Of a stretch of 64,000 nucleotides of DNA, positions 1 through 64,000 are shown piece by piece. A program made the position numbers and the translations under genes. How positions within the stretch are numbered: position 1 is the first letter of the stretch; each line of letters opens with the position of its first letter. Origin of the DNA: Bryocella elongata (GTDB lineage Bacteria > Acidobacteriota > Terriglobia > Terriglobales > Acidobacteriaceae); contig NZ_FNVA01000008.1 of the NCBI RefSeq assembly GCF_900108185.1, positions 248,001 through 312,000 on the forward strand. Direction: 5' to 3'. Under the pieces are notes generated by a model. That model was not told the origin of the DNA. It searched no databases and saw nothing but the letters and a program-made list of their open reading frames with translations.

Positions 1-1
1 G

Positions 2-730
2 GGCAATGTGATCGGAGAGATCCCGGGCAGCGAACATCCGGAGCAGATCGTTGTACTGGGTGGACACATCGATTCGTGGGATGTGGGCCAGGGCGCGCAG
101 GACGATGGCTCGGGTATCATGGCGACGTTCGAGGCGGTGAGCCTGCTGCACAAGCTAGGGCTCAAGCCGAAGCGGACGGTGCGGATCGTCTTCTGGGTGA
201 ACGAGGAGACGCTGGGCCGGGGCGCGCTGGCGTATGCGAAGGAGCTGGGCGATAAGGTGTCCACGCATGTTGCAGCTATCGAGATGGACGGCGGCGCGGA
301 GCGTCCTCTGGGGATGAACTATGGCAGCTTTGGCGGGCCGCGTGGTGGAGGCGGTGGGCGTGCTTCGGGTGCTCCGCGCGTGAACCCGGGCGCAGGGTTC
401 GATATGAGCAAGCTTTCGCCAGAGGATAAGAAGTCAGTGGATGCAATGCTGGATCTCGTGGCGCTGCTGAAGCCGATCGATGCGGCGACGTGGGCGCCGG
501 GCGGCGGCGGATCGGATATTGGGCCGATTGTGGCTGAGGGGGTTCCGGCGCTGAGCCCGCACACGGTGGGTGAACACTACTTCGACTGGCACCACACCGA
601 GGCGGACTCGTTCGACAAGGTTGACCTGACGGACTTCCGGAAGAACATCGGGATGCTGGCGGTGACGGCGTATGTGCTGGCGGATATGGATGAAACGCTG
701 GTGGGTCACAAGGGGACGTTCCGGGATTAG
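2..730 (+). CDS. M28-family zinc metallopeptidase, 5'-truncated by the window edge
   Basis: The C-terminal 242 residues of an M28-type zinc aminopeptidase/carboxypeptidase are present; the start lies left of the window. The zinc site is readable: GGHIDSWDVGQGAQDDGSG supplies the first His and the bridging Asp, NEETLGRGA the catalytic Glu and a ligand Glu, EMDGG another acidic ligand, and the H of HHTEADSFDKVD the last His. A Gly-rich insertion (GGPRGGGGGR) sits between the ligands. Such proteins are normally exported and trim amino acids from peptides, but the signal peptide is not visible here. A strong terminator follows at 753-788. Family assignment is firm; substrate is unknown. Confidence 0.88.
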   Translation, partial: GNVIGEIPGSEHPEQIVVLGGHIDSWDVGQGAQDDGSGIMATFEAVSLLHKLGLKPKRTVRIVFWVNEETLGRGALAYAKELGDKVSTHVAAIEMDGGAERPLGMNYGSFGGPRGGGGGRASGAPRVNPGAGFDMSKLSPEDKKSVDAMLDLVALLKPIDAATWAPGGGGSDIGPIVAEGVPALSPHTVGEHYFDWHHTEADSFDKVDLTDFRKNIGMLAVTAYVLADMDETLVGHKGTFRD

Positions 731-752
731 CGCACGTCAAGACAGAAGTAGG

Positions 753-788
753 CAAGCCCCGCACTCATGTGCGGGGCTTGTTGTTTCT
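753..788 (+). terminator. Rho-independent terminator of the M28 peptidase gene
   Basis: A perfect 12-bp stem (CAAGCCCCGCAC, 753-764, with its complement 769-780) closes a 4-base TCAT loop and is followed by TTGTTTCT. It sits 22 bases after the peptidase stop codon and before the convergent minus-strand gene. The T-rich tract is on the plus strand only. Confidence 0.85.
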
Positions 789-853
789 GTAGAGGTACGA
801 GGAACCGAGGTCGCCCGCGTTGCGGGCTTGAGCCACGAGGAAGGGCGATAGCT

Positions 854-2176
854 CTAGGCCTTGCCGAAGGGCTCGTCGAGGGAGAGGCTTTGGGGAGTGA
901 GTAACTCGGCTGCGTTGGCGGTGATGTGGAGTTCGTCTTCGAGGCGGACGCCGAACTCGCCCTTGATGTAGAGGCCGGGTTCGTCGGAGAAGGTCATGTT
1001 GGCGGCGAGGATGGGAGCGCGGTCGTCGAGGAACATGTTGTTCTCGGAGAGGTAGGGCCACTCGTGCATGTCCATGCCGATGCCGTGGCCGACGCGGTGG
1101 GTGAAATATTTGTGGGCGGGACCGTAGCCAGCGTCGGCGATGACCTTGCGGGCGGCGAGATCGACGTTGGCCAGCGGGATACCGGGACGTGCGGTCTTGA
1201 GCGCGGCGGTCTGCGCAGCCTTGACGATGTCGAAGACCTTGCGCATCTTGTCGGTGGGCTTGCCGAAGCAGAAGGTGCGGGTGATGTCGGAGGTGTAGCC
1301 TTCGACGACGCAGCCGTCATCGAGCATGAGGATGGAGCCTTCGCGAATGGTCTGCGGCTTGCGTGAGCCGTGCGGGACGGCGGTGAACTCGTCGATGTTG
1401 AGCGAAGCTTCGCCCTGCAGGCCGGTCTTCGCATAGGCCATGAGGACGAGGTTGTGGACGTCGCGGGTGGTCATGCCTTCCTTGAGCGAGAGGTAGACGG
1501 CCTCGTAGACGGCGAGGGTGGCCGCGCCGGCGGTGCGGAGGCAATCGAGTTCGTGCTCGTCCTTGATGCTGCGGCAGCCGCCGGTGACGGGCGTGGCGCT
1601 GACGAAGTGCAGCGCGGGTGCGGCCTTCATAAGCTCATTCGCGAAGGTGAACTTCATGTTCTCGTCGAGGCCGACGTTGCCGGAGGTGACGCCGCGGGCT
1701 TTGAGTGCAGAGGCGATGAGGGCGAAGGGTGATTCGTCTTCCTCCCAGGTGAGGATCTCGGCTTCGTGTGCGAAGGGTGTGTCTTCGAGCATCTCGACGG
1801 CGCGGTCGTGCTCGAAGGCGGGGCAGACGATGAAGGGCTTGGCCCTGGCGGGGATGACGAGGGCCCAGAGGCGCTCGCTGGCGCCGAGGCGGACGTTGGC
1901 GAAGTAGAGGGTGTTGGAGGTGGAGTTGGCGAGGACGATGGCCTGGATCTTCTGCTGACCCATGAGCTCTTTGGCGCGTGCGATGCGGGCGAGGCGCTCG
2001 TCGTTGGTGAAGGGAGCGACCTTGCCGGCGAAGGAAGGGAGCCTGGCGATGGCTTCGGGGACTGGGCCTTGCGGGACTTCGGCGGCGGGCCGCTGGGCCT
2101 GGAGCGCGAAGGGGGAGGCGACGGTCGAGAGAGCGGCTCCGGCGGATGCGCCGAGGAGGGACCTGCGAGTGATCAT
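854..2176 (-). CDS. Exported M24B Xaa-Pro aminopeptidase (aminopeptidase P family)
   Basis: A 440-residue protein of the creatinase/aminopeptidase P fold. All five metal ligands are visible: two Asp in LDDGCVVEGYTSDITRT, His in HRVGHGIGMDMHEWPY, Glu in SDEPGLYI and Glu in VRLEDELHI. It should remove N-terminal residues next to proline. The N terminus (MITRRSLLGASAGAAL) is a twin-arginine signal, so it acts in the periplasm. The reading frame is open further upstream, but this ATG has AAGGAA 7 bases before it and starts exactly at the signal peptide. It is the last gene of the minus-strand set that begins with the D-aminoacylase, 190 bases after the symporter. Confidence 0.88.
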   Translation of the reverse strand: MITRRSLLGASAGAALSTVASPFALQAQRPAAEVPQGPVPEAIARLPSFAGKVAPFTNDERLARIARAKELMGQQKIQAIVLANSTSNTLYFANVRLGASERLWALVIPARAKPFIVCPAFEHDRAVEMLEDTPFAHEAEILTWEEDESPFALIASALKARGVTSGNVGLDENMKFTFANELMKAAPALHFVSATPVTGGCRSIKDEHELDCLRTAGAATLAVYEAVYLSLKEGMTTRDVHNLVLMAYAKTGLQGEASLNIDEFTAVPHGSRKPQTIREGSILMLDDGCVVEGYTSDITRTFCFGKPTDKMRKVFDIVKAAQTAALKTARPGIPLANVDLAARKVIADAGYGPAHKYFTHRVGHGIGMDMHEWPYLSENNMFLDDRAPILAANMTFSDEPGLYIKGEFGVRLEDELHITANAAELLTPQSLSLDEPFGKA

Positions 2177-2288
2177 GCGGATGTTCCTTCGCGCGTGGCG
2201 CGGGTTTGTGTTGGTGAGATGAGAGGCAGCTTCAGAGTAGCGCATTGTCGGGGCGTTCCGCGCCACCTGTCGATGGCTGGGAGAGATG

Positions 2289-2343
2289 CAGGTTTCTCCA
2301 CTACGCGGGACGATGAGACTGTCCCGCTGCGGTCGAGATGACA
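2289..2343. repeat. REP-like intergenic palindromic element, copy 1
   Basis: The gap between the symporter and aminopeptidase genes holds a short element. Its left arm is CAGGTTTCTCCACTACGC, its core hairpin is GCGGGAC (2305-2311) with GTCCCGC (2321-2327), and its right arm is TGCGGTCGAGATGACA. The arms resemble those of the element at 52495-52553 (CAGGTCCTTCGACTACGC ... CTTCGCTCAGGATGACA), while the cores differ. This fits a dispersed REP-type family; the stem could also slow transcription between the two genes. Confidence 0.5.
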
Positions 2344-2366
2344 CATTCTCCCTACTCGAAGTGGGC

Positions 2367-4082
2367 TCAGCTCCTGCGCTGTCGCAGCTGCCGAAGAGGG
2401 ATGGCGCTGAGGAGGAGGAGGCTGCCGAGGATGCCATCGACCCAGCGGGCCTGCGGGGAGTGCGAGAGCAGACCGGCGGCGACGAGGAGGGCTCCTACGG
2501 AGGCGGTGGAGAGCCGGAGGATGTGGCTGGTGCCTTCGGACTGGCGTTCGGAGACGTGGGACTCGGCGGCGGTGATGGGGCGCTGGAGGCGGGCGAAGAA
2601 GGCGTTGGTGCGGGCCTGTTCGTCGGGAGTGATGTTGAGCCAACGGCTACCGGCCCACATGCCGGCGCAGGTGGCGGCTACGTTGATGAAGATGGAGATG
2701 CCTTCGAGCTGGTAGTCGAGTGCCTGCGTGGGCCCGGCGGAGTGGGACATCAGCCAGGTCTTGGCGCAGAGCGTGAGGATGCCGCTGGCGAGGCCGGTGG
2801 TGAAGCCGGCGAGGACTCCGCGCGAGGTGAGCTTCGGGAAGAGCAGTGTGGCGAGCATGGGCAGCAGCGTGGGCGAGAGCAGGACGCCGAAGGCCGTGAC
2901 CATGACGTGGAAGAGCGAGTCCTGATGGCTGTGCGCGAGCCAGAGGCTGAGCGAGAGGAGCAGCGAGCCGAGGACGAAGGTGAGGGTGCGGCCTACGGTG
3001 ACGAGGGCGCGCTCGGAGGTGTGGGGGCGAAGGATGCGCTGGTAGACGTCTTTGGTGAGGACGCCGGCGATGGCGTTGAGGTCGGCGCTGACGGTGGCCA
3101 TGGTGGCGGAGAAGAGCGCGGCGATGATGATGCCGATCATGCCGGGAGGAAGCAGCGTGAAGATGAGCTGCACGTAGACGTCTTGAGGTTTGTGTGTGGC
3201 TGAAAATTGCGGCATGAGGCTGCGGGCCATCATGGCGGGTAGCAGAAGGATGGGCGTGCCGACGAAGTTGAGCGCGGCGGCGAGGTAGGCGGCGCGCTGG
3301 CCGGAGCGTTCATCGGGGACGGAGTAGTACTTCTGTGCGAAGGACCAGCTGCCGTTGTAGCTGATGCACACGATGAGGAGGTAGCTGAGGATGTAGACCC
3401 AGCTATAGGGGCCTGCGTGGGCGTGGAGGAGATCACGCGGGACGGAGTGGAAGGAGGCTGCGAGGCCGCCGAGTCTCCAGACGGCGAGGGGCAGCAGCAG
3501 AAGAATCGCGAGGGCCTTCATGATGAACTGGAGGTAGTCGGTGACGACGAGCGCGAGCAGTCCACCGAGCACGGTGTAGGCGATCACGATCAGCGTGCAG
3601 AGGAGGATCGACATCCCAATGCCGAGGCCCATGCCGGCCGAGAGAAAGAGTGCGGTGGTGAAGATCTTGAGGGAGTCCTCGAAGATCTTGGCGGGGATGG
3701 CGGCCCAGGCGAAGGTCTGACGGACGGTGAGGGAGCAGCGCTGCTCGAGGAACTCAACGGGGGTGATGATGCGGGCGCGACGCCAGCGTTTTGCGAAGAG
3801 AGCGCCGCCGAGGATGCAGGCGGGGACGCTGGTCCAGAAGAGGATGATGGCGACCAGGCCGTAGCGGTAGGCGATCTCGGAATAGACCACGAAGGTGAAC
3901 GCGCTGAAGCCGGACATGTAATGCGAGATCCCGGCTAGCCACCAGGAGACCTGGTGGCCTCCGGCGAAGTAGTCCTCGGCGGTCTTCTGCTGTCGGCGGA
4001 AGTACATGCCGATGAGGAGAACGAGAACGAAGTAGCCGAGGACGACGACGAGGTCGGGCGCGGCGAGGTGCATGCCGTTCAT
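2367..4082 (-). CDS. Sodium:solute symporter (SSS) family transporter
   Basis: A 571-residue inner-membrane protein with about 13 hydrophobic segments. It opens with a helix (VVVLGYFVLVLLIGMYF), followed by the SSS hallmark TAEDYFAGGHQVSWWLAGISHYMSGFSAFTF. The family imports sugars, amino acids, nucleosides or vitamins with sodium. Its ATG overlaps the stop of the upstream dehydrogenase (ATGA, 4079-4082), so the two are translationally coupled. The setting next to a D-aminoacylase, a D-amino-acid lyase/aldolase and an aminopeptidase suggests uptake of an amino-acid derivative; that substrate is inference. Confidence 0.88.
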   Translation of the reverse strand: MNGMHLAAPDLVVVLGYFVLVLLIGMYFRRQQKTAEDYFAGGHQVSWWLAGISHYMSGFSAFTFVVYSEIAYRYGLVAIILFWTSVPACILGGALFAKRWRRARIITPVEFLEQRCSLTVRQTFAWAAIPAKIFEDSLKIFTTALFLSAGMGLGIGMSILLCTLIVIAYTVLGGLLALVVTDYLQFIMKALAILLLLPLAVWRLGGLAASFHSVPRDLLHAHAGPYSWVYILSYLLIVCISYNGSWSFAQKYYSVPDERSGQRAAYLAAALNFVGTPILLLPAMMARSLMPQFSATHKPQDVYVQLIFTLLPPGMIGIIIAALFSATMATVSADLNAIAGVLTKDVYQRILRPHTSERALVTVGRTLTFVLGSLLLSLSLWLAHSHQDSLFHVMVTAFGVLLSPTLLPMLATLLFPKLTSRGVLAGFTTGLASGILTLCAKTWLMSHSAGPTQALDYQLEGISIFINVAATCAGMWAGSRWLNITPDEQARTNAFFARLQRPITAAESHVSERQSEGTSHILRLSTASVGALLVAAGLLSHSPQARWVDGILGSLLLLSAIPLRQLRQRRS

Positions 4083-5044
4083 GCGGGCTCGTCCTTGTGG
4101 AGGGGGAAGACCTCTTCTGCGACGGCGTGCACGCGCCAGACCTGCTCGCGGTAGATCTGTTCCCAGCGATGGGCGTCTTCGGAGGTGTAGGTGTGGAAGC
4201 CCTGGCCGTCACGGACGCCGGTGAGGCCGGAGGCCATCATGGTGGCGAGGGGCTCGGGGACTTCGGTGGCGTTGCTGAGGGTGGGCAGGACGCCCTGCAT
4301 GGCTTTGCCATAGAGCGCGGGGCCGCCAGTGAGGTCGATCCAGCGGAGTGGGCCGCAGACGGAAGCCCAGAGGCCGACGGAGTTGCGGAAGGAGCGGTCG
4401 ATGGTCTCGGCGTCGGCGACGCCGGTGGCGAGCAGGTTGCAGGCCTCGCGATAGAGGGCGTAGCCGAGGCGGTTGGCGATGAAGCCGGGGATATCCTGCT
4501 GCACGATGCAGGGATCCTTGCTGAGGAGCAGTGCGAGCTGCGAGGCCGCTTCGAGGGTGGCGTCGGAGGTTGCTTCGCCGCGGATGAGTTCGAGGAAGCG
4601 GGTGGCGTGGGCGGGCTCGGCCCAGTGCATGCCGACGATGCGCTCGGGATAGCGAAGGCCGCGTTGCAGCGACGAGATGGGGAGTGCAGAGGTGTTGCTG
4701 GCTATCGGTGTTGTGGGCGGGAGGATGTCTTCGAGGAGGACGTAGAGTGCTGACTTGGACTCAACGGACTCGGTGATGCTTTCGATGACGAAGTTGCAGG
4801 CTGCGAGGTCGTCGAGGGTACTGGCTTCGGTGAAGCGGTGGGGCCAATCTTCACGGACAGAGGTGGGGATGACGTCGTGCGCGATGAGTTCGTCGATGGC
4901 GCGGGCGATTTCAACGCGCGCAGCAGCGAGTTCCTGCGCGGAGCGGTCGAAGGCGATGACGCGGAGGCCATGCGCGAGGAGGCAACCGGCGATGCCTCGA
5001 CCGAGCAGGCCGAGGCCCACGACGCCGATGGTTTGCATCTTCAT
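4079..5044 (-). CDS. 3-hydroxyacyl-CoA dehydrogenase-like NAD-dependent oxidoreductase, copy 1
   Basis: A 321-residue stand-alone dehydrogenase with an N-terminal Rossmann fold (IGVVGLGLLGRGIAGCLLAHG, then IAFD) and the helical C-terminal HCDH domain. The conserved Ser-Asn segment is IASNTSALPIS. The catalytic His lies in GMHWAEPAH, where classical fatty-acid enzymes have GMHFFNP, so the substrate may be a free 3-hydroxy acid rather than a CoA thioester. No crotonase domain is present. The start is chosen at MKMQTIG because GGAG precedes it by about 8 bases and the Rossmann fold starts at once. A paralogue lies at 20455-21477. It is coupled to the symporter by an ATGA overlap. Confidence 0.82.
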   Translation of the reverse strand: MKMQTIGVVGLGLLGRGIAGCLLAHGLRVIAFDRSAQELAAARVEIARAIDELIAHDVIPTSVREDWPHRFTEASTLDDLAACNFVIESITESVESKSALYVLLEDILPPTTPIASNTSALPISSLQRGLRYPERIVGMHWAEPAHATRFLELIRGEATSDATLEAASQLALLLSKDPCIVQQDIPGFIANRLGYALYREACNLLATGVADAETIDRSFRNSVGLWASVCGPLRWIDLTGGPALYGKAMQGVLPTLSNATEVPEPLATMMASGLTGVRDGQGFHTYTSEDAHRWEQIYREQVWRVHAVAEEVFPLHKDEPA

Positions 5045-5078
5045 GTCGAGGCTCCGTTGATTCGAGATGCGTTGATGG

Positions 5079-6173
5079 CTACTGAACGTGGCCGCGGGCT
5101 GCGACGTCCCACACGCACTCGACGACGTCACCGCGGATGCCGTAGACGCGGTCGTGCATGTTGATGGTGGCGCAGACGTGGTTGGGCACGATGCGGAGCC
5201 GCTCGCCGATGGTGTAGCTGCGGGAGCTGCGGCTGATGTCGATGTGGCCGTGTTCCTCGGAGAGGCCATAGAGGGTGGCGTCGCGGTCGGCGAGGACGAC
5301 GCCGTGGCCGATGTGGTCGCCAGTGAGGAGGCGATCGGAGGAGAAGGTCTTGGAGCCGCCGTCAAGGATGACGCGCTGCGGGACGGCGGTGCTGACAACG
5401 GTGGTCATCACGGTGAGGGCGCAGTCTTCGAGGGTGGCGAAGCCGCCGGCGACGAGGTTGCGGTCGTTGAGCGGATACATGCCGGGGCGAATCTCGGTGA
5501 GATGCGAGAACTCCTGCGAGCGATAGGCCATGGGCGTGGAGCCGCCGCTGACGCGGGCGATGGGGAGGCCGGAGGCGGTGATGGCAGTGTAGGCGGCTTC
5601 GACGCGGGTGTTGACCTCGCGCAGCAGAGGTTCCTGCTCAGCGGGCGGGACCATCATGTGGCCGGGGTAGAACATGATGCCGCCGAAGGTTGCGCCGGGG
5701 AGCTTTGCGATGTGCAGCGCGAGCTCTGCGGCGGCAGCGGCTGACTGAACGCCGCAGCGGGCGAAGCCGACGTCGATCTCGACGAGCAGGTCGACGTTGC
5801 GGCCGGCGGCGTGGAAGCTGCGGGCGACGCAGTCGGCGGCCTCGTGGGAGTCGAGCGAGACGCTGATGCGGGTGTGCTCGGCGAGGCGCGCGAGGCGGTC
5901 TGCCTTGGCTGCGGCCACGATGGGGTAGGCGAGCATGATGTCGCGGATGCCGGCCTCGGACATGACTTCAGCCTCGGTGGGTTTGGCGGCGGCGATGCCT
6001 ATGGCGCCGAGGGCGATCTGGCGCTGCGCGAGCGCGGGGATCTTGTGGGTCTTGATGTGGGGACGGAGCGCAACGCCGGTTCGGGCGGTGTATTCGGCCA
6101 TGCGGCCGAGGTTGCGCTCCATGACGTCCAGGTCGATCAGGACCGCGGGGGTCTCAAGCTCATGCAGCAACAT
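5079..6173 (-). CDS. PLP-dependent D-amino-acid lyase (D-threonine aldolase / D-serine dehydratase-like)
   Basis: A 364-residue protein with an alanine-racemase-type N-terminal barrel and the D-serine-dehydratase-like C-terminal domain. The cofactor lysine is in RPHIKTHK (Lys41 by position). The C-terminal metal site is visible as EEHGHID followed by PNHVC, a His-x-Cys pair. The family cleaves D-3-hydroxy amino acids (D-threonine aldolase, D-3-hydroxyaspartate aldolase) or dehydrates D-serine, and the sequence alone does not decide between these. It lies 14 bases after the IclR gene and 34 bases before the dehydrogenase. With the D-aminoacylase upstream it suggests that free D-amino acids released from N-acyl precursors are consumed here. 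Confidence 0.82.
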   Translation of the reverse strand: MLLHELETPAVLIDLDVMERNLGRMAEYTARTGVALRPHIKTHKIPALAQRQIALGAIGIAAAKPTEAEVMSEAGIRDIMLAYPIVAAAKADRLARLAEHTRISVSLDSHEAADCVARSFHAAGRNVDLLVEIDVGFARCGVQSAAAAAELALHIAKLPGATFGGIMFYPGHMMVPPAEQEPLLREVNTRVEAAYTAITASGLPIARVSGGSTPMAYRSQEFSHLTEIRPGMYPLNDRNLVAGGFATLEDCALTVMTTVVSTAVPQRVILDGGSKTFSSDRLLTGDHIGHGVVLADRDATLYGLSEEHGHIDISRSSRSYTIGERLRIVPNHVCATINMHDRVYGIRGDVVECVWDVAARGHVQ

Positions 6174-6187
6174 CAGGGAAACGGACC

Positions 6188-6967
6188 TCAGTTACGGGAG
6201 TAGCCAACGGCGGAGGAGATGGCCGAGGTGCAGGACTTGAGCGTCTCGGCGAGGCGCGGGATGTTTTCCGCGTGGATCATCTGGGTGGTGCCGGCGACGG
6301 AGACGGCGGCGACGGGGCGGCCTTCTTCGTTGAAGACGGGAGCGCCGAGGCAGCGCCAGCCGACCTCATCCTCTTCGTCGTCGAGGGCGTAGGAGAGCTG
6401 GCGGATGCGGGAGAACTCTTCCTGCAGGCGGCGGAAGTTGGAGATGGTGTTCTCGTTGTGGCGGGGGAGCTTGCGCACGCGGTGGAGGGCCTTGAGCTCT
6501 TCTTCGCTCATGTAGGCTCCGAGGGCCTTGCCGAGGCCGGTGCAGTGGATCGCCATGCGCTTGCCGCGCCAGGTGGCGAGGCCGGTGGAGCCGGGAGGGT
6601 TGTACTTGGCGATGAGCACGGCCTCGTACTTGTCGAGCACACCCATGTGCACGGTCAGGCCGGTGCGCTCCATGAGATGGACGAGCAGGGGAGCGGCCTG
6701 TTCGCGGATGGGGAGGCCGCTGACGGAGGCGTTGGCCAGGCCGAAGAGTTTGAGGCTGTAGGTGTAGCGGCCGGTCTGGGGGCTGCGCTGGATGTAGCCG
6801 CCGCGCTCAAGGGTGAGGAGCAGGCAATGGATGCTGCTCTTCGGAAGGTGCGAGCTCTCGACGAGCTGGGAGAGGGAGAGGCCGTTTTTCGATTCTGCCA
6901 GCTGTTCGAGGAGCCAGAAGGCTCGTTCGACGGCGGGCACTGATGGCGTGCGACAAGCGGTCGTCAT
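6188..6967 (-). CDS. IclR-family transcriptional regulator
   Basis: A 259-residue cytoplasmic regulator. The N-terminal winged helix is clear (VERAFWLLEQLAESKNGLSLSQLVESSHLPKSS, with a recognition helix near residues 40-55). The C-terminal effector domain has the IclR pattern (LHMGVLD-like HMGVLDKYEAVLIAKY, IHCTGLGKALGAYM, CLGAPVFNEEGRPVAAVSVAG). GGAGGAC just before the ATG is a strong ribosome binding site. IclR proteins bind small catabolites and repress or activate adjacent catabolic genes. This one lies inside the D-amino-acid cluster, between the deacylase and the lyase, so local control is the natural inference. Confidence 0.92.
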   Translation of the reverse strand: MTTACRTPSVPAVERAFWLLEQLAESKNGLSLSQLVESSHLPKSSIHCLLLTLERGGYIQRSPQTGRYTYSLKLFGLANASVSGLPIREQAAPLLVHLMERTGLTVHMGVLDKYEAVLIAKYNPPGSTGLATWRGKRMAIHCTGLGKALGAYMSEEELKALHRVRKLPRHNENTISNFRRLQEEFSRIRQLSYALDDEEDEVGWRCLGAPVFNEEGRPVAAVSVAGTTQMIHAENIPRLAETLKSCTSAISSAVGYSRN

Positions 6968-7059
6968 TCAGTCCTCCAGAAGGAGAGTTGCGATGGAACG
7001 GTGAACCCAGCATCGCTCCAAACTGCCTTCTCTGCGCGGAGGTTATCATGTGCGTCCGA

Positions 7060-8559
7060 TTAGCTGGACGGTGGGGTGAGGATTCTACCGGCTTTGATGA
7101 CGTGGAGGATGCCGACCGGGGCGGCGGTGGGGTGGTCGTAGGTGGCGGGGCTGCCGATGGTGGCGGGATCGAAGGCGACGAGATCGGCGATGGCTCCGGG
7201 GGCGATGCGGCCGCGGTCGTGGAGGCCGAGGCGTTCGGCGGGCTGGGAGGTGATCTTGCGGATGGCGGTCTCGAGGTGTAGCCAGCCGCGCTGCCGCGTG
7301 TACTCGCCGAGGAAGGTGGGGAAGGCCCCGGCGAGGCGCGGATGCGGACGCTCGGAGACGTAGAAGCCGTCCGTGATGATGGAGCTGAGCGGGTGGGTGA
7401 GCAGGGCGCGGAGGTTCTCGTCGGACTGGTTGAAGGCGACGATGTTGATGCGGCCGTCCTCTTCGCGGAGGAGGTCGAGGACGACGCGCTCGGGCGAGGT
7501 GTTGCGGTCGATGGCGATGGAGGCGAGGTCGCGGCCGATGAGGGCACGGTTGGCGTCGGAGTGGAGTGAGGAGAGGAAGATGTCGGACCAGGCCTGGGCG
7601 GTCTCGTCGCGGAGGTGGGCTTCGAGGCGGGCGTAGCCGGAGCTGGAGGAGAGCAGCTTGAGGAGGCCAGGAAGTCCGCCGCTGAGGGTGTCCTGCGGCA
7701 GGAGCTGGGTGAGGACGGTGCTTCCGGCGAGGTAGGGGTAGCAGTCGAAGGCGACGTCGATGCCTTCGTCTCGGGCGCGCTCGATGCGGGCGAGGGCTTC
7801 GTGCTGCTTGGGCCAGTTGTCGCGGCCGACGGCCTGGAGGTGCGAGATCTGCAGGCGGCAGCCGGTGCGGCGGGCGAGCTCGAGCTGTTCGTCGATGGAT
7901 TCGAGCAGCTCCCACGAGTAGCTGCGCATGTGCGTGGTGTAGAGCTTGTTGTGGCGTGCGACGATGCGGCAGAGGGCTTCGAGCTCGGCGAAGGGGGCCT
8001 GCGAGCCGGGAGCGTACATGAGGCCGGTGGAGAAGCCGATAGCGCCTTCGGCGAGGGCGCGGTCGAGCTCGGCTTCGAGGTCGGCGAGGCGTGGGGATGC
8101 GGTGGTGTTGGCGTCCTCGCCGAGGACGGCGGTGCGGAGCGCACCATGGCCGATGAGGGACTCGGTGTGGACGAGGTGGGAGAGCTTCCGCGCTTCGGCG
8201 AGGTAGTCGGCTGCGCCGGAGAAGCATGTCGCGCCGTGGAGGATGCCTTCGTTCTGGGCGGCGAGCTGGGCGGCGTGGTGGCCGCAGGGGTAGGGCGAGA
8301 AGCCGCAGTTGCCGACGACCTCGGTGGTGATGCCCTGGCGGGTCTTTTCGAGGCGATTCTCGAGGACCTGGAGGTCGGAGTGGCTGTGCAGGTCGATGAA
8401 GCCGGGGGCGAGGGCCGCGCCGTGGAGGTCGAGGATGTCGTGGTGGCTGGCATCGGGGAAGGAGCCGATGGCAGAGATGAGGCCGCCTTCGACGAGCACG
8501 TCGGCGGAGATGGGCGGAGCGCCGGTGCCGTCGTAGAGGAGAGCGTTGGTGAGCAGCAT
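7060..8559 (-). CDS. N-acyl-D-amino-acid deacylase (D-aminoacylase), copy 1
   Basis: A 499-residue amidohydrolase of the D-aminoacylase group, which hydrolyses N-acyl-D-amino acids to free D-amino acid plus carboxylate. Visible metal-site elements are APGFIDLHSHSDL (His-x-His), the Cys of VVGNCGFSPYP, YTTHMRSYS, LQISHLQAVG and the Asp of IITDGFY. No signal peptide is present, so it is cytoplasmic. It is the first gene of the minus-strand set and faces the amidohydrolase at 8758 across 198 bases that should hold both promoters. A paralogue at 18007-19533 shares all these motifs. Confidence 0.9.
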   Translation of the reverse strand: MLLTNALLYDGTGAPPISADVLVEGGLISAIGSFPDASHHDILDLHGAALAPGFIDLHSHSDLQVLENRLEKTRQGITTEVVGNCGFSPYPCGHHAAQLAAQNEGILHGATCFSGAADYLAEARKLSHLVHTESLIGHGALRTAVLGEDANTTASPRLADLEAELDRALAEGAIGFSTGLMYAPGSQAPFAELEALCRIVARHNKLYTTHMRSYSWELLESIDEQLELARRTGCRLQISHLQAVGRDNWPKQHEALARIERARDEGIDVAFDCYPYLAGSTVLTQLLPQDTLSGGLPGLLKLLSSSSGYARLEAHLRDETAQAWSDIFLSSLHSDANRALIGRDLASIAIDRNTSPERVVLDLLREEDGRINIVAFNQSDENLRALLTHPLSSIITDGFYVSERPHPRLAGAFPTFLGEYTRQRGWLHLETAIRKITSQPAERLGLHDRGRIAPGAIADLVAFDPATIGSPATYDHPTAAPVGILHVIKAGRILTPPSS

Positions 8560-8757
8560 GGAGCGGAGACCTCAGGCAGACGGGGTGGATAGAAGTGTAG
8601 CGAAGCTGCCGGGGCAGGCCGGGGAGCGTGCCGGGCGGAGGGAGGGGTTGTCCACGGGAATGGACGGTGCGCGGGGGTGGGTGTGGGGGCGAGGGGCGTG
8701 GAGCGCGATAGCCTGAAGGCTCAAGCGCGAACCTGGATCAAACTGGAGGGGACCTCG

Positions 8758-9597
8758 ATGATCGTTGACTGTCATACACACCTGTGGCGTGCGGAGGACT
8801 GGAGCGAAGAGATGACGCGCGAGGCGTCGATTGCACGCGGCGGGCCGGCGCAGGTGGAGATCAGCGAAGAGGAGCACTGGGCGGCGATGGCCCCGGTGGA
8901 CAAGGCGATTGTGTTTGGCTTCCACTCCAAGCACCTTGGGCTGGTGGTGCCGAACGATCGCGTGAAGTCGTATGTGGCGAAGCATCCGGAGAAGCTGATC
9001 GGGTTTGCTTGCCTGGACCCGAATGAGCCGGACTATCTCGACGAGATGGAGAAGGTGTTTCTCAAGGATGGGTTTCGCGGGCTGAAGCTCGCGCCAATCT
9101 ATCAGAACTACCACGTGATGGATGAGCGGATGCAGCCGGTGTATGCGTTCTGCGAGAAGCATGGGATTCCGGCGCTGGTGCACCAGGGGACGACGTTTCC
9201 GCGGCGAGCGCCGCTGAAGTATGCGCTGCCGATCGACCTCGAAGATGTGGCGATGGCGTATCCGAAGCTGAAGATGGTGATCGCGCACATGGGGCATCCG
9301 TGGGTGGAGGATGCGGTGGTGCTGATCCGCAAGCAGCCCAATGTGTATGCGGACATCTCGGCGCTGTACTACAGGCCGTGGCAGTTCTGGAATGCGTTGA
9401 TGCTGGCGCAGGAGTATGGCTGCGGACACAAGCTGCTGCTGGGCTCGGACTATCCGTTTACGACGCCGGGGGACACGATGGCGGCGCTGCGGAACGTGAA
9501 CCACATCACGGGGAACTCGGGGCTGCCGCGGATCCGCGAGGAGCTGATCGAGGGGATGATCGAGCGGGACACGCTGGCTTGCCTGGGGATCGGGTAG
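8758..9597 (+). CDS. Amidohydrolase-2 (ACMSD-like) family metal-dependent hydrolase
   Basis: A 279-residue TIM-barrel hydrolase or decarboxylase. Metal-site residues are MIVDCHTHLW at the N terminus, the His of LVHQGTTF, the His of VIAHMGHPWVE and the Asp of LLGSDYPFTTPG. The start is the ATG at MIVDCHTHLW, preceded by GGAGGGG; the longer open frame upstream carries no conserved sequence. The family covers 2-pyrone-4,6-dicarboxylate and o-pyrocatechuate-type decarboxylases and lactone hydrolases, and the substrate cannot be read. It is transcribed divergently from the D-aminoacylase and 78 bases before the GHL10-like gene. Confidence 0.85.
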   Translation: MIVDCHTHLWRAEDWSEEMTREASIARGGPAQVEISEEEHWAAMAPVDKAIVFGFHSKHLGLVVPNDRVKSYVAKHPEKLIGFACLDPNEPDYLDEMEKVFLKDGFRGLKLAPIYQNYHVMDERMQPVYAFCEKHGIPALVHQGTTFPRRAPLKYALPIDLEDVAMAYPKLKMVIAHMGHPWVEDAVVLIRKQPNVYADISALYYRPWQFWNALMLAQEYGCGHKLLLGSDYPFTTPGDTMAALRNVNHITGNSGLPRIREELIEGMIERDTLACLGIG

Positions 9598-9675
9598 GAG
9601 CGAATCGTCCATTGGGTTGAACTGCGGGGCTGCGAGCAGCAGCGTGAGTGGGCGTGCATGCGATAGAGTGCGGCC

Positions 9676-10857
9676 ATGCCATTGTTTGGAAGTTCTGTCA
9701 GCCGTCGTCGTCTGTTGCAGCTGGTCTCTTCAGCGTCCGTCGCGGGTGTGTTGCGAGCGGAGACGCCGCAGGCCGCGAAGCCTGTTCCTTCGAAGGTGCT
9801 GACTGCGCCGCGTCCTGCGCGCGAGGTGCGTGCGATCTGGGTGCATCCGGAGGCCCACATTGCCGCGGATGAGACGCAGGGCAAGACGCAGATCCGGGAG
9901 ATGGTACAGAGGTTTGCGAAGGCAAACTTCAACACGCTGTTTCCGTGGACGGTGAGCGGGTACCTGGCGGCGCTGGAGCATGAAGCGTATCGCGAGAAGC
10001 ATCCGCTGGCGCGTTGGGATGCGCTGGGTGTGCTGGTGGAAGAGGCTGCGCGCGAGGGCCTCGATGTCGACATGTGGTACAGCTTCACGGACTATCGCGA
10101 GGCCGATTCGCCGGAGTTCGATCCGAAGCTGGGGGGCGATCCTGCGTGGATGGCGAAGCGGCTGGACGAGCTGGTGCCGGACCAGAAGCTGATGAAGCTG
10201 GAGGACAAGCATCAGCAGAATGTTTGTCCGCAGCACTACAAGGCGCGGGCTTGGATGCAGGCGCAGTTGAAATCGACGATGGCGCGGTATCCCAAGCTGC
10301 ATGGGCTGCAGATTGAAGAGCCGGGCTATGGGACGAAGGGCTACTGCGTCTGCGAGCTGTGCCGCCATGTTTACGAGCAGCTGCACGGACGCAAGCTGAC
10401 CGAGGTGCTGGACAGCGACACGGCGGAGGACTTCCGCACGCTGGGCAACAGCGCGATGATCGAAGAGCTGCGGGCGATGTTTACGGGCACGAAGCTGCAA
10501 CTCGCGGCGAACGGCGGCCATGACTGGCGGCACGATCGGATTCGCGGGCGGGATTGGGGACGGTGGGGAGCTTCGGGCTGGCTGAGTTACTACATCCCGC
10601 AGGTGTATGTGCCGGACGTGGCGACGTTCCGGAGCCAGTTGCAGCGGACGCTGGATGACATTGGAGCGGAGTGCCCTGTGTACGCGGGCATGGCGCTCGC
10701 CTCCACCTCAGGCAATACGACGGCAGCGATGCTGGGGCAGCAGATTGAAGCGGCGCGGGAGATGGGCGCGCCGGGAGTGGCGCTGTTTCATGGCGCGGCC
10801 TTCAAAGATGAGGACCTTGCGGCGTTGCGTGCGGGCGTGTTCCGCAGGCCGGCGTAG
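9676..10857 (+). CDS. Tat-exported GHL10-like putative glycoside hydrolase
   Basis: A 393-residue protein with a twin-arginine signal (SVSRRRLLQLVSSASVAGVL). The mature part starts EVRAIWVHPEAH and continues with FAKANFNTLFPW, matching the opening strand and helix of the glycosyl-hydrolase-like family 10 (DUF187) TIM barrel. The GLQIEEPGYGTKGYC stretch carries acidic residues at a position suited to catalysis. The enzyme should act in the periplasm on an unknown glycan. A terminator lies 31 bases after the stop. The family match is moderate and the activity is undemonstrated. Confidence 0.65.
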   Translation: MPLFGSSVSRRRLLQLVSSASVAGVLRAETPQAAKPVPSKVLTAPRPAREVRAIWVHPEAHIAADETQGKTQIREMVQRFAKANFNTLFPWTVSGYLAALEHEAYREKHPLARWDALGVLVEEAAREGLDVDMWYSFTDYREADSPEFDPKLGGDPAWMAKRLDELVPDQKLMKLEDKHQQNVCPQHYKARAWMQAQLKSTMARYPKLHGLQIEEPGYGTKGYCVCELCRHVYEQLHGRKLTEVLDSDTAEDFRTLGNSAMIEELRAMFTGTKLQLAANGGHDWRHDRIRGRDWGRWGASGWLSYYIPQVYVPDVATFRSQLQRTLDDIGAECPVYAGMALASTSGNTTAAMLGQQIEAAREMGAPGVALFHGAAFKDEDLAALRAGVFRRPA

Positions 10858-10887
10858 CGAGGGCCAGAGATCTCCTGAAACGCTGGC

Positions 10888-10912
10888 GCGGGCCTCGATG
10901 AGGCCCGCTTTT
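10888..10912 (+). terminator. Rho-independent terminator after the GHL10-like gene
   Basis: An 8-bp stem GCGGGCCT (10888-10895) pairs with AGGCCCGC (10901-10908) around a 5-base loop and is followed by TTTT. It lies between two convergent genes and reads as a plus-strand terminator. Confidence 0.75.
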
Positions 10913-10917
10913 GCGCG

Positions 10918-12996
10918 TTAGCGGACGGCGAGGACGTCGGTGAGTGTGGGGCGGGGATCGCCGGGTTTGAAGTCGCGGCATACGGTCCAGACGGAGGCCT
11001 GGAAGCGACGCCAGTACTCCTGCTCGGCGCGCCAGCGGGCCTGTGCGGTGGCGAGGCGGAAGGGTTTGTTGGAGCGGAGCCAGGCGGCGCTGTAGTCCTG
11101 TTCGAGTTCGCCGGAGAGATCGAGGAGATCGCCGACGCGGCTGTGGTTGCGGGCGCTGGTCTCGCGCTTGAGGAGATAGGAGATGTCGTCGGGCTTCGGT
11201 TGCTGCGGGAGCGCGTCGAAGTTGTCGGCGATCTCGATGGCGTACTCGAACTTCATGGCGGCGAAGTCGAGCATCCGTGCGCCGAGCTGGAGGTCCTGAG
11301 TGGTCTGCTGAGCCTCAGGGCTTGTGGCGGCGAGATGTTCGAGGGCGGATTCGGCGGCGAGGCGGGCGTCGCGGAGTTCCGTGCGATGGGTGCGTACGCG
11401 GGCGAGCGTGGAGGCATGGAAGGGATCATCCCACATGCGGAAGCTGGTCTCGGAGCCAAGGGCGCCGCGTAGCTTCGATTGCGCTTGTGCGATAGCGGTG
11501 AGAGCGGCAGCGATGTGGGGAGCGTCGGCTGCGGTGGACGTGGTGTGCGCGTAGGCCGCGAAGAAGGTGCCGGGGTGCATGGGCGTGGACTGCCAGGCGG
11601 CTGCGGCGCCGTAGGCGATGGCGGCATCGGCTTCGCGATGGATGGCCTGCGCGGAGTCGGACCACATGGTGTTGAGCAGGCCGATGGCTCCGGCTTTGCG
11701 ACCGGCGGCGAGCATGCCATCGATGTTGATGAAGGTGGTGTCGAAGTCGGGAGCGATGTTGTCCCAGTCAGAGATGCCGGAGGCGACGACGATGGGGACG
11801 TGGTTGGCGGCGAAGAGATCGAGCAGGCCGGAGTAGTCAGAGCGTGCGTCGTAGAACCAGGGCGCGGCGATGGCGTTCTTCGGAAGGCCGGCGGCGAGGC
11901 CGGGGTACTTGTTGAAGATGTAGGCGCCTTCGTCGATGTCGGCCCAGAAGAGCGGGCGTTTGCCGAGTGCTGCGGCCTTGGCGGCGAGGTGATGCAGGTG
12001 TTGCAGCCAAAGGTCTCCGGGTGAGGTTCCTGCTGTGTTGTGGTGCGCGCGTTCTAGCTCAAAGGGTTCGTCGAAGCCGATGTGCAGCCACGGACTGGGG
12101 AAGAGGGCGGCGTACTGCTCGAGCCAATCGTCGAGGAGCTTCTGGACCTTGGGATCAGCGGGATTGGCTTCGCCGCCGTGCGGGAGCGCGGACTCGTCGC
12201 TGTACTGCTCGGTGCGGAAGAGATCGTGGAGATGACCGAAGAGCTCGACGCAGGGGACGACATCGATGTGGCGGGCCGCGGCGTAGGCGACGATCTCGCG
12301 GATGTCAGCGGCAGACCAGTTGGAGGTCTTGTGGAGCAAGGGATAGCCGCGAAGGTCGAGGTCGGTTTCGACGTAGAAGAAGTACTGATTGGCCTTGAAG
12401 CGGGCGAAGAGATCGAGCTGGCGTTCGACTTCCGCGACGGTGGGGATGGCGCCGTGGCTGATGTCCATCATGAAGCCGCGATAGGGCAGCGAGGGGAGGT
12501 CGGAGATCTCGGCGAAGGGCAGTGAGGCTTGTGTGCCGGTGGTGTTGAGGAGTTGCGTGAGTGTCTCGACGGCATAGAAGAGGCCGGCGGAGGCGTTGCC
12601 CGTGAGTGTGACGCCGGTGCGGGAGATGGAGAGCCGATAGGCCTCGCGGGAGCTGGGCGAAGCGGCGTCATTGATGCCGGGAAGCTGGCCGCCTGGAGCT
12701 TTCTGCACGAGATGAAGCGGCAGCGAGGCGACGGTAGGGTGTGAGTTGCAATGCGCCTGGAGGAGCTGCTGCGTGGCGTTGAGAGCCTGCGGATCGACGC
12801 CGGGGTCTGCCTGGAGCGAGAGCTCACAGAGCGGAAGCGAGCCGTTGGAGAAAGAGGCTTGCTGTGCTGCGGGCAGCAACACCGGAGGGGCGGTGGGCTG
12901 CTGGGCGCTGGCGAGGTTCGTCGCGCCGGCGGCGGTGATTACCGTGAGCAGAGCGAGGGCGCGACGGGGCATCGTGTAACGGCGAGACGGCTGCAT
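10918..12996 (-). CDS. Exported beta-N-acetylhexosaminidase, GH20 family
   Basis: A protein of about 692 residues with a Sec signal (ALALLTVITAAGATNLASAQ), a GH20b-type N-terminal domain (to about residue 170) and a GH20 barrel. The barrel is recognised by SLPYRGFMMDISHGAIPTVAEV and the catalytic Asp-Glu pair in WLHIGFDEPFELE (usually HIGGDE). It should release terminal N-acetylhexosamine from glycans or peptidoglycan/chitin fragments in the periplasm. A long helical C-terminal part follows the barrel. The start is uncertain: ATG at 12996 or 12972, with the second giving a shorter n-region; neither has a strong ribosome binding site. Confidence 0.82.
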   Translation of the reverse strand: MQPSRRYTMPRRALALLTVITAAGATNLASAQQPTAPPVLLPAAQQASFSNGSLPLCELSLQADPGVDPQALNATQQLLQAHCNSHPTVASLPLHLVQKAPGGQLPGINDAASPSSREAYRLSISRTGVTLTGNASAGLFYAVETLTQLLNTTGTQASLPFAEISDLPSLPYRGFMMDISHGAIPTVAEVERQLDLFARFKANQYFFYVETDLDLRGYPLLHKTSNWSAADIREIVAYAAARHIDVVPCVELFGHLHDLFRTEQYSDESALPHGGEANPADPKVQKLLDDWLEQYAALFPSPWLHIGFDEPFELERAHHNTAGTSPGDLWLQHLHHLAAKAAALGKRPLFWADIDEGAYIFNKYPGLAAGLPKNAIAAPWFYDARSDYSGLLDLFAANHVPIVVASGISDWDNIAPDFDTTFINIDGMLAAGRKAGAIGLLNTMWSDSAQAIHREADAAIAYGAAAAWQSTPMHPGTFFAAYAHTTSTAADAPHIAAALTAIAQAQSKLRGALGSETSFRMWDDPFHASTLARVRTHRTELRDARLAAESALEHLAATSPEAQQTTQDLQLGARMLDFAAMKFEYAIEIADNFDALPQQPKPDDISYLLKRETSARNHSRVGDLLDLSGELEQDYSAAWLRSNKPFRLATAQARWRAEQEYWRRFQASVWTVCRDFKPGDPRPTLTDVLAVR

Positions 12997-13299
12997 GATG
13001 ACTGAGGATATCGCGCAGCGTGCAGCGTTGAGAGCGTTACAGCGCTGTTGGGAGGCTTGTGCGAGGGCTTTGTCCAAGGCGATGGACGAATGGGCTCTTG
13101 TGACGCGATTCTGCTTGGCTGTTCATCGGGAAATCGCGAAAGTGGGTTAACGCTCGTCGGCAACAGAGAAGAAGGAAGGGGCAGCATGCGGCCGCATGGG
13201 CACCCTATTCTCCATTTCTTGTGTTGTGCAGCAAGGAAGCGAGTGACGATTTCGAAGTTTCAGGTTCCGTAGTTCCATCTTGAATTGAGGAAGACTGCC
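12997..13299. other. Intergenic region between GH20 and TonB receptor 1 (divergent promoters)
   Basis: About 300 bases without a convincing gene separate two divergently transcribed genes, so both promoters should lie here. The one structured element seen is a 14-base perfect palindrome, CATGCGGCCGCATG, at 13185-13198, about 100 bases upstream of the receptor ATG; it could be an operator. GAGGAAG at the right edge is the receptor ribosome binding site. No riboswitch or RNA gene was recognised. Confidence 0.4.
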
Positions 13300-16200
13300 A
13301 TGAAACGCAACGCTTTGGCCTCCCTGTTCGCCCTGTGTTGGCTTGGTCTCGCTCCGGCGATGGCCACCGCACAGACAGTCTCTGGCTCGCTCACCGGGCA
13401 GGTTACGGACGCCAGTGGCGCTGCCGTATCGAACGCGAAGGTGACGGTGCGGAACCTCGCGACGAACCAGACGCTCTCGGTAACGACGAGCGGCGACGGT
13501 ACGTATACGCTGCCCAACCTTGATCCTGCGATGTACGAGATTACGATTGCGGCGCCTGGATTCGAGAAGGCGACGCTGTCGAGCGTGAAGCTGCTGTTGA
13601 GCTCGACGGTACGCAATGATGTGAAGCTGACGGTGGGATCCGAAGCGCAGACGGTGAATGTGACGGGATCTCCGGACTCGATCACGACGGACTCGGGCGC
13701 GATCGGCGATGTGATTGAGTCGCAGGCGATCGAGCGTTTGCCGCTGAATGGCCGCACGATTGACCGTGTGCTGACGTATGTTGCGGGCAACACGAGCGAC
13801 AGCCCGTCCTCGCCGAATATTGGCGGCGGCCTGCGCTGGGGGGGAACGTATTACACGGTGGACGGTGTGCCGTTCAACGATCTGGGCAACGGCGCGGCGG
13901 CTTACTCCTACAACACGAACCTGACGACACTGCCTTCGACGGAGACGGTGGCCGAGGTGAAGGTGGAGAGCAGCCTTGCACCGGCGGAGTATGAGGGCGG
14001 CACGGCGATCCAGGTGGCGACCAAGTCCGGCTCGAACAAGTTTCATGGCACGGCGTATGAGTTCAACCGCAACCGGGCGTATGCGGCGCGCAGCTACTTC
14101 TCTCCTGCGCCGCTGCTGAAGCCGCAGCTGAACCGCAATGAGTTCGGCGGCGTGCTGGGTGGACCGATCTGGAAGGACAAGACGTTCTTCTTTGGCGCGG
14201 CCGAGGCACTGCTGCAGCGGCAGGGCAGCGTGTACACCTTCACGGTCCCTACGGACGCGCAGCGCGGCGGAGACTTCTCAGCCTATGCGCCGTTGACGGA
14301 CCCCAACACGGGTCTGCCGTTCGCGGGCAACAAGCTGCCGTACATCGATGCGCGCGCGGCGACGATTCTTTCCTATGTGCCGCATGCGAATCTCTCGGGA
14401 CTAACGAACAACCTGACGCAGAGCGTGCCCACGAAGTATGACGTGAAGCGCTACACGCTGCGGCTGGACCACAACCTGAACCGCGTGCACACGCTGACGC
14501 TGTCGGGAGCGTTGTCGATCGGCGATCCGTATTTTGCGCCGAACGGTACGCCGGCACAGTACGGCAACTACGAGAGCGCGGGCTACACGACGCAGTCCGC
14601 GCTGCTGCGGGACAACATGGTGTTCACGCCGCACCTGTTGAACGAAGCGCACTACTCGTACCTGAGCCATCGCAGCATCCGGAAGGGGCAGAACGGCAAC
14701 TTCGATCCGTACACGATCTTCCCGGGGCTCTATGGGCCGTTCGCGATCGGCGGTCTGCCGACGGTTTCGATGACGGGCTACACGGGCATTGGGGACACGG
14801 GCAGCTCGGGTCACTCGCCGGAGACGACGCAGCAGATCCTGGATAACGTGACGCTGGTTCACGGCAAGCACACGATGAAGTTCGGCGCGGCGGTGAACTT
14901 CAACGGGCTGGCGATCAAGAGCGGCACGAGCTCGTCGACGCTGGGAACGTTCGGCTTCACGGGACGGTACACGGCGAATACGGCGAATCCCACGGGCAAC
15001 GCGTTTGCGGACTTCCTGCTGGGCTACGCGAACACCACAACGCGCGCGACGCCGCAGATCCCGATCTACCTGAAGTACCAGAACTACGCGTTCTTCGGAC
15101 AGGACGACTGGGTTGTGACGCCGCGCCTGACGCTGAACTTCGGCCTGCGTTACGTGCTGCAGACGTCGCCGACGGAGGCGAATGGGGCGTTCACGAACTT
15201 CGACTTCGCGAAGGGCGTCTATGTGATCCGGAGTGTCGGCGGACAGCTGCCTTCGACGGTGAACCAGACGGCGCTGTCGCTCTACCCGAACACGTATACG
15301 ACCTCAGAGCAGGATGGCTGGGGACAGAGCGTGCTGCAGACGGACAAGTCTGACTGGGGACCGCGGCTGGGCTTTGCGTATCGTCCGCTGAGTGGAGACA
15401 AGCTGGTGGTGCGCGGCGGCTACGGCATGTTCTACAACTTTGTGCCGACGTACATTGGCATTCGCCAGATCTCGCAGCTGAACTTCCCGTTCACGCTGAC
15501 GCAGTCTTACACGGCGTCGTCGTCGACGACACCGACGCTGACGCTGGCGAACCCGTTCCCGGGTACGGGCACGGTGAGCGCGAACCCGACGATCTACGCG
15601 GTGAACCGAGACCTGAAGAACACGCGCGTGCAGCAGTGGAATCTGTCAATGGAAGAGGCTCTGCCGAGCAACGTGGGACTGCGGGTGTCGTACGTGGGCA
15701 ACCAGGCCACGCATGCTCCCTGGTACTACTACGACAAGAACGAGCCGTACCCGATGCGTGCGTTGACGACGTTGCAGTCGGGGCGTCCGTACCAGCCGTG
15801 GGGCGATATCTACACGCTGGTGACGGAAGGCTTCTCGATTACGCACCAGCTGCAGATTGAAGCGACGAAGCGCACGGGGCATGGGCTGTACCTGCAGACC
15901 AGCTACACATGGGGCAAGTCGCTGGACAATGTGCCGATCACGTACGGTCCGCAGAATCCGGCTGACCCGTCCGGGGACTACAGCAACGGCGACGGCGAGC
16001 GTCATCACAACTTCTACTTCTCGGGAACGTATGAGCTTCCGATTCATCGCACGGGGTTCGGCTCGCGGCTGACGAATGGATGGTCGGTGAGCAGCCTGAC
16101 GCAGGTGCGCTCGGGTATTCCGTTCACGCCGACGTTCTCGATTGTGGGCAACGTGGGCTGGTATGCGACGCGGCCGAACATTGTTCCGGGTGTGGGGTAC

Positions 16201-16521
16201 TACTCGGGGGCGCACACGCTCTCGAAGTGGTTCAACCCTGCAGCGTTTACCGCGCCGACGCCGTATACGTTCGGCAATGCGCGCAGGAACATCCTGTTTG
16301 GACCGCACGAGATCGGCTTCGACGCGAGCCTGGAGAAGAAGACGACGATGCGGGACGGGGTTGACCTGCTGCTGCGGTTCGATGCCTTCAATGCGGTGAA
16401 CACGCCTAACTTCTCTACTCCTTCCTCGAACATTTCGGTGGGGAATGCGGGTGTGATCTCGGGCATCAACAGCACGACTCCGAATCGCCAGGTACAGATT
16501 GGCGGCAAGATCGTGTTCTAA
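13300..16521 (+). CDS. Oar-like TonB-dependent receptor with carboxypeptidase-regulatory-like domain, receptor 1
   Basis: A 1073-residue outer-membrane protein. After a signal peptide (ending ATAQ) comes a CarboxypepD_reg-like domain (VSGSLTGQVTDASGAAVSNAKVTVRNLATNQ, residues about 30-115). A plug-like part follows (QAIERLPLNGRTIDRVLTYVAGN and WGGTYYTVDGVPFND), then a long beta barrel ending in Phe (QIGGKIVF). This build is typical of acidobacterial Oar-type receptors thought to take up oligosaccharides or peptides. ATG 13300 is preferred because GAGGAAG precedes it by about 8 bases. It is followed by a 13-bp hairpin and by the aminotransferase/deacylase pair, which may use what it imports. 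Confidence 0.9.
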   Translation: MKRNALASLFALCWLGLAPAMATAQTVSGSLTGQVTDASGAAVSNAKVTVRNLATNQTLSVTTSGDGTYTLPNLDPAMYEITIAAPGFEKATLSSVKLLLSSTVRNDVKLTVGSEAQTVNVTGSPDSITTDSGAIGDVIESQAIERLPLNGRTIDRVLTYVAGNTSDSPSSPNIGGGLRWGGTYYTVDGVPFNDLGNGAAAYSYNTNLTTLPSTETVAEVKVESSLAPAEYEGGTAIQVATKSGSNKFHGTAYEFNRNRAYAARSYFSPAPLLKPQLNRNEFGGVLGGPIWKDKTFFFGAAEALLQRQGSVYTFTVPTDAQRGGDFSAYAPLTDPNTGLPFAGNKLPYIDARAATILSYVPHANLSGLTNNLTQSVPTKYDVKRYTLRLDHNLNRVHTLTLSGALSIGDPYFAPNGTPAQYGNYESAGYTTQSALLRDNMVFTPHLLNEAHYSYLSHRSIRKGQNGNFDPYTIFPGLYGPFAIGGLPTVSMTGYTGIGDTGSSGHSPETTQQILDNVTLVHGKHTMKFGAAVNFNGLAIKSGTSSSTLGTFGFTGRYTANTANPTGNAFADFLLGYANTTTRATPQIPIYLKYQNYAFFGQDDWVVTPRLTLNFGLRYVLQTSPTEANGAFTNFDFAKGVYVIRSVGGQLPSTVNQTALSLYPNTYTTSEQDGWGQSVLQTDKSDWGPRLGFAYRPLSGDKLVVRGGYGMFYNFVPTYIGIRQISQLNFPFTLTQSYTASSSTTPTLTLANPFPGTGTVSANPTIYAVNRDLKNTRVQQWNLSMEEALPSNVGLRVSYVGNQATHAPWYYYDKNEPYPMRALTTLQSGRPYQPWGDIYTLVTEGFSITHQLQIEATKRTGHGLYLQTSYTWGKSLDNVPITYGPQNPADPSGDYSNGDGERHHNFYFSGTYELPIHRTGFGSRLTNGWSVSSLTQVRSGIPFTPTFSIVGNVGWYATRPNIVPGVGYYSGAHTLSKWFNPAAFTAPTPYTFGNARRNILFGPHEIGFDASLEKKTTMRDGVDLLLRFDAFNAVNTPNFSTPSSNISVGNAGVISGINSTTPNRQVQIGGKIVF

Positions 16522-16530
16522 GTGACGGCA

Positions 16531-16566
16531 GGCGCGGAACCCCGGTCGAGGCTGGGGTTCCGCGCC
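16531..16566 (+). terminator. Strong hairpin after TonB receptor 1
   Basis: A perfect 13-bp stem, GGCGCGGAACCCC (16531-16543) with its complement at 16554-16566, closes a 10-base loop 9 bases after the receptor stop codon. There is no T-run behind it, so it may act as a processing or attenuation hairpin rather than a full terminator. Confidence 0.55.
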
Positions 16567-16660
16567 CGCGGCCTTGCTGCGGAGATGGGGCCTGTAGGCC
16601 CTGGCTGGGCTCCGCTGCATTGTGATTTCACGTTTGCTTCAACCCTTCTGGAAGAATTGC

Positions 16661-17989
16661 ATGTCGAGATTTACCAAGTCAGAAGCGCTTCTACGCGAGA
16701 ACGCGCGTTATATTCCGGGCGGAGTGGTTAGCACGAACCGGGCCGTGGATCCGCCGATTGTGTTCACGCGCGCACGGGGCGCAGAGATGTGGGACGTGGA
16801 TGGGAACCGGTTCCTGGACTACCACGCTGCGTTCGGGCCATACATCCTGGGTCATGGCGATGCTGCGGTCAACGCGGCGGTGTTGCAAGCGATTGCCGAG
16901 GACCGGAGCCTGTTCGGCTCCGGCAGCACGGAGCTTGAGGGCGAACTGGCGCGGCGTATCTGCGCGGCAGCGCCGTTTGTGGAGCGTGTGCAGCTGCTGA
17001 ACACGGGAAGCGAGGCGACGTACCAGGCGATTCGCCTGGCGCGTGCGTACACGGGGCGGGACCACATCATCAAGCCGCAGGGTGGCTATCATGGTTGGCA
17101 CAATGATGTGTCCTGCAACCTGATGACGCCGCTGGATCAGCTGGGACCGCGTCGGCCTGGCGAAGAGTATCCGTTTTTGCCGATCAGCGCCGGTATTCCC
17201 GAAGCGCACCAAGGTCTGGTTCATCCGGTCGGCTTCAACGATCTTGAGGCTGTTGAGGCTGTGTGCCGGAAATATCCTGTGGCGGCACTGATCACCGAGC
17301 CTATCCTGCAGAACATTGGCGTGGTGAAGCCGCAGGCTGGCTATCTCGAAGGCCTGCGGGCGTTGGCAGACAAGTATGGTTTTGTGCTGATCTTCGATGA
17401 GGTGAAGACGGGCTTCCGCCATGCGCTGGGTGGGTACTCGACCGTGTGTGGCGTGACGCCCGACCTGGTGACGTATGGAAAAGCCGTGGCCAACGGCTAT
17501 CCGCTGGGTGTGATCGGGGGACGCAAGGATCTTATGGATCTGTTTATCTCTCCGGATGCTTCGAAGCGCGTGCTACTGGCAGGAACGTACAACGGTCATC
17601 CGGTGACGGCTGCTGCCGGCATCGCGACGATTGATCGCCTGAGTGCGAACGACGGCCAGGTGTATCGCGACCTCGAGGTGCTGGGGGCTCGCATGCAGAG
17701 TGGCCTGGAGCGTGTGTTGCAGGATGCCGGTGTTGAGTCGGTGGTGGTGCGGCAAAGTTCGGCGTTCTGCATCTACTTCATGGATCACGCGCCCGTGGAC
17801 TGGCATGACCTGATTGAGAATCATGACGCGAAGCTGGACTCTCATCTGAGGCGTGAGCTACTGGACCAGGGAGTGTACTTCTTCCAGCTTCCGGTGAAGC
17901 AGTGCTCCATCTCGGCAGCGCATACGGAAGCTCACATCGACGAGACGATTGGTGCAGTGGCAAAGTGCCTGGCTTCGGTGCACGCGTAA
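16661..17989 (+). CDS. Class III PLP aminotransferase (glutamate-1-semialdehyde aminomutase-like), copy 1
   Basis: A 442-residue fold-type I PLP enzyme. Visible landmarks are NTGSEAT (phosphate binding, residues 114-120), IFDEVKTG with the cofactor Asp246, and TYGKAVANG with the Schiff-base Lys274. It resembles HemL but the setting is catabolic, next to a D-aminoacylase (17 bases downstream), so it is more likely a transaminase or aminomutase for a non-standard amino acid. The ATG at MSRFTKSEALL has GGAAGAA before it and matches the family N terminus; the longer open frame is not conserved-looking. A second class III enzyme is at 24465-25823. Confidence 0.85.
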   Translation: MSRFTKSEALLRENARYIPGGVVSTNRAVDPPIVFTRARGAEMWDVDGNRFLDYHAAFGPYILGHGDAAVNAAVLQAIAEDRSLFGSGSTELEGELARRICAAAPFVERVQLLNTGSEATYQAIRLARAYTGRDHIIKPQGGYHGWHNDVSCNLMTPLDQLGPRRPGEEYPFLPISAGIPEAHQGLVHPVGFNDLEAVEAVCRKYPVAALITEPILQNIGVVKPQAGYLEGLRALADKYGFVLIFDEVKTGFRHALGGYSTVCGVTPDLVTYGKAVANGYPLGVIGGRKDLMDLFISPDASKRVLLAGTYNGHPVTAAAGIATIDRLSANDGQVYRDLEVLGARMQSGLERVLQDAGVESVVVRQSSAFCIYFMDHAPVDWHDLIENHDAKLDSHLRRELLDQGVYFFQLPVKQCSISAAHTEAHIDETIGAVAKCLASVHA

Positions 17990-18006
17990 TCGACTAGGCT
18001 GAAGTG

Positions 18007-19533
18007 ATGAAGCAAGACCTTGTACTTCGTGGCGGGTTGATCGCGGACGGGACGGGAGCGGCGGTGTTTCGCGGCGACCTGCTCGTCCGCGATGGCCGTA
18101 TTGCGGCTGTGGGAAGCGTCGGTGCGGCGCCTGGGGCTGTGGCGATTGATTGCGCGGGTATGGTGGTGAGCCCGGGCTTCATCGATGTGCATAGCCACTC
18201 CGATCTTCAGGTGTTGGACTCGCGGCGCGAGAAGATGCTGCAGGGCGTGACGACGGAGGTTGTGGGGAACTGCGGCTTCTCGCCCTATCCGAGCGCTGGC
18301 CATGCGGAGGAACTACGTTCATTTGCGAATGGGATTTTTTGTGGTGGGCAGGCGTGGGGTTGGAGATCGGCTGGGGAGTATCTTGCCGATGCGAACGCCT
18401 ATGCCCATGTGGCGCGCGTGTACTCGCTGCTGGGGCATGGAAGCCTGCGGATCGCGGTGCGCGGCAATCGCATGGACCCTGTGAGTGAAGGCGAGATCGC
18501 GCAGATGGAGGAGCTTCTCCGCGAGGCTCTGATGCAGGGCGCGGTGGGGTTCTCGACGGGCTTGATGTATGCGCCGGGGTCGAGTGCTGGCGAAGACGAA
18601 CTGACGCGGCTGTGCAAGGTGGTGGCGGAGTGTGGAGCGATCTACACGACTCACATGCGCGACTATGGATTCAAGCTGATCGAAGCTATTGACGAGCAGA
18701 TTGTGCTGGCGGAGCGTAGCGGATGCAGGCTGCAGATCTCCCACCTGCAGGCGGTGGGCAAGCCGAATCGTGAGCTGAATGAGCGGGCGCTGGAGCGGAT
18801 TGAAGCGGCGCGGGCGCGTGGGATCGACGTGGCGTTCGATTGCTACCCGTACATCGCGGGAAGCACGGTGATGACGCAGCTGCTGCCGCAGTGGGCGCTG
18901 GCCGGAGGCACGGAGGCGATGCTGGCCCGGCTTGGTGAACTTGGCGAGCGCGAGCGGATTGCTGCGGAGATGCGGTCGACGATTGCCAATGACTGGAGCG
19001 AGCTGCTGGTCAGCGCTGTGGCTTCAGCGGGCAATGCCGGATGTGTAGGCCGGACGATCGAAGAGCTTGCGGCAGCGCGTGGCCGTCAGGCTGAGGATGC
19101 GATCTTCGATTTGCTGATCGAGGAGCGCGGCGAGGTGAACATCCTCGAGTACAACCAGAGCGAAGAGAACCTGCGGCGGAATGTGACTCATCCGCTGGCG
19201 ATCATCATCAGCGATGGTTTTTATGTGAAGGGGCGTCCGCACCCGCGCCTGCATGGAACGTTTCCGGAGCTGCTGGGGCGGATGTGCCGTGACCTGGGAT
19301 GGCTGCCGCTGGAGACGGCGATCCACAAGATCACGGGGTATCCGGCGGAGCGCTTCGGGATGAAGGAGATCGGCGTGTTGCGCGAGGGATACCTGGCGGA
19401 CGTGACGATCTTCGACCCGAAGCGCATCCGGAGCCATGCAAGCTATGACGATCCGGAGCGTGCGCCTGAGGGCATCGAGTATGTGCTCAGGGAAGGACAG
19501 ACTCTACTGGAGCCGGCTTCTCAAACACGGTGA
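18007..19533 (+). CDS. N-acyl-D-amino-acid deacylase (D-aminoacylase), copy 2
   Basis: A 508-residue paralogue of the deacylase at 7060-8559, with the same metal-site elements: SPGFIDVHSHSDLQVLDSRREK, VVGNCGFSPYP, YTTHMRDYG, LQISHLQAVG and IISDGFYVKGRPHPRL. No signal peptide is present. It should free D-amino acids from N-acyl derivatives in the cytoplasm. It follows the aminotransferase by 17 bases, so they are probably co-transcribed. A GTG three bases earlier is an alternative start. Its last 47 bases overlap the 3' end of the convergent EamA gene. Confidence 0.9.
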   Translation: MKQDLVLRGGLIADGTGAAVFRGDLLVRDGRIAAVGSVGAAPGAVAIDCAGMVVSPGFIDVHSHSDLQVLDSRREKMLQGVTTEVVGNCGFSPYPSAGHAEELRSFANGIFCGGQAWGWRSAGEYLADANAYAHVARVYSLLGHGSLRIAVRGNRMDPVSEGEIAQMEELLREALMQGAVGFSTGLMYAPGSSAGEDELTRLCKVVAECGAIYTTHMRDYGFKLIEAIDEQIVLAERSGCRLQISHLQAVGKPNRELNERALERIEAARARGIDVAFDCYPYIAGSTVMTQLLPQWALAGGTEAMLARLGELGERERIAAEMRSTIANDWSELLVSAVASAGNAGCVGRTIEELAAARGRQAEDAIFDLLIEERGEVNILEYNQSEENLRRNVTHPLAIIISDGFYVKGRPHPRLHGTFPELLGRMCRDLGWLPLETAIHKITGYPAERFGMKEIGVLREGYLADVTIFDPKRIRSHASYDDPERAPEGIEYVLREGQTLLEPASQTR

Positions 19534-20458
19534 TGACAAGGGTACTGCCGAGTACCAGAACGCCTCCGAGTGCGGCCATGAGGCCGATGCGCTCATGCAG
19601 CCAGAAGGCGGCGATGGGGACGCCGAAGAAGGCGATGAGGTAGTTAGAGAGCGCGGCCTGGATGGCGTCGATGGACTTGAGCGCCTTGAGGAAGAGGATC
19701 ATCGAGAGCGTGGTGTGGAAGAGCATGAGCAGGGCGAGGCCGCTCCACGTGCTGACGGTGAAGTGTGGGATGTTGCGGAAGCTCTGGCCTTCGAGTGCGA
19801 TGACGAAGGGCGACATGAGCAGGGTGAGGCCAACGTAGGTCCAGAAGAGCATCTCCAGCGGGGAGTGGTGCTCGAGCGCGGCCTTGCCGTAGGAGTTGTA
19901 AAACGAGCTGCCAAGAATGGCGGCGAAGACGAGCAGGTTGCCGAGGAGTTGATCGCGGTTCAGCTTGACGCCGTGGACGTCGAGGCCGGAGCACATGGCG
20001 ACGCCCACGAGCGCGAGCGCGAAGCTGGCCCAGCGGACGCCGGTCATGCGCTCCTTGAGGAACAGCACGGCAAAGATGGCGGTGGTGACCGGCAGAGCGA
20101 GGGTGATGACGGCCGCGTTGGTGGCGAGCGACATGCGGGTGCCCCAGGTCATGAAGAGCTGTCCGGGAATGACGCCGAGGACGCAGAGCATCGCATAGAT
20201 GGCGAAGAGGCGGCCGCGTGTAGCCTTGGGGGCCTCGATGCCGGCGGCAGCGTTCGCGCGGCGTTCGGCGCGCACGAAGGGGTAGAGCACGAGTACGGAG
20301 ATGGCCGTCGGGAACCACACGGTGAAGAGCGGCCCGGCTTGATCCTGCACGAGCTTGATGCAGGTGAACTGCAGAGCCCACATGAGATTGCAGGAGAAGA
20401 GCAGGACCCAGGAGACGAACTTGGATTGTGCGGGCGGAGCGGCGACGGCGGTGCTCAT
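19487..20458 (-). CDS. EamA/DMT-superfamily permease
   Basis: A 323-residue protein with about ten transmembrane helices in two EamA repeats (SWVLLFSCNLMWALQFTCIKLV at the start of repeat 1; LVFAAILGSSFYNSYGK at the start of repeat 2). DMT permeases move amino acids, nucleosides or sugars, often outward. Its ATG overlaps the stop of the upstream dehydrogenase (ATGA, 20455-20458), so the two form a coupled pair, just as copy 1 of the dehydrogenase is coupled to an SSS symporter. The 3' end overlaps the D-aminoacylase by 47 bases tail to tail. Confidence 0.87.
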   Translation of the reverse strand: MSTAVAAPPAQSKFVSWVLLFSCNLMWALQFTCIKLVQDQAGPLFTVWFPTAISVLVLYPFVRAERRANAAAGIEAPKATRGRLFAIYAMLCVLGVIPGQLFMTWGTRMSLATNAAVITLALPVTTAIFAVLFLKERMTGVRWASFALALVGVAMCSGLDVHGVKLNRDQLLGNLLVFAAILGSSFYNSYGKAALEHHSPLEMLFWTYVGLTLLMSPFVIALEGQSFRNIPHFTVSTWSGLALLMLFHTTLSMILFLKALKSIDAIQAALSNYLIAFFGVPIAAFWLHERIGLMAALGGVLVLGSTLVITVFEKPAPVESVLP

Positions 20459-21477
20459 GCGGTGGGTGTGTACCTTTCAGCGAGCTTGCGAACCTCGTAG
20501 GTGAACTGCACCCAGTCCTGCTCCCAGCGTTTGGCGGAGGCAGGCGTGTAGGGATAGAAGCCTTTCGCGTTGGCAACGCCGAGGGCCTTGCTGCGGACGA
20601 CTCGCTTCATGAGCTTCGGGACCTCGGTGCCGGTGCTCAGCTCGGGCAGGAGGCCTTCCATCACCGCGGCGTAGGCGGGGATGCCGGTGAGGTCCATCCA
20701 GCGGAAGGGGCCAGCGAGGAGCGCCCACCAGCCAATGTCGTTGCGGAAGGACTGGTCGACGGTCTCGATGTCGGCGATGCCGGATTCGACGAGGTGGAAG
20801 GCCTCGCGCATCATCGCATACATGAGGCGATTGGAGAGGAAGCCGCGGATGTCCTGCTTGAGGACCGCAGGCTCCTTTCCGCAGGCGATGCCGAAGCGCT
20901 TTGCCGCCGTGACGATGGCGGCCTTGGTCTGCTTGCCGGGGATGATCTCGAGGTAGCGCATGATCTGCGCAGGCTCGCCCCAATGCATGCCGAGGTAGCG
21001 GCCGGGAGCGAGGCGGCCTTGTTGCAGGAGGGTGATAGGGAGGCTGGATGTGTTCGATGCGATGATGGTCGTCTGTGGGACGGCTTGCTCGAGCTCAGCG
21101 AAGATGGATCGCTTAAGGGCGAGGTCCTCGCGGACGCATTCCAGCACAAGTTCGCAAGAGGCGAGGTCGGCGTAGCCTTCGGCACGATGGAGGCGCTGCT
21201 TCCAGGTGGCGAGGATCTTGGGGGCGAGTCCGAGCTGCTTGTTGAGCTCCTTGAGCTCGCGCGCGACGTGCAGTTGCGTGGCGCGGAACTTTGCCTTGTC
21301 GGTGTCCAGACCGATGACCTCGAAACCATGCGCGAGCAGGCAGGTGGCGATGCCCTGGCCCATGAGGCCGAGGCCGATGATGCCTACGGTGCGGATCGGC
21401 ATGGGAGCTTTGGGGCTGCCGACGTTTGTCTTGGGGGAGCGTCGTGGGGCGGAGCTTCGTGCGGGCTTCGATGGCAT
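20455..21477 (-). CDS. 3-hydroxyacyl-CoA dehydrogenase-like NAD-dependent oxidoreductase, copy 2
   Basis: A 340-residue paralogue of the enzyme at 4079-5044. It has the Rossmann motif VGIIGLGLMGQGIATCLLAHG, the IASNTSSLPIT segment and the same unusual catalytic-His context, GMHWGEPAQ. The C-terminal half has the HCDH helical domain (GFLSNRLMYAMMREAFHLVESG). The first 25 residues are basic and Pro/Ser rich with no counterpart in copy 1; an internal ATG at 21402 (MPIRTVG) would give the usual length, and neither start has a clear ribosome binding site. It is divergent from RidA and coupled to the EamA permease. Confidence 0.8.
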   Translation of the reverse strand: MPSKPARSSAPRRSPKTNVGSPKAPMPIRTVGIIGLGLMGQGIATCLLAHGFEVIGLDTDKAKFRATQLHVARELKELNKQLGLAPKILATWKQRLHRAEGYADLASCELVLECVREDLALKRSIFAELEQAVPQTTIIASNTSSLPITLLQQGRLAPGRYLGMHWGEPAQIMRYLEIIPGKQTKAAIVTAAKRFGIACGKEPAVLKQDIRGFLSNRLMYAMMREAFHLVESGIADIETVDQSFRNDIGWWALLAGPFRWMDLTGIPAYAAVMEGLLPELSTGTEVPKLMKRVVRSKALGVANAKGFYPYTPASAKRWEQDWVQFTYEVRKLAERYTPTA

Positions 21478-21640
21478 GGTGTGGATTCAGTCTTGCGGGG
21501 ACAGGGGCGCACGTCAAGCAGGCACGCGGGGAGCGGGCTTCTGCGTCCAGCCGAGTGGACGACCCGGGTGCGCGAAGGTGTTGTAGCGTCGCTGGAGCGC
21601 GTACCCTAAGCTCGAGACAAGACCTCACGCAGGAGAGAAG

Positions 21641-22045
21641 ATGGCATTCGTCCAGGTAACAAATCCGAATCGCGCGGCCAGCACGGGAGCGTACTCCGAT
21701 GGGCTGATCGTTGATGGCTGGCTGTATTGCAGCGGGCAGGGACCGATCGATGTGGCAACAGGCGCGGCGGTGGCTGGCAGTATTGAAGAAGAGGTGCGGT
21801 TGACGCTGAAGAACCTCGGCGACGTGCTGAAGGCCGGCGGTTGCAGCTACAAGGATGTGGTGAAGTGCACGGTGCACCTGATCAACATTGAGGACTTTGG
21901 GCGCTTCAACGAGGTGTACCAGGAGTTCTTCACCGGTGTGCTGCCGACACGGACGACGGTGCAGTCGATGCTGGGTCTGGGCATCAAGGTGGAGATCGAT
22001 GCGATTGCGCGCATCCCAACCGCGGGGGAGAGCGTTGCAGGCTGA
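21641..22045 (+). CDS. RidA (YjgF/YER057c/UK114) family enamine/imine deaminase
   Basis: A 134-residue RidA-type protein. The active-site Arg is in LPTRTTVQ, with the typical GLIVDGWLYCSGQGPID and VKCTVHLINIEDFGRFNEVYQEFF segments. The family hydrolyses reactive 2-aminoacrylate-type imines produced by PLP enzymes, which fits a cluster with two aminotransferases and a D-amino-acid lyase. AGGAGAG precedes the ATG. It is the first gene of the plus-strand operon running to 29688 and overlaps the next frame by 11 bases. Confidence 0.92.
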   Translation: MAFVQVTNPNRAASTGAYSDGLIVDGWLYCSGQGPIDVATGAAVAGSIEEEVRLTLKNLGDVLKAGGCSYKDVVKCTVHLINIEDFGRFNEVYQEFFTGVLPTRTTVQSMLGLGIKVEIDAIARIPTAGESVAG

Positions 22046-23384
22046 TCGCACAGTGTGGGAGATCGGCGTGGCCCAGCGAGTGGTCACGCCGTCACTCGGC
22101 AGCCAGATGGCTGGCTTCGACGCGCGCAAGGGCGTGGCGGAGTCGGTGCATGACGACCTGCACGCACGGGCGCTGGCGCTGACTGCCGGTGATCGGACGG
22201 CGCTGCTGGTGAGCGTCGAGGTGATTGCGGTTTCAGCTGCGTTCTCCGCTGCTGTTCGGCAGCGCGTCCGCGAAGCAACGGGAGTGCCGGAGAGCCATAT
22301 CGTACTGTCCGCGACGCATACGCACTGCGGCCCTGTGACGTTGAACCATTTCTTCAACCAGGGGCAGGCGCTGGATGATGGCTATCTGGCGAAGCTGGCG
22401 GATGGGGTCGTGGAGGCTGCGGTTGCGGCGTATGGCGAACGAAGGGCGCGCACGCTGCGCGTCGGGCTTGCGCCTGCTGAGGGCATTGCAAAGAACCGAC
22501 GGACAGCGGATGAACTGCCGATAGATCCTTTCGCTGGTGTGCTGCTGGTGGAAGAGCTGGACGGCAGGACGGTGGCGATCGCGGTGAACTACGCGTGCCA
22601 CACTACCTGCCTGGGGCCGGATACGTTGAGCCTCACGCAGGACTTTCCGTTCTACACGCTGGAGAAGCTGCGTGCAGAGCTGGGCAGCGATGTGATGGCG
22701 ATGTTCTTCAATGGAGCGGAGGGCGACCTCAGCATCGGGCACAAGAGCGACCTGAGCGCGGTGGGCGTGGTGGATTCGTTCCGGACGTTCGCGACGGCGA
22801 AGACTCTGGGCGAGCGGTTGGCGGATGCGGTGCTGGAGGTGCTGCCGACGTGTGCGGCGGAGCTGGCGGAGATTGCGGTGATTCGGCGCGAGGTGGCGCT
22901 GCCGCTGAAGAGCTATGCGCCGCTGGCGGCGATGACGGAGCGGAAGATCGAGACGAAGGCGGCGATCGATGTGGACGCGCCGCTGCTGGAGCAGGTGAAG
23001 AGCAAGCAGCAGTACCTGTTTGCGCGGATCGAAGAGTATTACGCGCGGCTGTATGAAGAGAGCGTTGCGGCGGAGCCGAAGGCGCTGGCGGTGGAGATGA
23101 TCGCGCTGCGGCTGGGAAGCACGGTGTTTGTGTCGTTGCCGGGCGAGGTGTTTGTGCGCATTTCGCTGGCGATCCGCGAGCGTTCGCCGTTTGCGCGGAC
23201 GCTGTTCCTGGGGCTGGCGAACGACTACATCGGGTATGTGCCGGACGAGCAGGCCAACGCGACGATCGGATATGAGGTGGTGGCGGCGCGTGTGACGACG
23301 GCGGCGAGCGAGGTGATGGAGCAGGCGGCGGTGGAGATGCTCGAGGGCCTGTCAGAGGCGAAGCAGAGGGAGAACGCGGCATGA
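22035..23384 (+). CDS. Neutral/alkaline ceramidase-like N-terminal domain hydrolase, cytoplasmic form
   Basis: A 449-residue protein with neutral-ceramidase landmarks: SATHTHCGPVT and NYACHTTCLGPDTLSLTQDFP supply zinc His residues, and FFNGAEGDLS matches the family Asn/Gly loop. True ceramidases are exported, over 600 residues long, and end in an immunoglobulin-like domain; this one has no signal peptide and lacks that domain. It may therefore cleave a small N-acyl amide. A TTG start is chosen at 22035 because GGGGGAGAG lies just before it within the RidA end; GTG 22053 is an alternative. The stop overlaps the next ATG (ATGA). Confidence 0.75.
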   Translation: MQADRTVWEIGVAQRVVTPSLGSQMAGFDARKGVAESVHDDLHARALALTAGDRTALLVSVEVIAVSAAFSAAVRQRVREATGVPESHIVLSATHTHCGPVTLNHFFNQGQALDDGYLAKLADGVVEAAVAAYGERRARTLRVGLAPAEGIAKNRRTADELPIDPFAGVLLVEELDGRTVAIAVNYACHTTCLGPDTLSLTQDFPFYTLEKLRAELGSDVMAMFFNGAEGDLSIGHKSDLSAVGVVDSFRTFATAKTLGERLADAVLEVLPTCAAELAEIAVIRREVALPLKSYAPLAAMTERKIETKAAIDVDAPLLEQVKSKQQYLFARIEEYYARLYEESVAAEPKALAVEMIALRLGSTVFVSLPGEVFVRISLAIRERSPFARTLFLGLANDYIGYVPDEQANATIGYEVVAARVTTAASEVMEQAAVEMLEGLSEAKQRENAA

Positions 23385-24421
23385 GCGAGAAGCTACGCAT
23401 TGGTGTGATCGGCGCGGGGATCATGGGGCAGCAGTATGTGCGGATCTACCAGGACCACCCGTATGCGCGCGTGACGAAGGTGGCGGCGCGGCGGCTGGAG
23501 AGCGCGCAGGAGGTCGCGACGCGGTTTGAGGTGCCGCGTGCGACGGATGACTGGCGGACGATTACGGAGTCGAGCGAGATCGATGCGGTGTGCGTGGCAC
23601 TGCCGGACGATCAGCACTTTGCAGCGACGAAGAGCGCGCTGGAGCACGGCAAGCATGTGCTGATCGAGAAGCCGATGACGACGGACCTGGGCGAAGCGGA
23701 CGAGCTGGTTCGGATTGCGGAGCGCTCGGGCAAGGTGGCGCAGGTGGCGTTCAATCATCGCTGGCTGGCTCCGTATCACCAGGGCAAGGCGTCGATTGCG
23801 GCGGGCGAGATTGGTATGCCGCTGACGAGCTATGCGCGGAAGAACGACACGATCTTTGTGCCGACGAAGTTCATCTCGTGGGCTGCGGAGACGACGCCGG
23901 CGTGGTTTCTGAGCTGCCATGACATGGACCTGGTGACGTGGTTCTTCGCCAGCGAGCCGGTGGAGGCGCGGGCGTGGGGCGTGAAGAAGGTGCTGGTGGC
24001 GCAGGGCATCGACACGTATGACATGATCCAGGCGCAGGTGCGGTACGCGAATGGAGCGATTGCGACGTTCGAGTCGGGATGGGTGCATCCGAACACATTT
24101 CCGACGATGGTGGACTCGTTTATCGGCGTAGTGGGAGAGCATGGGCACCTGCACTTCGACCGCAAGCGCGAGAGCCTGGAGATGAGCACGCCGAAGAGCT
24201 TTACGTATCCGAAGACGTTTCTGTCGGCGGATGTGTTTGGCACGCTGCGCGGAGCGTTTCCTTCCTGCCTGGACGACTTTGTGAATGCGATTCGCAAGGG
24301 CCATGCGCCGGCGGTGGGTGTGCGCGATGGGCGCAGGGTGACGGCGATCCTGACGGCGGTGCACGAGTCGCTGGCGAGTGGTGGTGAGACGGTCCGGGTG
24401 CCCGCGCTGGCGGGCGAGTAA
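23381..24421 (+). CDS. Gfo/Idh/MocA-family NAD(P)-dependent oxidoreductase
   Basis: A 346-residue dehydrogenase with an N-terminal Rossmann fold (IGVIGAGIMGQQYVRIY), the EKP motif (VLIEKPMTTDLGEAD) and an alpha/beta substrate domain. Family members oxidise or reduce sugars, inositols and related polyols. It is coupled to the ceramidase-like gene by ATGA and is followed after 43 bases by the second aminotransferase. A sugar or amino-sugar substrate is plausible because the operon ends in a polysaccharide lyase; this is inference. Confidence 0.9.
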   Translation: MSEKLRIGVIGAGIMGQQYVRIYQDHPYARVTKVAARRLESAQEVATRFEVPRATDDWRTITESSEIDAVCVALPDDQHFAATKSALEHGKHVLIEKPMTTDLGEADELVRIAERSGKVAQVAFNHRWLAPYHQGKASIAAGEIGMPLTSYARKNDTIFVPTKFISWAAETTPAWFLSCHDMDLVTWFFASEPVEARAWGVKKVLVAQGIDTYDMIQAQVRYANGAIATFESGWVHPNTFPTMVDSFIGVVGEHGHLHFDRKRESLEMSTPKSFTYPKTFLSADVFGTLRGAFPSCLDDFVNAIRKGHAPAVGVRDGRRVTAILTAVHESLASGGETVRVPALAGE

Positions 24422-24464
24422 AGCAAGAGCCGAAGAGGCTTCGAAGACATAAGAGGGAGAAGGT

Positions 24465-25823
24465 ATGCACCACGGTTATGCGAAGTCGATTGCCAGCCTG
24501 GAGCGGGCGAAGAGGTCGCTTGCGGGCGGCGTGAGCAGCAATGTGCGCGCGGGAGACAAGCCGTTTCCGCTGTACTTCGAGCGCGGGATGGGCTCGAAGC
24601 TGTGGGACGTGGACGGCAATGAGTACATCGACTTTGTGCTGGGGCGCGGGCCATTGTTCCTGGGGCATACCCATGCAGGCGTGATCGAAGCGACGTGCAA
24701 GCAGCTGCAGATGGGACAGATCTATGCGGCGCAGCATGAGCTGGAGATTGAGCTGGCAGAACGCGTGTGCCGGATCGTGCCGTGTGCGGATCTGGTGCGG
24801 TTCGGCATCTCTGGCTCGGAGGCGGTGCATGGGGCGCTGCGTCTGGCGCGTGCTGCCACGGGACGCAAGACGGTGATCAAGTTCGAGGGGCAGTATCACG
24901 GCTGGCTGGACAATATTCTGTACAGCCTTGGGCCTGATCCCACGCGCGCGGGAGAGTGGGATCATCCACGAACGCTAGCGGAGTCGCCGGGTCAATTCGA
25001 TGGCGAAGAGAGCCACGTGGTGGTGCTGCCGTGGAATCATCTGCCGACGCTGGAGCAGTATCTCGACCAACATCGGGGAGAGATCGCCGCGGTGATTACG
25101 GAGCCGGTGATGTGCAACACGGCGGTGATTCCGCCGCTGCCGGGATTCCTCGAGGGAATGCGTGAGCTCTGTACGAAGCATGATGTGGTGCTGATCTTCG
25201 ACGAGGTGATCACAGGCTTCCGGCTGTCGCTGGCGGGCGCGCAGGGACGGTTCGGGATCAAGCCGGACCTGACGATCTTCGGCAAGGCGATTGCGAATGG
25301 GATGCCGATCAGCTGCCTGGCGGGGATTGAGAAGTACATGAGGCTGATTGCGGCGGGCAAGGTGGGCCACGGCGGAACGTACAACAGCATTCCTCCGGCG
25401 GTGGCGGGTGCGATTGCGACGCTGGACGCGCTGGAGCAGGACGAGCACGCGGCGTATGCGGCTGCGGACCGTGCAGGGCTGGCGCTGGTCGACGGCTTGC
25501 GTGGATTGGCGAAGAAGCTAAATCTGCCGCTGGTGGTTCAAGGCTATGGAGTGATCTTCTATCTGGGCTTCCCGAAGCAGGGAGTCGCATTGCATGAAGG
25601 CCAGGCAATTACGGACTATCGGACGTCGTTGACGATGGATCAGGATTTGTACAGTGCGTTCGTATCGGACATCGTTGGCCGAGGTGTGCGGATCATTCCG
25701 CGAGGGAACTGGTTTCTTTCGTCGGCACATACGGACGATGATGTGGCGGCTACGCTGGAGGCTGCTGAGGCTGCGTTGATTGAAGTGGTAGTGCCGGCGT
25801 ACGAGAAGGCGGTACAGGCATGA
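24465..25823 (+). CDS. Class III PLP aminotransferase (glutamate-1-semialdehyde aminomutase-like), copy 2
   Basis: A 452-residue PLP enzyme. Landmarks are GISGSEAVHGALRLARAATGR, QYHGW, IFDEVITGFR (cofactor Asp) and IFGKAIANGMPIS (Schiff-base Lys), with GGTYNSIPPAVA near the end. GAGGGAGAAGG before the ATG is a strong ribosome binding site. It differs from copy 1 in many places, so the two are not a recent duplication. It is coupled to the following FAH-family gene by ATGA, and RidA upstream could clear its reactive intermediates. The amino donor and acceptor are unknown. Confidence 0.87.
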   Translation: MHHGYAKSIASLERAKRSLAGGVSSNVRAGDKPFPLYFERGMGSKLWDVDGNEYIDFVLGRGPLFLGHTHAGVIEATCKQLQMGQIYAAQHELEIELAERVCRIVPCADLVRFGISGSEAVHGALRLARAATGRKTVIKFEGQYHGWLDNILYSLGPDPTRAGEWDHPRTLAESPGQFDGEESHVVVLPWNHLPTLEQYLDQHRGEIAAVITEPVMCNTAVIPPLPGFLEGMRELCTKHDVVLIFDEVITGFRLSLAGAQGRFGIKPDLTIFGKAIANGMPISCLAGIEKYMRLIAAGKVGHGGTYNSIPPAVAGAIATLDALEQDEHAAYAAADRAGLALVDGLRGLAKKLNLPLVVQGYGVIFYLGFPKQGVALHEGQAITDYRTSLTMDQDLYSAFVSDIVGRGVRIIPRGNWFLSSAHTDDDVAATLEAAEAALIEVVVPAYEKAVQA

Positions 25824-26704
25824 AGCTTGGAATCGCGGAGAAGGATGGACGGAGATTCGTCGCGGCTTCGGTGAACGAGGGCGTGGTCGATCTCACGTCG
25901 GTGGTTGCAGGCACGAGCCTGCGTGGCCTGATCGAGACGTGGTCGAGCAATCTAGATGAATGCGCGGCGTTGCTGAGCTCGGGAGCGCATATTGAGGGAG
26001 CGCGTTGGTGTGCACCTCTGCCGGATCCGCCGAAGTTCCTGCTGCTGGCGGGTAACTTCCGCGCACATGTTGTGGAGTCGGGGTATGAGGCTGCGCCGGA
26101 GAAGAATCTGACGCCACAGTTCTTTATGAAGCCGGCGACCACGATCCTTGATCCTGAGGCGGACATTCCTCTTGTAAGCGAGAACGTTGGCCTGGACTAC
26201 GAGGCTGAGCTTGCTGTGGTGATGGGCAAGCGCGTGAAGAACGCGACACTGGAGAACGCGCTGGAAGCGGTGTGGGGATATACGGTGGTCAACGATATCT
26301 CGGAGCGAAAGTTGAACTCGCGCATGCAGCCACGGGAGAAGCGGTCGAATGATGACTTCTTCGATTGGCTCGTGGGTAAGTGGTTTGATGGATCGGCGCC
26401 GATGGGGCCTTGGGTGACGACTTCGGATGAGATGTCAGGGCTTGCTGCGGGAGAGATCGTAGTGAGCGGATACCTGAATGGCGAAGAGGTACAACGGGCG
26501 CCGATTACGGCGATGATTCACTCCGTGGCTGAGGCGATTGTGTACATCAGCCGCGTACTTACGCTGGAGCCGGGAGACGTGATCGCCATGGGCACGCCCG
26601 CAGGTGTAGGGCTGGCGCGTGGACGGCTGCTTCAGGACGGCGATGAGATCTCATGCGAGGTGACGGGTATTGGGGTACTGCGCAATCGAGTGAGGCTGAG
26701 CTAG
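25820..26704 (+). CDS. Fumarylacetoacetate hydrolase (FAH) family protein
   Basis: A 294-residue FAH-fold protein with a short N-terminal domain and the metal-binding core: GLDYEAELAVVMGK (Glu ligands), GYTVVNDISERK (Asp) and VIAMGTPAGVGLARG (loop). Family members hydrolyse or hydrate 2-keto acids such as 2-keto-3-deoxy sugar acids or acylpyruvates. It is translationally coupled to the aminotransferase (ATGA), and its stop lies two bases before the GTG of the lyase gene. A role in breaking down a keto-deoxy acid from the lyase product is an attractive but unproved reading. Confidence 0.9.
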   Translation: MKLGIAEKDGRRFVAASVNEGVVDLTSVVAGTSLRGLIETWSSNLDECAALLSSGAHIEGARWCAPLPDPPKFLLLAGNFRAHVVESGYEAAPEKNLTPQFFMKPATTILDPEADIPLVSENVGLDYEAELAVVMGKRVKNATLENALEAVWGYTVVNDISERKLNSRMQPREKRSNDDFFDWLVGKWFDGSAPMGPWVTTSDEMSGLAAGEIVVSGYLNGEEVQRAPITAMIHSVAEAIVYISRVLTLEPGDVIAMGTPAGVGLARGRLLQDGDEISCEVTGIGVLRNRVRLS

Positions 26705-26706
26705 GC

Positions 26707-29688
26707 GTGGCCGCGCACGGGTTCATTCGATCAGCTACGTGGGTGTTGCTGTGCGGATCGTTGATGTCTGCCGGTGCGCAGGAGTTGGCTGGCTGTCGTG
26801 GGGTGACCTGTCCGACGACGTACCGTTCGCACTTTGAACCGAACCCCGGAGCGTATCCGGATTCGGGTTCGCGCGATGGTTGGGAGAGCTATCCCACGAC
26901 GCAGGAGACCGGGTACGAACCGTCGATCTTCCCCTTGACGGAGAAGGGCGAGAGCCGGCTGGTGCGTGAGGCTGCACCCACGAAGGACGGAGAGTTTTCG
27001 CTCGGGTTCATTCGCCGGGTGCAGCTGGTTGCGGGGCAGCACGCTTCGTTTCATGCGTGGGTGAGGGCACCGTTTGCGAATCGTTCGACGCACGTGACGC
27101 TGACCGTCTTTCATGGCCGCGAGGAGGAGCGGCATGATGCGACGCTAGCGGAGAACATGTGGACTTCGATTGACGTGGCGTTGAAGAGCTCGGAGGCTCC
27201 GGTCACTGCGATCGCTCTGACGGAAGATCTGCCGGAGGCGCATGTGGGGCGTCTCGAGCGGATCGAGATGAAAGATGTCCGTGTGGAGGCGATGGGGACG
27301 CGGCACCTCAAGGTGAGAGAGCCTGCAGCCCTGTGGGATGGCAGTCGCGAGCTGTACTATGCGCAGCGGTCGCTGACGCCGGGTGAGACGTTGCATGTGG
27401 CGTTGCAGAGCAGCGAACCTGGACTGCGATGGACGTTGTCCGCGCCGGGGGAGCGTGTGATCGCTCGGGGCGATGGGGCTGAGGTCAGCCACTTGATTAG
27501 CGCAAACGAGCCTGTCGGAATGTGGATACTGCATGCGATGAGCGCACATTCTGACACGGAAGTGCTGGTGCTCGTGAGGCCACAGAGTCCAAGGGCTTTG
27601 GTATTTGATGCAGCACCGAAGATCTCTGCAGAGATGCTGGCCTCGGTTCGCAGGCGCAGAGATGAGCTGCGTGCGAAGACGCATGTGGAGGAAGGGGCGA
27701 ACATCGCTGCGATGGACCCGCATTGGCTGCTGGCGGGATTGCCCTCGTATTTCAATCTGTTGCTGCAACCATCGGAGCTGGCATTGATGGATGCGATCGA
27801 CTATCGCGAGAGCGGGGACGCGAGGTCGCTTGAGGAGTCGCGGCGGCTGTTGCAGGCGATGGCGGCGTGGCCATTGTGGGTTCATCCATGGTTTCCGGCG
27901 CATGGGTATCACAGCTACTATCCCGTTGGGCTGATGACACGGTCGGTGGTGATGGCGATGGAGTTTCTCGGGCCGGACCTCGGTATGGGGGAGCGCAGGG
28001 AGCTTGAGAGCGCATTGCGCAGGCAGGCTGTTGTGCCGATCTATGAAGAGTATGTGCTTGAGGATCGGCTGCAGTTCAATACGAGCAACTGGATTGGCAA
28101 TACGGTCAGCGCAGCGCTGCTGGCGGCTCTGGAAAGCCGTGATCCCGAACTTGGCTGTTACACACTGGGGCTGGCCATGAAGGAGCGGGACCATGTTCGT
28201 GCGGCGTACACACCGGATGGCAGTTACGGCGAGGGCGTGACGTACCACCGCTTCGACCTGGAGACGACGGCTCCAGCGGCAGCTGCGATGAAGCGTCTGC
28301 TTGGAGTGCCGGTGGATGAGGAGTTACTGCGGAGCTCAGATAGTTATCTGCGACATACGGTCTATAACAACGAAGGCAACGTGCTGGACTATGGGGACTC
28401 GCATGTGGATGCGGGGCCGTCGAATGTCTTCGCGTACGTCGCGGCGATGAACCGATCGGAGTCGCTGGCGAGGTATTACTTCCGCTTTCGCGACACGGGC
28501 ACGGCTGAGTTGTTGCCTCGCGTGTTGTGGGAGGGTGATATCCAGAAGCCCGGAGACGCAGCCGAAACAGAGCCGGCTTCGAAGGTCTTCGAGACGCGGG
28601 GTATCGCCGTGCTGCGGAGCGGATGGAACGACGATGCCAATGTTATTGCGATGCGTGCGGGTGAGAACTTCAATCACAATCACGCGGATGAGGGCAGTTT
28701 GTTCTATGCGCGCGGTGGAACGCTGTGGCTCGGCGAGGCGGGATACGCGGATTACTACAAGGATCCTTCGTACAACAGCTACAACATCCAGGCGCTGGGG
28801 CACAACGTACTGCTGGTGGATGACGATGCGGAGAGCCAGGCGTTGGCAGGGGATGCGGTCGCTGGCGCTTCGCCGAAGATCGAGCACGCTGTGCTTGGAG
28901 GAACGGCTGCGCTGTTGCAGGCGGATCTGACTTCGGTGTATCGCGGCAAGCTGGAGCGGTATACGCGGACGTTGTTGTGGAAGCGTGACGGTACGCTGGT
29001 GGTGCTGGATGATGTTGCGTCTGCGGAGCCGCATCGGTTCACGCAGGTGTGGCATCCGTTGCAAAGCATAGTGGAGACGTCCCTTGCGGATGGGCGTTTT
29101 GTTCTGGCGCATGATGCGGAGCGGTTGACGATGCAGGCGGCTGCGTCGACCGCACTGGAGACGCGACGCGGTGAAGCTCCGATGCCGTTGACGAGTTATG
29201 AGCTTGCGGAGACGAAGGTTGTGTCCCGGCCGCAGCTGCTGTTTTTCAGCACACGGGAGGCTACGAAGACTGCGTATCTCGCGAGTGTGATCCAGCCCGG
29301 CGAGCGTGATGGTCCTGCTCCAACGATGAAGGTCACGAGCGAAGGTGTGGAGCTGGCGTTTGATGACGGAAGCGTCGCGCAGCACAGAAAGAGCGGCGAA
29401 GTGACGGTGGTTGCGCGATGGAAGGGTGGTGTCGCAGCGCTGGATGTGTCTACCTGGAGCGAAGGGTTGCTGGGTGGTTCGCTGCGTGCGGACGGGCCCG
29501 TCGACCTGCTCTCGGAGTTGAGTCCATCAAATCTTTCGGTGCTTACGCTGCATTCGGATCGCGGAGTGTTGGCCCATCTCGATGGAGTGCGGGCGAGTTG
29601 CCGGTCGGGTTGCACGATCGATGGTGGGGGGATTCACGTCGGTGCGGGGACGGCGGTACTGGACCTGACTCCTATGGTCCCTCGCTGA
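26707..29688 (+). CDS. Exported heparinase II/III-like polysaccharide lyase
   Basis: A 993-residue protein. A GTG start gives a signal peptide (GFIRSATWVLLCGSLMSAGAQ). An N-terminal beta domain (about 30-330) is followed by an alpha-helical toroid (about 340-650: LQFNTSNWIGNTVSAALLAALES, SYGEGVTYHRFDLETT), then the heparinase II/III beta sandwich (FNHNHADEGSLFYARGGTLWLGEAGYADYYKD). Such enzymes cleave uronic-acid glycans by beta-elimination in the periplasm. The GTG is two bases after the FAH stop, so it is the last gene of the RidA operon. The glycan is unknown; GH20 and GHL10-like enzymes lie nearby. Confidence 0.8.
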   Translation: MAAHGFIRSATWVLLCGSLMSAGAQELAGCRGVTCPTTYRSHFEPNPGAYPDSGSRDGWESYPTTQETGYEPSIFPLTEKGESRLVREAAPTKDGEFSLGFIRRVQLVAGQHASFHAWVRAPFANRSTHVTLTVFHGREEERHDATLAENMWTSIDVALKSSEAPVTAIALTEDLPEAHVGRLERIEMKDVRVEAMGTRHLKVREPAALWDGSRELYYAQRSLTPGETLHVALQSSEPGLRWTLSAPGERVIARGDGAEVSHLISANEPVGMWILHAMSAHSDTEVLVLVRPQSPRALVFDAAPKISAEMLASVRRRRDELRAKTHVEEGANIAAMDPHWLLAGLPSYFNLLLQPSELALMDAIDYRESGDARSLEESRRLLQAMAAWPLWVHPWFPAHGYHSYYPVGLMTRSVVMAMEFLGPDLGMGERRELESALRRQAVVPIYEEYVLEDRLQFNTSNWIGNTVSAALLAALESRDPELGCYTLGLAMKERDHVRAAYTPDGSYGEGVTYHRFDLETTAPAAAAMKRLLGVPVDEELLRSSDSYLRHTVYNNEGNVLDYGDSHVDAGPSNVFAYVAAMNRSESLARYYFRFRDTGTAELLPRVLWEGDIQKPGDAAETEPASKVFETRGIAVLRSGWNDDANVIAMRAGENFNHNHADEGSLFYARGGTLWLGEAGYADYYKDPSYNSYNIQALGHNVLLVDDDAESQALAGDAVAGASPKIEHAVLGGTAALLQADLTSVYRGKLERYTRTLLWKRDGTLVVLDDVASAEPHRFTQVWHPLQSIVETSLADGRFVLAHDAERLTMQAAASTALETRRGEAPMPLTSYELAETKVVSRPQLLFFSTREATKTAYLASVIQPGERDGPAPTMKVTSEGVELAFDDGSVAQHRKSGEVTVVARWKGGVAALDVSTWSEGLLGGSLRADGPVDLLSELSPSNLSVLTLHSDRGVLAHLDGVRASCRSGCTIDGGGIHVGAGTAVLDLTPMVPR

Positions 29689-29746
29689 CCGGCAGGGCCT
29701 GTCTCTCATAGAATGAAGCGGCGGGATGCTGCTTCAGGAGATGGCG

Positions 29747-30511
29747 ATGGACCGGCGTGAGGCGATCAAGACGCTTGGATTGACGGCGGGCTTTGTAGCT
29801 GCGGGAGCGCGGCTGGAGGCGGTTACCGGGGCGCAGGCTCCTGTGACGACCGGACCTTTTACGCTGCCGCCTTTGCCGTATGCGTACGACGCGCTGGAGC
29901 CTTACATCGATGCCGAGACGATGCACCTGCATCATGACAAGCATCATGCGAGCTATGTTGCGAACCTGAATGCGGCTGTTGCAGGGCATCCGGAGCTGGG
30001 GCAGAAGACGGTGGAGCAACTCGTCACGAATCTCAACGCGGTACCGGAGGACGTGCGGACGGCGGTGCGGAACCAGGGCGGAGGGCATGCGAATCACAGC
30101 TTCTTCTGGCAACTGCTGTCGCAGAAAGGTGGAGCTGCGCCGGTGGGCCGTTTGAAGGCCGATGTGAATGCGCGGTTCGGGAGCCAGGGACAGTTTCAGG
30201 AGAAGTTTGCTGCTGCTGCAGCGAGCGTCTTTGGCAGCGGCTGGGCGTGGCTGACGTTATCGCACCAGGGTGTGCTGGAGATCGAGACGACGGCGAACCA
30301 GGACAGCCCTCTGAGCCGCGGCGTGACGCCTATCCTTGGGCTCGATGTGTGGGAGCATGCGTACTACCTCAAGTATCAGAACCGCAGGGCGGAGTATGTG
30401 GCGGCGTTCTTCCATGCGGTGAACTGGGATGGGGTGAGCGAGAAGTACTTCTCGCAGCGTGCGGCGTGCGATCCGCAGCTGCCATGCCAGGTGCATTCCT
30501 ACATGGACTGA
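29747..30511 (+). CDS. Exported Fe/Mn superoxide dismutase
   Basis: A 254-residue superoxide dismutase carrying all four metal ligands: His in [12 protein letters not shown], His in [10 protein letters not shown], and Asp and His in [26 protein letters not shown] and GSGWAWL favour a Mn or cambialistic enzyme. Unusually it begins with a twin-arginine-like leader ([31 protein letters not shown]), about 40 residues more than a cytosolic enzyme, so it is probably periplasmic. The start is the ATG at MDRREA, with AGGAG about 8 bases upstream; two earlier ATGs lack this spacing. It lies 58 bases after the lyase and close to the copper-stress locus. Confidence 0.92.
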
Positions 30512-30569
30512 GCAAGGGCTGTTGGCGCGAATCTGAAGTCAATGCGGTAGAGTGGCGGAGGGAGATCCC

Positions 30570-30989
30570 GTGTCCGAACCTTCGTTTGATACGACGAATC
30601 GCAGGAGCTGGCTTGTTGGCCTGACAAGCCTTGGATTCATTCTGCTGCAGAGCGCCTGTACCGCGGTGATGACGATCAGCGGTGTGCGGGTGATTATTGG
30701 GCTGAGCGCGCTTGCCGCAGCTTCAGGGCTCAATCGGCCGGCCAGCGGGTTTCATCGCGATGGGCTGCGGATTCCGATGATGCTGATTGCGGTGGGCGGG
30801 TCGCTGATCAACCTATACGTGATCTGGCGGGTGAGGTCACTGCGGAATCGACCTGCGGCGCAGTGGCGGATGGTGCCGCCGACGTCGAAGCAGTTGCGCT
30901 CGGAGCGGATTCAGATCGTGTTGGCGATCGTGACGCTGGTGCTGGTGCTCGCGGAGTATGTGACGCATCGGATCGTGCATAACGCGTAG
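30570..30989 (+). CDS. Small integral membrane protein of unknown function
   Basis: A 139-residue protein with three or four hydrophobic segments: SWLVGLTSLGFILLQSACTAV, VRVIIGLSALAAASG, MMLIAVGGSLINLYVIW and IVLAIVTLVLVLAEYV. A basic stretch (RSLRNRPAAQWR) lies before the last helix. No family was recognised. GTG at 30570 is preferred because GGAGGGAG precedes it by about 6 bases. It follows the superoxide dismutase by 58 bases in the same direction and faces the anti-sigma gene tail to tail. Confidence 0.6.
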   Translation: MSEPSFDTTNRRSWLVGLTSLGFILLQSACTAVMTISGVRVIIGLSALAAASGLNRPASGFHRDGLRIPMMLIAVGGSLINLYVIWRVRSLRNRPAAQWRMVPPTSKQLRSERIQIVLAIVTLVLVLAEYVTHRIVHNA

Positions 30990-31058
30990 ATGGTGGCTAC
31001 TGGTTTCGCTTCAGGTAGCTCTGCACAGATCATCGCCATGTCAAGCTTCGACACCTCA

Positions 31059-31106
31059 GGGGCTAAAGCCCGGTGATTGCGGCCGTTTATGACGGGGCTG
31101 AAGCCC
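31059..31106. repeat. Pair of GGGGCT-N-AAGCCC palindromic repeats
   Basis: GGGGCTAAAGCCC (31059-31071) and GGGGCTGAAGCCC (31094-31106) are near-identical 13-base units, each nearly self-complementary. They lie in the gap between the convergent membrane-protein and anti-sigma genes. They could fold separately or with each other and may serve as a transcription block for both sides. Confidence 0.5.
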
Positions 31107-31140
31107 AGCCCTGACAAAGCGTGACTCGTGCAGAGGCTCC

Positions 31141-31401
31141 TCAGGGTGATGTCGAGGGTGGCCGCAGCTCCTCGTCAAGGCGGGCGTGCAGGCGTTCGCT
31201 GAAGCCGGCGGGGAGCTCGAAGACGCGCTCGTCCGCGGTGAGGATGATGATGTTGCGCGTGGAGTCGAGGACAGCGGAGCAGAGCTCGCAGTGGTCGAGG
31301 TGGTTCTGGACCATCCTGCGCGTCTCTTCGGAGAGCGAGCCGTCGATGTACTCGGAGATATAGCCCCAGACGTGTTTGCAGTCTATGACCAAGGGATCCA
31401 C
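31141..31401 (-). CDS. Zinc-binding anti-sigma factor (ZAS type), soluble
   Basis: An 86-residue protein with the anti-sigma zinc motif His34-x3-Cys38-x2-Cys41 (NHLDHCELC) and an upstream Cys8 (DCKHVWGYISEYIDGSLSEE). It has no membrane segment, so it is a cytoplasmic sensor-type ZAS that would hold the adjacent sigma factor inactive until zinc or thiol chemistry changes. Its ATG lies inside the sigma gene (19-base overlap), giving translational coupling and matched amounts. Thiol or metal stress is a likely signal, since a copper-peptide system is beside it. Confidence 0.87.
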   Translation of the reverse strand: MDPLVIDCKHVWGYISEYIDGSLSEETRRMVQNHLDHCELCSAVLDSTRNIIILTADERVFELPAGFSERLHARLDEELRPPSTSP

Positions 31402-32012
31402 CTCCTTTTCTGTGCGGGCTGCGTTGCTTTCAGCAGGGGTGTGAGCTGCTTCTGCAGCATGAGCCGAGCGCGGTGTAACCGGACTTTTACGGCCGGGACG
31501 CTGATCTGGAGCGCCTCGGCGGTTTCGCTTACATTCAATTCTTCTACATCGCGAAGCAGAAAGACCTGGCGGTAGATCTCCGGCAGTGCGGAGACGGCCT
31601 GTTGCAGGATGGTGCGAACCTCCATGCGCTCGAGGGCTTCGGAAGGGATCTCGCGCCAGTCTCGCAGCAGCGCGGGGGAGATGGGGCGATCTTCGTCAGG
31701 GTCTTCATCGAGCGACTGGATGCGAACGTTGCTTTGCTTGCGAAGGCGACTGCGAGCTTCGTTCAAGGTGATGCTGATGAGCCAGGTGCTGAACTGGGAC
31801 TCGAGGCGGAAGGTCGACAGGGCGCGGAAGGCCTTGAGAAAGGCCTCCTGAGCGACATCTTCGGCTTCTGCTTCGTTCTTCATAAAGGACAACGCCATCA
31901 TGTAGACGGTTCGCTCATGAGGCCGGATGAGCTCGTGATAGAGCTGGGTCTCACCGGCAAGGATTGCGGTGATGATCTCGGTCTCGGACTGCCTGGTGGG
32001 CGGCGGTTGCAT
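31383..32012 (-). CDS. ECF-type RNA polymerase sigma factor
   Basis: A 209-residue sigma-70 family protein with only regions 2 and 4. Region 2 is RTVYMMALSFMKNEAEAEDVAQEAFLKAFRALSTF followed by FSTWLISITLNEARSRLRK. Region 4 is LPEIYRQVFLLRDVEELNVSETAEALQISVPAVKVRLHRARLML. The ATG at MQPPPTRQ is the most likely start; an open frame continues upstream without conserved sequence. It is followed by its zinc anti-sigma factor and preceded by doxX, whose promoter-like site matches those of DUF1223 and bufA, so the sigma factor probably activates its own operon and those genes. Confidence 0.9.
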   Translation of the reverse strand: MQPPPTRQSETEIITAILAGETQLYHELIRPHERTVYMMALSFMKNEAEAEDVAQEAFLKAFRALSTFRLESQFSTWLISITLNEARSRLRKQSNVRIQSLDEDPDEDRPISPALLRDWREIPSEALERMEVRTILQQAVSALPEIYRQVFLLRDVEELNVSETAEALQISVPAVKVRLHRARLMLQKQLTPLLKATQPAQKRRWIPWS

Positions 32013-32061
32013 GTCTAGAGCATTTTCCCTGTTGCTGATTATCCCGGAAATGACGTGTGAT

Positions 32062-32086
32062 GGCGTTTTCGGTGGGAGAAAACGCC
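32062..32086 (-). terminator. Hairpin between doxX and the sigma gene (possible attenuator)
   Basis: A perfect 9-bp stem, GGCGTTTTC (32062-32070) with GAAAACGCC (32078-32086), closes a 7-base loop in the 116-base gap between the DoxX stop and the sigma ATG. No T-run follows on the minus strand, so it may limit rather than end transcription into the sigma and anti-sigma genes. Confidence 0.45.
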
Positions 32087-32128
32087 CCTGGAGTCGAGCT
32101 CCTGGATTGCACCTACAGAGGGAGTGAA

Positions 32129-32593
32129 CTACCGGGTGGCCTGGAGCCTCCTTGCGATGAGGGTATCGAGCGAGAAGAAGCCAGCGCCGAAGATGAGCAC
32201 CATCAGGGAGGCGAAGAGGAAGGTGTAGGGATCGGCGACGTAGAACTTTCCGGGGTCCGAGAAGACGGAGGTGAGGGCCTCGTGATCGGCGGTCCAGTAC
32301 GCGACGAGCATGTTGCAGGCGAGCAGGAAGGCGACGGGACGGGAGGCGAGTCCGAGCATCAGCAGGATGCCGCCGACGAACTCCAGCGTGGAGACGGCGG
32401 GCGCGTTTATGGCGGGGAAGGGGATGTTGAGGCTGGTGAAGAAGGCGGTGATCTTCGCGAGATTGTGGAGCTTGCCCCAGCCGGTCTGGGCGAACTGGAA
32501 GCCCCAGTAGAGGCGGACGGCGAGGAGCATGGGGGACTGAAGCTGGCAGAGCGCACGCACGACGCGCTGGTGATGTTCGATGAGCTTGTTCAT
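32129..32593 (-). CDS. DoxX family membrane protein (BufD-type candidate)
   Basis: A 154-residue protein with four hydrophobic segments and the DoxX pattern (LLAVRLYWGFQFAQTGWGKLHNLAKITAFF, STLEFVGGILLMLGLASRPVAFLLACNMLVAYW). AGGGAAAAA precedes the ATG. DoxX proteins are linked to redox or thiosulfate chemistry, and DoxX members occur in many bufferin clusters. Here it is the first gene of the doxX-sigma-anti-sigma unit and its promoter-like site matches that of the bufA-like gene, which supports membership in that system. Its exact role is unknown. Confidence 0.83.
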   Translation of the reverse strand: MNKLIEHHQRVVRALCQLQSPMLLAVRLYWGFQFAQTGWGKLHNLAKITAFFTSLNIPFPAINAPAVSTLEFVGGILLMLGLASRPVAFLLACNMLVAYWTADHEALTSVFSDPGKFYVADPYTFLFASLMVLIFGAGFFSLDTLIARRLQATR

Positions 32594-32650
32594 GGTTTTT
32601 CCCTTTGGGAAGAAGTATTGAGGCAGGCGTGCACTGCCAGCGTCGCCTCG

Positions 32651-32678
32651 TTAGAGACACCGGTCGGGATTCGGTTAC
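32651..32678 (-). promoter_or_regulatory. ECF-type promoter of doxX-sigma-anti-sigma
   Basis: On the minus strand GTAACC (32678-32673) is followed after exactly 17 bases by TCTAA (32655-32651), 58 bases before the doxX ATG. The same architecture appears at 32703-32730 and 33574-33601. It would make the sigma gene autoregulated. Confidence 0.65.
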
Positions 32679-32702
32679 AGGCAATCTGCTTCGGCTGGCG
32701 AT

Positions 32703-32730
32703 GTAACCGTTGTGGCGGAGGTGCGTCTGA
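32703..32730 (+). promoter_or_regulatory. ECF-type promoter of the DUF1223 gene
   Basis: GTAACC (32703-32708), 17 bases, then TCTGA (32726-32730), 30 bases before the DUF1223 ATG. It faces away from the doxX promoter; the two GTAACC boxes are 24 bases apart. The downstream box resembles the minus-10 of sigma-E-like factors. Confidence 0.65.
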
Positions 32731-32760
32731 TGGTGACTTCGGCAATGTGAGGTGCTGACT

Positions 32761-33519
32761 ATGCGACTACGTTATGTTTTTCCTGCATTTTTCCTTGTGG
32801 CTGCCGCACCCGCGAAGCCATGGGCGGCGATGCCAAATCCGGGCGGTGAGCCGGTGGCGGTGGTCGAGCTGTTTACGTCGGAGGGATGCTCGAGCTGCCC
32901 GCCTGCCGACGACTTCCTGCGCCGAATCAACCTGCAACATAACTCGGGGGAGCTGATTCTCGGGCTCAGCGAGCATGTGACGTACTGGAACCAGCTGGGG
33001 TGGAAGGATCCCTTCTCGCAGCAGGCCTTTACCGATCGGCAGGAGGTGTATGCGGACAAGCTTTCGAGCCGCGGACCGTACACGCCCCAGATGGTGGTGA
33101 ACGGGAGGGCCGAGTTTGTGGGCGGGAACGGTCCGGCGCTGGAGAAGGCGCTGCATGAAGACGCCGGCCTCGCGCATGGAGCGCTGGGGATCGCTGGGCA
33201 TGAGGTGGACAGTGGGAAGCTCAATGTGAGCTTCCACTTCAAGGCGCCGGATGCTCATGCGTACGACATCCTCGCGGTGATTGCGGACGATGCGGATCAC
33301 TCGAGCGTGGCGCGTGGGGAGAATGCAGGGCGAACACTCGCGCATGTCTCCGTTGTGAGACTGATGGCGAAGGTGGCGACGTTGAGCGGGGATTCCGACC
33401 AGACGGCACAGGTGAACCTGCCTGCGGATCTCGGCGGAGCCAGTCCGAGGCATCTCGTGTTGATCGCACAGCAACCTCATCAGGGAAGGATTGTCGCGGC
33501 AGTCACTGTGCCGCTATAG
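32761..33519 (+). CDS. DUF1223 family secreted thioredoxin-fold protein
   Basis: A 252-residue protein with a signal peptide (MRLRYVFPAFFLVAAAPAKPWA) and the DUF1223 opening VAVVELFTSEGCSSCPPADDFLRR, which places a Cys43-x-x-Cys46 thioredoxin-like pair. GLSEHVTYWNQLGWKDPFS and YTPQMVVNGRAEFVG are family landmarks. A periplasmic thiol-redox role is likely but unproved. GAGGTG lies about 9 bases before the ATG. The promoter-like site upstream is of the same type as those of doxX and bufA, so it appears to belong to the same stress regulon. Confidence 0.82.
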   Translation: MRLRYVFPAFFLVAAAPAKPWAAMPNPGGEPVAVVELFTSEGCSSCPPADDFLRRINLQHNSGELILGLSEHVTYWNQLGWKDPFSQQAFTDRQEVYADKLSSRGPYTPQMVVNGRAEFVGGNGPALEKALHEDAGLAHGALGIAGHEVDSGKLNVSFHFKAPDAHAYDILAVIADDADHSSVARGENAGRTLAHVSVVRLMAKVATLSGDSDQTAQVNLPADLGGASPRHLVLIAQQPHQGRIVAAVTVPL

Positions 33520-33573
33520 TTCCAGCGTTCCCTGCAAGTGTCCTGGGCCCGCGAAAAAAGTTTGGAAGTTTCT

Positions 33574-33601
33574 GTAACCCGGCGGGTCTTTTCGCTTCAA
33601 A
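33574..33601 (+). promoter_or_regulatory. ECF-type promoter of the bufferin operon
   Basis: GTAACC (33574-33579), 17 bases, then TCAAA (33597-33601), about 140 bases before the bufA ATG. The spacing is the same as in the two other promoter-like sites of the locus. The long leader behind it (33602-33741) holds no gene. Confidence 0.62.
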
Positions 33602-33741
33602 CCGGCGGCAACAAGAAAAAAGCAATACCGACATCCAGGCGAGCCCAGGCAGCGTAGTGCAAGCAGCTGCAGGCGGTCTCCCCACCGCAACTCCTCCCAT
33701 GTCCAGGCTGGCCGCCTGGCCCCAACCGAAAGGACAATCCC

Positions 33742-34029
33742 ATGAAGACGACCACCGTAAACACCCTCGCACTCGCAGCTGCACTGGCTGGCATGATGGG
33801 CGGCACCGCTGTCCGCATGAACGCACAGACGACCTCGGGCAACAGCCATGTATCGGCCACCGCTGGCACGCTGCTGGCGCAGGCTGACCAGAAGGACGTT
33901 GCGAAGCACTCCTGCAAGGGCAAGAACGATTGCAAGGGCCAGGGCGGCGGCAAGAATGCCGGCAAGAACTCCTGCAAGGGCAAGGGCGATTGCGCTACCG
34001 ATGGTTCCAAGGCGCCGAAGGCTGTCTAA
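33742..34029 (+). CDS. bufA: Bufferin-type metallophore precursor (BufA2-like)
   Basis: A 95-residue exported peptide with a signal sequence (LALAAALAGMMGGTAVRMNAQ). The mature part is Lys/Gly rich with two Cys units 20 residues apart: Cys58-K-G-K-N-D-Cys64 and Cys78-K-G-K-G-D-Cys84. Such peptides are modified at Cys by a DUF692 iron oxidase and exported to bind copper. The family usually has C-K-G-x-N-x-C-K-G-x-G-G-C; here the third Cys of unit 1 is replaced by Gly (KGQGGGKN). AAAGGAC precedes the ATG. A terminator-like hairpin follows before bufB, so more precursor than enzyme would be made. Confidence 0.8.
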   Translation: MKTTTVNTLALAAALAGMMGGTAVRMNAQTTSGNSHVSATAGTLLAQADQKDVAKHSCKGKNDCKGQGGGKNAGKNSCKGKGDCATDGSKAPKAV

Positions 34030-34032
34030 CTT

Positions 34033-34080
34033 CCTCCCCCGGTGGGAGGTCCGGATCATGGGCCTCCCATTTGTTTTTCT
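34033..34080 (+). terminator. Terminator/antiterminator pair between bufA and bufB
   Basis: GGGAGGTCC (34044-34052) pairs with GGGCCTCCC (34060-34068) in a 9-bp stem with one G-U pair, followed by ATTTGTTTTTCT. The same GGGAGG (34044-34049) can instead pair with CCTCCC (34033-34038) around a 5-base loop. The two folds exclude each other, so this is a terminator that could be switched or leaky. Confidence 0.65.
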
Positions 34081-34132
34081 GCAGTGAACTTCAGTCTGCA
34101 GCGACCGCCATTACGATTTGCAAGGGAGAGCC

Positions 34133-34996
34133 ATGCCAGCCAATCGCTTCAACGCATTCACGGACTACGGCGTCGGCATTGGGCTGCGGGTACCGCACTA
34201 CGATCACATCCTGTGCCGCAAGCCGGTGGTGGACTGGTTCGAGATCATCAGTGAGAACTACATGATCGATGGCGGCCGTCCGTTGCGGATGCTGGACGCG
34301 ATCCTCGATCAATATCGGGTTGTGCAGCATGGCGTGTCGATGTACTTCGGCAACGCGCAGCCGCTGAACCGGGATCATCTGCGGAGGCTCAAAGAGCTTA
34401 CGAAGCGGACGAAGACGCCGTGGCTCTCGGACCATCTCTGCTGGGGCAGTGTGGACGGGCGTTACACGCATGACCTGCTGCCACTGCCGTATACGTTCGA
34501 GGCGGTGCGCAATACGGCGCAGCGCATTCGCGAGGTGCAGGACTTTATCGAGATTCCGATCGCTGTCGAAAACGTGAGCAGCTATGCGGAGTTTCACGAA
34601 TCAGAGATGACGGAGTGGGAGTTCCTGAACGAGGTAGTTGAGGCTGCGGATTGCGGCATCCTGCTCGACGTGAACAATATCTACGTGTCATCGCAGAATC
34701 ATGGGTTCGACCCGATGGAGTATGTGAACAGCGTCCCTGCAGAGCGCGTCGCGCAGATGCACATCGCGGGTCACTCAAAGTTTGAGCGCTACACGCTGGA
34801 CACGCATGATCATCCGGTGCTGGACCCTGTGTGGAAGCTTTACGAACGTGCGATTGAGCGGTGCGGACCGACCGCTACGCTGCTGGAGTGGGACGACAAC
34901 ATCCCTTCCTTCGATGAGGTGCATGCCGAGGCGCTGAAGGCGATGCGGTTCCTCGAGCCCGCGCGGGCGCTGGAGCTCGACGAGGTGATGGCATGA
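34133..34996 (+). CDS. bufB: DUF692 multinuclear non-heme iron oxidase (BufB/MbnB type)
   Basis: A 287-residue TIM-barrel MNIO. Candidate iron ligands in family positions are His66 (VVQHGVSMYF), Asp100-His101 (LSDHLCW), Glu146-Asn147 (AVENVSS), Asp179-Asn181 (LLDVNNIY), His210 and His214 (MHIAGHS), Asp226-His227 (THDHP) and Glu252 (LLEWDDN). It should oxidise Cys residues of the BufA peptide, using DUF2063 protein as partner. AAGGGAG precedes the ATG; an upstream TTG is less likely. The stop overlaps the bufC ATG (ATGA). Confidence 0.9.
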   Translation: MPANRFNAFTDYGVGIGLRVPHYDHILCRKPVVDWFEIISENYMIDGGRPLRMLDAILDQYRVVQHGVSMYFGNAQPLNRDHLRRLKELTKRTKTPWLSDHLCWGSVDGRYTHDLLPLPYTFEAVRNTAQRIREVQDFIEIPIAVENVSSYAEFHESEMTEWEFLNEVVEAADCGILLDVNNIYVSSQNHGFDPMEYVNSVPAERVAQMHIAGHSKFERYTLDTHDHPVLDPVWKLYERAIERCGPTATLLEWDDNIPSFDEVHAEALKAMRFLEPARALELDEVMA

Positions 34997-35886
34997 GCCT
35001 GCTGGAGCTGCAGCGTCGCATGGCGGAGGATGTGCGCCGGCCATTGGCGGCAGGCTTTGCGATGCAGACTGTCACGGAAGATGGAACCTTGATGGAGGAG
35101 CGTGCTGCGAGTTACATCACGCCGAATCCGCAGCTGAGTTCTTTCGAGCGACTGGAGATCTACAACCGGCAGTACTGGTTTCGGGTGATCGGCGCGGTGT
35201 CGGAGGACTTTCCGGCGGTGAATGCTGTGCTGGGCGAACGCAGGTTCGATGCGCTGGTGCTGGCGTACCTCAAGGAGCATGCGTCGATCTCGTGGACGTT
35301 GCGGGACCTGGGAGCGAAGCTGCCGGAGTTCCTGGAGGAGCACCCTGAGCTTGCTGGGCGGCGGTATCGTCTGGCGGTGGATGTCGCGCGGCTGGAATGG
35401 GCGTATGTGGATGCGTTCGACGGGGAGCGGCTGGAGCCGCTGTCGTTGGCGGAGCTGGCGGGGATCGGTCCCGAGTCGAGGTTTGAGCTGCAGCCGCATC
35501 TTCGATTGCTGGAGCTGAGTTATCCGGTGGAAGACCTGGTGCTGGCGGTGCGTCGCGGGACTCCGGAGACGGAGATGTCGAGCAGCGCATCGCAGGAGCG
35601 AAGCGGGCCGGCCGAGCTGAGGCTTCCGGCGATGCGGCGGCGGACGGTGTACCTCGCGGTGCATCGCTATGACGACCAGGTGTACTACCGGCGCATCGGC
35701 CCGGAGGCCTTCCGGCTTCTGGGAGCATTGCAGGAGGGACGGACGCTGGCGGAGTCGCTGACCGCTGCGTTCGTGGGGAAGACGGTGTCGGCGGGGCGGC
35801 AGGCGCAGGTGGTGCAGGAGTGCCTGGCGCACGCGTCGCAGCTGGGCTGGCTGTGCGCTCCCCGAGTCGAAGAGCGGCCGGCTTAG
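34993..35886 (+). CDS. bufC: DUF2063 (BufC-type) partner of the DUF692 oxidase
   Basis: A 297-residue protein. The N-terminal DUF2063 domain is recognised by LLELQRRMAEDVR, SSFERLEIYNRQYWFRVIGAVSEDFPAVNAVLGERRFDALVLAYL and LARLEWAYVDAFD-like VARLEWAYVDAFDGE; the C-terminal part is less conserved. In known pairs this protein holds the precursor leader for the oxidase. It is translationally coupled to bufB by ATGA. A weak annotation as DNA-binding exists for the domain, but the setting favours peptide recognition. Confidence 0.87.
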   Translation: MSLLELQRRMAEDVRRPLAAGFAMQTVTEDGTLMEERAASYITPNPQLSSFERLEIYNRQYWFRVIGAVSEDFPAVNAVLGERRFDALVLAYLKEHASISWTLRDLGAKLPEFLEEHPELAGRRYRLAVDVARLEWAYVDAFDGERLEPLSLAELAGIGPESRFELQPHLRLLELSYPVEDLVLAVRRGTPETEMSSSASQERSGPAELRLPAMRRRTVYLAVHRYDDQVYYRRIGPEAFRLLGALQEGRTLAESLTAAFVGKTVSAGRQAQVVQECLAHASQLGWLCAPRVEERPA

Positions 35887-36240
35887 GACAGGAGCCTGTA
35901 CCGAAGCGGGCGTTTTCTGTTCTGCGAAGAGACCTGGAGACCCTCAAAGTTCCTCGCCGCTCGGCGGCTGACGGAACGAGGCGTGTCCAGTGTTCATGCG
36001 GCTCTGCGGAGATCTGCTACCTCAGTGCGGCTCATTGAGGCGAATTTCCACGTAGAACAAGCTATCAGTGCAGAGCAGGTTACAGCAGGTATGGAACGGT
36101 GATGGCACGGTTCATTCGTTGACATCGCGGGAGGGCCACTCCTAGTATCCGCGGCGACTCGCAGAAGGATTGCGAGCGGATGCCGGGACCCGCGGTCGCA
36201 CGCGCCAGTCTCAAGGGCACAACTCTTTGAGGTCGGATGC
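35887..36240. other. Intergenic region upstream of TonB receptor 2
   Basis: About 350 bases without a convincing gene, carrying the receptor promoter region. The clear element is the inverted repeat at 36094-36113. A GTAACC on the minus strand (36083-36078) is not followed by a matching downstream box. GAGGTC just before 36241 is the receptor ribosome binding site. Confidence 0.4.
36094..36113. promoter_or_regulatory. Operator-like inverted repeat, copy A (TonB receptor 2)
   Basis: GAACGGT-GATGGC-ACGGTTC: 7-base half sites with perfect symmetry around a 6-base centre, 127 bases before the receptor ATG. It shares its layout with the sites at 41377, 45776 and 48492, though its centre differs. 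Confidence 0.5.
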
Positions 36241-39200
36241 ATGAAAGTTTTTCGCCTGACGCTGGCAGTGATGATGTTGCTGCTCGTCCCCGGCTTGAGC
36301 CGGTCGCAGTCTCTCAATACCTCACAGATCTCCGGAACAATTGAAGATCAGACCGGTGCGGCGATCCCGAACGCCGAGGTCAAGCTGACGCAGACGGATA
36401 CGGGAACCGTCCGAACGGTGCGCACGAATGCGCAGGGTGAGTACCTTGCACCGGACCTTCCCCTGGGGCCGTACGCGATCGAGGTCCATGCAACGGGTTT
36501 CAAGGCTTATGTCGCGAAGGGGATTCAGCTGCAGGTCGGTACGAACCCGCAGATCAGCGCAAAGCTGGAAGCCGGCGCGGTGACCGAGACTGTGACAGTG
36601 GAGGCTCTATCGACGGCGCAGGTTGAGACGGAGACCAACGGCATCGGGCAGGTCATCGACCAGAAGCAGGTCGTGGAGCTGCCGCTGAACGGCCGCGACC
36701 CGACGCAGCTGATCGCTCTGGCCGGTGCAACGACGACGGCCCCCGCAGGCGACTTGAACAGCAACAAGAACTTTCCCTCGGTCACGCTTTCAGTGGCGGG
36801 AGGCCTGCCCAACGGCGTGTCGTTCGTGCTGGACGGCGGCATGCACAATGACATCTTCAACAACCTGAACCTGCCGATTCCGTTCCCGGATGCGTTGCAG
36901 GAGTTCAAGGTGGAGACCAATTCGCTGCCAGCGCAGTATGGCGACCATGCGACGGCGGCGGTGAACGTCATCACGAAGGGCGGCAGTAACCAGTTCCATG
37001 GCGATGTGTTTGAGTTTGTCCGGAACTATGCGTTCAATGCGGCGAACTTCTTCGGCTATAACTCGGCGACGGGTGCGAAGGTACGCGACAACCTGAAGCG
37101 CAACCAGTTTGGCGGCGTGATCGGCGGGCCGATCATCAAGAACAAGCTGTTCTTCTTCGGCGGCTTCCAGGACACAATCGTGCGGTCGCAGCAGGCGCCG
37201 ACAGCGGTGTATGTGCCTACCCCGGCGATGATGGCAGGCGACTTTACGACGATCGCTTCGACGACGTGCCAGTCTTCCGCGCTGACGCTGCCGGCGCCGT
37301 TCGTGGGCAACAAGGTAAGTCCGTCTTTATTCAATCAGCAGGCACTGAACGCGATTGCGGCGGGCATCCCGGTAAGCAACGGCAACACCGGGACGATTGG
37401 CTGCGGCCAGATCAACGTGTATCTGTCGAATAACTCGACGCAGCAGCAGGCGATCGGCCGCGTGGACTACACGATCAATCCGAGCCAGAGTGTGTTCGCG
37501 CGGTACTACATTGCGCGGTTCAACTCGCCTGTCACCGTGGCTGGCGGCAATTTGCTGCAGGCGAACCAGGTCAACCAGTTCAACCAGGACCAATCGGTGA
37601 CGGTGGGGCACACGTACTCGATCACGCCGCGCATCATCAATTCGATCCGGCTGACGGGCAATCGCACGCTGGGGCTGCGGACGCTTTATCCCTTCTTCGA
37701 TCCTTCGTCGCTGGGCATCAACGACTACACGACGCCGGCGGACAAGGGGTTCATGGGCATCGCCATCACCAATGGCTTCTCACTGGGACAGGGCGGGAAT
37801 AATCCGGGCTACTTCAATACGACGGACTACCAGATCGTGGACGACGTAAATATTGTTCGCGGCAACCACCAGATATCGTTCGGCGGCAATTACTTCTACG
37901 CGTACATGAACTCGGTAAACGGACGTCCGGTGAACGGTACGTTTTCGTTTGCGGGTACGTTGTACGGTGGAGGCAAGCTAGGCTACGCGGACTTCCTGCT
38001 GGGCACACAGACGAGTACAGGCACGACCTTCACGCAGGGCAATCCTGATCTCGAGAACGATGTGTACCACTACGTCGGTGTGTACGGTCAGGACTCGTGG
38101 AAGGTGCGTAAGAACTTCACGCTCAACTACGGCCTGCGTTGGGAGCCGTACATTCCTTTCTGGAACCGGAACTCGCATGCCGAGCACTTCAGCATGACGG
38201 ACTTTACGGCGGGCCGCATCAGCACGGTGTTTCCGCTGGCTCCTGCGGGACTGACGTTCCCGGGCGATACGGGCTTCACGGGCAGGTCTTACAACGCCGG
38301 GACGAAGAACATCCTGGAGCCTCGTGTGGGCATGATCTGGGATCCGACAGGACGGGGCAAGATGTCTGTCCGTGCGGGCTACGGCAAGTTCTATGACACG
38401 CCGCAGATGTTCTTCGATACGCGATTCTCGAACGCACCTCCGTTTGGGCAGACGGTATCGCTGAATGGTAATGTTCCATTTACCAATCCGTGGTCGGTGT
38501 ATCCGGGCGACCCGCAGACTCCTGCAGGACAGGATCCGTTCCCGGCGCTATCGCACCTGAGTGCAGCGACGCCGTTCGTCACGGGCGGCACGTACGTGAA
38601 CATGCCGTCGAAGATCAACCCGCAGTATTTGCAGCAGTACAACGTGAGCTTCCAGGAGCAGGTTGGCAAGTTCCTGCTGGCGGTGACGTACCTGGGCAAT
38701 ACCACGACGCATCTGCCGGTGTCGTATGAAGCCAATCCCGGCGTCTACATCGCGGGGACATCGACGGGCGTTACGGGATCCTGCGGCGCGCTAACGGCGG
38801 GCAACGGGCTTCCCGCGAGCGGGCAACCGTGTTCCAGCACCGCGAACACACAGCAGCGCCGGGTGCTGTCGCTGCAGAATTACTCGCAGGGCAAGTACTA
38901 CGCGACGATCGGGCAGTATGACGATGCGGGCACGGCCAACTACAACGGCATGCTGGCCTCGGCACAGACGCACACGCGTACTGTCGACCTGGTGTTGAAC
39001 TACACGTGGGCGCACTGCCTGAGCATGGCGGAGACGACAGAGCTCACAGGGCCGTCGTACATCATTCCGGAGCAGTACGATCCAAATGGGCGTAACTATA
39101 GCTACTCGAACTGCGATTCCGATCGTCGGCAAATTCTCAATGCGTCTGCGGTGCTTCATGCGCCGAAGTTTGCGGGGCGGATGACGAATCTGCTGGTTGG

Positions 39201-39666
39201 CGGATGGGGGTTGGGGACGATCTTCACGGCGCGAAGCGGCGGCTATGGAACGGTGACGTCGGGATCGGATAATGCGCTGAGCGGCAGCTCGAACCAGCTG
39301 GCAGTGATCACGGGCAATCCGTACTCGGGGGCGCGCAGCCGGTTTGGAGCGAACAACAACCTCGTGGCAACGGCGTTCTCGAGCCCGGCGACGGGCACGT
39401 ATGCGCTGACGAGGCCGCTGACCATTCTGGGGCCCTCGAGCTACGAACTGGATATGGCACTGATGCGCGATTTCCATACCTATGAAAATCAGTTTCTGCA
39501 GTTCCGCTGGGAGGTCTTCAACGTTCCCAACGAAGCTAGCTTTACGGGAGCGGCGACGGGGGGATCGAATGCACAGGTTGGAGCGAGGAACAGCTCGACA
39601 TTCGGCAACTTCACTGCTGCTGCCGATCCACGCATCATGCAGCTGGCTCTGAAGTACGTCTTCTAG
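36241..39666 (+). CDS. Oar-like TonB-dependent receptor with carboxypeptidase-regulatory-like domain, receptor 2
   Basis: A 1141-residue outer-membrane receptor. The signal peptide (MKVFRLTLAVMMLLLVPGLSRSQ) is followed by a CarboxypepD_reg-like domain (ISGTIEDQTGAAIPNAEVKLTQTD, about 30-115), a plug-like region (QVVELPLNGRDPTQLIALAG; FVLDGGMHNDIFNN) and a long barrel ending LQLALKYVF-like (MQLALKYVF). Substrates of this group are large or scarce organics, unknown here. GAGGTC precedes the ATG, and a terminator lies at 39700-39733. The operator-like repeat in front links it to the aldehyde dehydrogenase/PQQ regulon. Confidence 0.9.
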   Translation: MKVFRLTLAVMMLLLVPGLSRSQSLNTSQISGTIEDQTGAAIPNAEVKLTQTDTGTVRTVRTNAQGEYLAPDLPLGPYAIEVHATGFKAYVAKGIQLQVGTNPQISAKLEAGAVTETVTVEALSTAQVETETNGIGQVIDQKQVVELPLNGRDPTQLIALAGATTTAPAGDLNSNKNFPSVTLSVAGGLPNGVSFVLDGGMHNDIFNNLNLPIPFPDALQEFKVETNSLPAQYGDHATAAVNVITKGGSNQFHGDVFEFVRNYAFNAANFFGYNSATGAKVRDNLKRNQFGGVIGGPIIKNKLFFFGGFQDTIVRSQQAPTAVYVPTPAMMAGDFTTIASTTCQSSALTLPAPFVGNKVSPSLFNQQALNAIAAGIPVSNGNTGTIGCGQINVYLSNNSTQQQAIGRVDYTINPSQSVFARYYIARFNSPVTVAGGNLLQANQVNQFNQDQSVTVGHTYSITPRIINSIRLTGNRTLGLRTLYPFFDPSSLGINDYTTPADKGFMGIAITNGFSLGQGGNNPGYFNTTDYQIVDDVNIVRGNHQISFGGNYFYAYMNSVNGRPVNGTFSFAGTLYGGGKLGYADFLLGTQTSTGTTFTQGNPDLENDVYHYVGVYGQDSWKVRKNFTLNYGLRWEPYIPFWNRNSHAEHFSMTDFTAGRISTVFPLAPAGLTFPGDTGFTGRSYNAGTKNILEPRVGMIWDPTGRGKMSVRAGYGKFYDTPQMFFDTRFSNAPPFGQTVSLNGNVPFTNPWSVYPGDPQTPAGQDPFPALSHLSAATPFVTGGTYVNMPSKINPQYLQQYNVSFQEQVGKFLLAVTYLGNTTTHLPVSYEANPGVYIAGTSTGVTGSCGALTAGNGLPASGQPCSSTANTQQRRVLSLQNYSQGKYYATIGQYDDAGTANYNGMLASAQTHTRTVDLVLNYTWAHCLSMAETTELTGPSYIIPEQYDPNGRNYSYSNCDSDRRQILNASAVLHAPKFAGRMTNLLVGGWGLGTIFTARSGGYGTVTSGSDNALSGSSNQLAVITGNPYSGARSRFGANNNLVATAFSSPATGTYALTRPLTILGPSSYELDMALMRDFHTYENQFLQFRWEVFNVPNEASFTGAATGGSNAQVGARNSSTFGNFTAAADPRIMQLALKYVF

Positions 39667-39699
39667 CGAAACGAGCGGCAGGAAGTTCGCTGCACAAAC

Positions 39700-39733
39700 C
39701 AAGCGCCTGCCTTCGTGCAGGCGCTTGCCTTTG
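39700..39733 (+). terminator. Rho-independent terminator of TonB receptor 2
   Basis: An 11-bp stem (CAAGCGCCTGC, 39700-39710, with its complement 39717-39727) closes a 6-base loop and is followed by CCTTTGT, 33 bases after the receptor stop. Confidence 0.8.
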
Positions 39734-39803
39734 TGGGCAGGTACGGGCGAGAGAATGATGATCGAGTTACGAGTTACGAGTTGCCAGATGGAACGCGGGC
39801 GGG

Positions 39804-39840
39804 CAAAAAATGGCCTCTCCGCGTTGAAACGGAGAGGGCC
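39804..39840 (-). terminator. Rho-independent terminator of the aldehyde dehydrogenase gene
   Basis: On the minus strand GGCCCTCTCC pairs with GGAGAGGCC with one bulged base and is followed by ATTTTTTGC, 22 bases after the dehydrogenase stop. The short tandem GAGTTAC units nearby (39763-39780) belong to no gene. Confidence 0.75.
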
Positions 39841-39862
39841 GGGGAGTGGATTGGGAGGATGT

Positions 39863-41275
39863 CTAGTAGGTTTGCGTGCCGTAGTACTCGCCGAAGATGG
39901 CTTGCTCAGTGGGGCGGTTTTCGGGGATAGGGCGGCTGACCCAGGTGGTCTGCATGTAGTGCTTGAGGGAGACGTTCTCGTTGGTGATGTTGCCGCCCCA
40001 GATGCCGCAGCCCATGGAAGAGGTCATGGGCATGCCGTTGGTGAAGGAGCCGGAGTTGGCTTTCGACTGCGGCTGGCGGACCATGATGCGGCTTACGGGT
40101 GCGAGACGCGCGAGCTGGTCGATGTGGTCGTCGTTGAAGGAGTAGATGCCGACGGAGTGGCCGCGGCCGCCAACCTTGTAGATCTCGGTGACCATGTTGA
40201 GCAGGGTGTCCCAGCCGCTGTATTTGAAGATGGAGAGCACAGGCGAGAGCTTCTCGCTGGAGAAGGGATAGTCCCTGCCGATGTGGTCTTCGGGGACGAT
40301 GAGGAAGGTCTTGCCGTCGGGGATGGAGAAGCCTGCGATCTCGGCGATCTTCTTTGCCGGGCGGGCGATGGTGGGTGCGGTGCGATGGCGCTCATCGTCC
40401 CACATGGCGGCCTGGAGCTTGATCTTCTCCTCGGGCGAGACGAGGTAGCCGCCTTCGTCCTGGAGCCTGGCAAGGAAGGCGTCGTAGACGGTGGCTTCGA
40501 CGAGGAGGTTGCCGTCGGAGGAGCAGCCGGAGCCATTGTCGGCGGTCTTCGAGATGCGGGTGTTGCGGGCGGCCTCATCGACGTTGGTGGTCTCGTCGAA
40601 GACCATGGTGGCGTTGCCGGCGCCGACGCCGTAGGCGGGCTTGCCGGAGCTGTAGGCGGCCTTGACCATGGCGGGACCGCCGGTGGCGATGGTGAGGTCG
40701 CAGATGCTGAGGAGGTGGTTGGCGACGGGGATGTTGGGCCGGGCCACAACTTGAAATACATCCTCTGGAACTCCCTCACGGCGGAGGACCTCGCGCATGA
40801 TGTTGACGGTCTCGATGGTGGTCTGCTTCGCGGCGGGATGTGGCGAGAAGATGACGACGTTCTTGGCCTTGATGGCGAAGATGCCGACGCCGACCTCGGT
40901 GAGTGCGGCGTTGGTGACGGGCACAAGGCCGGCGATGACACCGACGGGCTTGGCGTACTTGACGAGGCCCTTGGCGGGATCTTCCTCGATGATGCCCATG
41001 CTCTTTTCGGGGAGGATGTCGCGGAGGATGCCCTGGATCTTGAAGCGCTTGGCGATGCGGGTGGGAAGGTCTCCGAGGCCGCTTTCTTCGATGCTCTTGG
41101 CGGCGAGGCGGCTGAAGGTGGTCTCGTTGGCGCAGGCCCAGCCGATGGCCTGGCAGAGTTTGTCGACGCGCTGCTGATCGTAGTCCTTGATGGCACCGAG
41201 CGCGACGCGGGCACGCTCCAGCATCTGTTCGAGTTCCAGCTTCTGTTCCTCTGTGATGACCTTGGTTGTTGCCAT
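39863..41275 (-). CDS. CoA-acylating aldehyde dehydrogenase (SauS/acetaldehyde dehydrogenase type)
   Basis: A 470-residue member of the CoA-acylating aldehyde dehydrogenases. The catalytic Cys251 is in NGSGCSSDGNLL; ATGGPAMVKAAYSSGKPAYGVGAGN is the cofactor region of this group, and GCGIWGGNITNENVSLKHYMQTTWVS is a typical C-terminal signature. It converts an aldehyde plus CoA and NAD(P) to an acyl-CoA. Sulfoacetaldehyde dehydrogenase is one named relative; the substrate cannot be read. No shell proteins or alcohol-dehydrogenase domain are present. It is divergent from the MFS transporter with an operator-like repeat between them. Confidence 0.85.
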   Translation of the reverse strand: MATTKVITEEQKLELEQMLERARVALGAIKDYDQQRVDKLCQAIGWACANETTFSRLAAKSIEESGLGDLPTRIAKRFKIQGILRDILPEKSMGIIEEDPAKGLVKYAKPVGVIAGLVPVTNAALTEVGVGIFAIKAKNVVIFSPHPAAKQTTIETVNIMREVLRREGVPEDVFQVVARPNIPVANHLLSICDLTIATGGPAMVKAAYSSGKPAYGVGAGNATMVFDETTNVDEAARNTRISKTADNGSGCSSDGNLLVEATVYDAFLARLQDEGGYLVSPEEKIKLQAAMWDDERHRTAPTIARPAKKIAEIAGFSIPDGKTFLIVPEDHIGRDYPFSSEKLSPVLSIFKYSGWDTLLNMVTEIYKVGGRGHSVGIYSFNDDHIDQLARLAPVSRIMVRQPQSKANSGSFTNGMPMTSSMGCGIWGGNITNENVSLKHYMQTTWVSRPIPENRPTEQAIFGEYYGTQTY

Positions 41276-41376
41276 AACTTGCGGCGATCCCTTCCTGCAA
41301 TACCCGGTGCCTTGACCTGTCGGCCGGGCGATTCCACGGTTCAGTCTAGCCCTGAAAATCCTTCGTTTCCGGTGCC

Positions 41377-41396
41377 TAACCGTGGCGATACGGTTC
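41377..41396. promoter_or_regulatory. Operator-like inverted repeat, copy B (aldehyde dehydrogenase / MFS)
   Basis: TAACCGT-GGCGAT-ACGGTTC: an inverted repeat in the divergent gap, 46 bases before the MFS ATG and 101 before the dehydrogenase ATG. It shares 16 of 20 bases with copy C and 14 of 20 with copy D. Confidence 0.65.
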
Positions 41397-41442
41397 GCTC
41401 ATTGATGGTGTTACGTTGCGGGTGCTAGTGTTTCTCCCGTTC

Positions 41443-42792
41443 ATGGCGACTGTGTCTTCGATCCCTTCCAATCCGGCTGCAAATGAGGCGAGCGCGCCGT
41501 CCCTGTCGATGGCTCGTCCCGCGCCGATGTGGCTGGCGGCATCCATCTGGGCGATTGCTGCGTTGTATTACCTGATCGGGTTTTACCAGCGCGTCTCGCC
41601 CGCGGTGATGACGGACGAGTTGATGCGCACGTTCGCGATTGGTGCTGGGAGCCTCGGGAATCTGTCGGCGTTTTACTTTTACTTTTATGTGGCGATGCAG
41701 ATTCCGACTGGCGTCCTGATTGACCTGTGGGGGGCTCGGAAACTGCTCATCGGCGGCTCGCTGGTGGCCGCGACGGGGACGTTTCTGTTCGGGTTTACGC
41801 ACACCTTCGTGCTGGCTTGTCTGGGGCGGGCGATCATTGGCGGGGCGACGGCGGTGGGCTGGGTGGTGCTGCTGAAGCTGACGACTCACTGGTTCCCTGC
41901 GAAGCGGTTCGCGATGTTGTCGGGGCTGGGACTGCTGTTTGGGAACCTAGGCGCGTTGACGGCGCAGGTGCCGTTGCGGATGGCGATCCAGGCGTTTACT
42001 TGGAGGCCGGTGGTGATGGTCTCCGCCGCGGCGGTGCTGGGCGTGGGAGTGTTGGCGCTGTTGTTCGTCCGCAACGACCCGAGCGATGCGGGGTACATGA
42101 GTTATGCGCCTGCAGCAGTGCAGCGCGGGCACATGAGCACGGTCGACCTGCTGAAGGGATTTCGGCGGATCTTCGGGTATCGCAACACGTGGCTGATCTT
42201 CCTGTCGCAGGGAGCGATTGTGGGATCGATCCTGACGTTCACGGGGTTGTGGGGCACTCCGTATCTTCGGGTGCGATATGGGCTGACGCCGACCGAGGCC
42301 GCGACGGTGTGCTCGGTGATGATTGCGTGCTGGGCGGCGTCGAGCCCATTGTGTGGGGCGCTCTCGGACAAGATTGGTAGGCGCAAGCCGATCTATGTGG
42401 GTGGATGTCTTGTGGCCGCCGCGGGATGGAGCTGCATGTTCTTCCTGCCTGTGCTGCCGCTGGCGGGGTTCATCGCGATCGCCGCGGTGACGTGCGTGGC
42501 CAGTGGGTCCGTGGTGATCGGGTTTGCGTTTGGTAAGGAGGGCGTGCCGACGCAGTTCCTTGGAACAATCTCGGGCACCGTGAACATCGGCAACATGGTG
42601 GGACCGATGCTGTTGCAGCCCGCGGTGGGCAAGGTGTTGGACCACTACTGGAGCGGGCAGATGGCGCGGGGAGTGCACGTATACAGCGTGGGGGCGTATC
42701 AGCACGCGTTCCTGCTATTGGTGGCGTGGCTGCTGCTGGCGTCGGTGCTGTTGAGCCTGACGACGGAGACGCATTGCAGGCAGAGTGCGTAG
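41443..42792 (+). CDS. MFS transporter
   Basis: A 449-residue protein with 12 hydrophobic segments. YYLIGFYQRVSPAVMTDELMRTF and TGVLIDLWGARKLLIGGSLVAATGTFLFGF (the MFS loop 2-3 motif) mark the first half; PLCGALSDKIGRRKPIYVGG is the repeat in the second half. It probably imports an organic acid or a similar solute with protons. The ATG at 41443 is chosen since the first helix follows after about 30 residues; its ribosome binding site is weak and a TTG at 41416 is possible. Divergent from the aldehyde dehydrogenase. Confidence 0.85.
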   Translation: MATVSSIPSNPAANEASAPSLSMARPAPMWLAASIWAIAALYYLIGFYQRVSPAVMTDELMRTFAIGAGSLGNLSAFYFYFYVAMQIPTGVLIDLWGARKLLIGGSLVAATGTFLFGFTHTFVLACLGRAIIGGATAVGWVVLLKLTTHWFPAKRFAMLSGLGLLFGNLGALTAQVPLRMAIQAFTWRPVVMVSAAAVLGVGVLALLFVRNDPSDAGYMSYAPAAVQRGHMSTVDLLKGFRRIFGYRNTWLIFLSQGAIVGSILTFTGLWGTPYLRVRYGLTPTEAATVCSVMIACWAASSPLCGALSDKIGRRKPIYVGGCLVAAAGWSCMFFLPVLPLAGFIAIAAVTCVASGSVVIGFAFGKEGVPTQFLGTISGTVNIGNMVGPMLLQPAVGKVLDHYWSGQMARGVHVYSVGAYQHAFLLLVAWLLLASVLLSLTTETHCRQSA

Positions 42793-42826
42793 ACCGGTGC
42801 GCGAAGAGCAGGAGTAAGATGACGCC

Positions 42827-44575
42827 GTGGCAGTGAAGCAGCAGGCAGCGAGTCGAGCAACGGAGCATGAGACGGCAGTTCGCCGCGTGCTGCACGGCAT
42901 TGTTCAGAGCAAGAGCTTTCGGCAGGTGGATCGTCTGCAGCGATTCCTCACGTACATCGTGGAGGAGACGCTGGCGGGGCGTGGGGACTCGCTCAAGGAG
43001 TATCCGGTTGGGGTCGATGTCTTTGCGAAGGACCCGAGCTTCGATCCGCGGATGGATCCGATTGTGCGGGTGCAGGCGCGACGGTTGCGCATGCGACTGG
43101 CGACGTATTACGCCGACGAAGGACAGGCTGATCCGATTGTGATTGAGATGCCGAAGGGCGGGTACACGCCGACCTTTCGGAGCGTTGAGCCGAACCAGGC
43201 TCCGCAGAAGGCTGTGGCGACCGCGGCGGTGAGCCGGAACTCGGTTGCAGTGGCGGGCTTTGAGGACGATTCTCCCTGCCATGATCTGCGCTACTTCTGC
43301 AACGGGATCTCGCAGGAGGTCATCCAGGCGGTTGGCGGAGTGCATGGCCTGGTGGTGCTGAGCGCGCAAGGGGGCCACGCGCGGCAGGCGGCGATGGTGA
43401 TTGAAGGAAGCGTGCGCCGCAGCCGTGAGGTGCTGCGGATCACGGCGCACATCACGGATACGCTGCGCGGTTGCTACCTGTGGAGCCAGACCTTCGATCG
43501 CGCGATGGGCGATGACTTTGCGGTGCAGGAGGAGATCGCACAGCGGGTGGTGGAGGTGTTGCGCGACGAGGTCGTGAACCGGGGGGCGGCGAGCGCGGGA
43601 CGTGCGCTGGACACGAACAATCTCGTCGCGCACAACCTCTATGTGCAGGGCCGCTATCACCTGGAGCAGCGGACGGAGCTGGGTCTGCATAAGGCGCTGG
43701 AGTTCTTCACTCGCGCGACGGAAGAAGACCCCAAGATGGCCGTGGCCTATGCGGGACTCGCGGATGCGTACAACCTGCTGGCGCACTATGGAGCGTCGGC
43801 GCCATCGGAGACGTGGACGAAGGCCGCGTCGGCGGCGGCGCAGGCGGTGACGCTCGATGATGCTTCGAGCGAGTCTCATGCTTCGCTGGCGCACCTGAAG
43901 GCAACGCAGGATTGGGAGTGGGCTGGAGCGGAGGCGGAGTTTCGGCGGGCGATTGCGTTGAACCCGCAGAATGCGGTGGCGCACCTCTGGTATGGGGTGT
44001 CGTGCCTGGCGTCGCTGAGCAGGCTGGACGAGGCGCTGAACGAGGTGCGGCTGGCGCAGGCGATTGACCCGGTGTCGTCGATTGTGGCGCGGAACATTGC
44101 GCTGATCCACTACTACCAGCGCAACCTGGAACTGGCGCTCGAGCAGAGCGATCTGACGATTGAGCAGAACCCGCACTTTGCGGCGGCGTACTGGACGCTG
44201 GGGTTGGTGCAGGAGGGACGCGGCGAGATGGATGAGGCCGTCGCGGCGTTCAAGCGGGCCATTGAGTTGTCCCCACCGAATCCTCGCGTGCTGGGTGCGC
44301 TGGGCAGCGTGTACGCGAAGGATGGACGTCGTGAGGAAGCGCAGGCGATCCTTCGGCAGCTGAAGGAGCTGAGCGAGACGCGGTACATCTCGCCCTTCGA
44401 GCCGGCGCTGATCAACTTCAACCTGGGGCGTCGTGATGAGGGCTTCGAGCTGTTGACGCAGGCGTTTGCGGACCGCTGCTTTGAGCTGATCACGATTCAC
44501 ATTGATCCGCGTTTCGATGCGATTCGGAATGATGCGCGGTACAAGACGCTGTTCAAGAAGCTGAATTTGCCGTAG
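42827..44575 (+). CDS. TolB/FlgO-like domain protein with TPR repeats (adenylate-cyclase-associated type)
   Basis: A 582-residue protein common in Acidobacteria. The N-terminal part (residues 15-120: KSFRQVDRLQRFLTYIVEETLAGR, DPIVRVQARRLRMRLATYY, IEMPKGGYTPTF) is a conserved helical module. A FlgO/TolB-like domain follows (SVAVAGFEDDS, ICNGISQEV-like FCNGISQEVIQAV, VIEGSVRRSREVLRITAHITDT). The C-terminal half has about six TPR repeats (HFAAAYWTLGLVQEGRGEMDEAVAAFKRAIELSP). No DNA-binding helix or membrane segment is obvious. A signalling or scaffold role is likely; the start is GTG. Confidence 0.72.
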   Translation: MAVKQQAASRATEHETAVRRVLHGIVQSKSFRQVDRLQRFLTYIVEETLAGRGDSLKEYPVGVDVFAKDPSFDPRMDPIVRVQARRLRMRLATYYADEGQADPIVIEMPKGGYTPTFRSVEPNQAPQKAVATAAVSRNSVAVAGFEDDSPCHDLRYFCNGISQEVIQAVGGVHGLVVLSAQGGHARQAAMVIEGSVRRSREVLRITAHITDTLRGCYLWSQTFDRAMGDDFAVQEEIAQRVVEVLRDEVVNRGAASAGRALDTNNLVAHNLYVQGRYHLEQRTELGLHKALEFFTRATEEDPKMAVAYAGLADAYNLLAHYGASAPSETWTKAASAAAQAVTLDDASSESHASLAHLKATQDWEWAGAEAEFRRAIALNPQNAVAHLWYGVSCLASLSRLDEALNEVRLAQAIDPVSSIVARNIALIHYYQRNLELALEQSDLTIEQNPHFAAAYWTLGLVQEGRGEMDEAVAAFKRAIELSPPNPRVLGALGSVYAKDGRREEAQAILRQLKELSETRYISPFEPALINFNLGRRDEGFELLTQAFADRCFELITIHIDPRFDAIRNDARYKTLFKKLNLP

Positions 44576-44690
44576 CGGGGTCGACTCCGAAGGCTTCCGC
44601 GCGTGTCCGGAGGAAGAGATTCGTGGTCGAGTTCTGAGCTGTGAGTTACGGGTTTCGAGTTTGAGGCTGCTGAGGCTCTCGTCCGCCCTG

Positions 44691-45668
44691 CTACTCCGGC
44701 TTTGCCGCGGTGAAGGGGTGTGGAGTGATGTCGGCGTCGGTGAGGCGGAGGGCCCAGCGGATGGCTTCGAAGTACATGGCCTGGATGGCGCGGTCATCCC
44801 AGTCGCTGGGGTCGTGGCCGAGGGCGTTGTAGTAGACGCGGCCTTTGCCGTAGGTCTTCGCCCAGGCGAGGGGCCAGTCCGCATCGTGATGGTGCACGAG
44901 CGGAGCGTTGAGGTTGAGCTGGGTGACGTCGAGGCGCAGGATGACGTGGGTGTCGGCGCGGTTGAAGCCCTTGATCTGGTAGTACTCGTCGACGTGCGGG
45001 AAGGTGTGCGGGAGCGATTGCATGCCGGGGAATTTCGGGTCTTCGACGATGACTTGCGAAGGGACGATGCCCCAGGGGTGCTCGTCGAAGCGGCCGCCGA
45101 CCATCTGGCCAAACTCGGGCCAGGAGAAGAAGGCGGTGGCGCCGGAGTGCGCGACGACGAAGCCTTTGCCGTCATCGTGGACGAAGCTGAGCAGGTCGGC
45201 CTTCTGCTGCGGGGTGAGGTCGATCTCGCGTACGCCGAAGAAGAAGATGGCGTCGAAGTCGTTGAGATTTTTTGCATAGAGCGAAGGTGTGCCGTCGGAG
45301 GCGAGGACCTTGCCCTTGGTGATGAGCTGGGAGTCGGTGCGGATGAAGGTGTCCCAGAGGCCAGTCTCGTAGCCGAGGCGCTCGATGGTGGCCATGGCGT
45401 GGGAGACGGCGTCGTGCTGGTAGCCGTTGCGGACGTCTCCCCAGGCGAGGACACGCATACGATGCGGTTGTGAGCCGGAGTGGTAGCTGTAGTCGCCGAC
45501 GCTGGCGGCGTTCATGCCGGGCCCTGCGCGGAGGCCTTGTTGCATACCGAGGTCGGCGGTGCCTTGCTTTGATTGCGGCGGTGTCGGGGCCTGCGCCCGC
45601 GAGCCAGTGCAGCGGAGAACGAGGAAGGCTAGCAGGGAAGCGAGGGCTAAGCGAAGCGCGAGTCTCAT
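44691..45668 (-). CDS. Exported ThuA-domain protein, copy 1
   Basis: A 325-residue protein with a signal peptide (RLALRLALASLLAFLVLRC; a possible lipobox Cys) and a ThuA/GATase1-like domain: MRVLAWGDVRNGYQHDAVSHAMATIERLG, FDAIFFFGVREIDLT, VHDDGKGFVVAHSGATAFFSWPEFGQMVGG, and AKTYGKGRVYYNALGH. ThuA proteins are linked to sugar metabolism; the enzymatic step is uncertain. The ATG is set at the signal peptide; the open frame extends upstream without conserved sequence. It is divergent from the PQQ dehydrogenase and paralogous to the protein at 51418-52398. Confidence 0.82.
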   Translation of the reverse strand: MRLALRLALASLLAFLVLRCTGSRAQAPTPPQSKQGTADLGMQQGLRAGPGMNAASVGDYSYHSGSQPHRMRVLAWGDVRNGYQHDAVSHAMATIERLGYETGLWDTFIRTDSQLITKGKVLASDGTPSLYAKNLNDFDAIFFFGVREIDLTPQQKADLLSFVHDDGKGFVVAHSGATAFFSWPEFGQMVGGRFDEHPWGIVPSQVIVEDPKFPGMQSLPHTFPHVDEYYQIKGFNRADTHVILRLDVTQLNLNAPLVHHHDADWPLAWAKTYGKGRVYYNALGHDPSDWDDRAIQAMYFEAIRWALRLTDADITPHPFTAAKPE

Positions 45669-45775
45669 GGCAGTCCGTCCGGGTTGAGCGCGGGGTTTCG
45701 AGCGATGTTTCTTCGCCAAGCAGCCTATCGCAGTGAGCGTGCGATGGACTCGCTGAGGGATGCAGGAGTGGGCCC

Positions 45776-45795
45776 GAACAGTAGCGATACCGTTC
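45776..45795. promoter_or_regulatory. Operator-like inverted repeat, copy C (ThuA 1 / PQQ dehydrogenase)
   Basis: GAACAGT-AGCGAT-ACCGTTC in the 243-base divergent gap. The GAAC.GTA and TAC.GTTC arms are perfectly symmetric. It lies 107 bases before the ThuA ATG and 116 before the dehydrogenase start. Confidence 0.65.
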
Positions 45796-45911
45796 AGAGT
45801 CGCGCCAGCGTGTACAACGCGTTGCCGGTTCATCTATAAGAAAGTCGCCCGGAGTGTGCTGCGGTATGTGCAGGGCGGCGCATCGATGTTGGTTTTCGGT
45901 AGGAGAGATCG

Positions 45912-47957
45912 TTGAGCAAGCTTGAGCTTCGTAGATTTGCCGGAGTGGCTGGATTTGTCGGATGCGTTCTGGCGGTGATGCCGACGGTGATGTCGGCGCA
46001 GACGGACTGGCCTACGTTTGGCCATGACAAGGGCGGGGATCGCTACTCGCCGCTGACGCAGATTACGCCGCAGAATGTGGACCAGCTGAAGGTGGCATGG
46101 ACGTATCACATGAAGCCCGCGAACGCTCCGGAGTTCATGCCAGCGAACCAGTTTGGCGGGCCACCTCCGGGAGGACGGCGGCCTGGGGCTGCCGCTCCGG
46201 GCGCGGCGCAAGGGCAGAAGCCGGCGGTGGCGGGCGCACCGGACAATGCCACGGCGCAGGCGCGTGCTGAGGGTGTTCGTCCGGCTCCTCGTGCGAGCCG
46301 CTTTCTTGCATCGGAGGTGACGCCGATTGTGGTCGGTGGACTGATGTATGTGTCGACGCCTTACTCGCGTGTGGTGGCACTTGAGCCGGCAAGCGGCAAA
46401 GAGGTGTGGAGCTATGCGACACCGCAGGGATCGGGCATCCCGTCGCTGCGTGGTGTGGAGTACTGGGCAGGCGATGCGGGACATGCTGCGGAGATCCTCT
46501 TCGGGACCCGCGAGGGTTTGCTGATCGCTCTCGATGCGAAGACAGGAAAGCCAGTGGCGAGTTTCGGTAAGGACGGCGTCGTGGACATGCGCACGCCGGA
46601 GGTGATGCAGGGTTTCACACGCGGCATGGGTATGACGTCGCCACCGATTGTCTTCAAGAACCTTGTCATTACGGGCTCGGCTGTGCCGGAGTCGCCGTCG
46701 CAAGGTCCAGCGGGCGACGTGCGTGCGTGGGATGTGGTGACGGGGAAACTGGTGTGGACGTTCCATGGAACGGCTCAACCTGGCGAGGTGGGCCACGAGA
46801 CGTGGCATGGCGATGACTGGGTGAAGCGCACGGGCGATAACGTGTGGGGCTTCATGACAGTGGATGCGGCCCGTGGCATTGTGTACATGCCGTTCGGGAC
46901 TCCTGCGTATGACCGCTTTGGTGCGGATCGTCCGGGCAATGGATTGTTCGGCACGTCGCTGGTCGCGGCGGATGCGAACACAGGCAAGCTGCTGTGGTAT
47001 TTCCAGGTGGTGCATCACGATGAGTGGGACTATGACCTGGAAGCACCGCCGGTGTTGATGGACATTCGCAAGGGCGGCAAGACGATTCCCGCGGTGGCGA
47101 TTGTGTCCAAGAGCAGCTTTGTGTTCTTCCTCGATCGTGTGACGGGCAAGCCCATCTATCCAGTGGAAGAACGCAAGGTTCCGGCGAGCGATGTGCCCGG
47201 TGAGCAGATGTCGCCGACGCAGCCGTACCCGGTGGTGACGCCCCCGGTGTCGAAGACGGACTTCACGATGGCGGACATTGCGACGGTGACGCCGGAGCAT
47301 GAAGCGTTCTGCCAGGCGCTGGTGAAGAACAACAATCTGCAGATGGGGCCGGTGTTTACGCCGCTACCGAAGGAGAAGACGCTGATCAGCTTTCCCAGTG
47401 CGATTGGTGGCGTGAACTGGGGTGGGGCTTCGTATGATCCGAAGCTCGGGTTGATGTTTGTGAACAGCCAGAACCTTGCTCAGCTTGAGGGCCTCTATCC
47501 CGATGATGGTGGACCGTACCCGTATCGGATGTGTGGGTCGGTAACGGGGCGGTTCTGGGATGAGCCCAAGCGGCTGCCGTGCCAGGAGCCGCCGTGGGGA
47601 CAGATCTATGCGGTCAACGTGAACACGGGCAAGATCGCGTGGACAACGACGCTGGGTGTGACGGACTCGCTGCCTGAGGGCAAGCAGAAGACAGGGCGTC
47701 CGAACATTGGTGGGACGATCGTGACTGCTGGTGGGCTGATCTTCATCGGAGCGACGGACGATCAGCGCTTCCGGGCGTTCGATGCGAAGACGGGCAAGGA
47801 GCTGTGGGCGTACAAGCTGGCCGCTGCGGCGCATGCGGTGCCCGCGACGTATGAGAGCGAAGGGAAGCAGTATGTGGTGATTGCTTCGGCTGGTGGCACG
47901 TTCCTCAACGATCCGATCACGGACGACAGCATTACGGCGTTTGCACTAACGAAGTAG
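45912..47957 (+). CDS. PQQ-dependent dehydrogenase (quinoprotein glucose/quinate dehydrogenase-like)
   Basis: A 681-residue periplasmic beta-propeller enzyme. The signal peptide ends MSAQ; propeller motifs start at DWPTFGHDKGGDRYSPLTQITPQNV. VHHDEWDYDLEAPPVL and IGGVNWGGASYDPKLGLMFVNS are hallmarks of this class, and the last blades include GGTIVTAGGLIFIGATDDQ. It should oxidise a sugar, polyol or alcohol and pass electrons to the cytochrome c encoded 34 bases downstream. A Gly/Pro/Ala-rich insertion of about 45 residues (near 78-125) is unusual. TTG is the start: AGGAGAG lies 5 bases before it. Confidence 0.87.
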   Translation: MSKLELRRFAGVAGFVGCVLAVMPTVMSAQTDWPTFGHDKGGDRYSPLTQITPQNVDQLKVAWTYHMKPANAPEFMPANQFGGPPPGGRRPGAAAPGAAQGQKPAVAGAPDNATAQARAEGVRPAPRASRFLASEVTPIVVGGLMYVSTPYSRVVALEPASGKEVWSYATPQGSGIPSLRGVEYWAGDAGHAAEILFGTREGLLIALDAKTGKPVASFGKDGVVDMRTPEVMQGFTRGMGMTSPPIVFKNLVITGSAVPESPSQGPAGDVRAWDVVTGKLVWTFHGTAQPGEVGHETWHGDDWVKRTGDNVWGFMTVDAARGIVYMPFGTPAYDRFGADRPGNGLFGTSLVAADANTGKLLWYFQVVHHDEWDYDLEAPPVLMDIRKGGKTIPAVAIVSKSSFVFFLDRVTGKPIYPVEERKVPASDVPGEQMSPTQPYPVVTPPVSKTDFTMADIATVTPEHEAFCQALVKNNNLQMGPVFTPLPKEKTLISFPSAIGGVNWGGASYDPKLGLMFVNSQNLAQLEGLYPDDGGPYPYRMCGSVTGRFWDEPKRLPCQEPPWGQIYAVNVNTGKIAWTTTLGVTDSLPEGKQKTGRPNIGGTIVTAGGLIFIGATDDQRFRAFDAKTGKELWAYKLAAAAHAVPATYESEGKQYVVIASAGGTFLNDPITDDSITAFALTK

Positions 47958-47991
47958 TAGGCGCGCCAGGTACAGGCCTCGGGACTCGATC

Positions 47992-48471
47992 ATGATCAAT
48001 CGCTACAAGGTTGTTGGACGAATGCTCTTTGCCGTTGCAGGTGTGTGTTTGCTGACGTTGCCGGTGCACGCAGCATCGGCAACGACAGCATCCGGCGCTC
48101 GGAGATTGCTGGATCTCACGCCGATGCTGCGTGCTCTGCAAACTTCACCGCAAGCGTCTCCTCCGGCAGGCAATAGCAAGACGAGCGCGATCGCGCTGCC
48201 TGATGGCGACGGCATGGAACTGACGAAGAAGTTGTGTTCGGGATGCCATGGCACGGATGTGTTCGCGCGTCAGAGACATGATCGTGCGCACTGGAATCAG
48301 ATCATCGACAACATGATGTCGAAGGGGATGGATGCGAGCGATGACGACTTAGAGAAGGTTGCAACGTATCTTACGGCGCATTTCGGAGAGGACGCGCAAC
48401 CTGCCACGCCTCCTGCCGCAACACCACCGCCGAGCGTGTCGAACGCTTCGATGAGCCACATCGCACGATAA
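47992..48471 (+). CDS. Exported mono-heme cytochrome c
   Basis: A 159-residue protein with a signal peptide (VVGRMLFAVAGVCLLTLPVHA) and one heme site, Cys82-S-G-Cys85-His86 (KKLCSGCHG). The sixth ligand is probably a Met of NMMSKGMDAS. The DDDLEKVATYLTAHFG helix is typical of small cytochromes beside PQQ dehydrogenases, and the gene lies 34 bases after one, so it is its likely electron acceptor. The C-terminal tail is Pro/Ala rich. Confidence 0.9.
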   Translation: MINRYKVVGRMLFAVAGVCLLTLPVHAASATTASGARRLLDLTPMLRALQTSPQASPPAGNSKTSAIALPDGDGMELTKKLCSGCHGTDVFARQRHDRAHWNQIIDNMMSKGMDASDDDLEKVATYLTAHFGEDAQPATPPAATPPPSVSNASMSHIAR

Positions 48472-48491
48472 CTTCGTCACTTATCTGAGAT

Positions 48492-48511
48492 GTACCGTGG
48501 CGACACCGTTT
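48492..48511. promoter_or_regulatory. Operator-like inverted repeat, copy D (TPP enzyme operon)
   Basis: GTACCGT-GGCGAC-ACCGTTT, 29 bases upstream of the TPP-enzyme ATG, close enough to block transcription. Less symmetric than copies B and C but clearly related in sequence. Confidence 0.6.
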
Positions 48512-48540
48512 TGGACTCCAGACCCTGATTTTGCTGCACT

Positions 48541-50415
48541 ATGATGGCCCGCATGTCGAACCTTGTTCATCAGTCCGGAGCTTACTCGGACGTACCTATT
48601 GAAGATCGCGGAGAGCTGGTCCTGCCGGGCGGAAGGCTTGGTGAGATCGCTGCGAATGGCCGTCCTGTTGGAACGCCCGAGCGCATTGCGGCATACCTGT
48701 TGACGGAGTACCTGGAGCGGCTTGGCGTTGAGGTGATCTTCGGGCTCTGTGGACATACGCTGGTGGGGCTGCTGGACGCCATCAGCAAGAGCAAGATTCG
48801 CTACGTGACGGCAAGGCATGAACAGGTCGCGGCGCACATGGCCGAAGGCTATGCGCGTGCGACGGGCAAGCCCGGTGTGCTGATCACGCATCTGGGGCCG
48901 GGGCTTACGAATGCGATCACGGGCATCGCGAATGCGGCGCTCGATTCGATTCCGCTGGTGGTGATCGCGGGCGATGTGCCTTCGTATTACTTCGGACGGC
49001 ATCCGCACCAGGAGTTCAACATGCACCTGGATGGCGGGCAGTTCGAGATGTGCCGGCCATTCTGCAAGCGCGTGTATCGCGTGGATCGCGCGGACGATCT
49101 GCCGCGCTGCATCGAGCGGGCATTTCATCTGGCGGTGAGTGGACGTCCTGGGCCGGTGCTGGTCGATGTGCCGATGGATCACTTCTCGTCGAATCTGTTC
49201 TTTGATGCCTTCAGCAAGGAGCCGCCGTTTGTTGCGAAGCCATGCCTTGAGCCGGCGATGGCGCAGCGCATTGTCGAGGCATTGGTCGAAGCGAAGAACC
49301 CTGTGCTGTATGGGGGCGGCGGGGTGACGTCAGCGCTGGTGCCGGAGGCTGCTGCGTTGTTTACCGAGCTTGCCGAGCTGCTGGAGATGCCGGTGGCGCA
49401 TACGCTGATGGGCAAGGGCTGCATGCCGGATGGGCATCCGCTGCTGGCGGGGCAGACGGGCTTCTGGGGCACGCCGGTGGCGAACTCCTTGTGCCTGGAA
49501 GCGGACTACATTCTTGCAATCGGCACAAGGCTGGCGGAGGCGAACTCGAGCTCGTGGGACTCGCGGTACACGTTCAATATTCCTCCGACGAAGCTGATCC
49601 ACATTGATATCGATGCGATGGAGATCGGGCGGAATTATCCGACGTTTCTCGGAGCGATCTCCGATTCGACGCTGGCGCTGGAGCAGTTGGTGAAGGCGGC
49701 GAGGGAGCTGAAGCAGCGTCCGAAGCGCGAGGGAGATTTGCGCCGGCGCATCGAGGAGAGCAATGCGCGGTTCAAGGGGCACTTCACGGAGTTTTATACG
49801 TCCGATGCCTTTCCTCTGCGGCCTGAGCGGATTCTTGCGGACCTGCGGGCGGTGCTTCCGGAAGACGGCTACGTGGTGACCGATGTGGGCTGGAACAAGA
49901 ACGGCGTCGCGCAGCAGTTTCCGTTCAAGCATGTTGGTTCGTTCATTACGCCGAGCGGGATGGCGACGATGGGCTTTGGCGCGGCGGCGGTGCTGGGCAT
50001 CAAGCTGGCGCGACCGGAGCGGGCGGCGGTGGCGCTGATTGGGGATGGTGGTTTCTGTGCCGCGAATCCGTCGGTGATCGCGACGGCGATGGAAGCCAAG
50101 ATCCCTGCGATCTGGTTGGTGATGGATAACTCGGCGTTTGGCGTGATCGCGGGGTTGGAACAGGCGAAGTACGACACAACGTTCGGGACGAAGTTCCTTC
50201 GCGATGGCGAACCGTATCACGTGGACTATGCGGCGATTGCGCGGGCGCATGGAGCGAACGGAATCGATATCAAGGAGGCGAGCGAACTGAAGCCCGCGAT
50301 TGAAGCGGCGTTGGCATCGGAGTTACCAACGCTGATCCGCATACCGATGGTGAATGTGCCGACGCCGACGCCGGGGCACTGGAACATCAACGACATCTAT
50401 CGGGCGGGAGAGTAG
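48541..50415 (+). CDS. Thiamine-diphosphate-dependent enzyme (acetolactate-synthase-like)
   Basis: A 624-residue ThDP enzyme with the usual three domains: PYR with catalytic Glu94 (TARHEQVAAHMAEGYARATGKPG), a central domain (GGGGVTSALVPEAA, LLAGQTGFWGTPVANSL) and PP with the GDGGFCAANPS...MDNSAFG cofactor motif. The family includes acetolactate synthases, decarboxylases and carboligases; no signature decides between these. It is followed by an HMG-CoA-lyase-like gene two bases later, so a carbon-carbon bond made by one could be cut by the other, or both act in one catabolic path. The exact ATG (48541, 48544 or 48553) is uncertain. Confidence 0.82.
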   Translation: MMARMSNLVHQSGAYSDVPIEDRGELVLPGGRLGEIAANGRPVGTPERIAAYLLTEYLERLGVEVIFGLCGHTLVGLLDAISKSKIRYVTARHEQVAAHMAEGYARATGKPGVLITHLGPGLTNAITGIANAALDSIPLVVIAGDVPSYYFGRHPHQEFNMHLDGGQFEMCRPFCKRVYRVDRADDLPRCIERAFHLAVSGRPGPVLVDVPMDHFSSNLFFDAFSKEPPFVAKPCLEPAMAQRIVEALVEAKNPVLYGGGGVTSALVPEAAALFTELAELLEMPVAHTLMGKGCMPDGHPLLAGQTGFWGTPVANSLCLEADYILAIGTRLAEANSSSWDSRYTFNIPPTKLIHIDIDAMEIGRNYPTFLGAISDSTLALEQLVKAARELKQRPKREGDLRRRIEESNARFKGHFTEFYTSDAFPLRPERILADLRAVLPEDGYVVTDVGWNKNGVAQQFPFKHVGSFITPSGMATMGFGAAAVLGIKLARPERAAVALIGDGGFCAANPSVIATAMEAKIPAIWLVMDNSAFGVIAGLEQAKYDTTFGTKFLRDGEPYHVDYAAIARAHGANGIDIKEASELKPAIEAALASELPTLIRIPMVNVPTPTPGHWNINDIYRAGE

Positions 50416-50417
50416 CC

Positions 50418-51386
50418 TTGTCCTCGGCCATGGGTGAGCGAACGGATCAACAACAGATTGACGTGATTGTGAGTGAGGTAGGTCCACGTGATGGGCTGCA
50501 GAGCCTCCATCGCACGATGCCTACCGAGGCGAAGGTGCGGTGGATCGAAGCGCTGGCTGCAGCCGGGTTGCGTGAGATCGAGGTGGGCAGCTTTGTTTCT
50601 CCGAAGCTGCTGCCGCAGATGGCGGATGCGACCGAGGTGGTGGCTGCGGCGACGAAGATCGCTGGCCTGAAGGTGCTTGCACTGGCTCCGAACCTGAAGG
50701 GGGCGGAACGTGCGCTGGCTTCGGGGGTGCATGTGATTTCGATGCCGGTATCGGCGTCGCGGGCGCACAGTATGTCCAACGTGCGGATGACGCCTGAAGA
50801 CGCGGTGGAGCAGGTGCGGCAGGTGCGGCTGCTGATCGACGCACATGTGCGCGCTACAAGTCTTGAGGTGGGCATCTCGACCGCGTTTGGATGCTCGATC
50901 CAGGGCGATGTGGATGAGGACTACGTGATGCAGTTGGCGGTGATGTTAGCTGAGGCGGGCGTGGACTCGATCGGGCTTTCGGATTCAGTGGGCTATGCGA
51001 ATCCTACGCAGGTGCGACGGATGTTTACGCGGCTTCGTGCGGAGATTGGCGACAAGGCGGGGGCGGGGCACTTCCACAACACGCGAGGGCAGGGGTTGGC
51101 GAATGTGGTGGCCGCGCTTGAGGTGGGTGTGACGACGTTCGATGCGTCGCAGGGCGGGTTGGGCGGATGTCCCTATGCGCCGGGCGCGACGGGGAACATC
51201 GTGACCGAAGATCTTGTGTTTCTGCTGGAGTCGATGGGTCTGCGTACGGGCATTGACCTGGAGAAGCTGTTTGCGGCGCGAGCGATTCTGCATGAGGCGC
51301 TGCCGGGTGAGCCGATCTACGGGCACACGCCGGAGGCTGGGCTTCCGAAGAATTTTGTCTATGCGCGGGAGCATAGGAATTCCTAG
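50418..51386 (+). CDS. Hydroxymethylglutaryl-CoA lyase family protein
   Basis: A 322-residue DRE-TIM barrel enzyme. Landmarks are SEVGPRDGLQSL (Arg24-Asp25), IEVGSFVSPKLLPQMADATEV, GHFHNTRGQGLAN (metal His-x-His) and the catalytic Cys loop GGLGGCPYAPGATGN. It cleaves HMG-CoA or a related 3-hydroxy-3-methyl acyl-CoA to acetyl-CoA and a keto acid. A TTG start is supported by GGGAGAG five bases upstream; ATG 50430 is an alternative. Two bases separate it from the ThDP enzyme, so they are an operon. Close ThDP pairing suggests a non-leucine substrate. Confidence 0.87.
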   Translation: MSSAMGERTDQQQIDVIVSEVGPRDGLQSLHRTMPTEAKVRWIEALAAAGLREIEVGSFVSPKLLPQMADATEVVAAATKIAGLKVLALAPNLKGAERALASGVHVISMPVSASRAHSMSNVRMTPEDAVEQVRQVRLLIDAHVRATSLEVGISTAFGCSIQGDVDEDYVMQLAVMLAEAGVDSIGLSDSVGYANPTQVRRMFTRLRAEIGDKAGAGHFHNTRGQGLANVVAALEVGVTTFDASQGGLGGCPYAPGATGNIVTEDLVFLLESMGLRTGIDLEKLFAARAILHEALPGEPIYGHTPEAGLPKNFVYAREHRNS

Positions 51387-51417
51387 CGTGATGCGAAAGA
51401 AGAGTAAGGAGTCACAA

Positions 51418-52398
51418 GTGCGTAGGTTCTCGATCTTTCGAAGCTGTTGGTTGTTTGTCGTTAGCGTGTCTTTGGCTGCTACTGCGGTTGCGCAGGCTCC
51501 TGTTGATGCGCCGCAGGCTGTTGCTGCGAGTCCTTCGGAATGTCCCGCGCCGGGGGAGCGGATGTTCCGCGGTCCGGGCGGGCCGGGAGGCGCAGGTGGC
51601 GCGCGGCCGGCGAACATGCCTCCTCCTCCGCAACCTGCGGGGCCTCCGAAGAAGAAGCTGCTGATCTGGGCGGATACACGCAACGGGATTGCGCAGCATG
51701 ACATTGCTCATGCGGAGGCGGTGATCGAGGAGCTGGGGTACAAGTCAGGGCTTTACGAAAGCTACATCCGTACGGACTCGAACATCATTGCGAAGTGGCC
51801 GAAGATGACGACGGGTGAGCCTGCGAGTGGTGGGCCGAGCTTGTGCAACGTGGACGCGATCTTCTTCCTGGGGCATCGGGAGATTGAACTGGATGCGCAG
51901 GGGCGTGCCGACCTGTTGTGGTTTGTGCACGATGCGGGCAAGGGCTTCGTTGCGGTGCATACGGGGATCGGCGCGTTCATGAGCTGGCCGGAGTTTGGCG
52001 AGATGGTGGGCAGCCGGTATGACGAGCATCCGTGGAACACGACGGACGCTCCGCTCGTCGTAGTTGACCCCAAGTTTCCGGGGATGGAGTTCAAGACGGG
52101 CGAGGTCTTTCACGATGAGTTCTACCAGCTGAAGGACTTCAAGGCGGACCAGATCCACGTGGTGCTGGGGCTGGACACGAGCAAGCTCGACCAGACGCGG
52201 CCCTCGGTGCATGCGGGGGATAGCTATGCGCAGGCGTACGCGAAGATGTATGGCAAAGGGCGGGTGTTCTATTCGGGCATAGGGCATGCGCCGGCGACGT
52301 GGGATGATCCGCGGGTGCAGGGGATGTACCTGGGGGCCGTCAAGTGGGTGCTCGGGATTGTGGATGCTGATGTTGCGCCGAACGGGGCGGGAAAGTAG
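51418..52398 (+). CDS. Exported ThuA-domain protein, copy 2
   Basis: A 326-residue paralogue of the ThuA protein at 44691-45668, with the same motifs: KKLLIWADTRNGIAQHDIAHAEAVIEELG, VDAIFFLGHREIELD, FVHDAGKGFVAVHTGIGAFMSWPEFGEMVG and MYGKGRVFYSGIGH. It has a signal peptide (RRFSIFRSCWLFVVSVSLAATAVAQ) and a Gly/Pro-rich linker. GTG 51418 is chosen because AAGGAG lies 6 bases before it; an ATG at 51391 is possible. It follows the lyase by 31 bases in the same direction. Enzymatic role uncertain. Confidence 0.82.
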   Translation: MRRFSIFRSCWLFVVSVSLAATAVAQAPVDAPQAVAASPSECPAPGERMFRGPGGPGGAGGARPANMPPPPQPAGPPKKKLLIWADTRNGIAQHDIAHAEAVIEELGYKSGLYESYIRTDSNIIAKWPKMTTGEPASGGPSLCNVDAIFFLGHREIELDAQGRADLLWFVHDAGKGFVAVHTGIGAFMSWPEFGEMVGSRYDEHPWNTTDAPLVVVDPKFPGMEFKTGEVFHDEFYQLKDFKADQIHVVLGLDTSKLDQTRPSVHAGDSYAQAYAKMYGKGRVFYSGIGHAPATWDDPRVQGMYLGAVKWVLGIVDADVAPNGAGK

Positions 52399-52494
52399 CC
52401 AGCGCTAAGCGACCTGGTGGATGCCTCGGAGAGTACGTGTAAGGCTGGTTTCGAGGCTGAAATCGCCTTGCTATTTTCGGGGCCATCGGCGTGG

Positions 52495-52553
52495 CAGGTC
52501 CTTCGACTACGCAGGCCGCAGCGATGCTGCGGCCTGCTTCGCTCAGGATGACA
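52495..52553. repeat. REP-like intergenic palindromic element, copy 2
   Basis: Left arm CAGGTCCTTCGACTACGC, a perfect 12-bp stem GCAGGCCGCAGC (52511-52522) with its complement (52526-52537) around a GAT loop, and right arm TTCGCTCAGGATGACA. It lies between convergent ThuA 2 and aminotransferase genes, where the stem could end transcription from both sides. Related to the element at 2289-2343. Confidence 0.6.
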
Positions 52554-52600
52554 GCGTCTTGCTCCGCTTCAGATAAGAATTCCTGCGCTGCCTGCAAGAA

Positions 52601-53782
52601 CTACGGATGCAGGAACATGTCCTTGAAGCCGCGGAGGGCCTGGCGGGTGCGTTCTTCGTTTTCGATGAGGGAGAAGCGGACGAAGTCATCGCCGTATTCT
52701 CCGAAGCCGATGCCGGGGCTGACGGCTACCTTGGCGCGCTCGAGGACGAGCTTGGAGAACTCGAGCGACTTCATGTGGCTGTACTGCTCGGGGATCTTTG
52801 CCCAGGCGAACATCGTGGCCTTGGGCATGGGCACGTGCCAGCCGAGCTTGTTCAGGCCGTTGACGAGGACATCGCGGCGGGAGCGGTAGGTGTCGCAGAT
52901 CTGCGCGACGCAGTCCTGTGGGCCTTCGAGCGCTAGGATGGAGGCGACCTGGATGGGTGTGAAGGTGCCGTAGTCGAAGTAGCTCTTGATGCGGGTGAGA
53001 GCGCCGATGAGCGTGGGGTTGCCGACCATGAAGCCGACGCGCCAGCCGGGCATGTTGTAGGACTTCGAGAGGGTGAAGAACTCGACGGCGATGTCCTTGG
53101 CGCCGGGCACCTGCATGACCGAGGGCGGCTTGTAGCCGTCGAAGGCGATGTCGGCGTAGGCGAGATCGTGGACGAGCCAGACGCCGTAGGTCTTGCAGAG
53201 GCCGACGAGCTTTTCGAAGAAGGCGAGGTCGACGCACTGTGCGGTGGGGTTGGCGGGGAAGTTGACGATGAGGACCTTGGGGCGCGGCGTCATGCGCGGG
53301 ATGACGTCCTCGATGCGGGCGAGGAAGTCGTCGGTGGAGTCGGTGATGGGCACGCTGAGTACGTCGGCACCGGCGATGACGGGGCCGTAGATGTGGATGG
53401 GGTAGCTGGGATTGGGGACCAGCACGGTGTCGCCCTTATCGACCACGGCGAGGCAGAGGTGGGCGATGCCCTCCTTGGAGCCGATGGTCATGATGGCCTC
53501 GGTGGCGGGGTCGAGGTCGACGTTGTAGCGCTGCGCGTACCAGTTGCAGATGGCTTTGCGCAGGCGGGGGATGCCTTTGGAGAGCGAGTAGCGATGGGTC
53601 TGCTGCTTGCGCGCGGCCTCAATCATCTTCTCGACGATGTGGGGAGGCGTGGCGCCGTCGGGGTTACCCATCCCGAAGTCGATGATGTCTTCCCCACGCT
53701 TGCGTGCCGCCGCCTTGAGCTCTCCAGTGATGTTGAAGACATAAGGCGGAAGGCGTTTGATTCTTGGGAATTCGTCTCGCAT
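52601..53782 (-). CDS. Class I/II aminotransferase, glutamate-pyruvate (AlaC/AlaA) type
   Basis: A 393-residue fold-type I PLP enzyme. Landmarks are [50 protein letters not shown] and the cofactor Lys in [16 protein letters not shown], with a C-terminal Arg region ([16 protein letters not shown]). The opening [19 protein letters not shown] is close to AlaC-type alanine transaminases, which exchange pyruvate/alanine and 2-oxoglutarate/glutamate. It stands alone, convergent with ThuA 2 and divergent from the M14 peptidase. The ribosome binding site is weak. Confidence 0.85.
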
Positions 53783-53898
53783 GGTGGCTTCTATGATCGC
53801 ATGTTGCGCGGGTGGCGGGACTGTCGAGAGCGATGCCCCGTGAGGTTCCGGGTGCGCTATGCTTACTGGAAACTCTCGTACCCAGAAGGAATGGACCG

Positions 53899-56682
53899 AT
53901 GCGGATGCGCTCGCGTGTGCTGATGTTGGCAGGGATAGCTGCGTTTGGATGTGTGGCGGGCTCGTTGGCCTCGGCGCAGACGATGGATGCCGACTTTGCG
54001 GCGCGGGTGAAGGAGTGGACGACCAAGCCGGAGTTTTCGAGCCCGCTGGTGGATCATCTGCCGCAGGGTGGTGCGGTGCCTTCGCCGAAGGATGTGCTGG
54101 GGCACCATATTGGCGCGCCGAAGCAGCTGACGTACTACGCGGACGTGCTGCGCTACTACGATGCGCTGGCTGCGCACTCCAAGCGGATCAAGGTGGAGCG
54201 CATTGGCAAGACCGAAGAGGGTCGCGACACGGTCGTGATCTACATCGGGGCCGAGGAGTCGCTGAAGCATCTGGAGGAGAACCGAAAGAACCTGGCGCGG
54301 CTGGCGGACCCGCGGGGGGTGACGGATGCGGAGGCGACGGCGCTGATCGCGAAGACCAAGCCGATGTACACGTTGTCGGGTGGGCTGCACTCGGCGGAGC
54401 TGGGGCCGCCGGAGATGCTGATGGAGCTGGCGTACCGGCTGATCACGGAGGACTCGCCGCTGATCGAGAAGATACGCAGCGAGGTGGTGGTGGCGCTGAT
54501 TCCGGTGGCTGATCCTGATGGGCGGGACCGGTCGATCGACTGGTACTACGCGCACAACGTGGATGTGACGGACTACCAGAAGATGTCGGGCGCGCCATAC
54601 TGGGGCAAGTACACGAAGCATGACGACAACCGCGACATCAACTATGCGGGTCTGGCGAACCAGCACTTCCTGAGCTGGTTTCTGCAGTGGCATCCGCAGG
54701 TGATGCATGACCTGCACGAGTCGGTGCCGTTCCTTTATGTGTATAGCGGGCAGGCTCCGCAGAATCCGCTATGGGACCCGATTGTCTACGGCGAGCTGCC
54801 GATGCTGGCGAACTGGGATATGAGCCAGTTGACGCGCTATGGCATGCCTGGCGTGTGGAATCACGGGTACGTCGATGCGTGGTCGCCGGGGTATGTAGCG
54901 CAGATGGCGACGAACCACAATGCGTTGATGCGGTTCTACGAGATCTTTGGCAATGCAGGCGCGACGACGATGCAGCGGACGGTATCGCAGCCGCCGAACC
55001 CTGCGATCTCGGGTGGAGGCGGTGGTGGAGGCGGCGATTATTCGAAGCGCGAGTGGTACCGGCCGAACCCGCCGTACAAGCAGGTGTTGTGGTCGATGCG
55101 GAACAACACGAACTATGCGGAGACGGGCGTGCTGACGTCGCTGCAGTTTGCATCGAGCTTTCCGCAGGTGTTGCTGCAGGACTTCTATGCGAAGAGCCGC
55201 AATGCAGTGGCGGCGGGCACGAAGGATGCGCCGTATGGGTATGTGCTGCCGTCGACGCAGGAAGACCCGACGCGTGTGGCGTTCGTGATCCACATCCTGC
55301 GGATGCAGGGCATTGAGGTGGGGCGGCTGAAGGCTCCGCTGAAGCTGAGCGATGGCGAGTATCCGGCGGGGTCGTTTGTGGTGAAGACGAACCAGCCGTA
55401 TGGGCCACTGGCGAAGACGCTGCTGGAAAAGCAGGTGGATCCCGATCCGGACCTGACGACCTATGACGACTCGGCATGGACGATGGCGTTGATGACGCAT
55501 ACGGAGATCAAGCCGACGAAGGACATTGCGGTGCAGGCCGCGGCTGTCGATGTGGTGGATACGTTCACGCCGCAGGGCAAGGTGCAGGACGTTGCTACCG
55601 CGGCTGTGTATCTCGTGCCCGATCATGGCTCGCCCAACATGGTGACGCTGCGCTATGGGCTGAAGGACGTCGCGATCCAGATTGCGGAGAAGCCGTTCAA
55701 GGTAGGTAACGACAGTTATGGCGCGGGGACGTTCCTGGTGCCGGTGAGTGCAGCATCGCAGCTGAAGCCGCTGGCGATGCAGCTCGGGCTGGATGTCGTG
55801 GGGCTCGCGAGCGCTCCGCAGATGGCTGCCCATGCCGCTGCGCTGCCGCGCGTGGCCATGTACAGCTCATGGAGTGGCACGCAGGATGTGGGTTGGGTGC
55901 GCTTTACCTTCGACCAGTACAAGGTGCCGTACGACCTGATCTTCAAGGAGCGCGTGCTGAAGGGTGATTTGGCGAAGGACTATGACCTGATCCTGATCCC
56001 CAACCAGGCGCGCAGCGCGAAGCAGCTTGTCACGGACATCACGAGTGAGGGCAAGCCGCTCGCGTATGAGAAGACGGACAAGTTCAAGTTCCTGGGTGAC
56101 TATGGCAGCTCGCCGGACATCGGCGGAGGCCTCGGGGTGACGGGGGTTGCGGAGTTCCAGCACTTCGTCGAAGGCGGTGGACTGCTGGTGACGCTGGGTA
56201 CGTCGAGTGGACTGCCTGCCGACTTTGGTCTGCTGCCGGACATCGATGTCACGGCTCCTGTGGGCAGGTTCTATGCGCCGGGGCCGGTGGTGGAAGCGAA
56301 CATCCTCCGGCCGGAGAACCCGATCTTCTTTGGGTACTCGGACAAGACGGTGCCAGTGCGTTACGCGAATGGGCCGCTGCTGCGGATGCCAAAGGAGATG
56401 GATAGCAAATATGTGCTGATGCGCTTCCCTGGCGGAGACAAGTCGATTCTCAGCGGCTTGTTCAACGGGGCGGATGCCATCAAGGGCCGAGCGTCCGTGG
56501 TGGTGGCTCCGGAGGGCAAGGGACAGGTGGTGATGTTCATGACCAACCCGGTGTGGCGCTGGCAGAATCTTGGCGAGTATCGGATGGTCTTCAACACGCT
56601 GATGAACATGAAGAACCTGACGCCGGGCGCAGTCGCTGCACCCGATGGGAAAGCGGCCGGCGCTCCGGCGACGGACAAGTAA
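53899..56682 (+). CDS. Exported M14-family zinc carboxypeptidase
   Basis: A 927-residue protein with a signal peptide ([21 protein letters not shown]) and an M14 domain over about residues 70-380. Zinc ligands are His164 and Glu167 ([12 protein letters not shown]) and His273 (MHDLHESVP). [19 protein letters not shown] and KHDDNRDIN follow the family pattern. The rest is a long acidobacterial extension ending in a GATase-like region (residues about 640-900), with a run of Gly ([12 protein letters not shown]) between. It should cut C-terminal residues from periplasmic peptides. AGAAGGA lies about 11 bases before the ATG. The tRNA scar follows it. Confidence 0.83.
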
Positions 56683-56965
56683 GCGCTGATGGCGCTGGCC
56701 GAGCGAGGGTAGAGGCAACGGCGAGCGCTGCAAGGGCAGCGCTCGCCCAGAAGGCAGGATGACGTCGGACGATCGTTCCTGAGCTGACGGCATGCGGCCA
56801 GCGGTGCAAGACTCCAGCAGCAGAACGAAAGCGACGCCGATGCTATAGCTCGGTACCGGGCTTGCGAGGGAATTTTGAGGGGGCTTTGTTGCGACTCCGC
56901 AGCATCCCTGAAGCGGGATCGCTGAAGAGGTCTTTGCCACAAACTCGCTGAAATCTGGAGTTTAT
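56683..56965. other. Non-coding stretch between the M14 gene and the tRNA scar
   Basis: No convincing gene in about 280 bases. One imperfect GAGCGCTG/CAGCGCTC inverted repeat (about 56718-56745) could end transcription of the M14 gene. Otherwise nothing recognised. Confidence 0.35.
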
Positions 56966-57010
56966 TGGCGGGGACGACGGGGCTCGAACCCGCGACCTCT
57001 GCCGTGACAG
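56966..57010 (-). pseudogene. 3' fragment of tRNA-Asp(GTC): integration scar (att site)
   Basis: Read on the minus strand, 57010-56966 gives anticodon loop CTGTCAC (GTC), anticodon 3' stem GGCAG, variable AGGTC, T arm GCGGG-TTCGAGC-CCCGT, acceptor CGTCCCC, discriminator G and encoded CCA. The 5' half is absent: the bases that should pair (57011-57015) are CTAAG instead of GGCAG. Such a 3' remnant is what integrases using the anticodon-loop site leave at one end of an inserted element. The orientation implies that the element lies to the right, with the intact tRNA-Asp at its far end outside the window. Confidence 0.8.
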
Positions 57011-57123
57011 CTAAGCTGGATCGCGTAACTTGTTGATACTAGGCGTAGCGGATGGCTCCCTGAGCGCCTTATTGGACCCTCGGCAACGGTTATTGGACCC
57101 TTAGCGGACCCACGACCTCTGCC
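56988..57123. repeat. Direct repeats at the island edge
   Basis: ACCC-G-CGACCTCTGCC (56988-57003, inside the tRNA fragment) recurs as ACCC-A-CGACCTCTGCC at 57108-57123 (15 of 16 identical). Between them TTATTGGACCCT occurs twice (57069-57080 and 57090-57101). They suggest duplicated or degenerate att-type sequence. The whole 57011-57288 stretch holds no other recognised feature. Confidence 0.5.
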
Positions 57124-57288
57124 CTCCAAACCTTTGCCCTGCCCATTTCAATGAGACTCGAATCGCAACTATTTAGGCGAACAGACGGCGACAATCCTCT
57201 GCCGCAGCAAGGCAGAGGACACGGGTCCGAAAAAGCTGATTGTCAGCCGCACTGCATGGAAATTGACTGCCGGATATGCTGGAGCACT

Positions 57289-57918
57289 ATGAGCATCACA
57301 AAACCAACAATCGGCAACGGAAGGAGGCCGATGGCGCCGATCATTTTCCGCGTTGATTTTGCGGTGAGTCTCTTAGAGCATGAGGGCGACCCGAGCGACT
57401 TCATCACTGTCTACGAAGGAAACATCATCGGAATGGCAGATGATGACAGTGAGCAAAAGATAGGAACGCTCATCCTTTATATCGTGGAAGCAGGCCGAGC
57501 CATGAACGAGGGGATGTCGCTCTTCGATGTCATGGACTGCCTGGATGGCGATAGCTGCGACTGTTTTGCCAATCTCTTCGATCCTGAAACCGAACAGTTG
57601 AAACCAGAAGTGGAGCAGTTGATCTCAGAAAATCGGGCGACGCAATGGGACATAATGCTGATCGAACGGCTTGAACTGCTTCCTGAGTACCACGGCAAGG
57701 GTCTCGGGAAGAGAGTCGCACTTCGGGCAATTCAGAAGTTCGGGGAAAACTGCGGTGTCATCACCTGCGTACCCGTTCCTCTCCAATTCTCCGGTCTTGG
57801 GCCAAACGACAAAAGACCGAAGGGGATGGCATCGGCCCAACGACATGTCCGAGATTTTTGGAAGGGTGTTGGGTTTGTTCGGATACCAAGAAGTGACTAT
57901 TACATCTGGCCTCAATGA
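57289..57918 (+). CDS. GNAT-fold acetyltransferase-like protein
   Basis: A protein of about 209 residues with a GNAT acetyl-CoA loop: IERLELLPEYHGKGLGKRVALRAIQKFG, followed by a strand and FWKGVGFVRIPRSDYY at the end. The middle is acidic and has Cys residues (MDCLDGDSCDCF). No partner gene gives a substrate. The start is uncertain: ATG 57289 has GGAG 4 bases before it, and ATG 57331 has AAGGAGG but only 3 bases away. It is the first gene right of the tRNA scar and less GC-rich than the left part of the window, which fits acquisition by transfer. Confidence 0.6.
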   Translation: MSITKPTIGNGRRPMAPIIFRVDFAVSLLEHEGDPSDFITVYEGNIIGMADDDSEQKIGTLILYIVEAGRAMNEGMSLFDVMDCLDGDSCDCFANLFDPETEQLKPEVEQLISENRATQWDIMLIERLELLPEYHGKGLGKRVALRAIQKFGENCGVITCVPVPLQFSGLGPNDKRPKGMASAQRHVRDFWKGVGFVRIPRSDYYIWPQ

Positions 57919-57946
57919 ACCGTCGAGCTTTTCGGCTCGGGGAAGA

Positions 57947-58327
57947 TCAACCCTTCTCGATATGATTACCGCTCTTGGCGAGGTAGATTGCACCCGATTC
58001 TGAAAGCCGATCCAGAAGACCACAGACAAGGTGACGATAAGCGCTGCTTAGCTCATATTCGATATGAAGCACAATGTCGCTCATGTCTTTGCGCACAACA
58101 ATTCCGTCCGCTTCCAAGCGTCGAAGATGCTGCGCCAGCACCTTTTTGGATGCGCCGGGGATCAATCTTCCAAGCTGCCCAAGGCGGACCGGACCATGGC
58201 GGAGATTCCATAGGATATGTACTCTCCATTTTCCTTGCAGGAAGATCTCAACAGCGAGTTGAGAACTGCGAATTGCCGGAATGAATGTTTTGTCGCTCTG
58301 TTTAAATCGCATACCGGTGTCGCTCAT
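57947..58327 (-). CDS. HxlR-family winged-helix transcriptional regulator
   Basis: A 126-residue regulator with the HxlR pattern: AVEIFLQGKWRVHILWNLRHGPVRLGQLGRLIPGASKKVLAQHLRRLEADGIVVRK, then YELSSAYRHLVCGLLDRL. The canonical Cys before the helix (often CP) is absent. HxlR proteins usually control an adjacent stress or redox gene; the GNAT gene is convergent here, and the gene upstream on the other side is the VWFA protein on the same strand. ATG 58327 or 58312. Confidence 0.85.
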   Translation of the reverse strand: MSDTGMRFKQSDKTFIPAIRSSQLAVEIFLQGKWRVHILWNLRHGPVRLGQLGRLIPGASKKVLAQHLRRLEADGIVVRKDMSDIVLHIEYELSSAYRHLVCGLLDRLSESGAIYLAKSGNHIEKG

Positions 58328-58411
58328 TTAGGCTCGTTCACCATTCCCGACGGACATTCTCATAGCTCTCCCGTCGGCTCGTTGCATCTTGCACGGAGAG
58401 AGAAGGCTCAT

Positions 58412-60532
58412 TCATGGGGCGATCATGATGTGGTCACGCCACACAGCGATTCGATGGGTACTTGGGTCCAGCGCCGTCACTTGAACTTCGTACTCGCCTG
58501 ATTGCATACCACTGAGCGGTACCTTTATGCGAATGGGCGTGATGCCTAAACTGCTTTCTGCAATTGGTTCAGCTTCGATGGCTGGAGTTTCCATGGTCTT
58601 CTGCTCTCCACGGAAGAAGGTAACGTAGGCAACGATAGGACCGTGTGGCAGAGGCGCTGGGGTGCTTCCCGCGTTATCACCTAGATAAGCCTGCAGGAGC
58701 ACTTCCATCTCGCGGTCCTTGCGGAAAAGGCGTGTCACGCTAGGGATGAGCTTGCCTTCGGAATTCACCAGCGGATCAACGGCGTCGTTCTTCACCTGAT
58801 GCTTGCCCTTAGTCGTATTGAACAGCGCAGATTTGCTATCGACACGCTGATTGCTTAGCACCACCGAACTGATGGGCAGCTTCTTCGTCTCGTTGTTTAG
58901 ATTGGGGATGGTGAAGCTGGTCTGATAGGTGCCGATGCGTCCCGTTTCGTCATCGCGCGCCAGGAACTTGATGGTGTAGCGGCCGGGCAGCAGGGTCATG
59001 CCGGTGCTGTATTCAATGGGGCGCTTGCTGAGTTCGGCTGCGGTGGCGTCGCTCAACTTCACGTCCACGTTGTCCCGCAGATTGGTGACAGTATTGCCGC
59101 CGATCTCATCCTTTACCTCACAGACGAAGTCGATGATGGTGTGTTCGGAGCTGAACTTCTTAGCAAGGGCGAGTTCGTGCCCGGGGATTTTGACCGTGAT
59201 GGGCACGTAGTATTCCGCGCGGTTGAGTTGGAAGTAGTTCAGCTCCATCGCTACTGTAAGTTCAGTGATTGGATCGCCGAGCATCAAGGCATCCTCCAAC
59301 TGGCGTTCCTTCTCCGTGCCGTTGAAGCTGCCGAACTCTTTATTGGCGTAATAGCCCTTTCGGTAGTCGAGTGATGCCTGTAGTGTTGCTCCTACGGTGA
59401 TATTTATCTGGCGAAAGGCCCCGTTCTGTGCGGTGTTGCTGGTGTAGTAGCCGATGAGATAGTAGTCGCTGACTGCCTTCTGCGCCCGCACAATACCGGC
59501 GTCGAGATCGTTGTTATCGAGGAACACTTTACCCCCGGTATCAGCGGCCAGGGCGTATAGCGTGTCCTGCGACTGTTGAAAGCGATCGTTCGAAGCCTGC
59601 GCCGACGCTCCGTTGTATATCCCCTGGTTGCCGGGCGAGCCCTGTGATGCATCGCCGAGAGGAGCGCCGGCGACAAGTCCGCGCGCATCGATGGGCCAGA
59701 AAGACACGCCTGATTTCACCGCAGCTTCCACAGTAGCGTGCAGCTGCGCCTGATTATCGTTGCCGTTCAGACGTAGGCCGCTGGCGAAATATAGGAGCGT
59801 CTTCTTTTCATTCATCGCGCCTAGCATCGCTGCTGCGGTCTGCAGCGCGGAGAGTTGGCGATCCGTGTTGAAAATGTTGAACTCACCGGAGTCCTGACCG
59901 AAGGCAGCGCCCGTATCCGAGCTGCTCGCATCGCTGATACCCTCATCATCGCCTTGACCTTCGCCGACGATCATCGTCTCAAGGATGGAGAGTATCTTGT
60001 TGCGGTCGTCTGTAAAATCCTGCAACACATCGACCGAACCGCCTTGGTAGCGCAGAATGCTGACAAGGTCAGCGGCGGTCATCTGAGTGCGGATGAACTT
60101 TTGCGCGGACTGCAACGCACGTAACTGGTCATCCGGCTTCATGGCCGTCATGTCGAAGTACATGGCGATAAGGCGCTTGTCCTTGTACTGCGCGCCTTGC
60201 GAGTAGGAAGTGCGTACCAGCTTTTTATAGATCTTGACATCCTCTTCGTCGGGGCCTTGTTTTGGCAGTGGTACTGCGTCAGTGGGAAGCGATTCATGCT
60301 CGAAGACGCGAATCTTCTGCGGCGTGCCGTCTTCCGTGATGGTGAAGTCGCTGGCTTTCAAGTCCGGGATGAACTTGCCACTCTTGTCCTTGATGACGAC
60401 GGCTTCGGTGACGAGCTGCGACTTCACAGTGAGCGTGAAGGTACTGTCTTGACCCTGCGGCTGGTTAGTGCCAATGGTCTGCGCGAGGGCAGGAAGTGCG
60501 AGCAGAGTTGTGATGAGTCCGAGAGCTTTCAT
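58412..60532 (-). CDS. Acidobacterial VWFA-related domain protein
   Basis: A 706-residue exported protein. The signal peptide (MKALGLITTLLALPALAQ) is followed by a conserved beta region (VKSQLVTEAVVIKDKSGKFIPDLKASDFTITEDGTPQKIRVFE) and a von Willebrand A-like domain (about 115-330: KRLIAMYFDMTAM, MNEKKTLLYFASGL, FWPIDARGLV, AADTGGKVFLDNNDL). This is the TIGR03436-type build found mainly in Acidobacteria; the MIDAS Asp-x-Ser-x-Ser is degenerate (DMTAM). A C-terminal beta region follows. Its ATG is two bases after the stop of TonB receptor 3, so the pair is an operon. Function unknown. Confidence 0.85.
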   Translation of the reverse strand: MKALGLITTLLALPALAQTIGTNQPQGQDSTFTLTVKSQLVTEAVVIKDKSGKFIPDLKASDFTITEDGTPQKIRVFEHESLPTDAVPLPKQGPDEEDVKIYKKLVRTSYSQGAQYKDKRLIAMYFDMTAMKPDDQLRALQSAQKFIRTQMTAADLVSILRYQGGSVDVLQDFTDDRNKILSILETMIVGEGQGDDEGISDASSSDTGAAFGQDSGEFNIFNTDRQLSALQTAAAMLGAMNEKKTLLYFASGLRLNGNDNQAQLHATVEAAVKSGVSFWPIDARGLVAGAPLGDASQGSPGNQGIYNGASAQASNDRFQQSQDTLYALAADTGGKVFLDNNDLDAGIVRAQKAVSDYYLIGYYTSNTAQNGAFRQINITVGATLQASLDYRKGYYANKEFGSFNGTEKERQLEDALMLGDPITELTVAMELNYFQLNRAEYYVPITVKIPGHELALAKKFSSEHTIIDFVCEVKDEIGGNTVTNLRDNVDVKLSDATAAELSKRPIEYSTGMTLLPGRYTIKFLARDDETGRIGTYQTSFTIPNLNNETKKLPISSVVLSNQRVDSKSALFNTTKGKHQVKNDAVDPLVNSEGKLIPSVTRLFRKDREMEVLLQAYLGDNAGSTPAPLPHGPIVAYVTFFRGEQKTMETPAIEAEPIAESSLGITPIRIKVPLSGMQSGEYEVQVTALDPSTHRIAVWRDHIMIAP

Positions 60533-60534
60533 GA

Positions 60535-63519
60535 TTAGAAGCGGAGCCTCCCACTGAGTTCGAATGCCCGCATGGCGTTTGCCGATGCGGGCAGGCCGAA
60601 GGTAGTACTGTTGGTGAGAGTGTTCCAGCCGGTGAACGCGACGTGATTCAGCACGTTGGTGGAATCGATGCGTATATCCAGCGAGAGTGGATCGCGGAGC
60701 TTGAAGACACGCGCCAGTGATGAGTCAAATGCGACTGCGTTGGGACCTTCAATGGAATAGCGTCCCGCGTTGCCGAACTGTCCCGCTGCCGGCGTGGCGA
60801 ACGCCGCCGCGTTTAGGTGGTAGCCATTGCTGACGGTGTACAGATCGGCAGCGGTGCGGTTGGGCCGGATAGTTCCTGCGAATCCCGTGCCTGGCAGCGT
60901 GGTGTAGTAGATGGGCGTCTGCGGCAGACCGCTGCCCGCGCTGAGCGACCCGGAGAGCGTCCACTGTTTTAGGACCTTGCCAGTCCAGCCCGTCAGCAGC
61001 GTGCCGCCGCCGATTCCCGTACCGGAGGTGTACTGGAAGGTGAACTTCAGCAGGTGACGCTGATCAAATGACGAGCGGCTACGCTCTGCCTGTAGGTTCT
61101 CCCAGTTCTGCGCGATGGTGTCAGAAGGTGTGTTGTAAGGGTCTAGCGCGGAGTTGTAAGTGGTGGTGGAACCACCGCCCAGGTAGGCGTCGTTGTCGAT
61201 AGAGTGCGCGTAAAGGTAGTCCAGCGTGGCTGTGAAGCCACTGCGGAGGCGGCGGCGCAACTGCACTTCACCTGCGTGGCGGATCGAGTTGCCGTTCGAT
61301 GTGCGATAGAGGAAGCCTCGTGGACACGATGCGCATGTCGGTGCAGGTTGCGTGGTGGTGCCGTACGACGGCGCATAAGTGTTAGGCAGGAACTCCTGCG
61401 GGCCGCGTGTGCCCTCCGATCCAAGATATGTTCCCGTCAAAACGATGGAGCCGGGTAGGTCCTGCTGCGCGGACAGATTCCAGATTTGTGCGTAGCCGAC
61501 GCGGAAGTTGGGGTCGATGGCGAAGCTGTCGGACGTGATCCCCGCGCAATCCTGGAAGCCGTTTACCAACGTCAACGCGCAGGTGCTGCTGTTCGACACA
61601 CTCAGGCTCTTGGACAACGGTGCCTGCTGGGCCATACTGCCCGCCGCCGAGAGATATACAGACGTGTCCACGTAAATGCCGTAGCCGCCGCGAATGACCA
61701 ACGGCGTAGCTGGAAGTGGTCGCCACGCAAAGCCGAAGCGCGGCTGGAACTTGCGGTGGTCCGGACGGACAAGAGATGAGGGATAGTGCGTCCCAGTAAG
61801 AGGCCCGACAGGATTTGACCCAAGCACCGGCTGCACGGCGGTGAAGCCAGGCGCGACATCAAGGTTGACGAGGCGATCTTTTAACTCTGTGATGGGCGCG
61901 CTGTAATCCCAGCGAATGCCCGTGGTCAGCGTCAGTTCCGGCTTCACGCGCCAGTCATCCGTGACAAAGAGGTCACTGACAGATTCGCGGAAGTACTTGT
62001 CCGCATTGCCGAAGGCGACTTTGCTGGCGTCCGGCACACCAGTAAGAAAATCCCGCAGGTCAGAGCCTGTTGCTTCGCCTGTAAAGGCAAAGGTGCCGCG
62101 AGGATTTGCCTGCTGCAACTGGTTGAACTCCTGCCGTCGGAAGTCGCCACCGAAGGTGACGGTATGGCGCCGGTACGTCCACGTTGCGTTGATGCCAACA
62201 CCGTCCGTCTGATTACGATCAAGGGCGCTTATGCCGTCTGTGAGCGACGCTATGCCGCTGGAGAAGTTCAGCGTGGGCGGTCCCCAGTTTGTAGGGTCCT
62301 GCAAATTACCCGTAATTCCCGCATTCCCGCTGACGTTGATTAGATTCGCGAAAAACGGTGTCACGTCAGTGCTCAAACGCGAGAAACGGTATGTCGTCGC
62401 CACAAAGAACTGGTGCGGAAAGCGATGCTGCCACGTCACGTCTGAGTCAATGCCGAATGTCTTCGTAGTGTCACGGAAGTGGAACAGGTTGGTTGTGTCC
62501 GCACGAGAGTTCAGAAAGGCAAACTTGCCGTTCATGGTGTCGCGACGGCCAATGGTCTTGTCCAGGCGCGTCTGAAGTGAGTCAACATGGTTATTGTTGA
62601 GCACCTGTGTCTGGTAGTTGTATTGCGTGCTGCCTGCGAGGTTTGGCAGTGGATACAGCGCCAGCAGCGCGGCGGCTTGCGGCGTCACGGCGACAGTTCC
62701 GGTGGGCAAGATGCCTGCGCGTTGCGTTGCAGTCGGCACCAGGCCGGACTGCGTAAAGGCTTCCGGGTTCCGCGTCCATTGATATGCCGCAAAGAAGTTC
62801 GGACCGTTGTAAAACAAATGGGGGACACGAATCGGTCCACCCAACGTTGCAACACCCGTGAAGGTGGAGTACGACGCCTTTGGCGTCTGGAGGCCGGTGA
62901 GGGAGTACGGTCGCGCATCGAACGGCGAAGCACTCAACTTGAAGCCGAGGCTACCCGTGTACAAACTCTTGCTGCTGGCACGACGCGTGCCAAACGCTTG
63001 TGCCAGCGAGTACTTACTAGTGGCCGCGTTGTTGTTGCTGCCGTTAATCAGCAGGCCGTCTGCGGCCTTGTCCGCGTCACTATCTGTTGGCGGAGCCGAG
63101 GGAGAGGGTGCGTCCGTCCCGTCCTTCGTTCTCATTGTTGACTCGTCTGTAACGGCAGGCGCGGACGGCTGTACGGTCTTTGCCGATGCGCGCAGGTCGG
63201 ACAGCGGCAGCATCTCCATCTGGACCGCTGCGGACGGCGTTGTTTCAGGGACAGCGACCGTGGTATCGGCAGCCTTGAAGCCCTGCATCTCAAAGTGCAG
63301 ATGCCAGTCTCCCGCACTGAGTGAGAGAAACTGAAAACCTCCCTCAAGATTGGTAACTGTGGTCAGCGTCCGTTCGTTCTGGCTAGCAATCACTGTGACG
63401 CCCGGAAGCGGTGTGCCATCTACCAGAACCCGCCCACGATGCTCTTGCGCGAATGCGGAAGCTCCGACGACAGACGCGCATAGCAACAAAATCGACGCGC
63501 AGCGGGTCACTGTTGGCAT
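60535..63519 (-). CDS. Oar-like TonB-dependent receptor with carboxypeptidase-regulatory-like domain, receptor 3
   Basis: A 994-residue outer-membrane protein. The signal peptide (CASILLLCASVVGASAFAQ) is followed by a CarboxypepD_reg-like domain (HRGRVLVDGTPLPGVTVIASQNERTLTTVTNLEGGFQF, to about residue 105). A Ser/Ala/Asp-rich linker follows (about 110-165), then a TonB receptor barrel ending ELSGRLRF. The classical plug motifs are weak. GAGGT lies about 8 bases before the ATG chosen; an open frame of 23 codons upstream is ignored. Unlike receptors 1 and 2 it is paired with a VWFA-related gene and preceded by a TIGR03435-type gene. Confidence 0.87.
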   Translation of the reverse strand: MPTVTRCASILLLCASVVGASAFAQEHRGRVLVDGTPLPGVTVIASQNERTLTTVTNLEGGFQFLSLSAGDWHLHFEMQGFKAADTTVAVPETTPSAAVQMEMLPLSDLRASAKTVQPSAPAVTDESTMRTKDGTDAPSPSAPPTDSDADKAADGLLINGSNNNAATSKYSLAQAFGTRRASSKSLYTGSLGFKLSASPFDARPYSLTGLQTPKASYSTFTGVATLGGPIRVPHLFYNGPNFFAAYQWTRNPEAFTQSGLVPTATQRAGILPTGTVAVTPQAAALLALYPLPNLAGSTQYNYQTQVLNNNHVDSLQTRLDKTIGRRDTMNGKFAFLNSRADTTNLFHFRDTTKTFGIDSDVTWQHRFPHQFFVATTYRFSRLSTDVTPFFANLINVSGNAGITGNLQDPTNWGPPTLNFSSGIASLTDGISALDRNQTDGVGINATWTYRRHTVTFGGDFRRQEFNQLQQANPRGTFAFTGEATGSDLRDFLTGVPDASKVAFGNADKYFRESVSDLFVTDDWRVKPELTLTTGIRWDYSAPITELKDRLVNLDVAPGFTAVQPVLGSNPVGPLTGTHYPSSLVRPDHRKFQPRFGFAWRPLPATPLVIRGGYGIYVDTSVYLSAAGSMAQQAPLSKSLSVSNSSTCALTLVNGFQDCAGITSDSFAIDPNFRVGYAQIWNLSAQQDLPGSIVLTGTYLGSEGTRGPQEFLPNTYAPSYGTTTQPAPTCASCPRGFLYRTSNGNSIRHAGEVQLRRRLRSGFTATLDYLYAHSIDNDAYLGGGSTTTYNSALDPYNTPSDTIAQNWENLQAERSRSSFDQRHLLKFTFQYTSGTGIGGGTLLTGWTGKVLKQWTLSGSLSAGSGLPQTPIYYTTLPGTGFAGTIRPNRTAADLYTVSNGYHLNAAAFATPAAGQFGNAGRYSIEGPNAVAFDSSLARVFKLRDPLSLDIRIDSTNVLNHVAFTGWNTLTNSTTFGLPASANAMRAFELSGRLRF

Positions 63520-63647
63520 TAGACTGACCTCTAACTTTCTCCAACCACTGGGAAATAGCCATGATTCGGCCGCGCGTGGGCGCACCAACGCGCGACGTTG
63601 ACGTCGGGTGGGTCCGTGCGACTTACCGTAGGTTCTTAAGGAAGCGG

Positions 63648-64000
63648 CTAGTTTTCCTTTGGCCGGTCGATATGGTCGATGACCAACGTCGGCACGGGGC
63701 CTCTACTCGGCTGCAACTTCAATCCCAACTGGTCTTGAAGAGCAGTGAACAAAGGCGGTGCATCGTCGCTGTGTTCCGCTTGCGCGAGGTCTGGTGACCA
63801 CTTGAGCGTCAGATCGTATCTCGCAGGCAACCCGGTTTTATCGATAACAACGCGGTCGGTCTGCCGACTAAGATAATTGGCTAACGCCTTCATGTGGAGG
63901 TTCGATGCTGTGACTTGCATCCCATGCATGTGCATCAGGTCATCTTCACCGGCCTGCGACGAAGGCTTGAACTTGACGCCGGATTTTGCGACAACCAAGT
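63648..64000 (-). CDS. TIGR03435-type soil protein, 5'-truncated by the window edge
   Basis: The C-terminal 117 residues of a TIGR03435 family protein, recognised by MKALANYLSRQTDRVVIDKTGLPARYDLTLKWSPD and PPLFTALQDQLGLKLQPSRGPVPTLVIDHIDRP. The family is very common in Acidobacteria and often lies beside BlaR1-type peptidase or sigma genes. The start and signal peptide are right of the window. It lies 128 bases upstream of TonB receptor 3 in the same direction, and that gap holds no other gene. Function unknown. Confidence 0.87.
   Translation of the reverse strand, partial: LVVAKSGVKFKPSSQAGEDDLMHMHGMQVTASNLHMKALANYLSRQTDRVVIDKTGLPARYDLTLKWSPDLAQAEHSDDAPPLFTALQDQLGLKLQPSRGPVPTLVIDHIDRPKEN

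Follow-up and report, generated by a model that had tools for sequence, protein, structure and literature searches.

Three promoter-like sites at the divergent doxX/DUF1223/bufA locus of Bryocella elongata are very probably the promoters of an ECF sigma factor encoded at 31383-32012 of the analysed stretch of DNA (64,000 nt; the window), and this sigma factor would drive a regulon for copper buffering and methionine/cysteine repair in the cell envelope. Promoter architecture, conservation, pooled co-occurrence and gene families were computed, while the role of the window sigma as reader of the sites, the inducing signal and the physiology are what we infer from sequence. The observation of three sites leads to a specific, testable regulon in the Acidobacteria, a phylum for which, to our knowledge, few regulatory data exist.

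The divergent locus and its three sites

The sequence-only reading had reported GTAACC, 17 bases and then TCTAA, TCTGA or TCAAA upstream of doxX (minus strand), DUF1223 (plus) and bufA (plus), and each of the three sites was found exactly so. The locus is composed of the following features:

31141..31401, minus: anti-sigma of the zf-HC2/ZAS type, 86 aa (Pfam zf-HC2, 50.6 bits)
31383..32012, minus: ECF sigma factor, 209 aa, regions 2 and 4 (Pfam Sigma70_r2, Sigma70_r4_2)
32129..32593, minus: DoxX-family membrane protein (HvfX-like), leading the sigma unit (Pfam DoxX, 70.6 bits)
32651-32678, minus: predicted ECF promoter of doxX-sigma-antisigma, GTAACC-N17-TCTAA with T before GTAACC
32703-32730, plus: predicted ECF promoter of DUF1223, GTAACC-N17-TCTGA with T before GTAACC
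32761..33519, plus: DUF1223 protein, thioredoxin-like, with a CSSC motif (Pfam DUF1223, 187 bits)
33574-33601, plus: predicted ECF promoter of bufABC, GTAACC-N17-TCAAA with T before GTAACC
33602..33741, plus: long 5' leader of bufA, carrying a small hairpin immediately ahead of the ribosome-binding site (local fold, weak signal)
33742..34029, plus: BufA2-like bufferin precursor, 4 Cys after the signal peptide (peptide judged by eye)
34133..34996, plus: bufB, MNIO bufferin maturase (DUF692) (NCBIfam MNIO_BufB, 354 bits, cut-off 310)
34993..35886, plus: bufC, DUF2063 partner protein (Pfam DUF2063, 64.2 bits, cut-off 27.2)

The doxX and DUF1223 sites are divergent, with 24 bases separating their -35 boxes, and lie in the gap between the two genes (32594-32760). 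The pattern GTAACC-N17-TC[AT][AG]A (the strict pattern) is matched three times in the window against 0.03 matches expected from dinucleotide shuffles, and at least three matches occurred in 0 of 100 shuffles. The genome-wide search that had been proposed returned four strict-pattern sites in the B. elongata genome (5,668,024 bases, 16 contigs) and two for the backwards-read control; three of the four are those of the window, and the fourth (L001) lies within a called ORF. The three-site observation is confirmed, far beyond chance.

The closest solved chains to the sigma factor include a sigma-H factor, SigW and RpoE. Its gene shares a 19-base overlap with that of the anti-sigma, a protein with the motif C-X25-H-X3-C-X2-C and no hydrophobic span (maximum Kyte-Doolittle 19-mer, 1.04), and the ZAS motif (C/H-X23-26-H-X3-C-X2-C) is present in 63/63 distinct segments homologous to it. 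The DoxX protein scores 55.7 bits against NCBIfam HvfX, below the cut-off of 80. The DUF1223 protein, whose signal peptide was judged by eye and whose gene has an alternative start, GTG, at 32752, carries both the Pfam domain and a CxxC motif, the latter kept in 30/30 aligned homologues. It is related to PDB 2axo, which has a thioredoxin fold according to PMC3091736; for DUF1223, the available text of that paper gives only the fold.

MNIO BufB and DUF2063, the pair by which a bufferin cluster was recognized, are both present in the window. The nearest named BufB loci are those of Granulicella, Edaphobacter and other Acidobacteriaceae, and Verrucomicrobia are also found among the best 80 of 562 confirmed loci. 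Against NCBIfam BufA2 the BufA precursor reaches 23.8 bits (cut-off 60). Among 97 distinct BufA homologues, 59 have 6 Cys, 29 have 4, and the other 9 have 3, 5 or 7; since most carry 6 Cys, compared with 4 here, the window BufA resembles a reduced Buf2 peptide. By eye, the two middle cysteines are missing from the 4-Cys form, which together with the 6-Cys form makes up most of the homologues. The hairpin of the bufA leader stands, in many 4-Cys BufA loci, directly 5' of a conserved YCAACC..GAAAGG ribosome-binding stretch. Locally it gave a mean z of -1.4 (23 chosen leaders, mononucleotide shuffles), and the whole leader gave no fold signal (z -0.02); an alignment of 20 chosen bufA leaders yielded no consensus pair or structure, and an Rfam search of window positions 31000-36200 at E up to 1 yielded no match.

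Positional conservation among relatives

A phylogenetic footprint was taken from the best 80 of the 562 confirmed BufB loci, 30 loci of a class search (BufB present in 89/299 genomes) and 20 longer stretches, among which L155 and L156 represent other places. For each gene, GTAAC[CT]-Nk-TCNNA was counted for k = 6 to 30; upstreams shorter than 150 bases and sigma matches below 45% identity were omitted, as were duplicates judged on the final 200 bases. The 99 distinct bufA upstreams contain the pattern with N17 in 41 cases, with N18 in 9 and with every other spacer in 0-3; for the 86 doxX upstreams the values are 22, 1 and 0-1, respectively, and for the 14 DUF1223 upstreams of this set N17 occurs in 5 and N18 in 2. 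Internal genes have the N17 form in 1/106 (bufB), 1/103 (bufC) and 0/40 (anti-sigma) upstreams. The spacer of exactly 17 bases reported earlier is true of the three window sites, but not throughout the relatives, where bufA also takes N18. A T precedes GTAAC at N17 sites in 22/22 (doxX), 36/37 (bufA) and 6/6 (DUF1223) distinct cases; the -10 box is TCTAA in 22/22 distinct N17 doxX sites and varied at bufA, with TCNAA forms commonest.

It is very unlikely that the conserved blocks are the two halves of an operator bound by a repressor or activator, instead of -35 and -10 boxes. Contact with the polymerase does not follow from position and spacing alone, yet the blocks are asymmetric, point towards the gene and keep a 17/18-base spacing, TGTAACC resembles the mapped ECF16 -35 box (PMC3511200, PMC8315932), and a variable, -10-like TCNNA is found beside sigma genes.

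In sigma-linked loci, a site is present at doxX in 20/21 cases when doxX leads the unit and in 0/17 when it stands behind bufC; in loci without linked sigma, the corresponding values are 2/9 and 1/39. The bufA site was found in 24/31 upstreams with linked sigma and in 26/68 without, many of the latter loci being too short to include a sigma gene. The link of the sigma to doxX, DUF1223 and bufA drawn by the sequence-only reading is upheld by the placement of the site at unit leaders and not at internal genes, together with the pooled co-occurrence given below. The autoregulation that it implied is supported for doxX-led sigma units and less so for sigma-led ones: among 19 such loci, with no doxX upstream, a site lies at most 340 bases upstream in 6 and is missing in 13. 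In G378, a doxX-sigma-antisigma unit situated apart from buf has retained its own TCTAA site.

The signal is one of conserved position, not of raw count. Across 120 family genomes the strict pattern has 413 sites, fewer than the 695 of its backwards control, as might be expected of chance matches to a short pattern; given that none of the 100 shuffles of the window reached three matches, this explanation is nevertheless hardly credible, and for bufA and doxX it is already refuted by the spacer-specific conservation over 99 and 86 upstreams. Eight BufB-bearing relatives gave 72 strict N17 sites vs. 53 backwards, and an N12-spacer control 30 vs. 46. The question posed at the outset, whether coding DNA holds the pattern as often as upstream DNA does, receives a mixed answer from the 120-genome and eight-relative counts. 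Sixty-two of the 72 sites (those outside buf loci) were examined, six G241/G258 loci having been removed before the count: 22/62 are coding, compared with 14/30 of the N12 control, and the intergenic share over all four -10 types (40/62) is near that of the control (16/30).

Sites with TCTAA in these eight relatives are intergenic in 14/15 cases, and 11 of them stand before genes: cytochrome b561-like (four g35 genomes, Pfam on two), MsrP, MsrB, NmrA-like, a second DoxX, the doxX-sigma unit of G378, lactonase-like and hydrolase. Most of these genes were excluded from the regulon claim for want of conservation support. The cytochrome b561-like genes preceded by GTAACC-N17-TCTAA (L126, L138, L139 and L147) belong to four genomes of one genus, and in other genomes (L303, L308, L310 and L311) the sigma gene adjoins cytochrome b561-like genes. 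The stretch GTAACCAATGGTTAC-N8-TCTAA, with an inverted GTAACC inside, precedes NmrA-like genes in two genera (L125/L155 and L156), the gene of the second genus (L156) not being in the count of 11. In four close relatives, a site retained ahead of an EF-G-like gene (name by eye) was put down to probable shared descent. In B. elongata, GTAACY-N17/18-TCTAA matches the doxX site and one more, which is located between ribosomal-protein-like and RNA-polymerase-alpha-like genes (named by eye) and was excluded.

Further candidate members and the sigma proposed to read them

The refined pattern TGTAACC-N17-TCNNA has eight sites in the B. elongata genome, compared with four for the backwards control. 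Seven of the eight are upstream of buf or redox genes, three of these being the window sites, and the eighth lies within an aldose-epimerase-like ORF (name by eye). The four upstream sites outside the window are:

C4:575594: before msrP then msrQ, the called msrP start 1 base past the site
C4:636253: before a gene for an AhpC/TSA protein, 35 bases between
C10:265651: before a gene for a TlpA/ResA-like thioredoxin then DsbD_N, 72 bases between
C15:307841: before msrA (signal peptide by eye), 16 bases between

With the called msrP start only 1 base past the site, a later start is likely. At the AhpC/TSA gene the -35 box overlaps the stop of the upstream gene, and the gene caller placed an ORF over the site on the opposite strand. 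MsrP and MsrA are above their NCBIfam cut-offs and AhpC/TSA, thioredoxin and DsbD_N above those of Pfam; MsrQ, in a frame truncated at the end of its locus, matches below the cut-off. A random site would fall at most 120 bases upstream of a start with a chance of 2.3% (from the gene map of the window), and at this rate 7/8 upstream sites have a probability of ~3e-11, 4/5 out-of-window sites a p of ~1.4e-6, and 3/5, with the AhpC site uncounted, a p of ~1.2e-4.

Members predicted from one genome or locus were then checked in the best 30 loci each from a search of 120 family genomes, which gave matches in 95 (msrP), 62 (DUF1223) and 63 (msrA) genomes. The site was found (i) at msrP with N17 in 10 and N18 in 4 loci (14/30; other spacers 0-1), (ii) at msrA with N17 in 11 (others 0-1; 0.075 expected from mononucleotide shuffles) and (iii) at DUF1223 with N17 in 9 and N18 in 4 (13/30; others 0-2), the last result bearing out the proposed membership of DUF1223 in the regulon. 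Conservation at the three genes is partial (11-14/30), which counts against the main reading. The control consisted of 111 further ORF upstreams from these loci, excluding ORFs at locus ends, with fewer than 330 bases upstream or over the locus centre; a site was present in 8 (doxX 3, bufA 2, msrA 2, a Met-rich peptide gene 1) and in none of the remaining 103. Two of the eight are the doxX and bufA sites of the window itself, and one is a target msrA (L371) that slipped past the filter. The Met-rich gene (L332, G037:C5) is small and MXKDX-like, with a TGTAACT-N17-TCTCA site of its own; its product appears by eye to be exported and has no Pfam match, and in G037 it lies side by side with DUF1223 and msrA.

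The regulon seems to extend beyond three promoters, with msrPQ and msrA as candidate members supported by conservation; TlpA/DsbD_N and AhpC/TSA probably belong to it as well, judging from a pattern match in a single genome.

Pooled over msrP, msrA and DUF1223, a site was present in 33/62 loci of sigma-bearing genomes (sigma match at no less than 45% identity) and in 5/28 loci of genomes without the sigma (p = 0.0024), in a test that ignores relatedness and reuses genomes; p values for the single genes are weak (0.14, 0.03 and 0.05, respectively). Sigma identities are those among the matches listed, with the remaining genomes set at ~40%. Co-occurrence favours reading of the sites by the linked sigma, although it is not proof. 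The sites might instead be ECF promoters read by another ECF sigma, the linked one having a different regulon, and several observations would fit: the genome encodes a 41% sigma paralogue that may be able to read them, a sigma class of ~40% identity recurs in many genomes among the matches listed, five genomes with no detected sigma of the window type have an msrP site (G097, G085, G012, G043 and G081), and sigma-led loci commonly (13/19) lack a site near the sigma. We regard this as unlikely, since the sigma's own unit begins with the site in all but one of the doxX-led loci, 0/12 msrA/DUF1223 loci in genomes without the sigma have a site, and G043 and G081 each have a sigma-bearing congener (G101 and G002, respectively). 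A 48% sigma homologue with an in-frame stop was observed at G017:C1:1482275, and the msrP of G017 is without a site.

According to the preferred reading, in which the linked sigma recognizes the sites, the soluble zinc-binding (ZAS) anti-sigma would hold the sigma factor in the cytoplasm and release it when thiols are oxidized or a thiophilic metal displaces the zinc. Free sigma would then transcribe (i) its own operon with doxX, resulting in positive autoregulation, (ii) bufABC, encoding a copper-binding peptide, and the gene of DUF1223, a periplasmic thioredoxin-like protein, and (iii) elsewhere in the genome, msrPQ and the signal-peptide msrA for methionine sulfoxide repair, with the TlpA-like thioredoxin gene with DsbD_N and the AhpC/TSA gene as probable further targets. 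The output would be copper buffering combined with methionine/cysteine repair in the envelope.

The msr and thioredoxin-type members would implicate envelope thiol/methionine oxidation, besides metal, as the signal. That the same promoters and sigma respond to metals only (copper, chromate, cadmium), as with Caulobacter SigF, the redox genes being incidental, is possible but doubtful, and concerns the signal, not the promoters. In Caulobacter, copper induces SigF-regulon genes for bufferin, DoxX and MsrPQ (PMC8224329), and reactive-oxygen-generating agents fail to induce SigF-dependent genes (PMC3511200); against this, genes of thiol/methionine redox type account for five of the eight genome-wide sites, and related systems respond to hypochlorite (PMC7907618, PMC8315932).

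Comparison with known ECF and bufferin systems

By the features compared, the predicted regulon works like the SigF and RpoE2 regulons and is outside the SigF (ECF16) group. The GTAACC -35 box that the sequence-only reading attributed to a Caulobacter ECF sigma agrees with PMC3511200, where the SigF promoter is GTAACC-N16-CGAA; the ECF16 promoter is given as (T/C)GTAAC-N17-CGAA (PMC8315932). The regulon of Caulobacter SigF includes bufferin, DoxX and YedY/MsrPQ genes (PMC3511200, PMC8224329), and the system described here is like SigF/NrsF (ECF16) in its GTAACC -35 box and in a regulon of bufABC-doxX-type genes plus MsrPQ/YedY, content that B. elongata has (bufABC, doxX, msrPQ) by predicted promoters. 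It differs from SigF in its -10 box (TCNAA at N17, as against CGAA at N16), in the DUF1223, MsrA and thioredoxin members of the candidate regulon, and in an anti-sigma of the ZAS type in place of NrsF (DUF1109).

The window sigma is 19-22% identical (17-41 bits) to nine sigma-like NrsF-neighbouring frames of the class, Caulobacter SigF not being among them, vs. 47-73% (191-320 bits) to 29 of its own type. A search for NrsF gave no match in G000 and matches in 18/121 genomes (13 over the cut-off), all in other families. Membership in ECF16 was rejected on the zf-HC2 anti-sigma, the low sigma identity and the lack of NrsF in G000; of the promoter, only the -35 box agrees, the -10 box being TCNAA/TCWGA at a different distance. 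The Caulobacter parallel drawn in the sequence-only reading extends to the -35 box, not to the kind of sigma. In NrsF-type loci of the class (L243-L245), a GTAAC[CT]-N16-CGAA match lies within the sigma reading frame.

Haemophilus RpoE2/HrsE and Neisseria SigE likewise have a small cytoplasmic ZAS anti-sigma, and their regulon includes methionine sulfoxide reductase together with a DoxX/UPF0276/DUF2063 cluster (PMC7907618); no GTAACC promoter for these systems was found in the available text of that paper. The likeness is one of anti-sigma type and regulon content. The peptide of the Haemophilus/Neisseria-type cluster is of the HvfA/oxazolin type, whereas the peptide here is BufA2-like. Brucella BcrS/AbcS and Azospira SigF (ECF16, hypochlorite) share the TGTAAC -35 box, Msr genes and a Met-rich peptide (PMC8315932), the last paralleled by the MXKDX-like gene with a site in the relative G037, but differ in their ECF16/DUF1109 anti-sigma and CGAA -10 box; the main text of PMC8315932, as available, names neither DoxX nor DUF692.

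The locus is like Buf2 clusters in its BufA2-like precursor, MNIO, DUF2063 and DoxX, and unlike Buf2 bufferins, with 6 or 12 Cys, in having 4. In the available text of PMC12452194, sigma and NrsF genes are reported with Buf1, not Buf2, clusters; the ECF sigma tied here to a BufA2-like bufferin is a link absent from that published MNIO survey. A literature search on DUF1223 found no link to such a sigma regulon, and the domain gains a functional neighbourhood of envelope methionine/cysteine repair and copper buffering.

The same -35 box and the same kind of regulon, with two unrelated sigma/anti-sigma pairs, raise an evolutionary question. As a tentative answer, at least two unrelated ECF sigma/anti-sigma pairs may have taken over bufferin/Msr regulons, the shared TGTAACC -35 box having converged or been inherited while the -10 box and the sensor changed; in Acidobacteria, sensing would fall to the cytoplasmic zinc-thiol anti-sigma, with DUF1223 acting alongside Msr and bufferin as a periplasmic thiol oxidoreductase.
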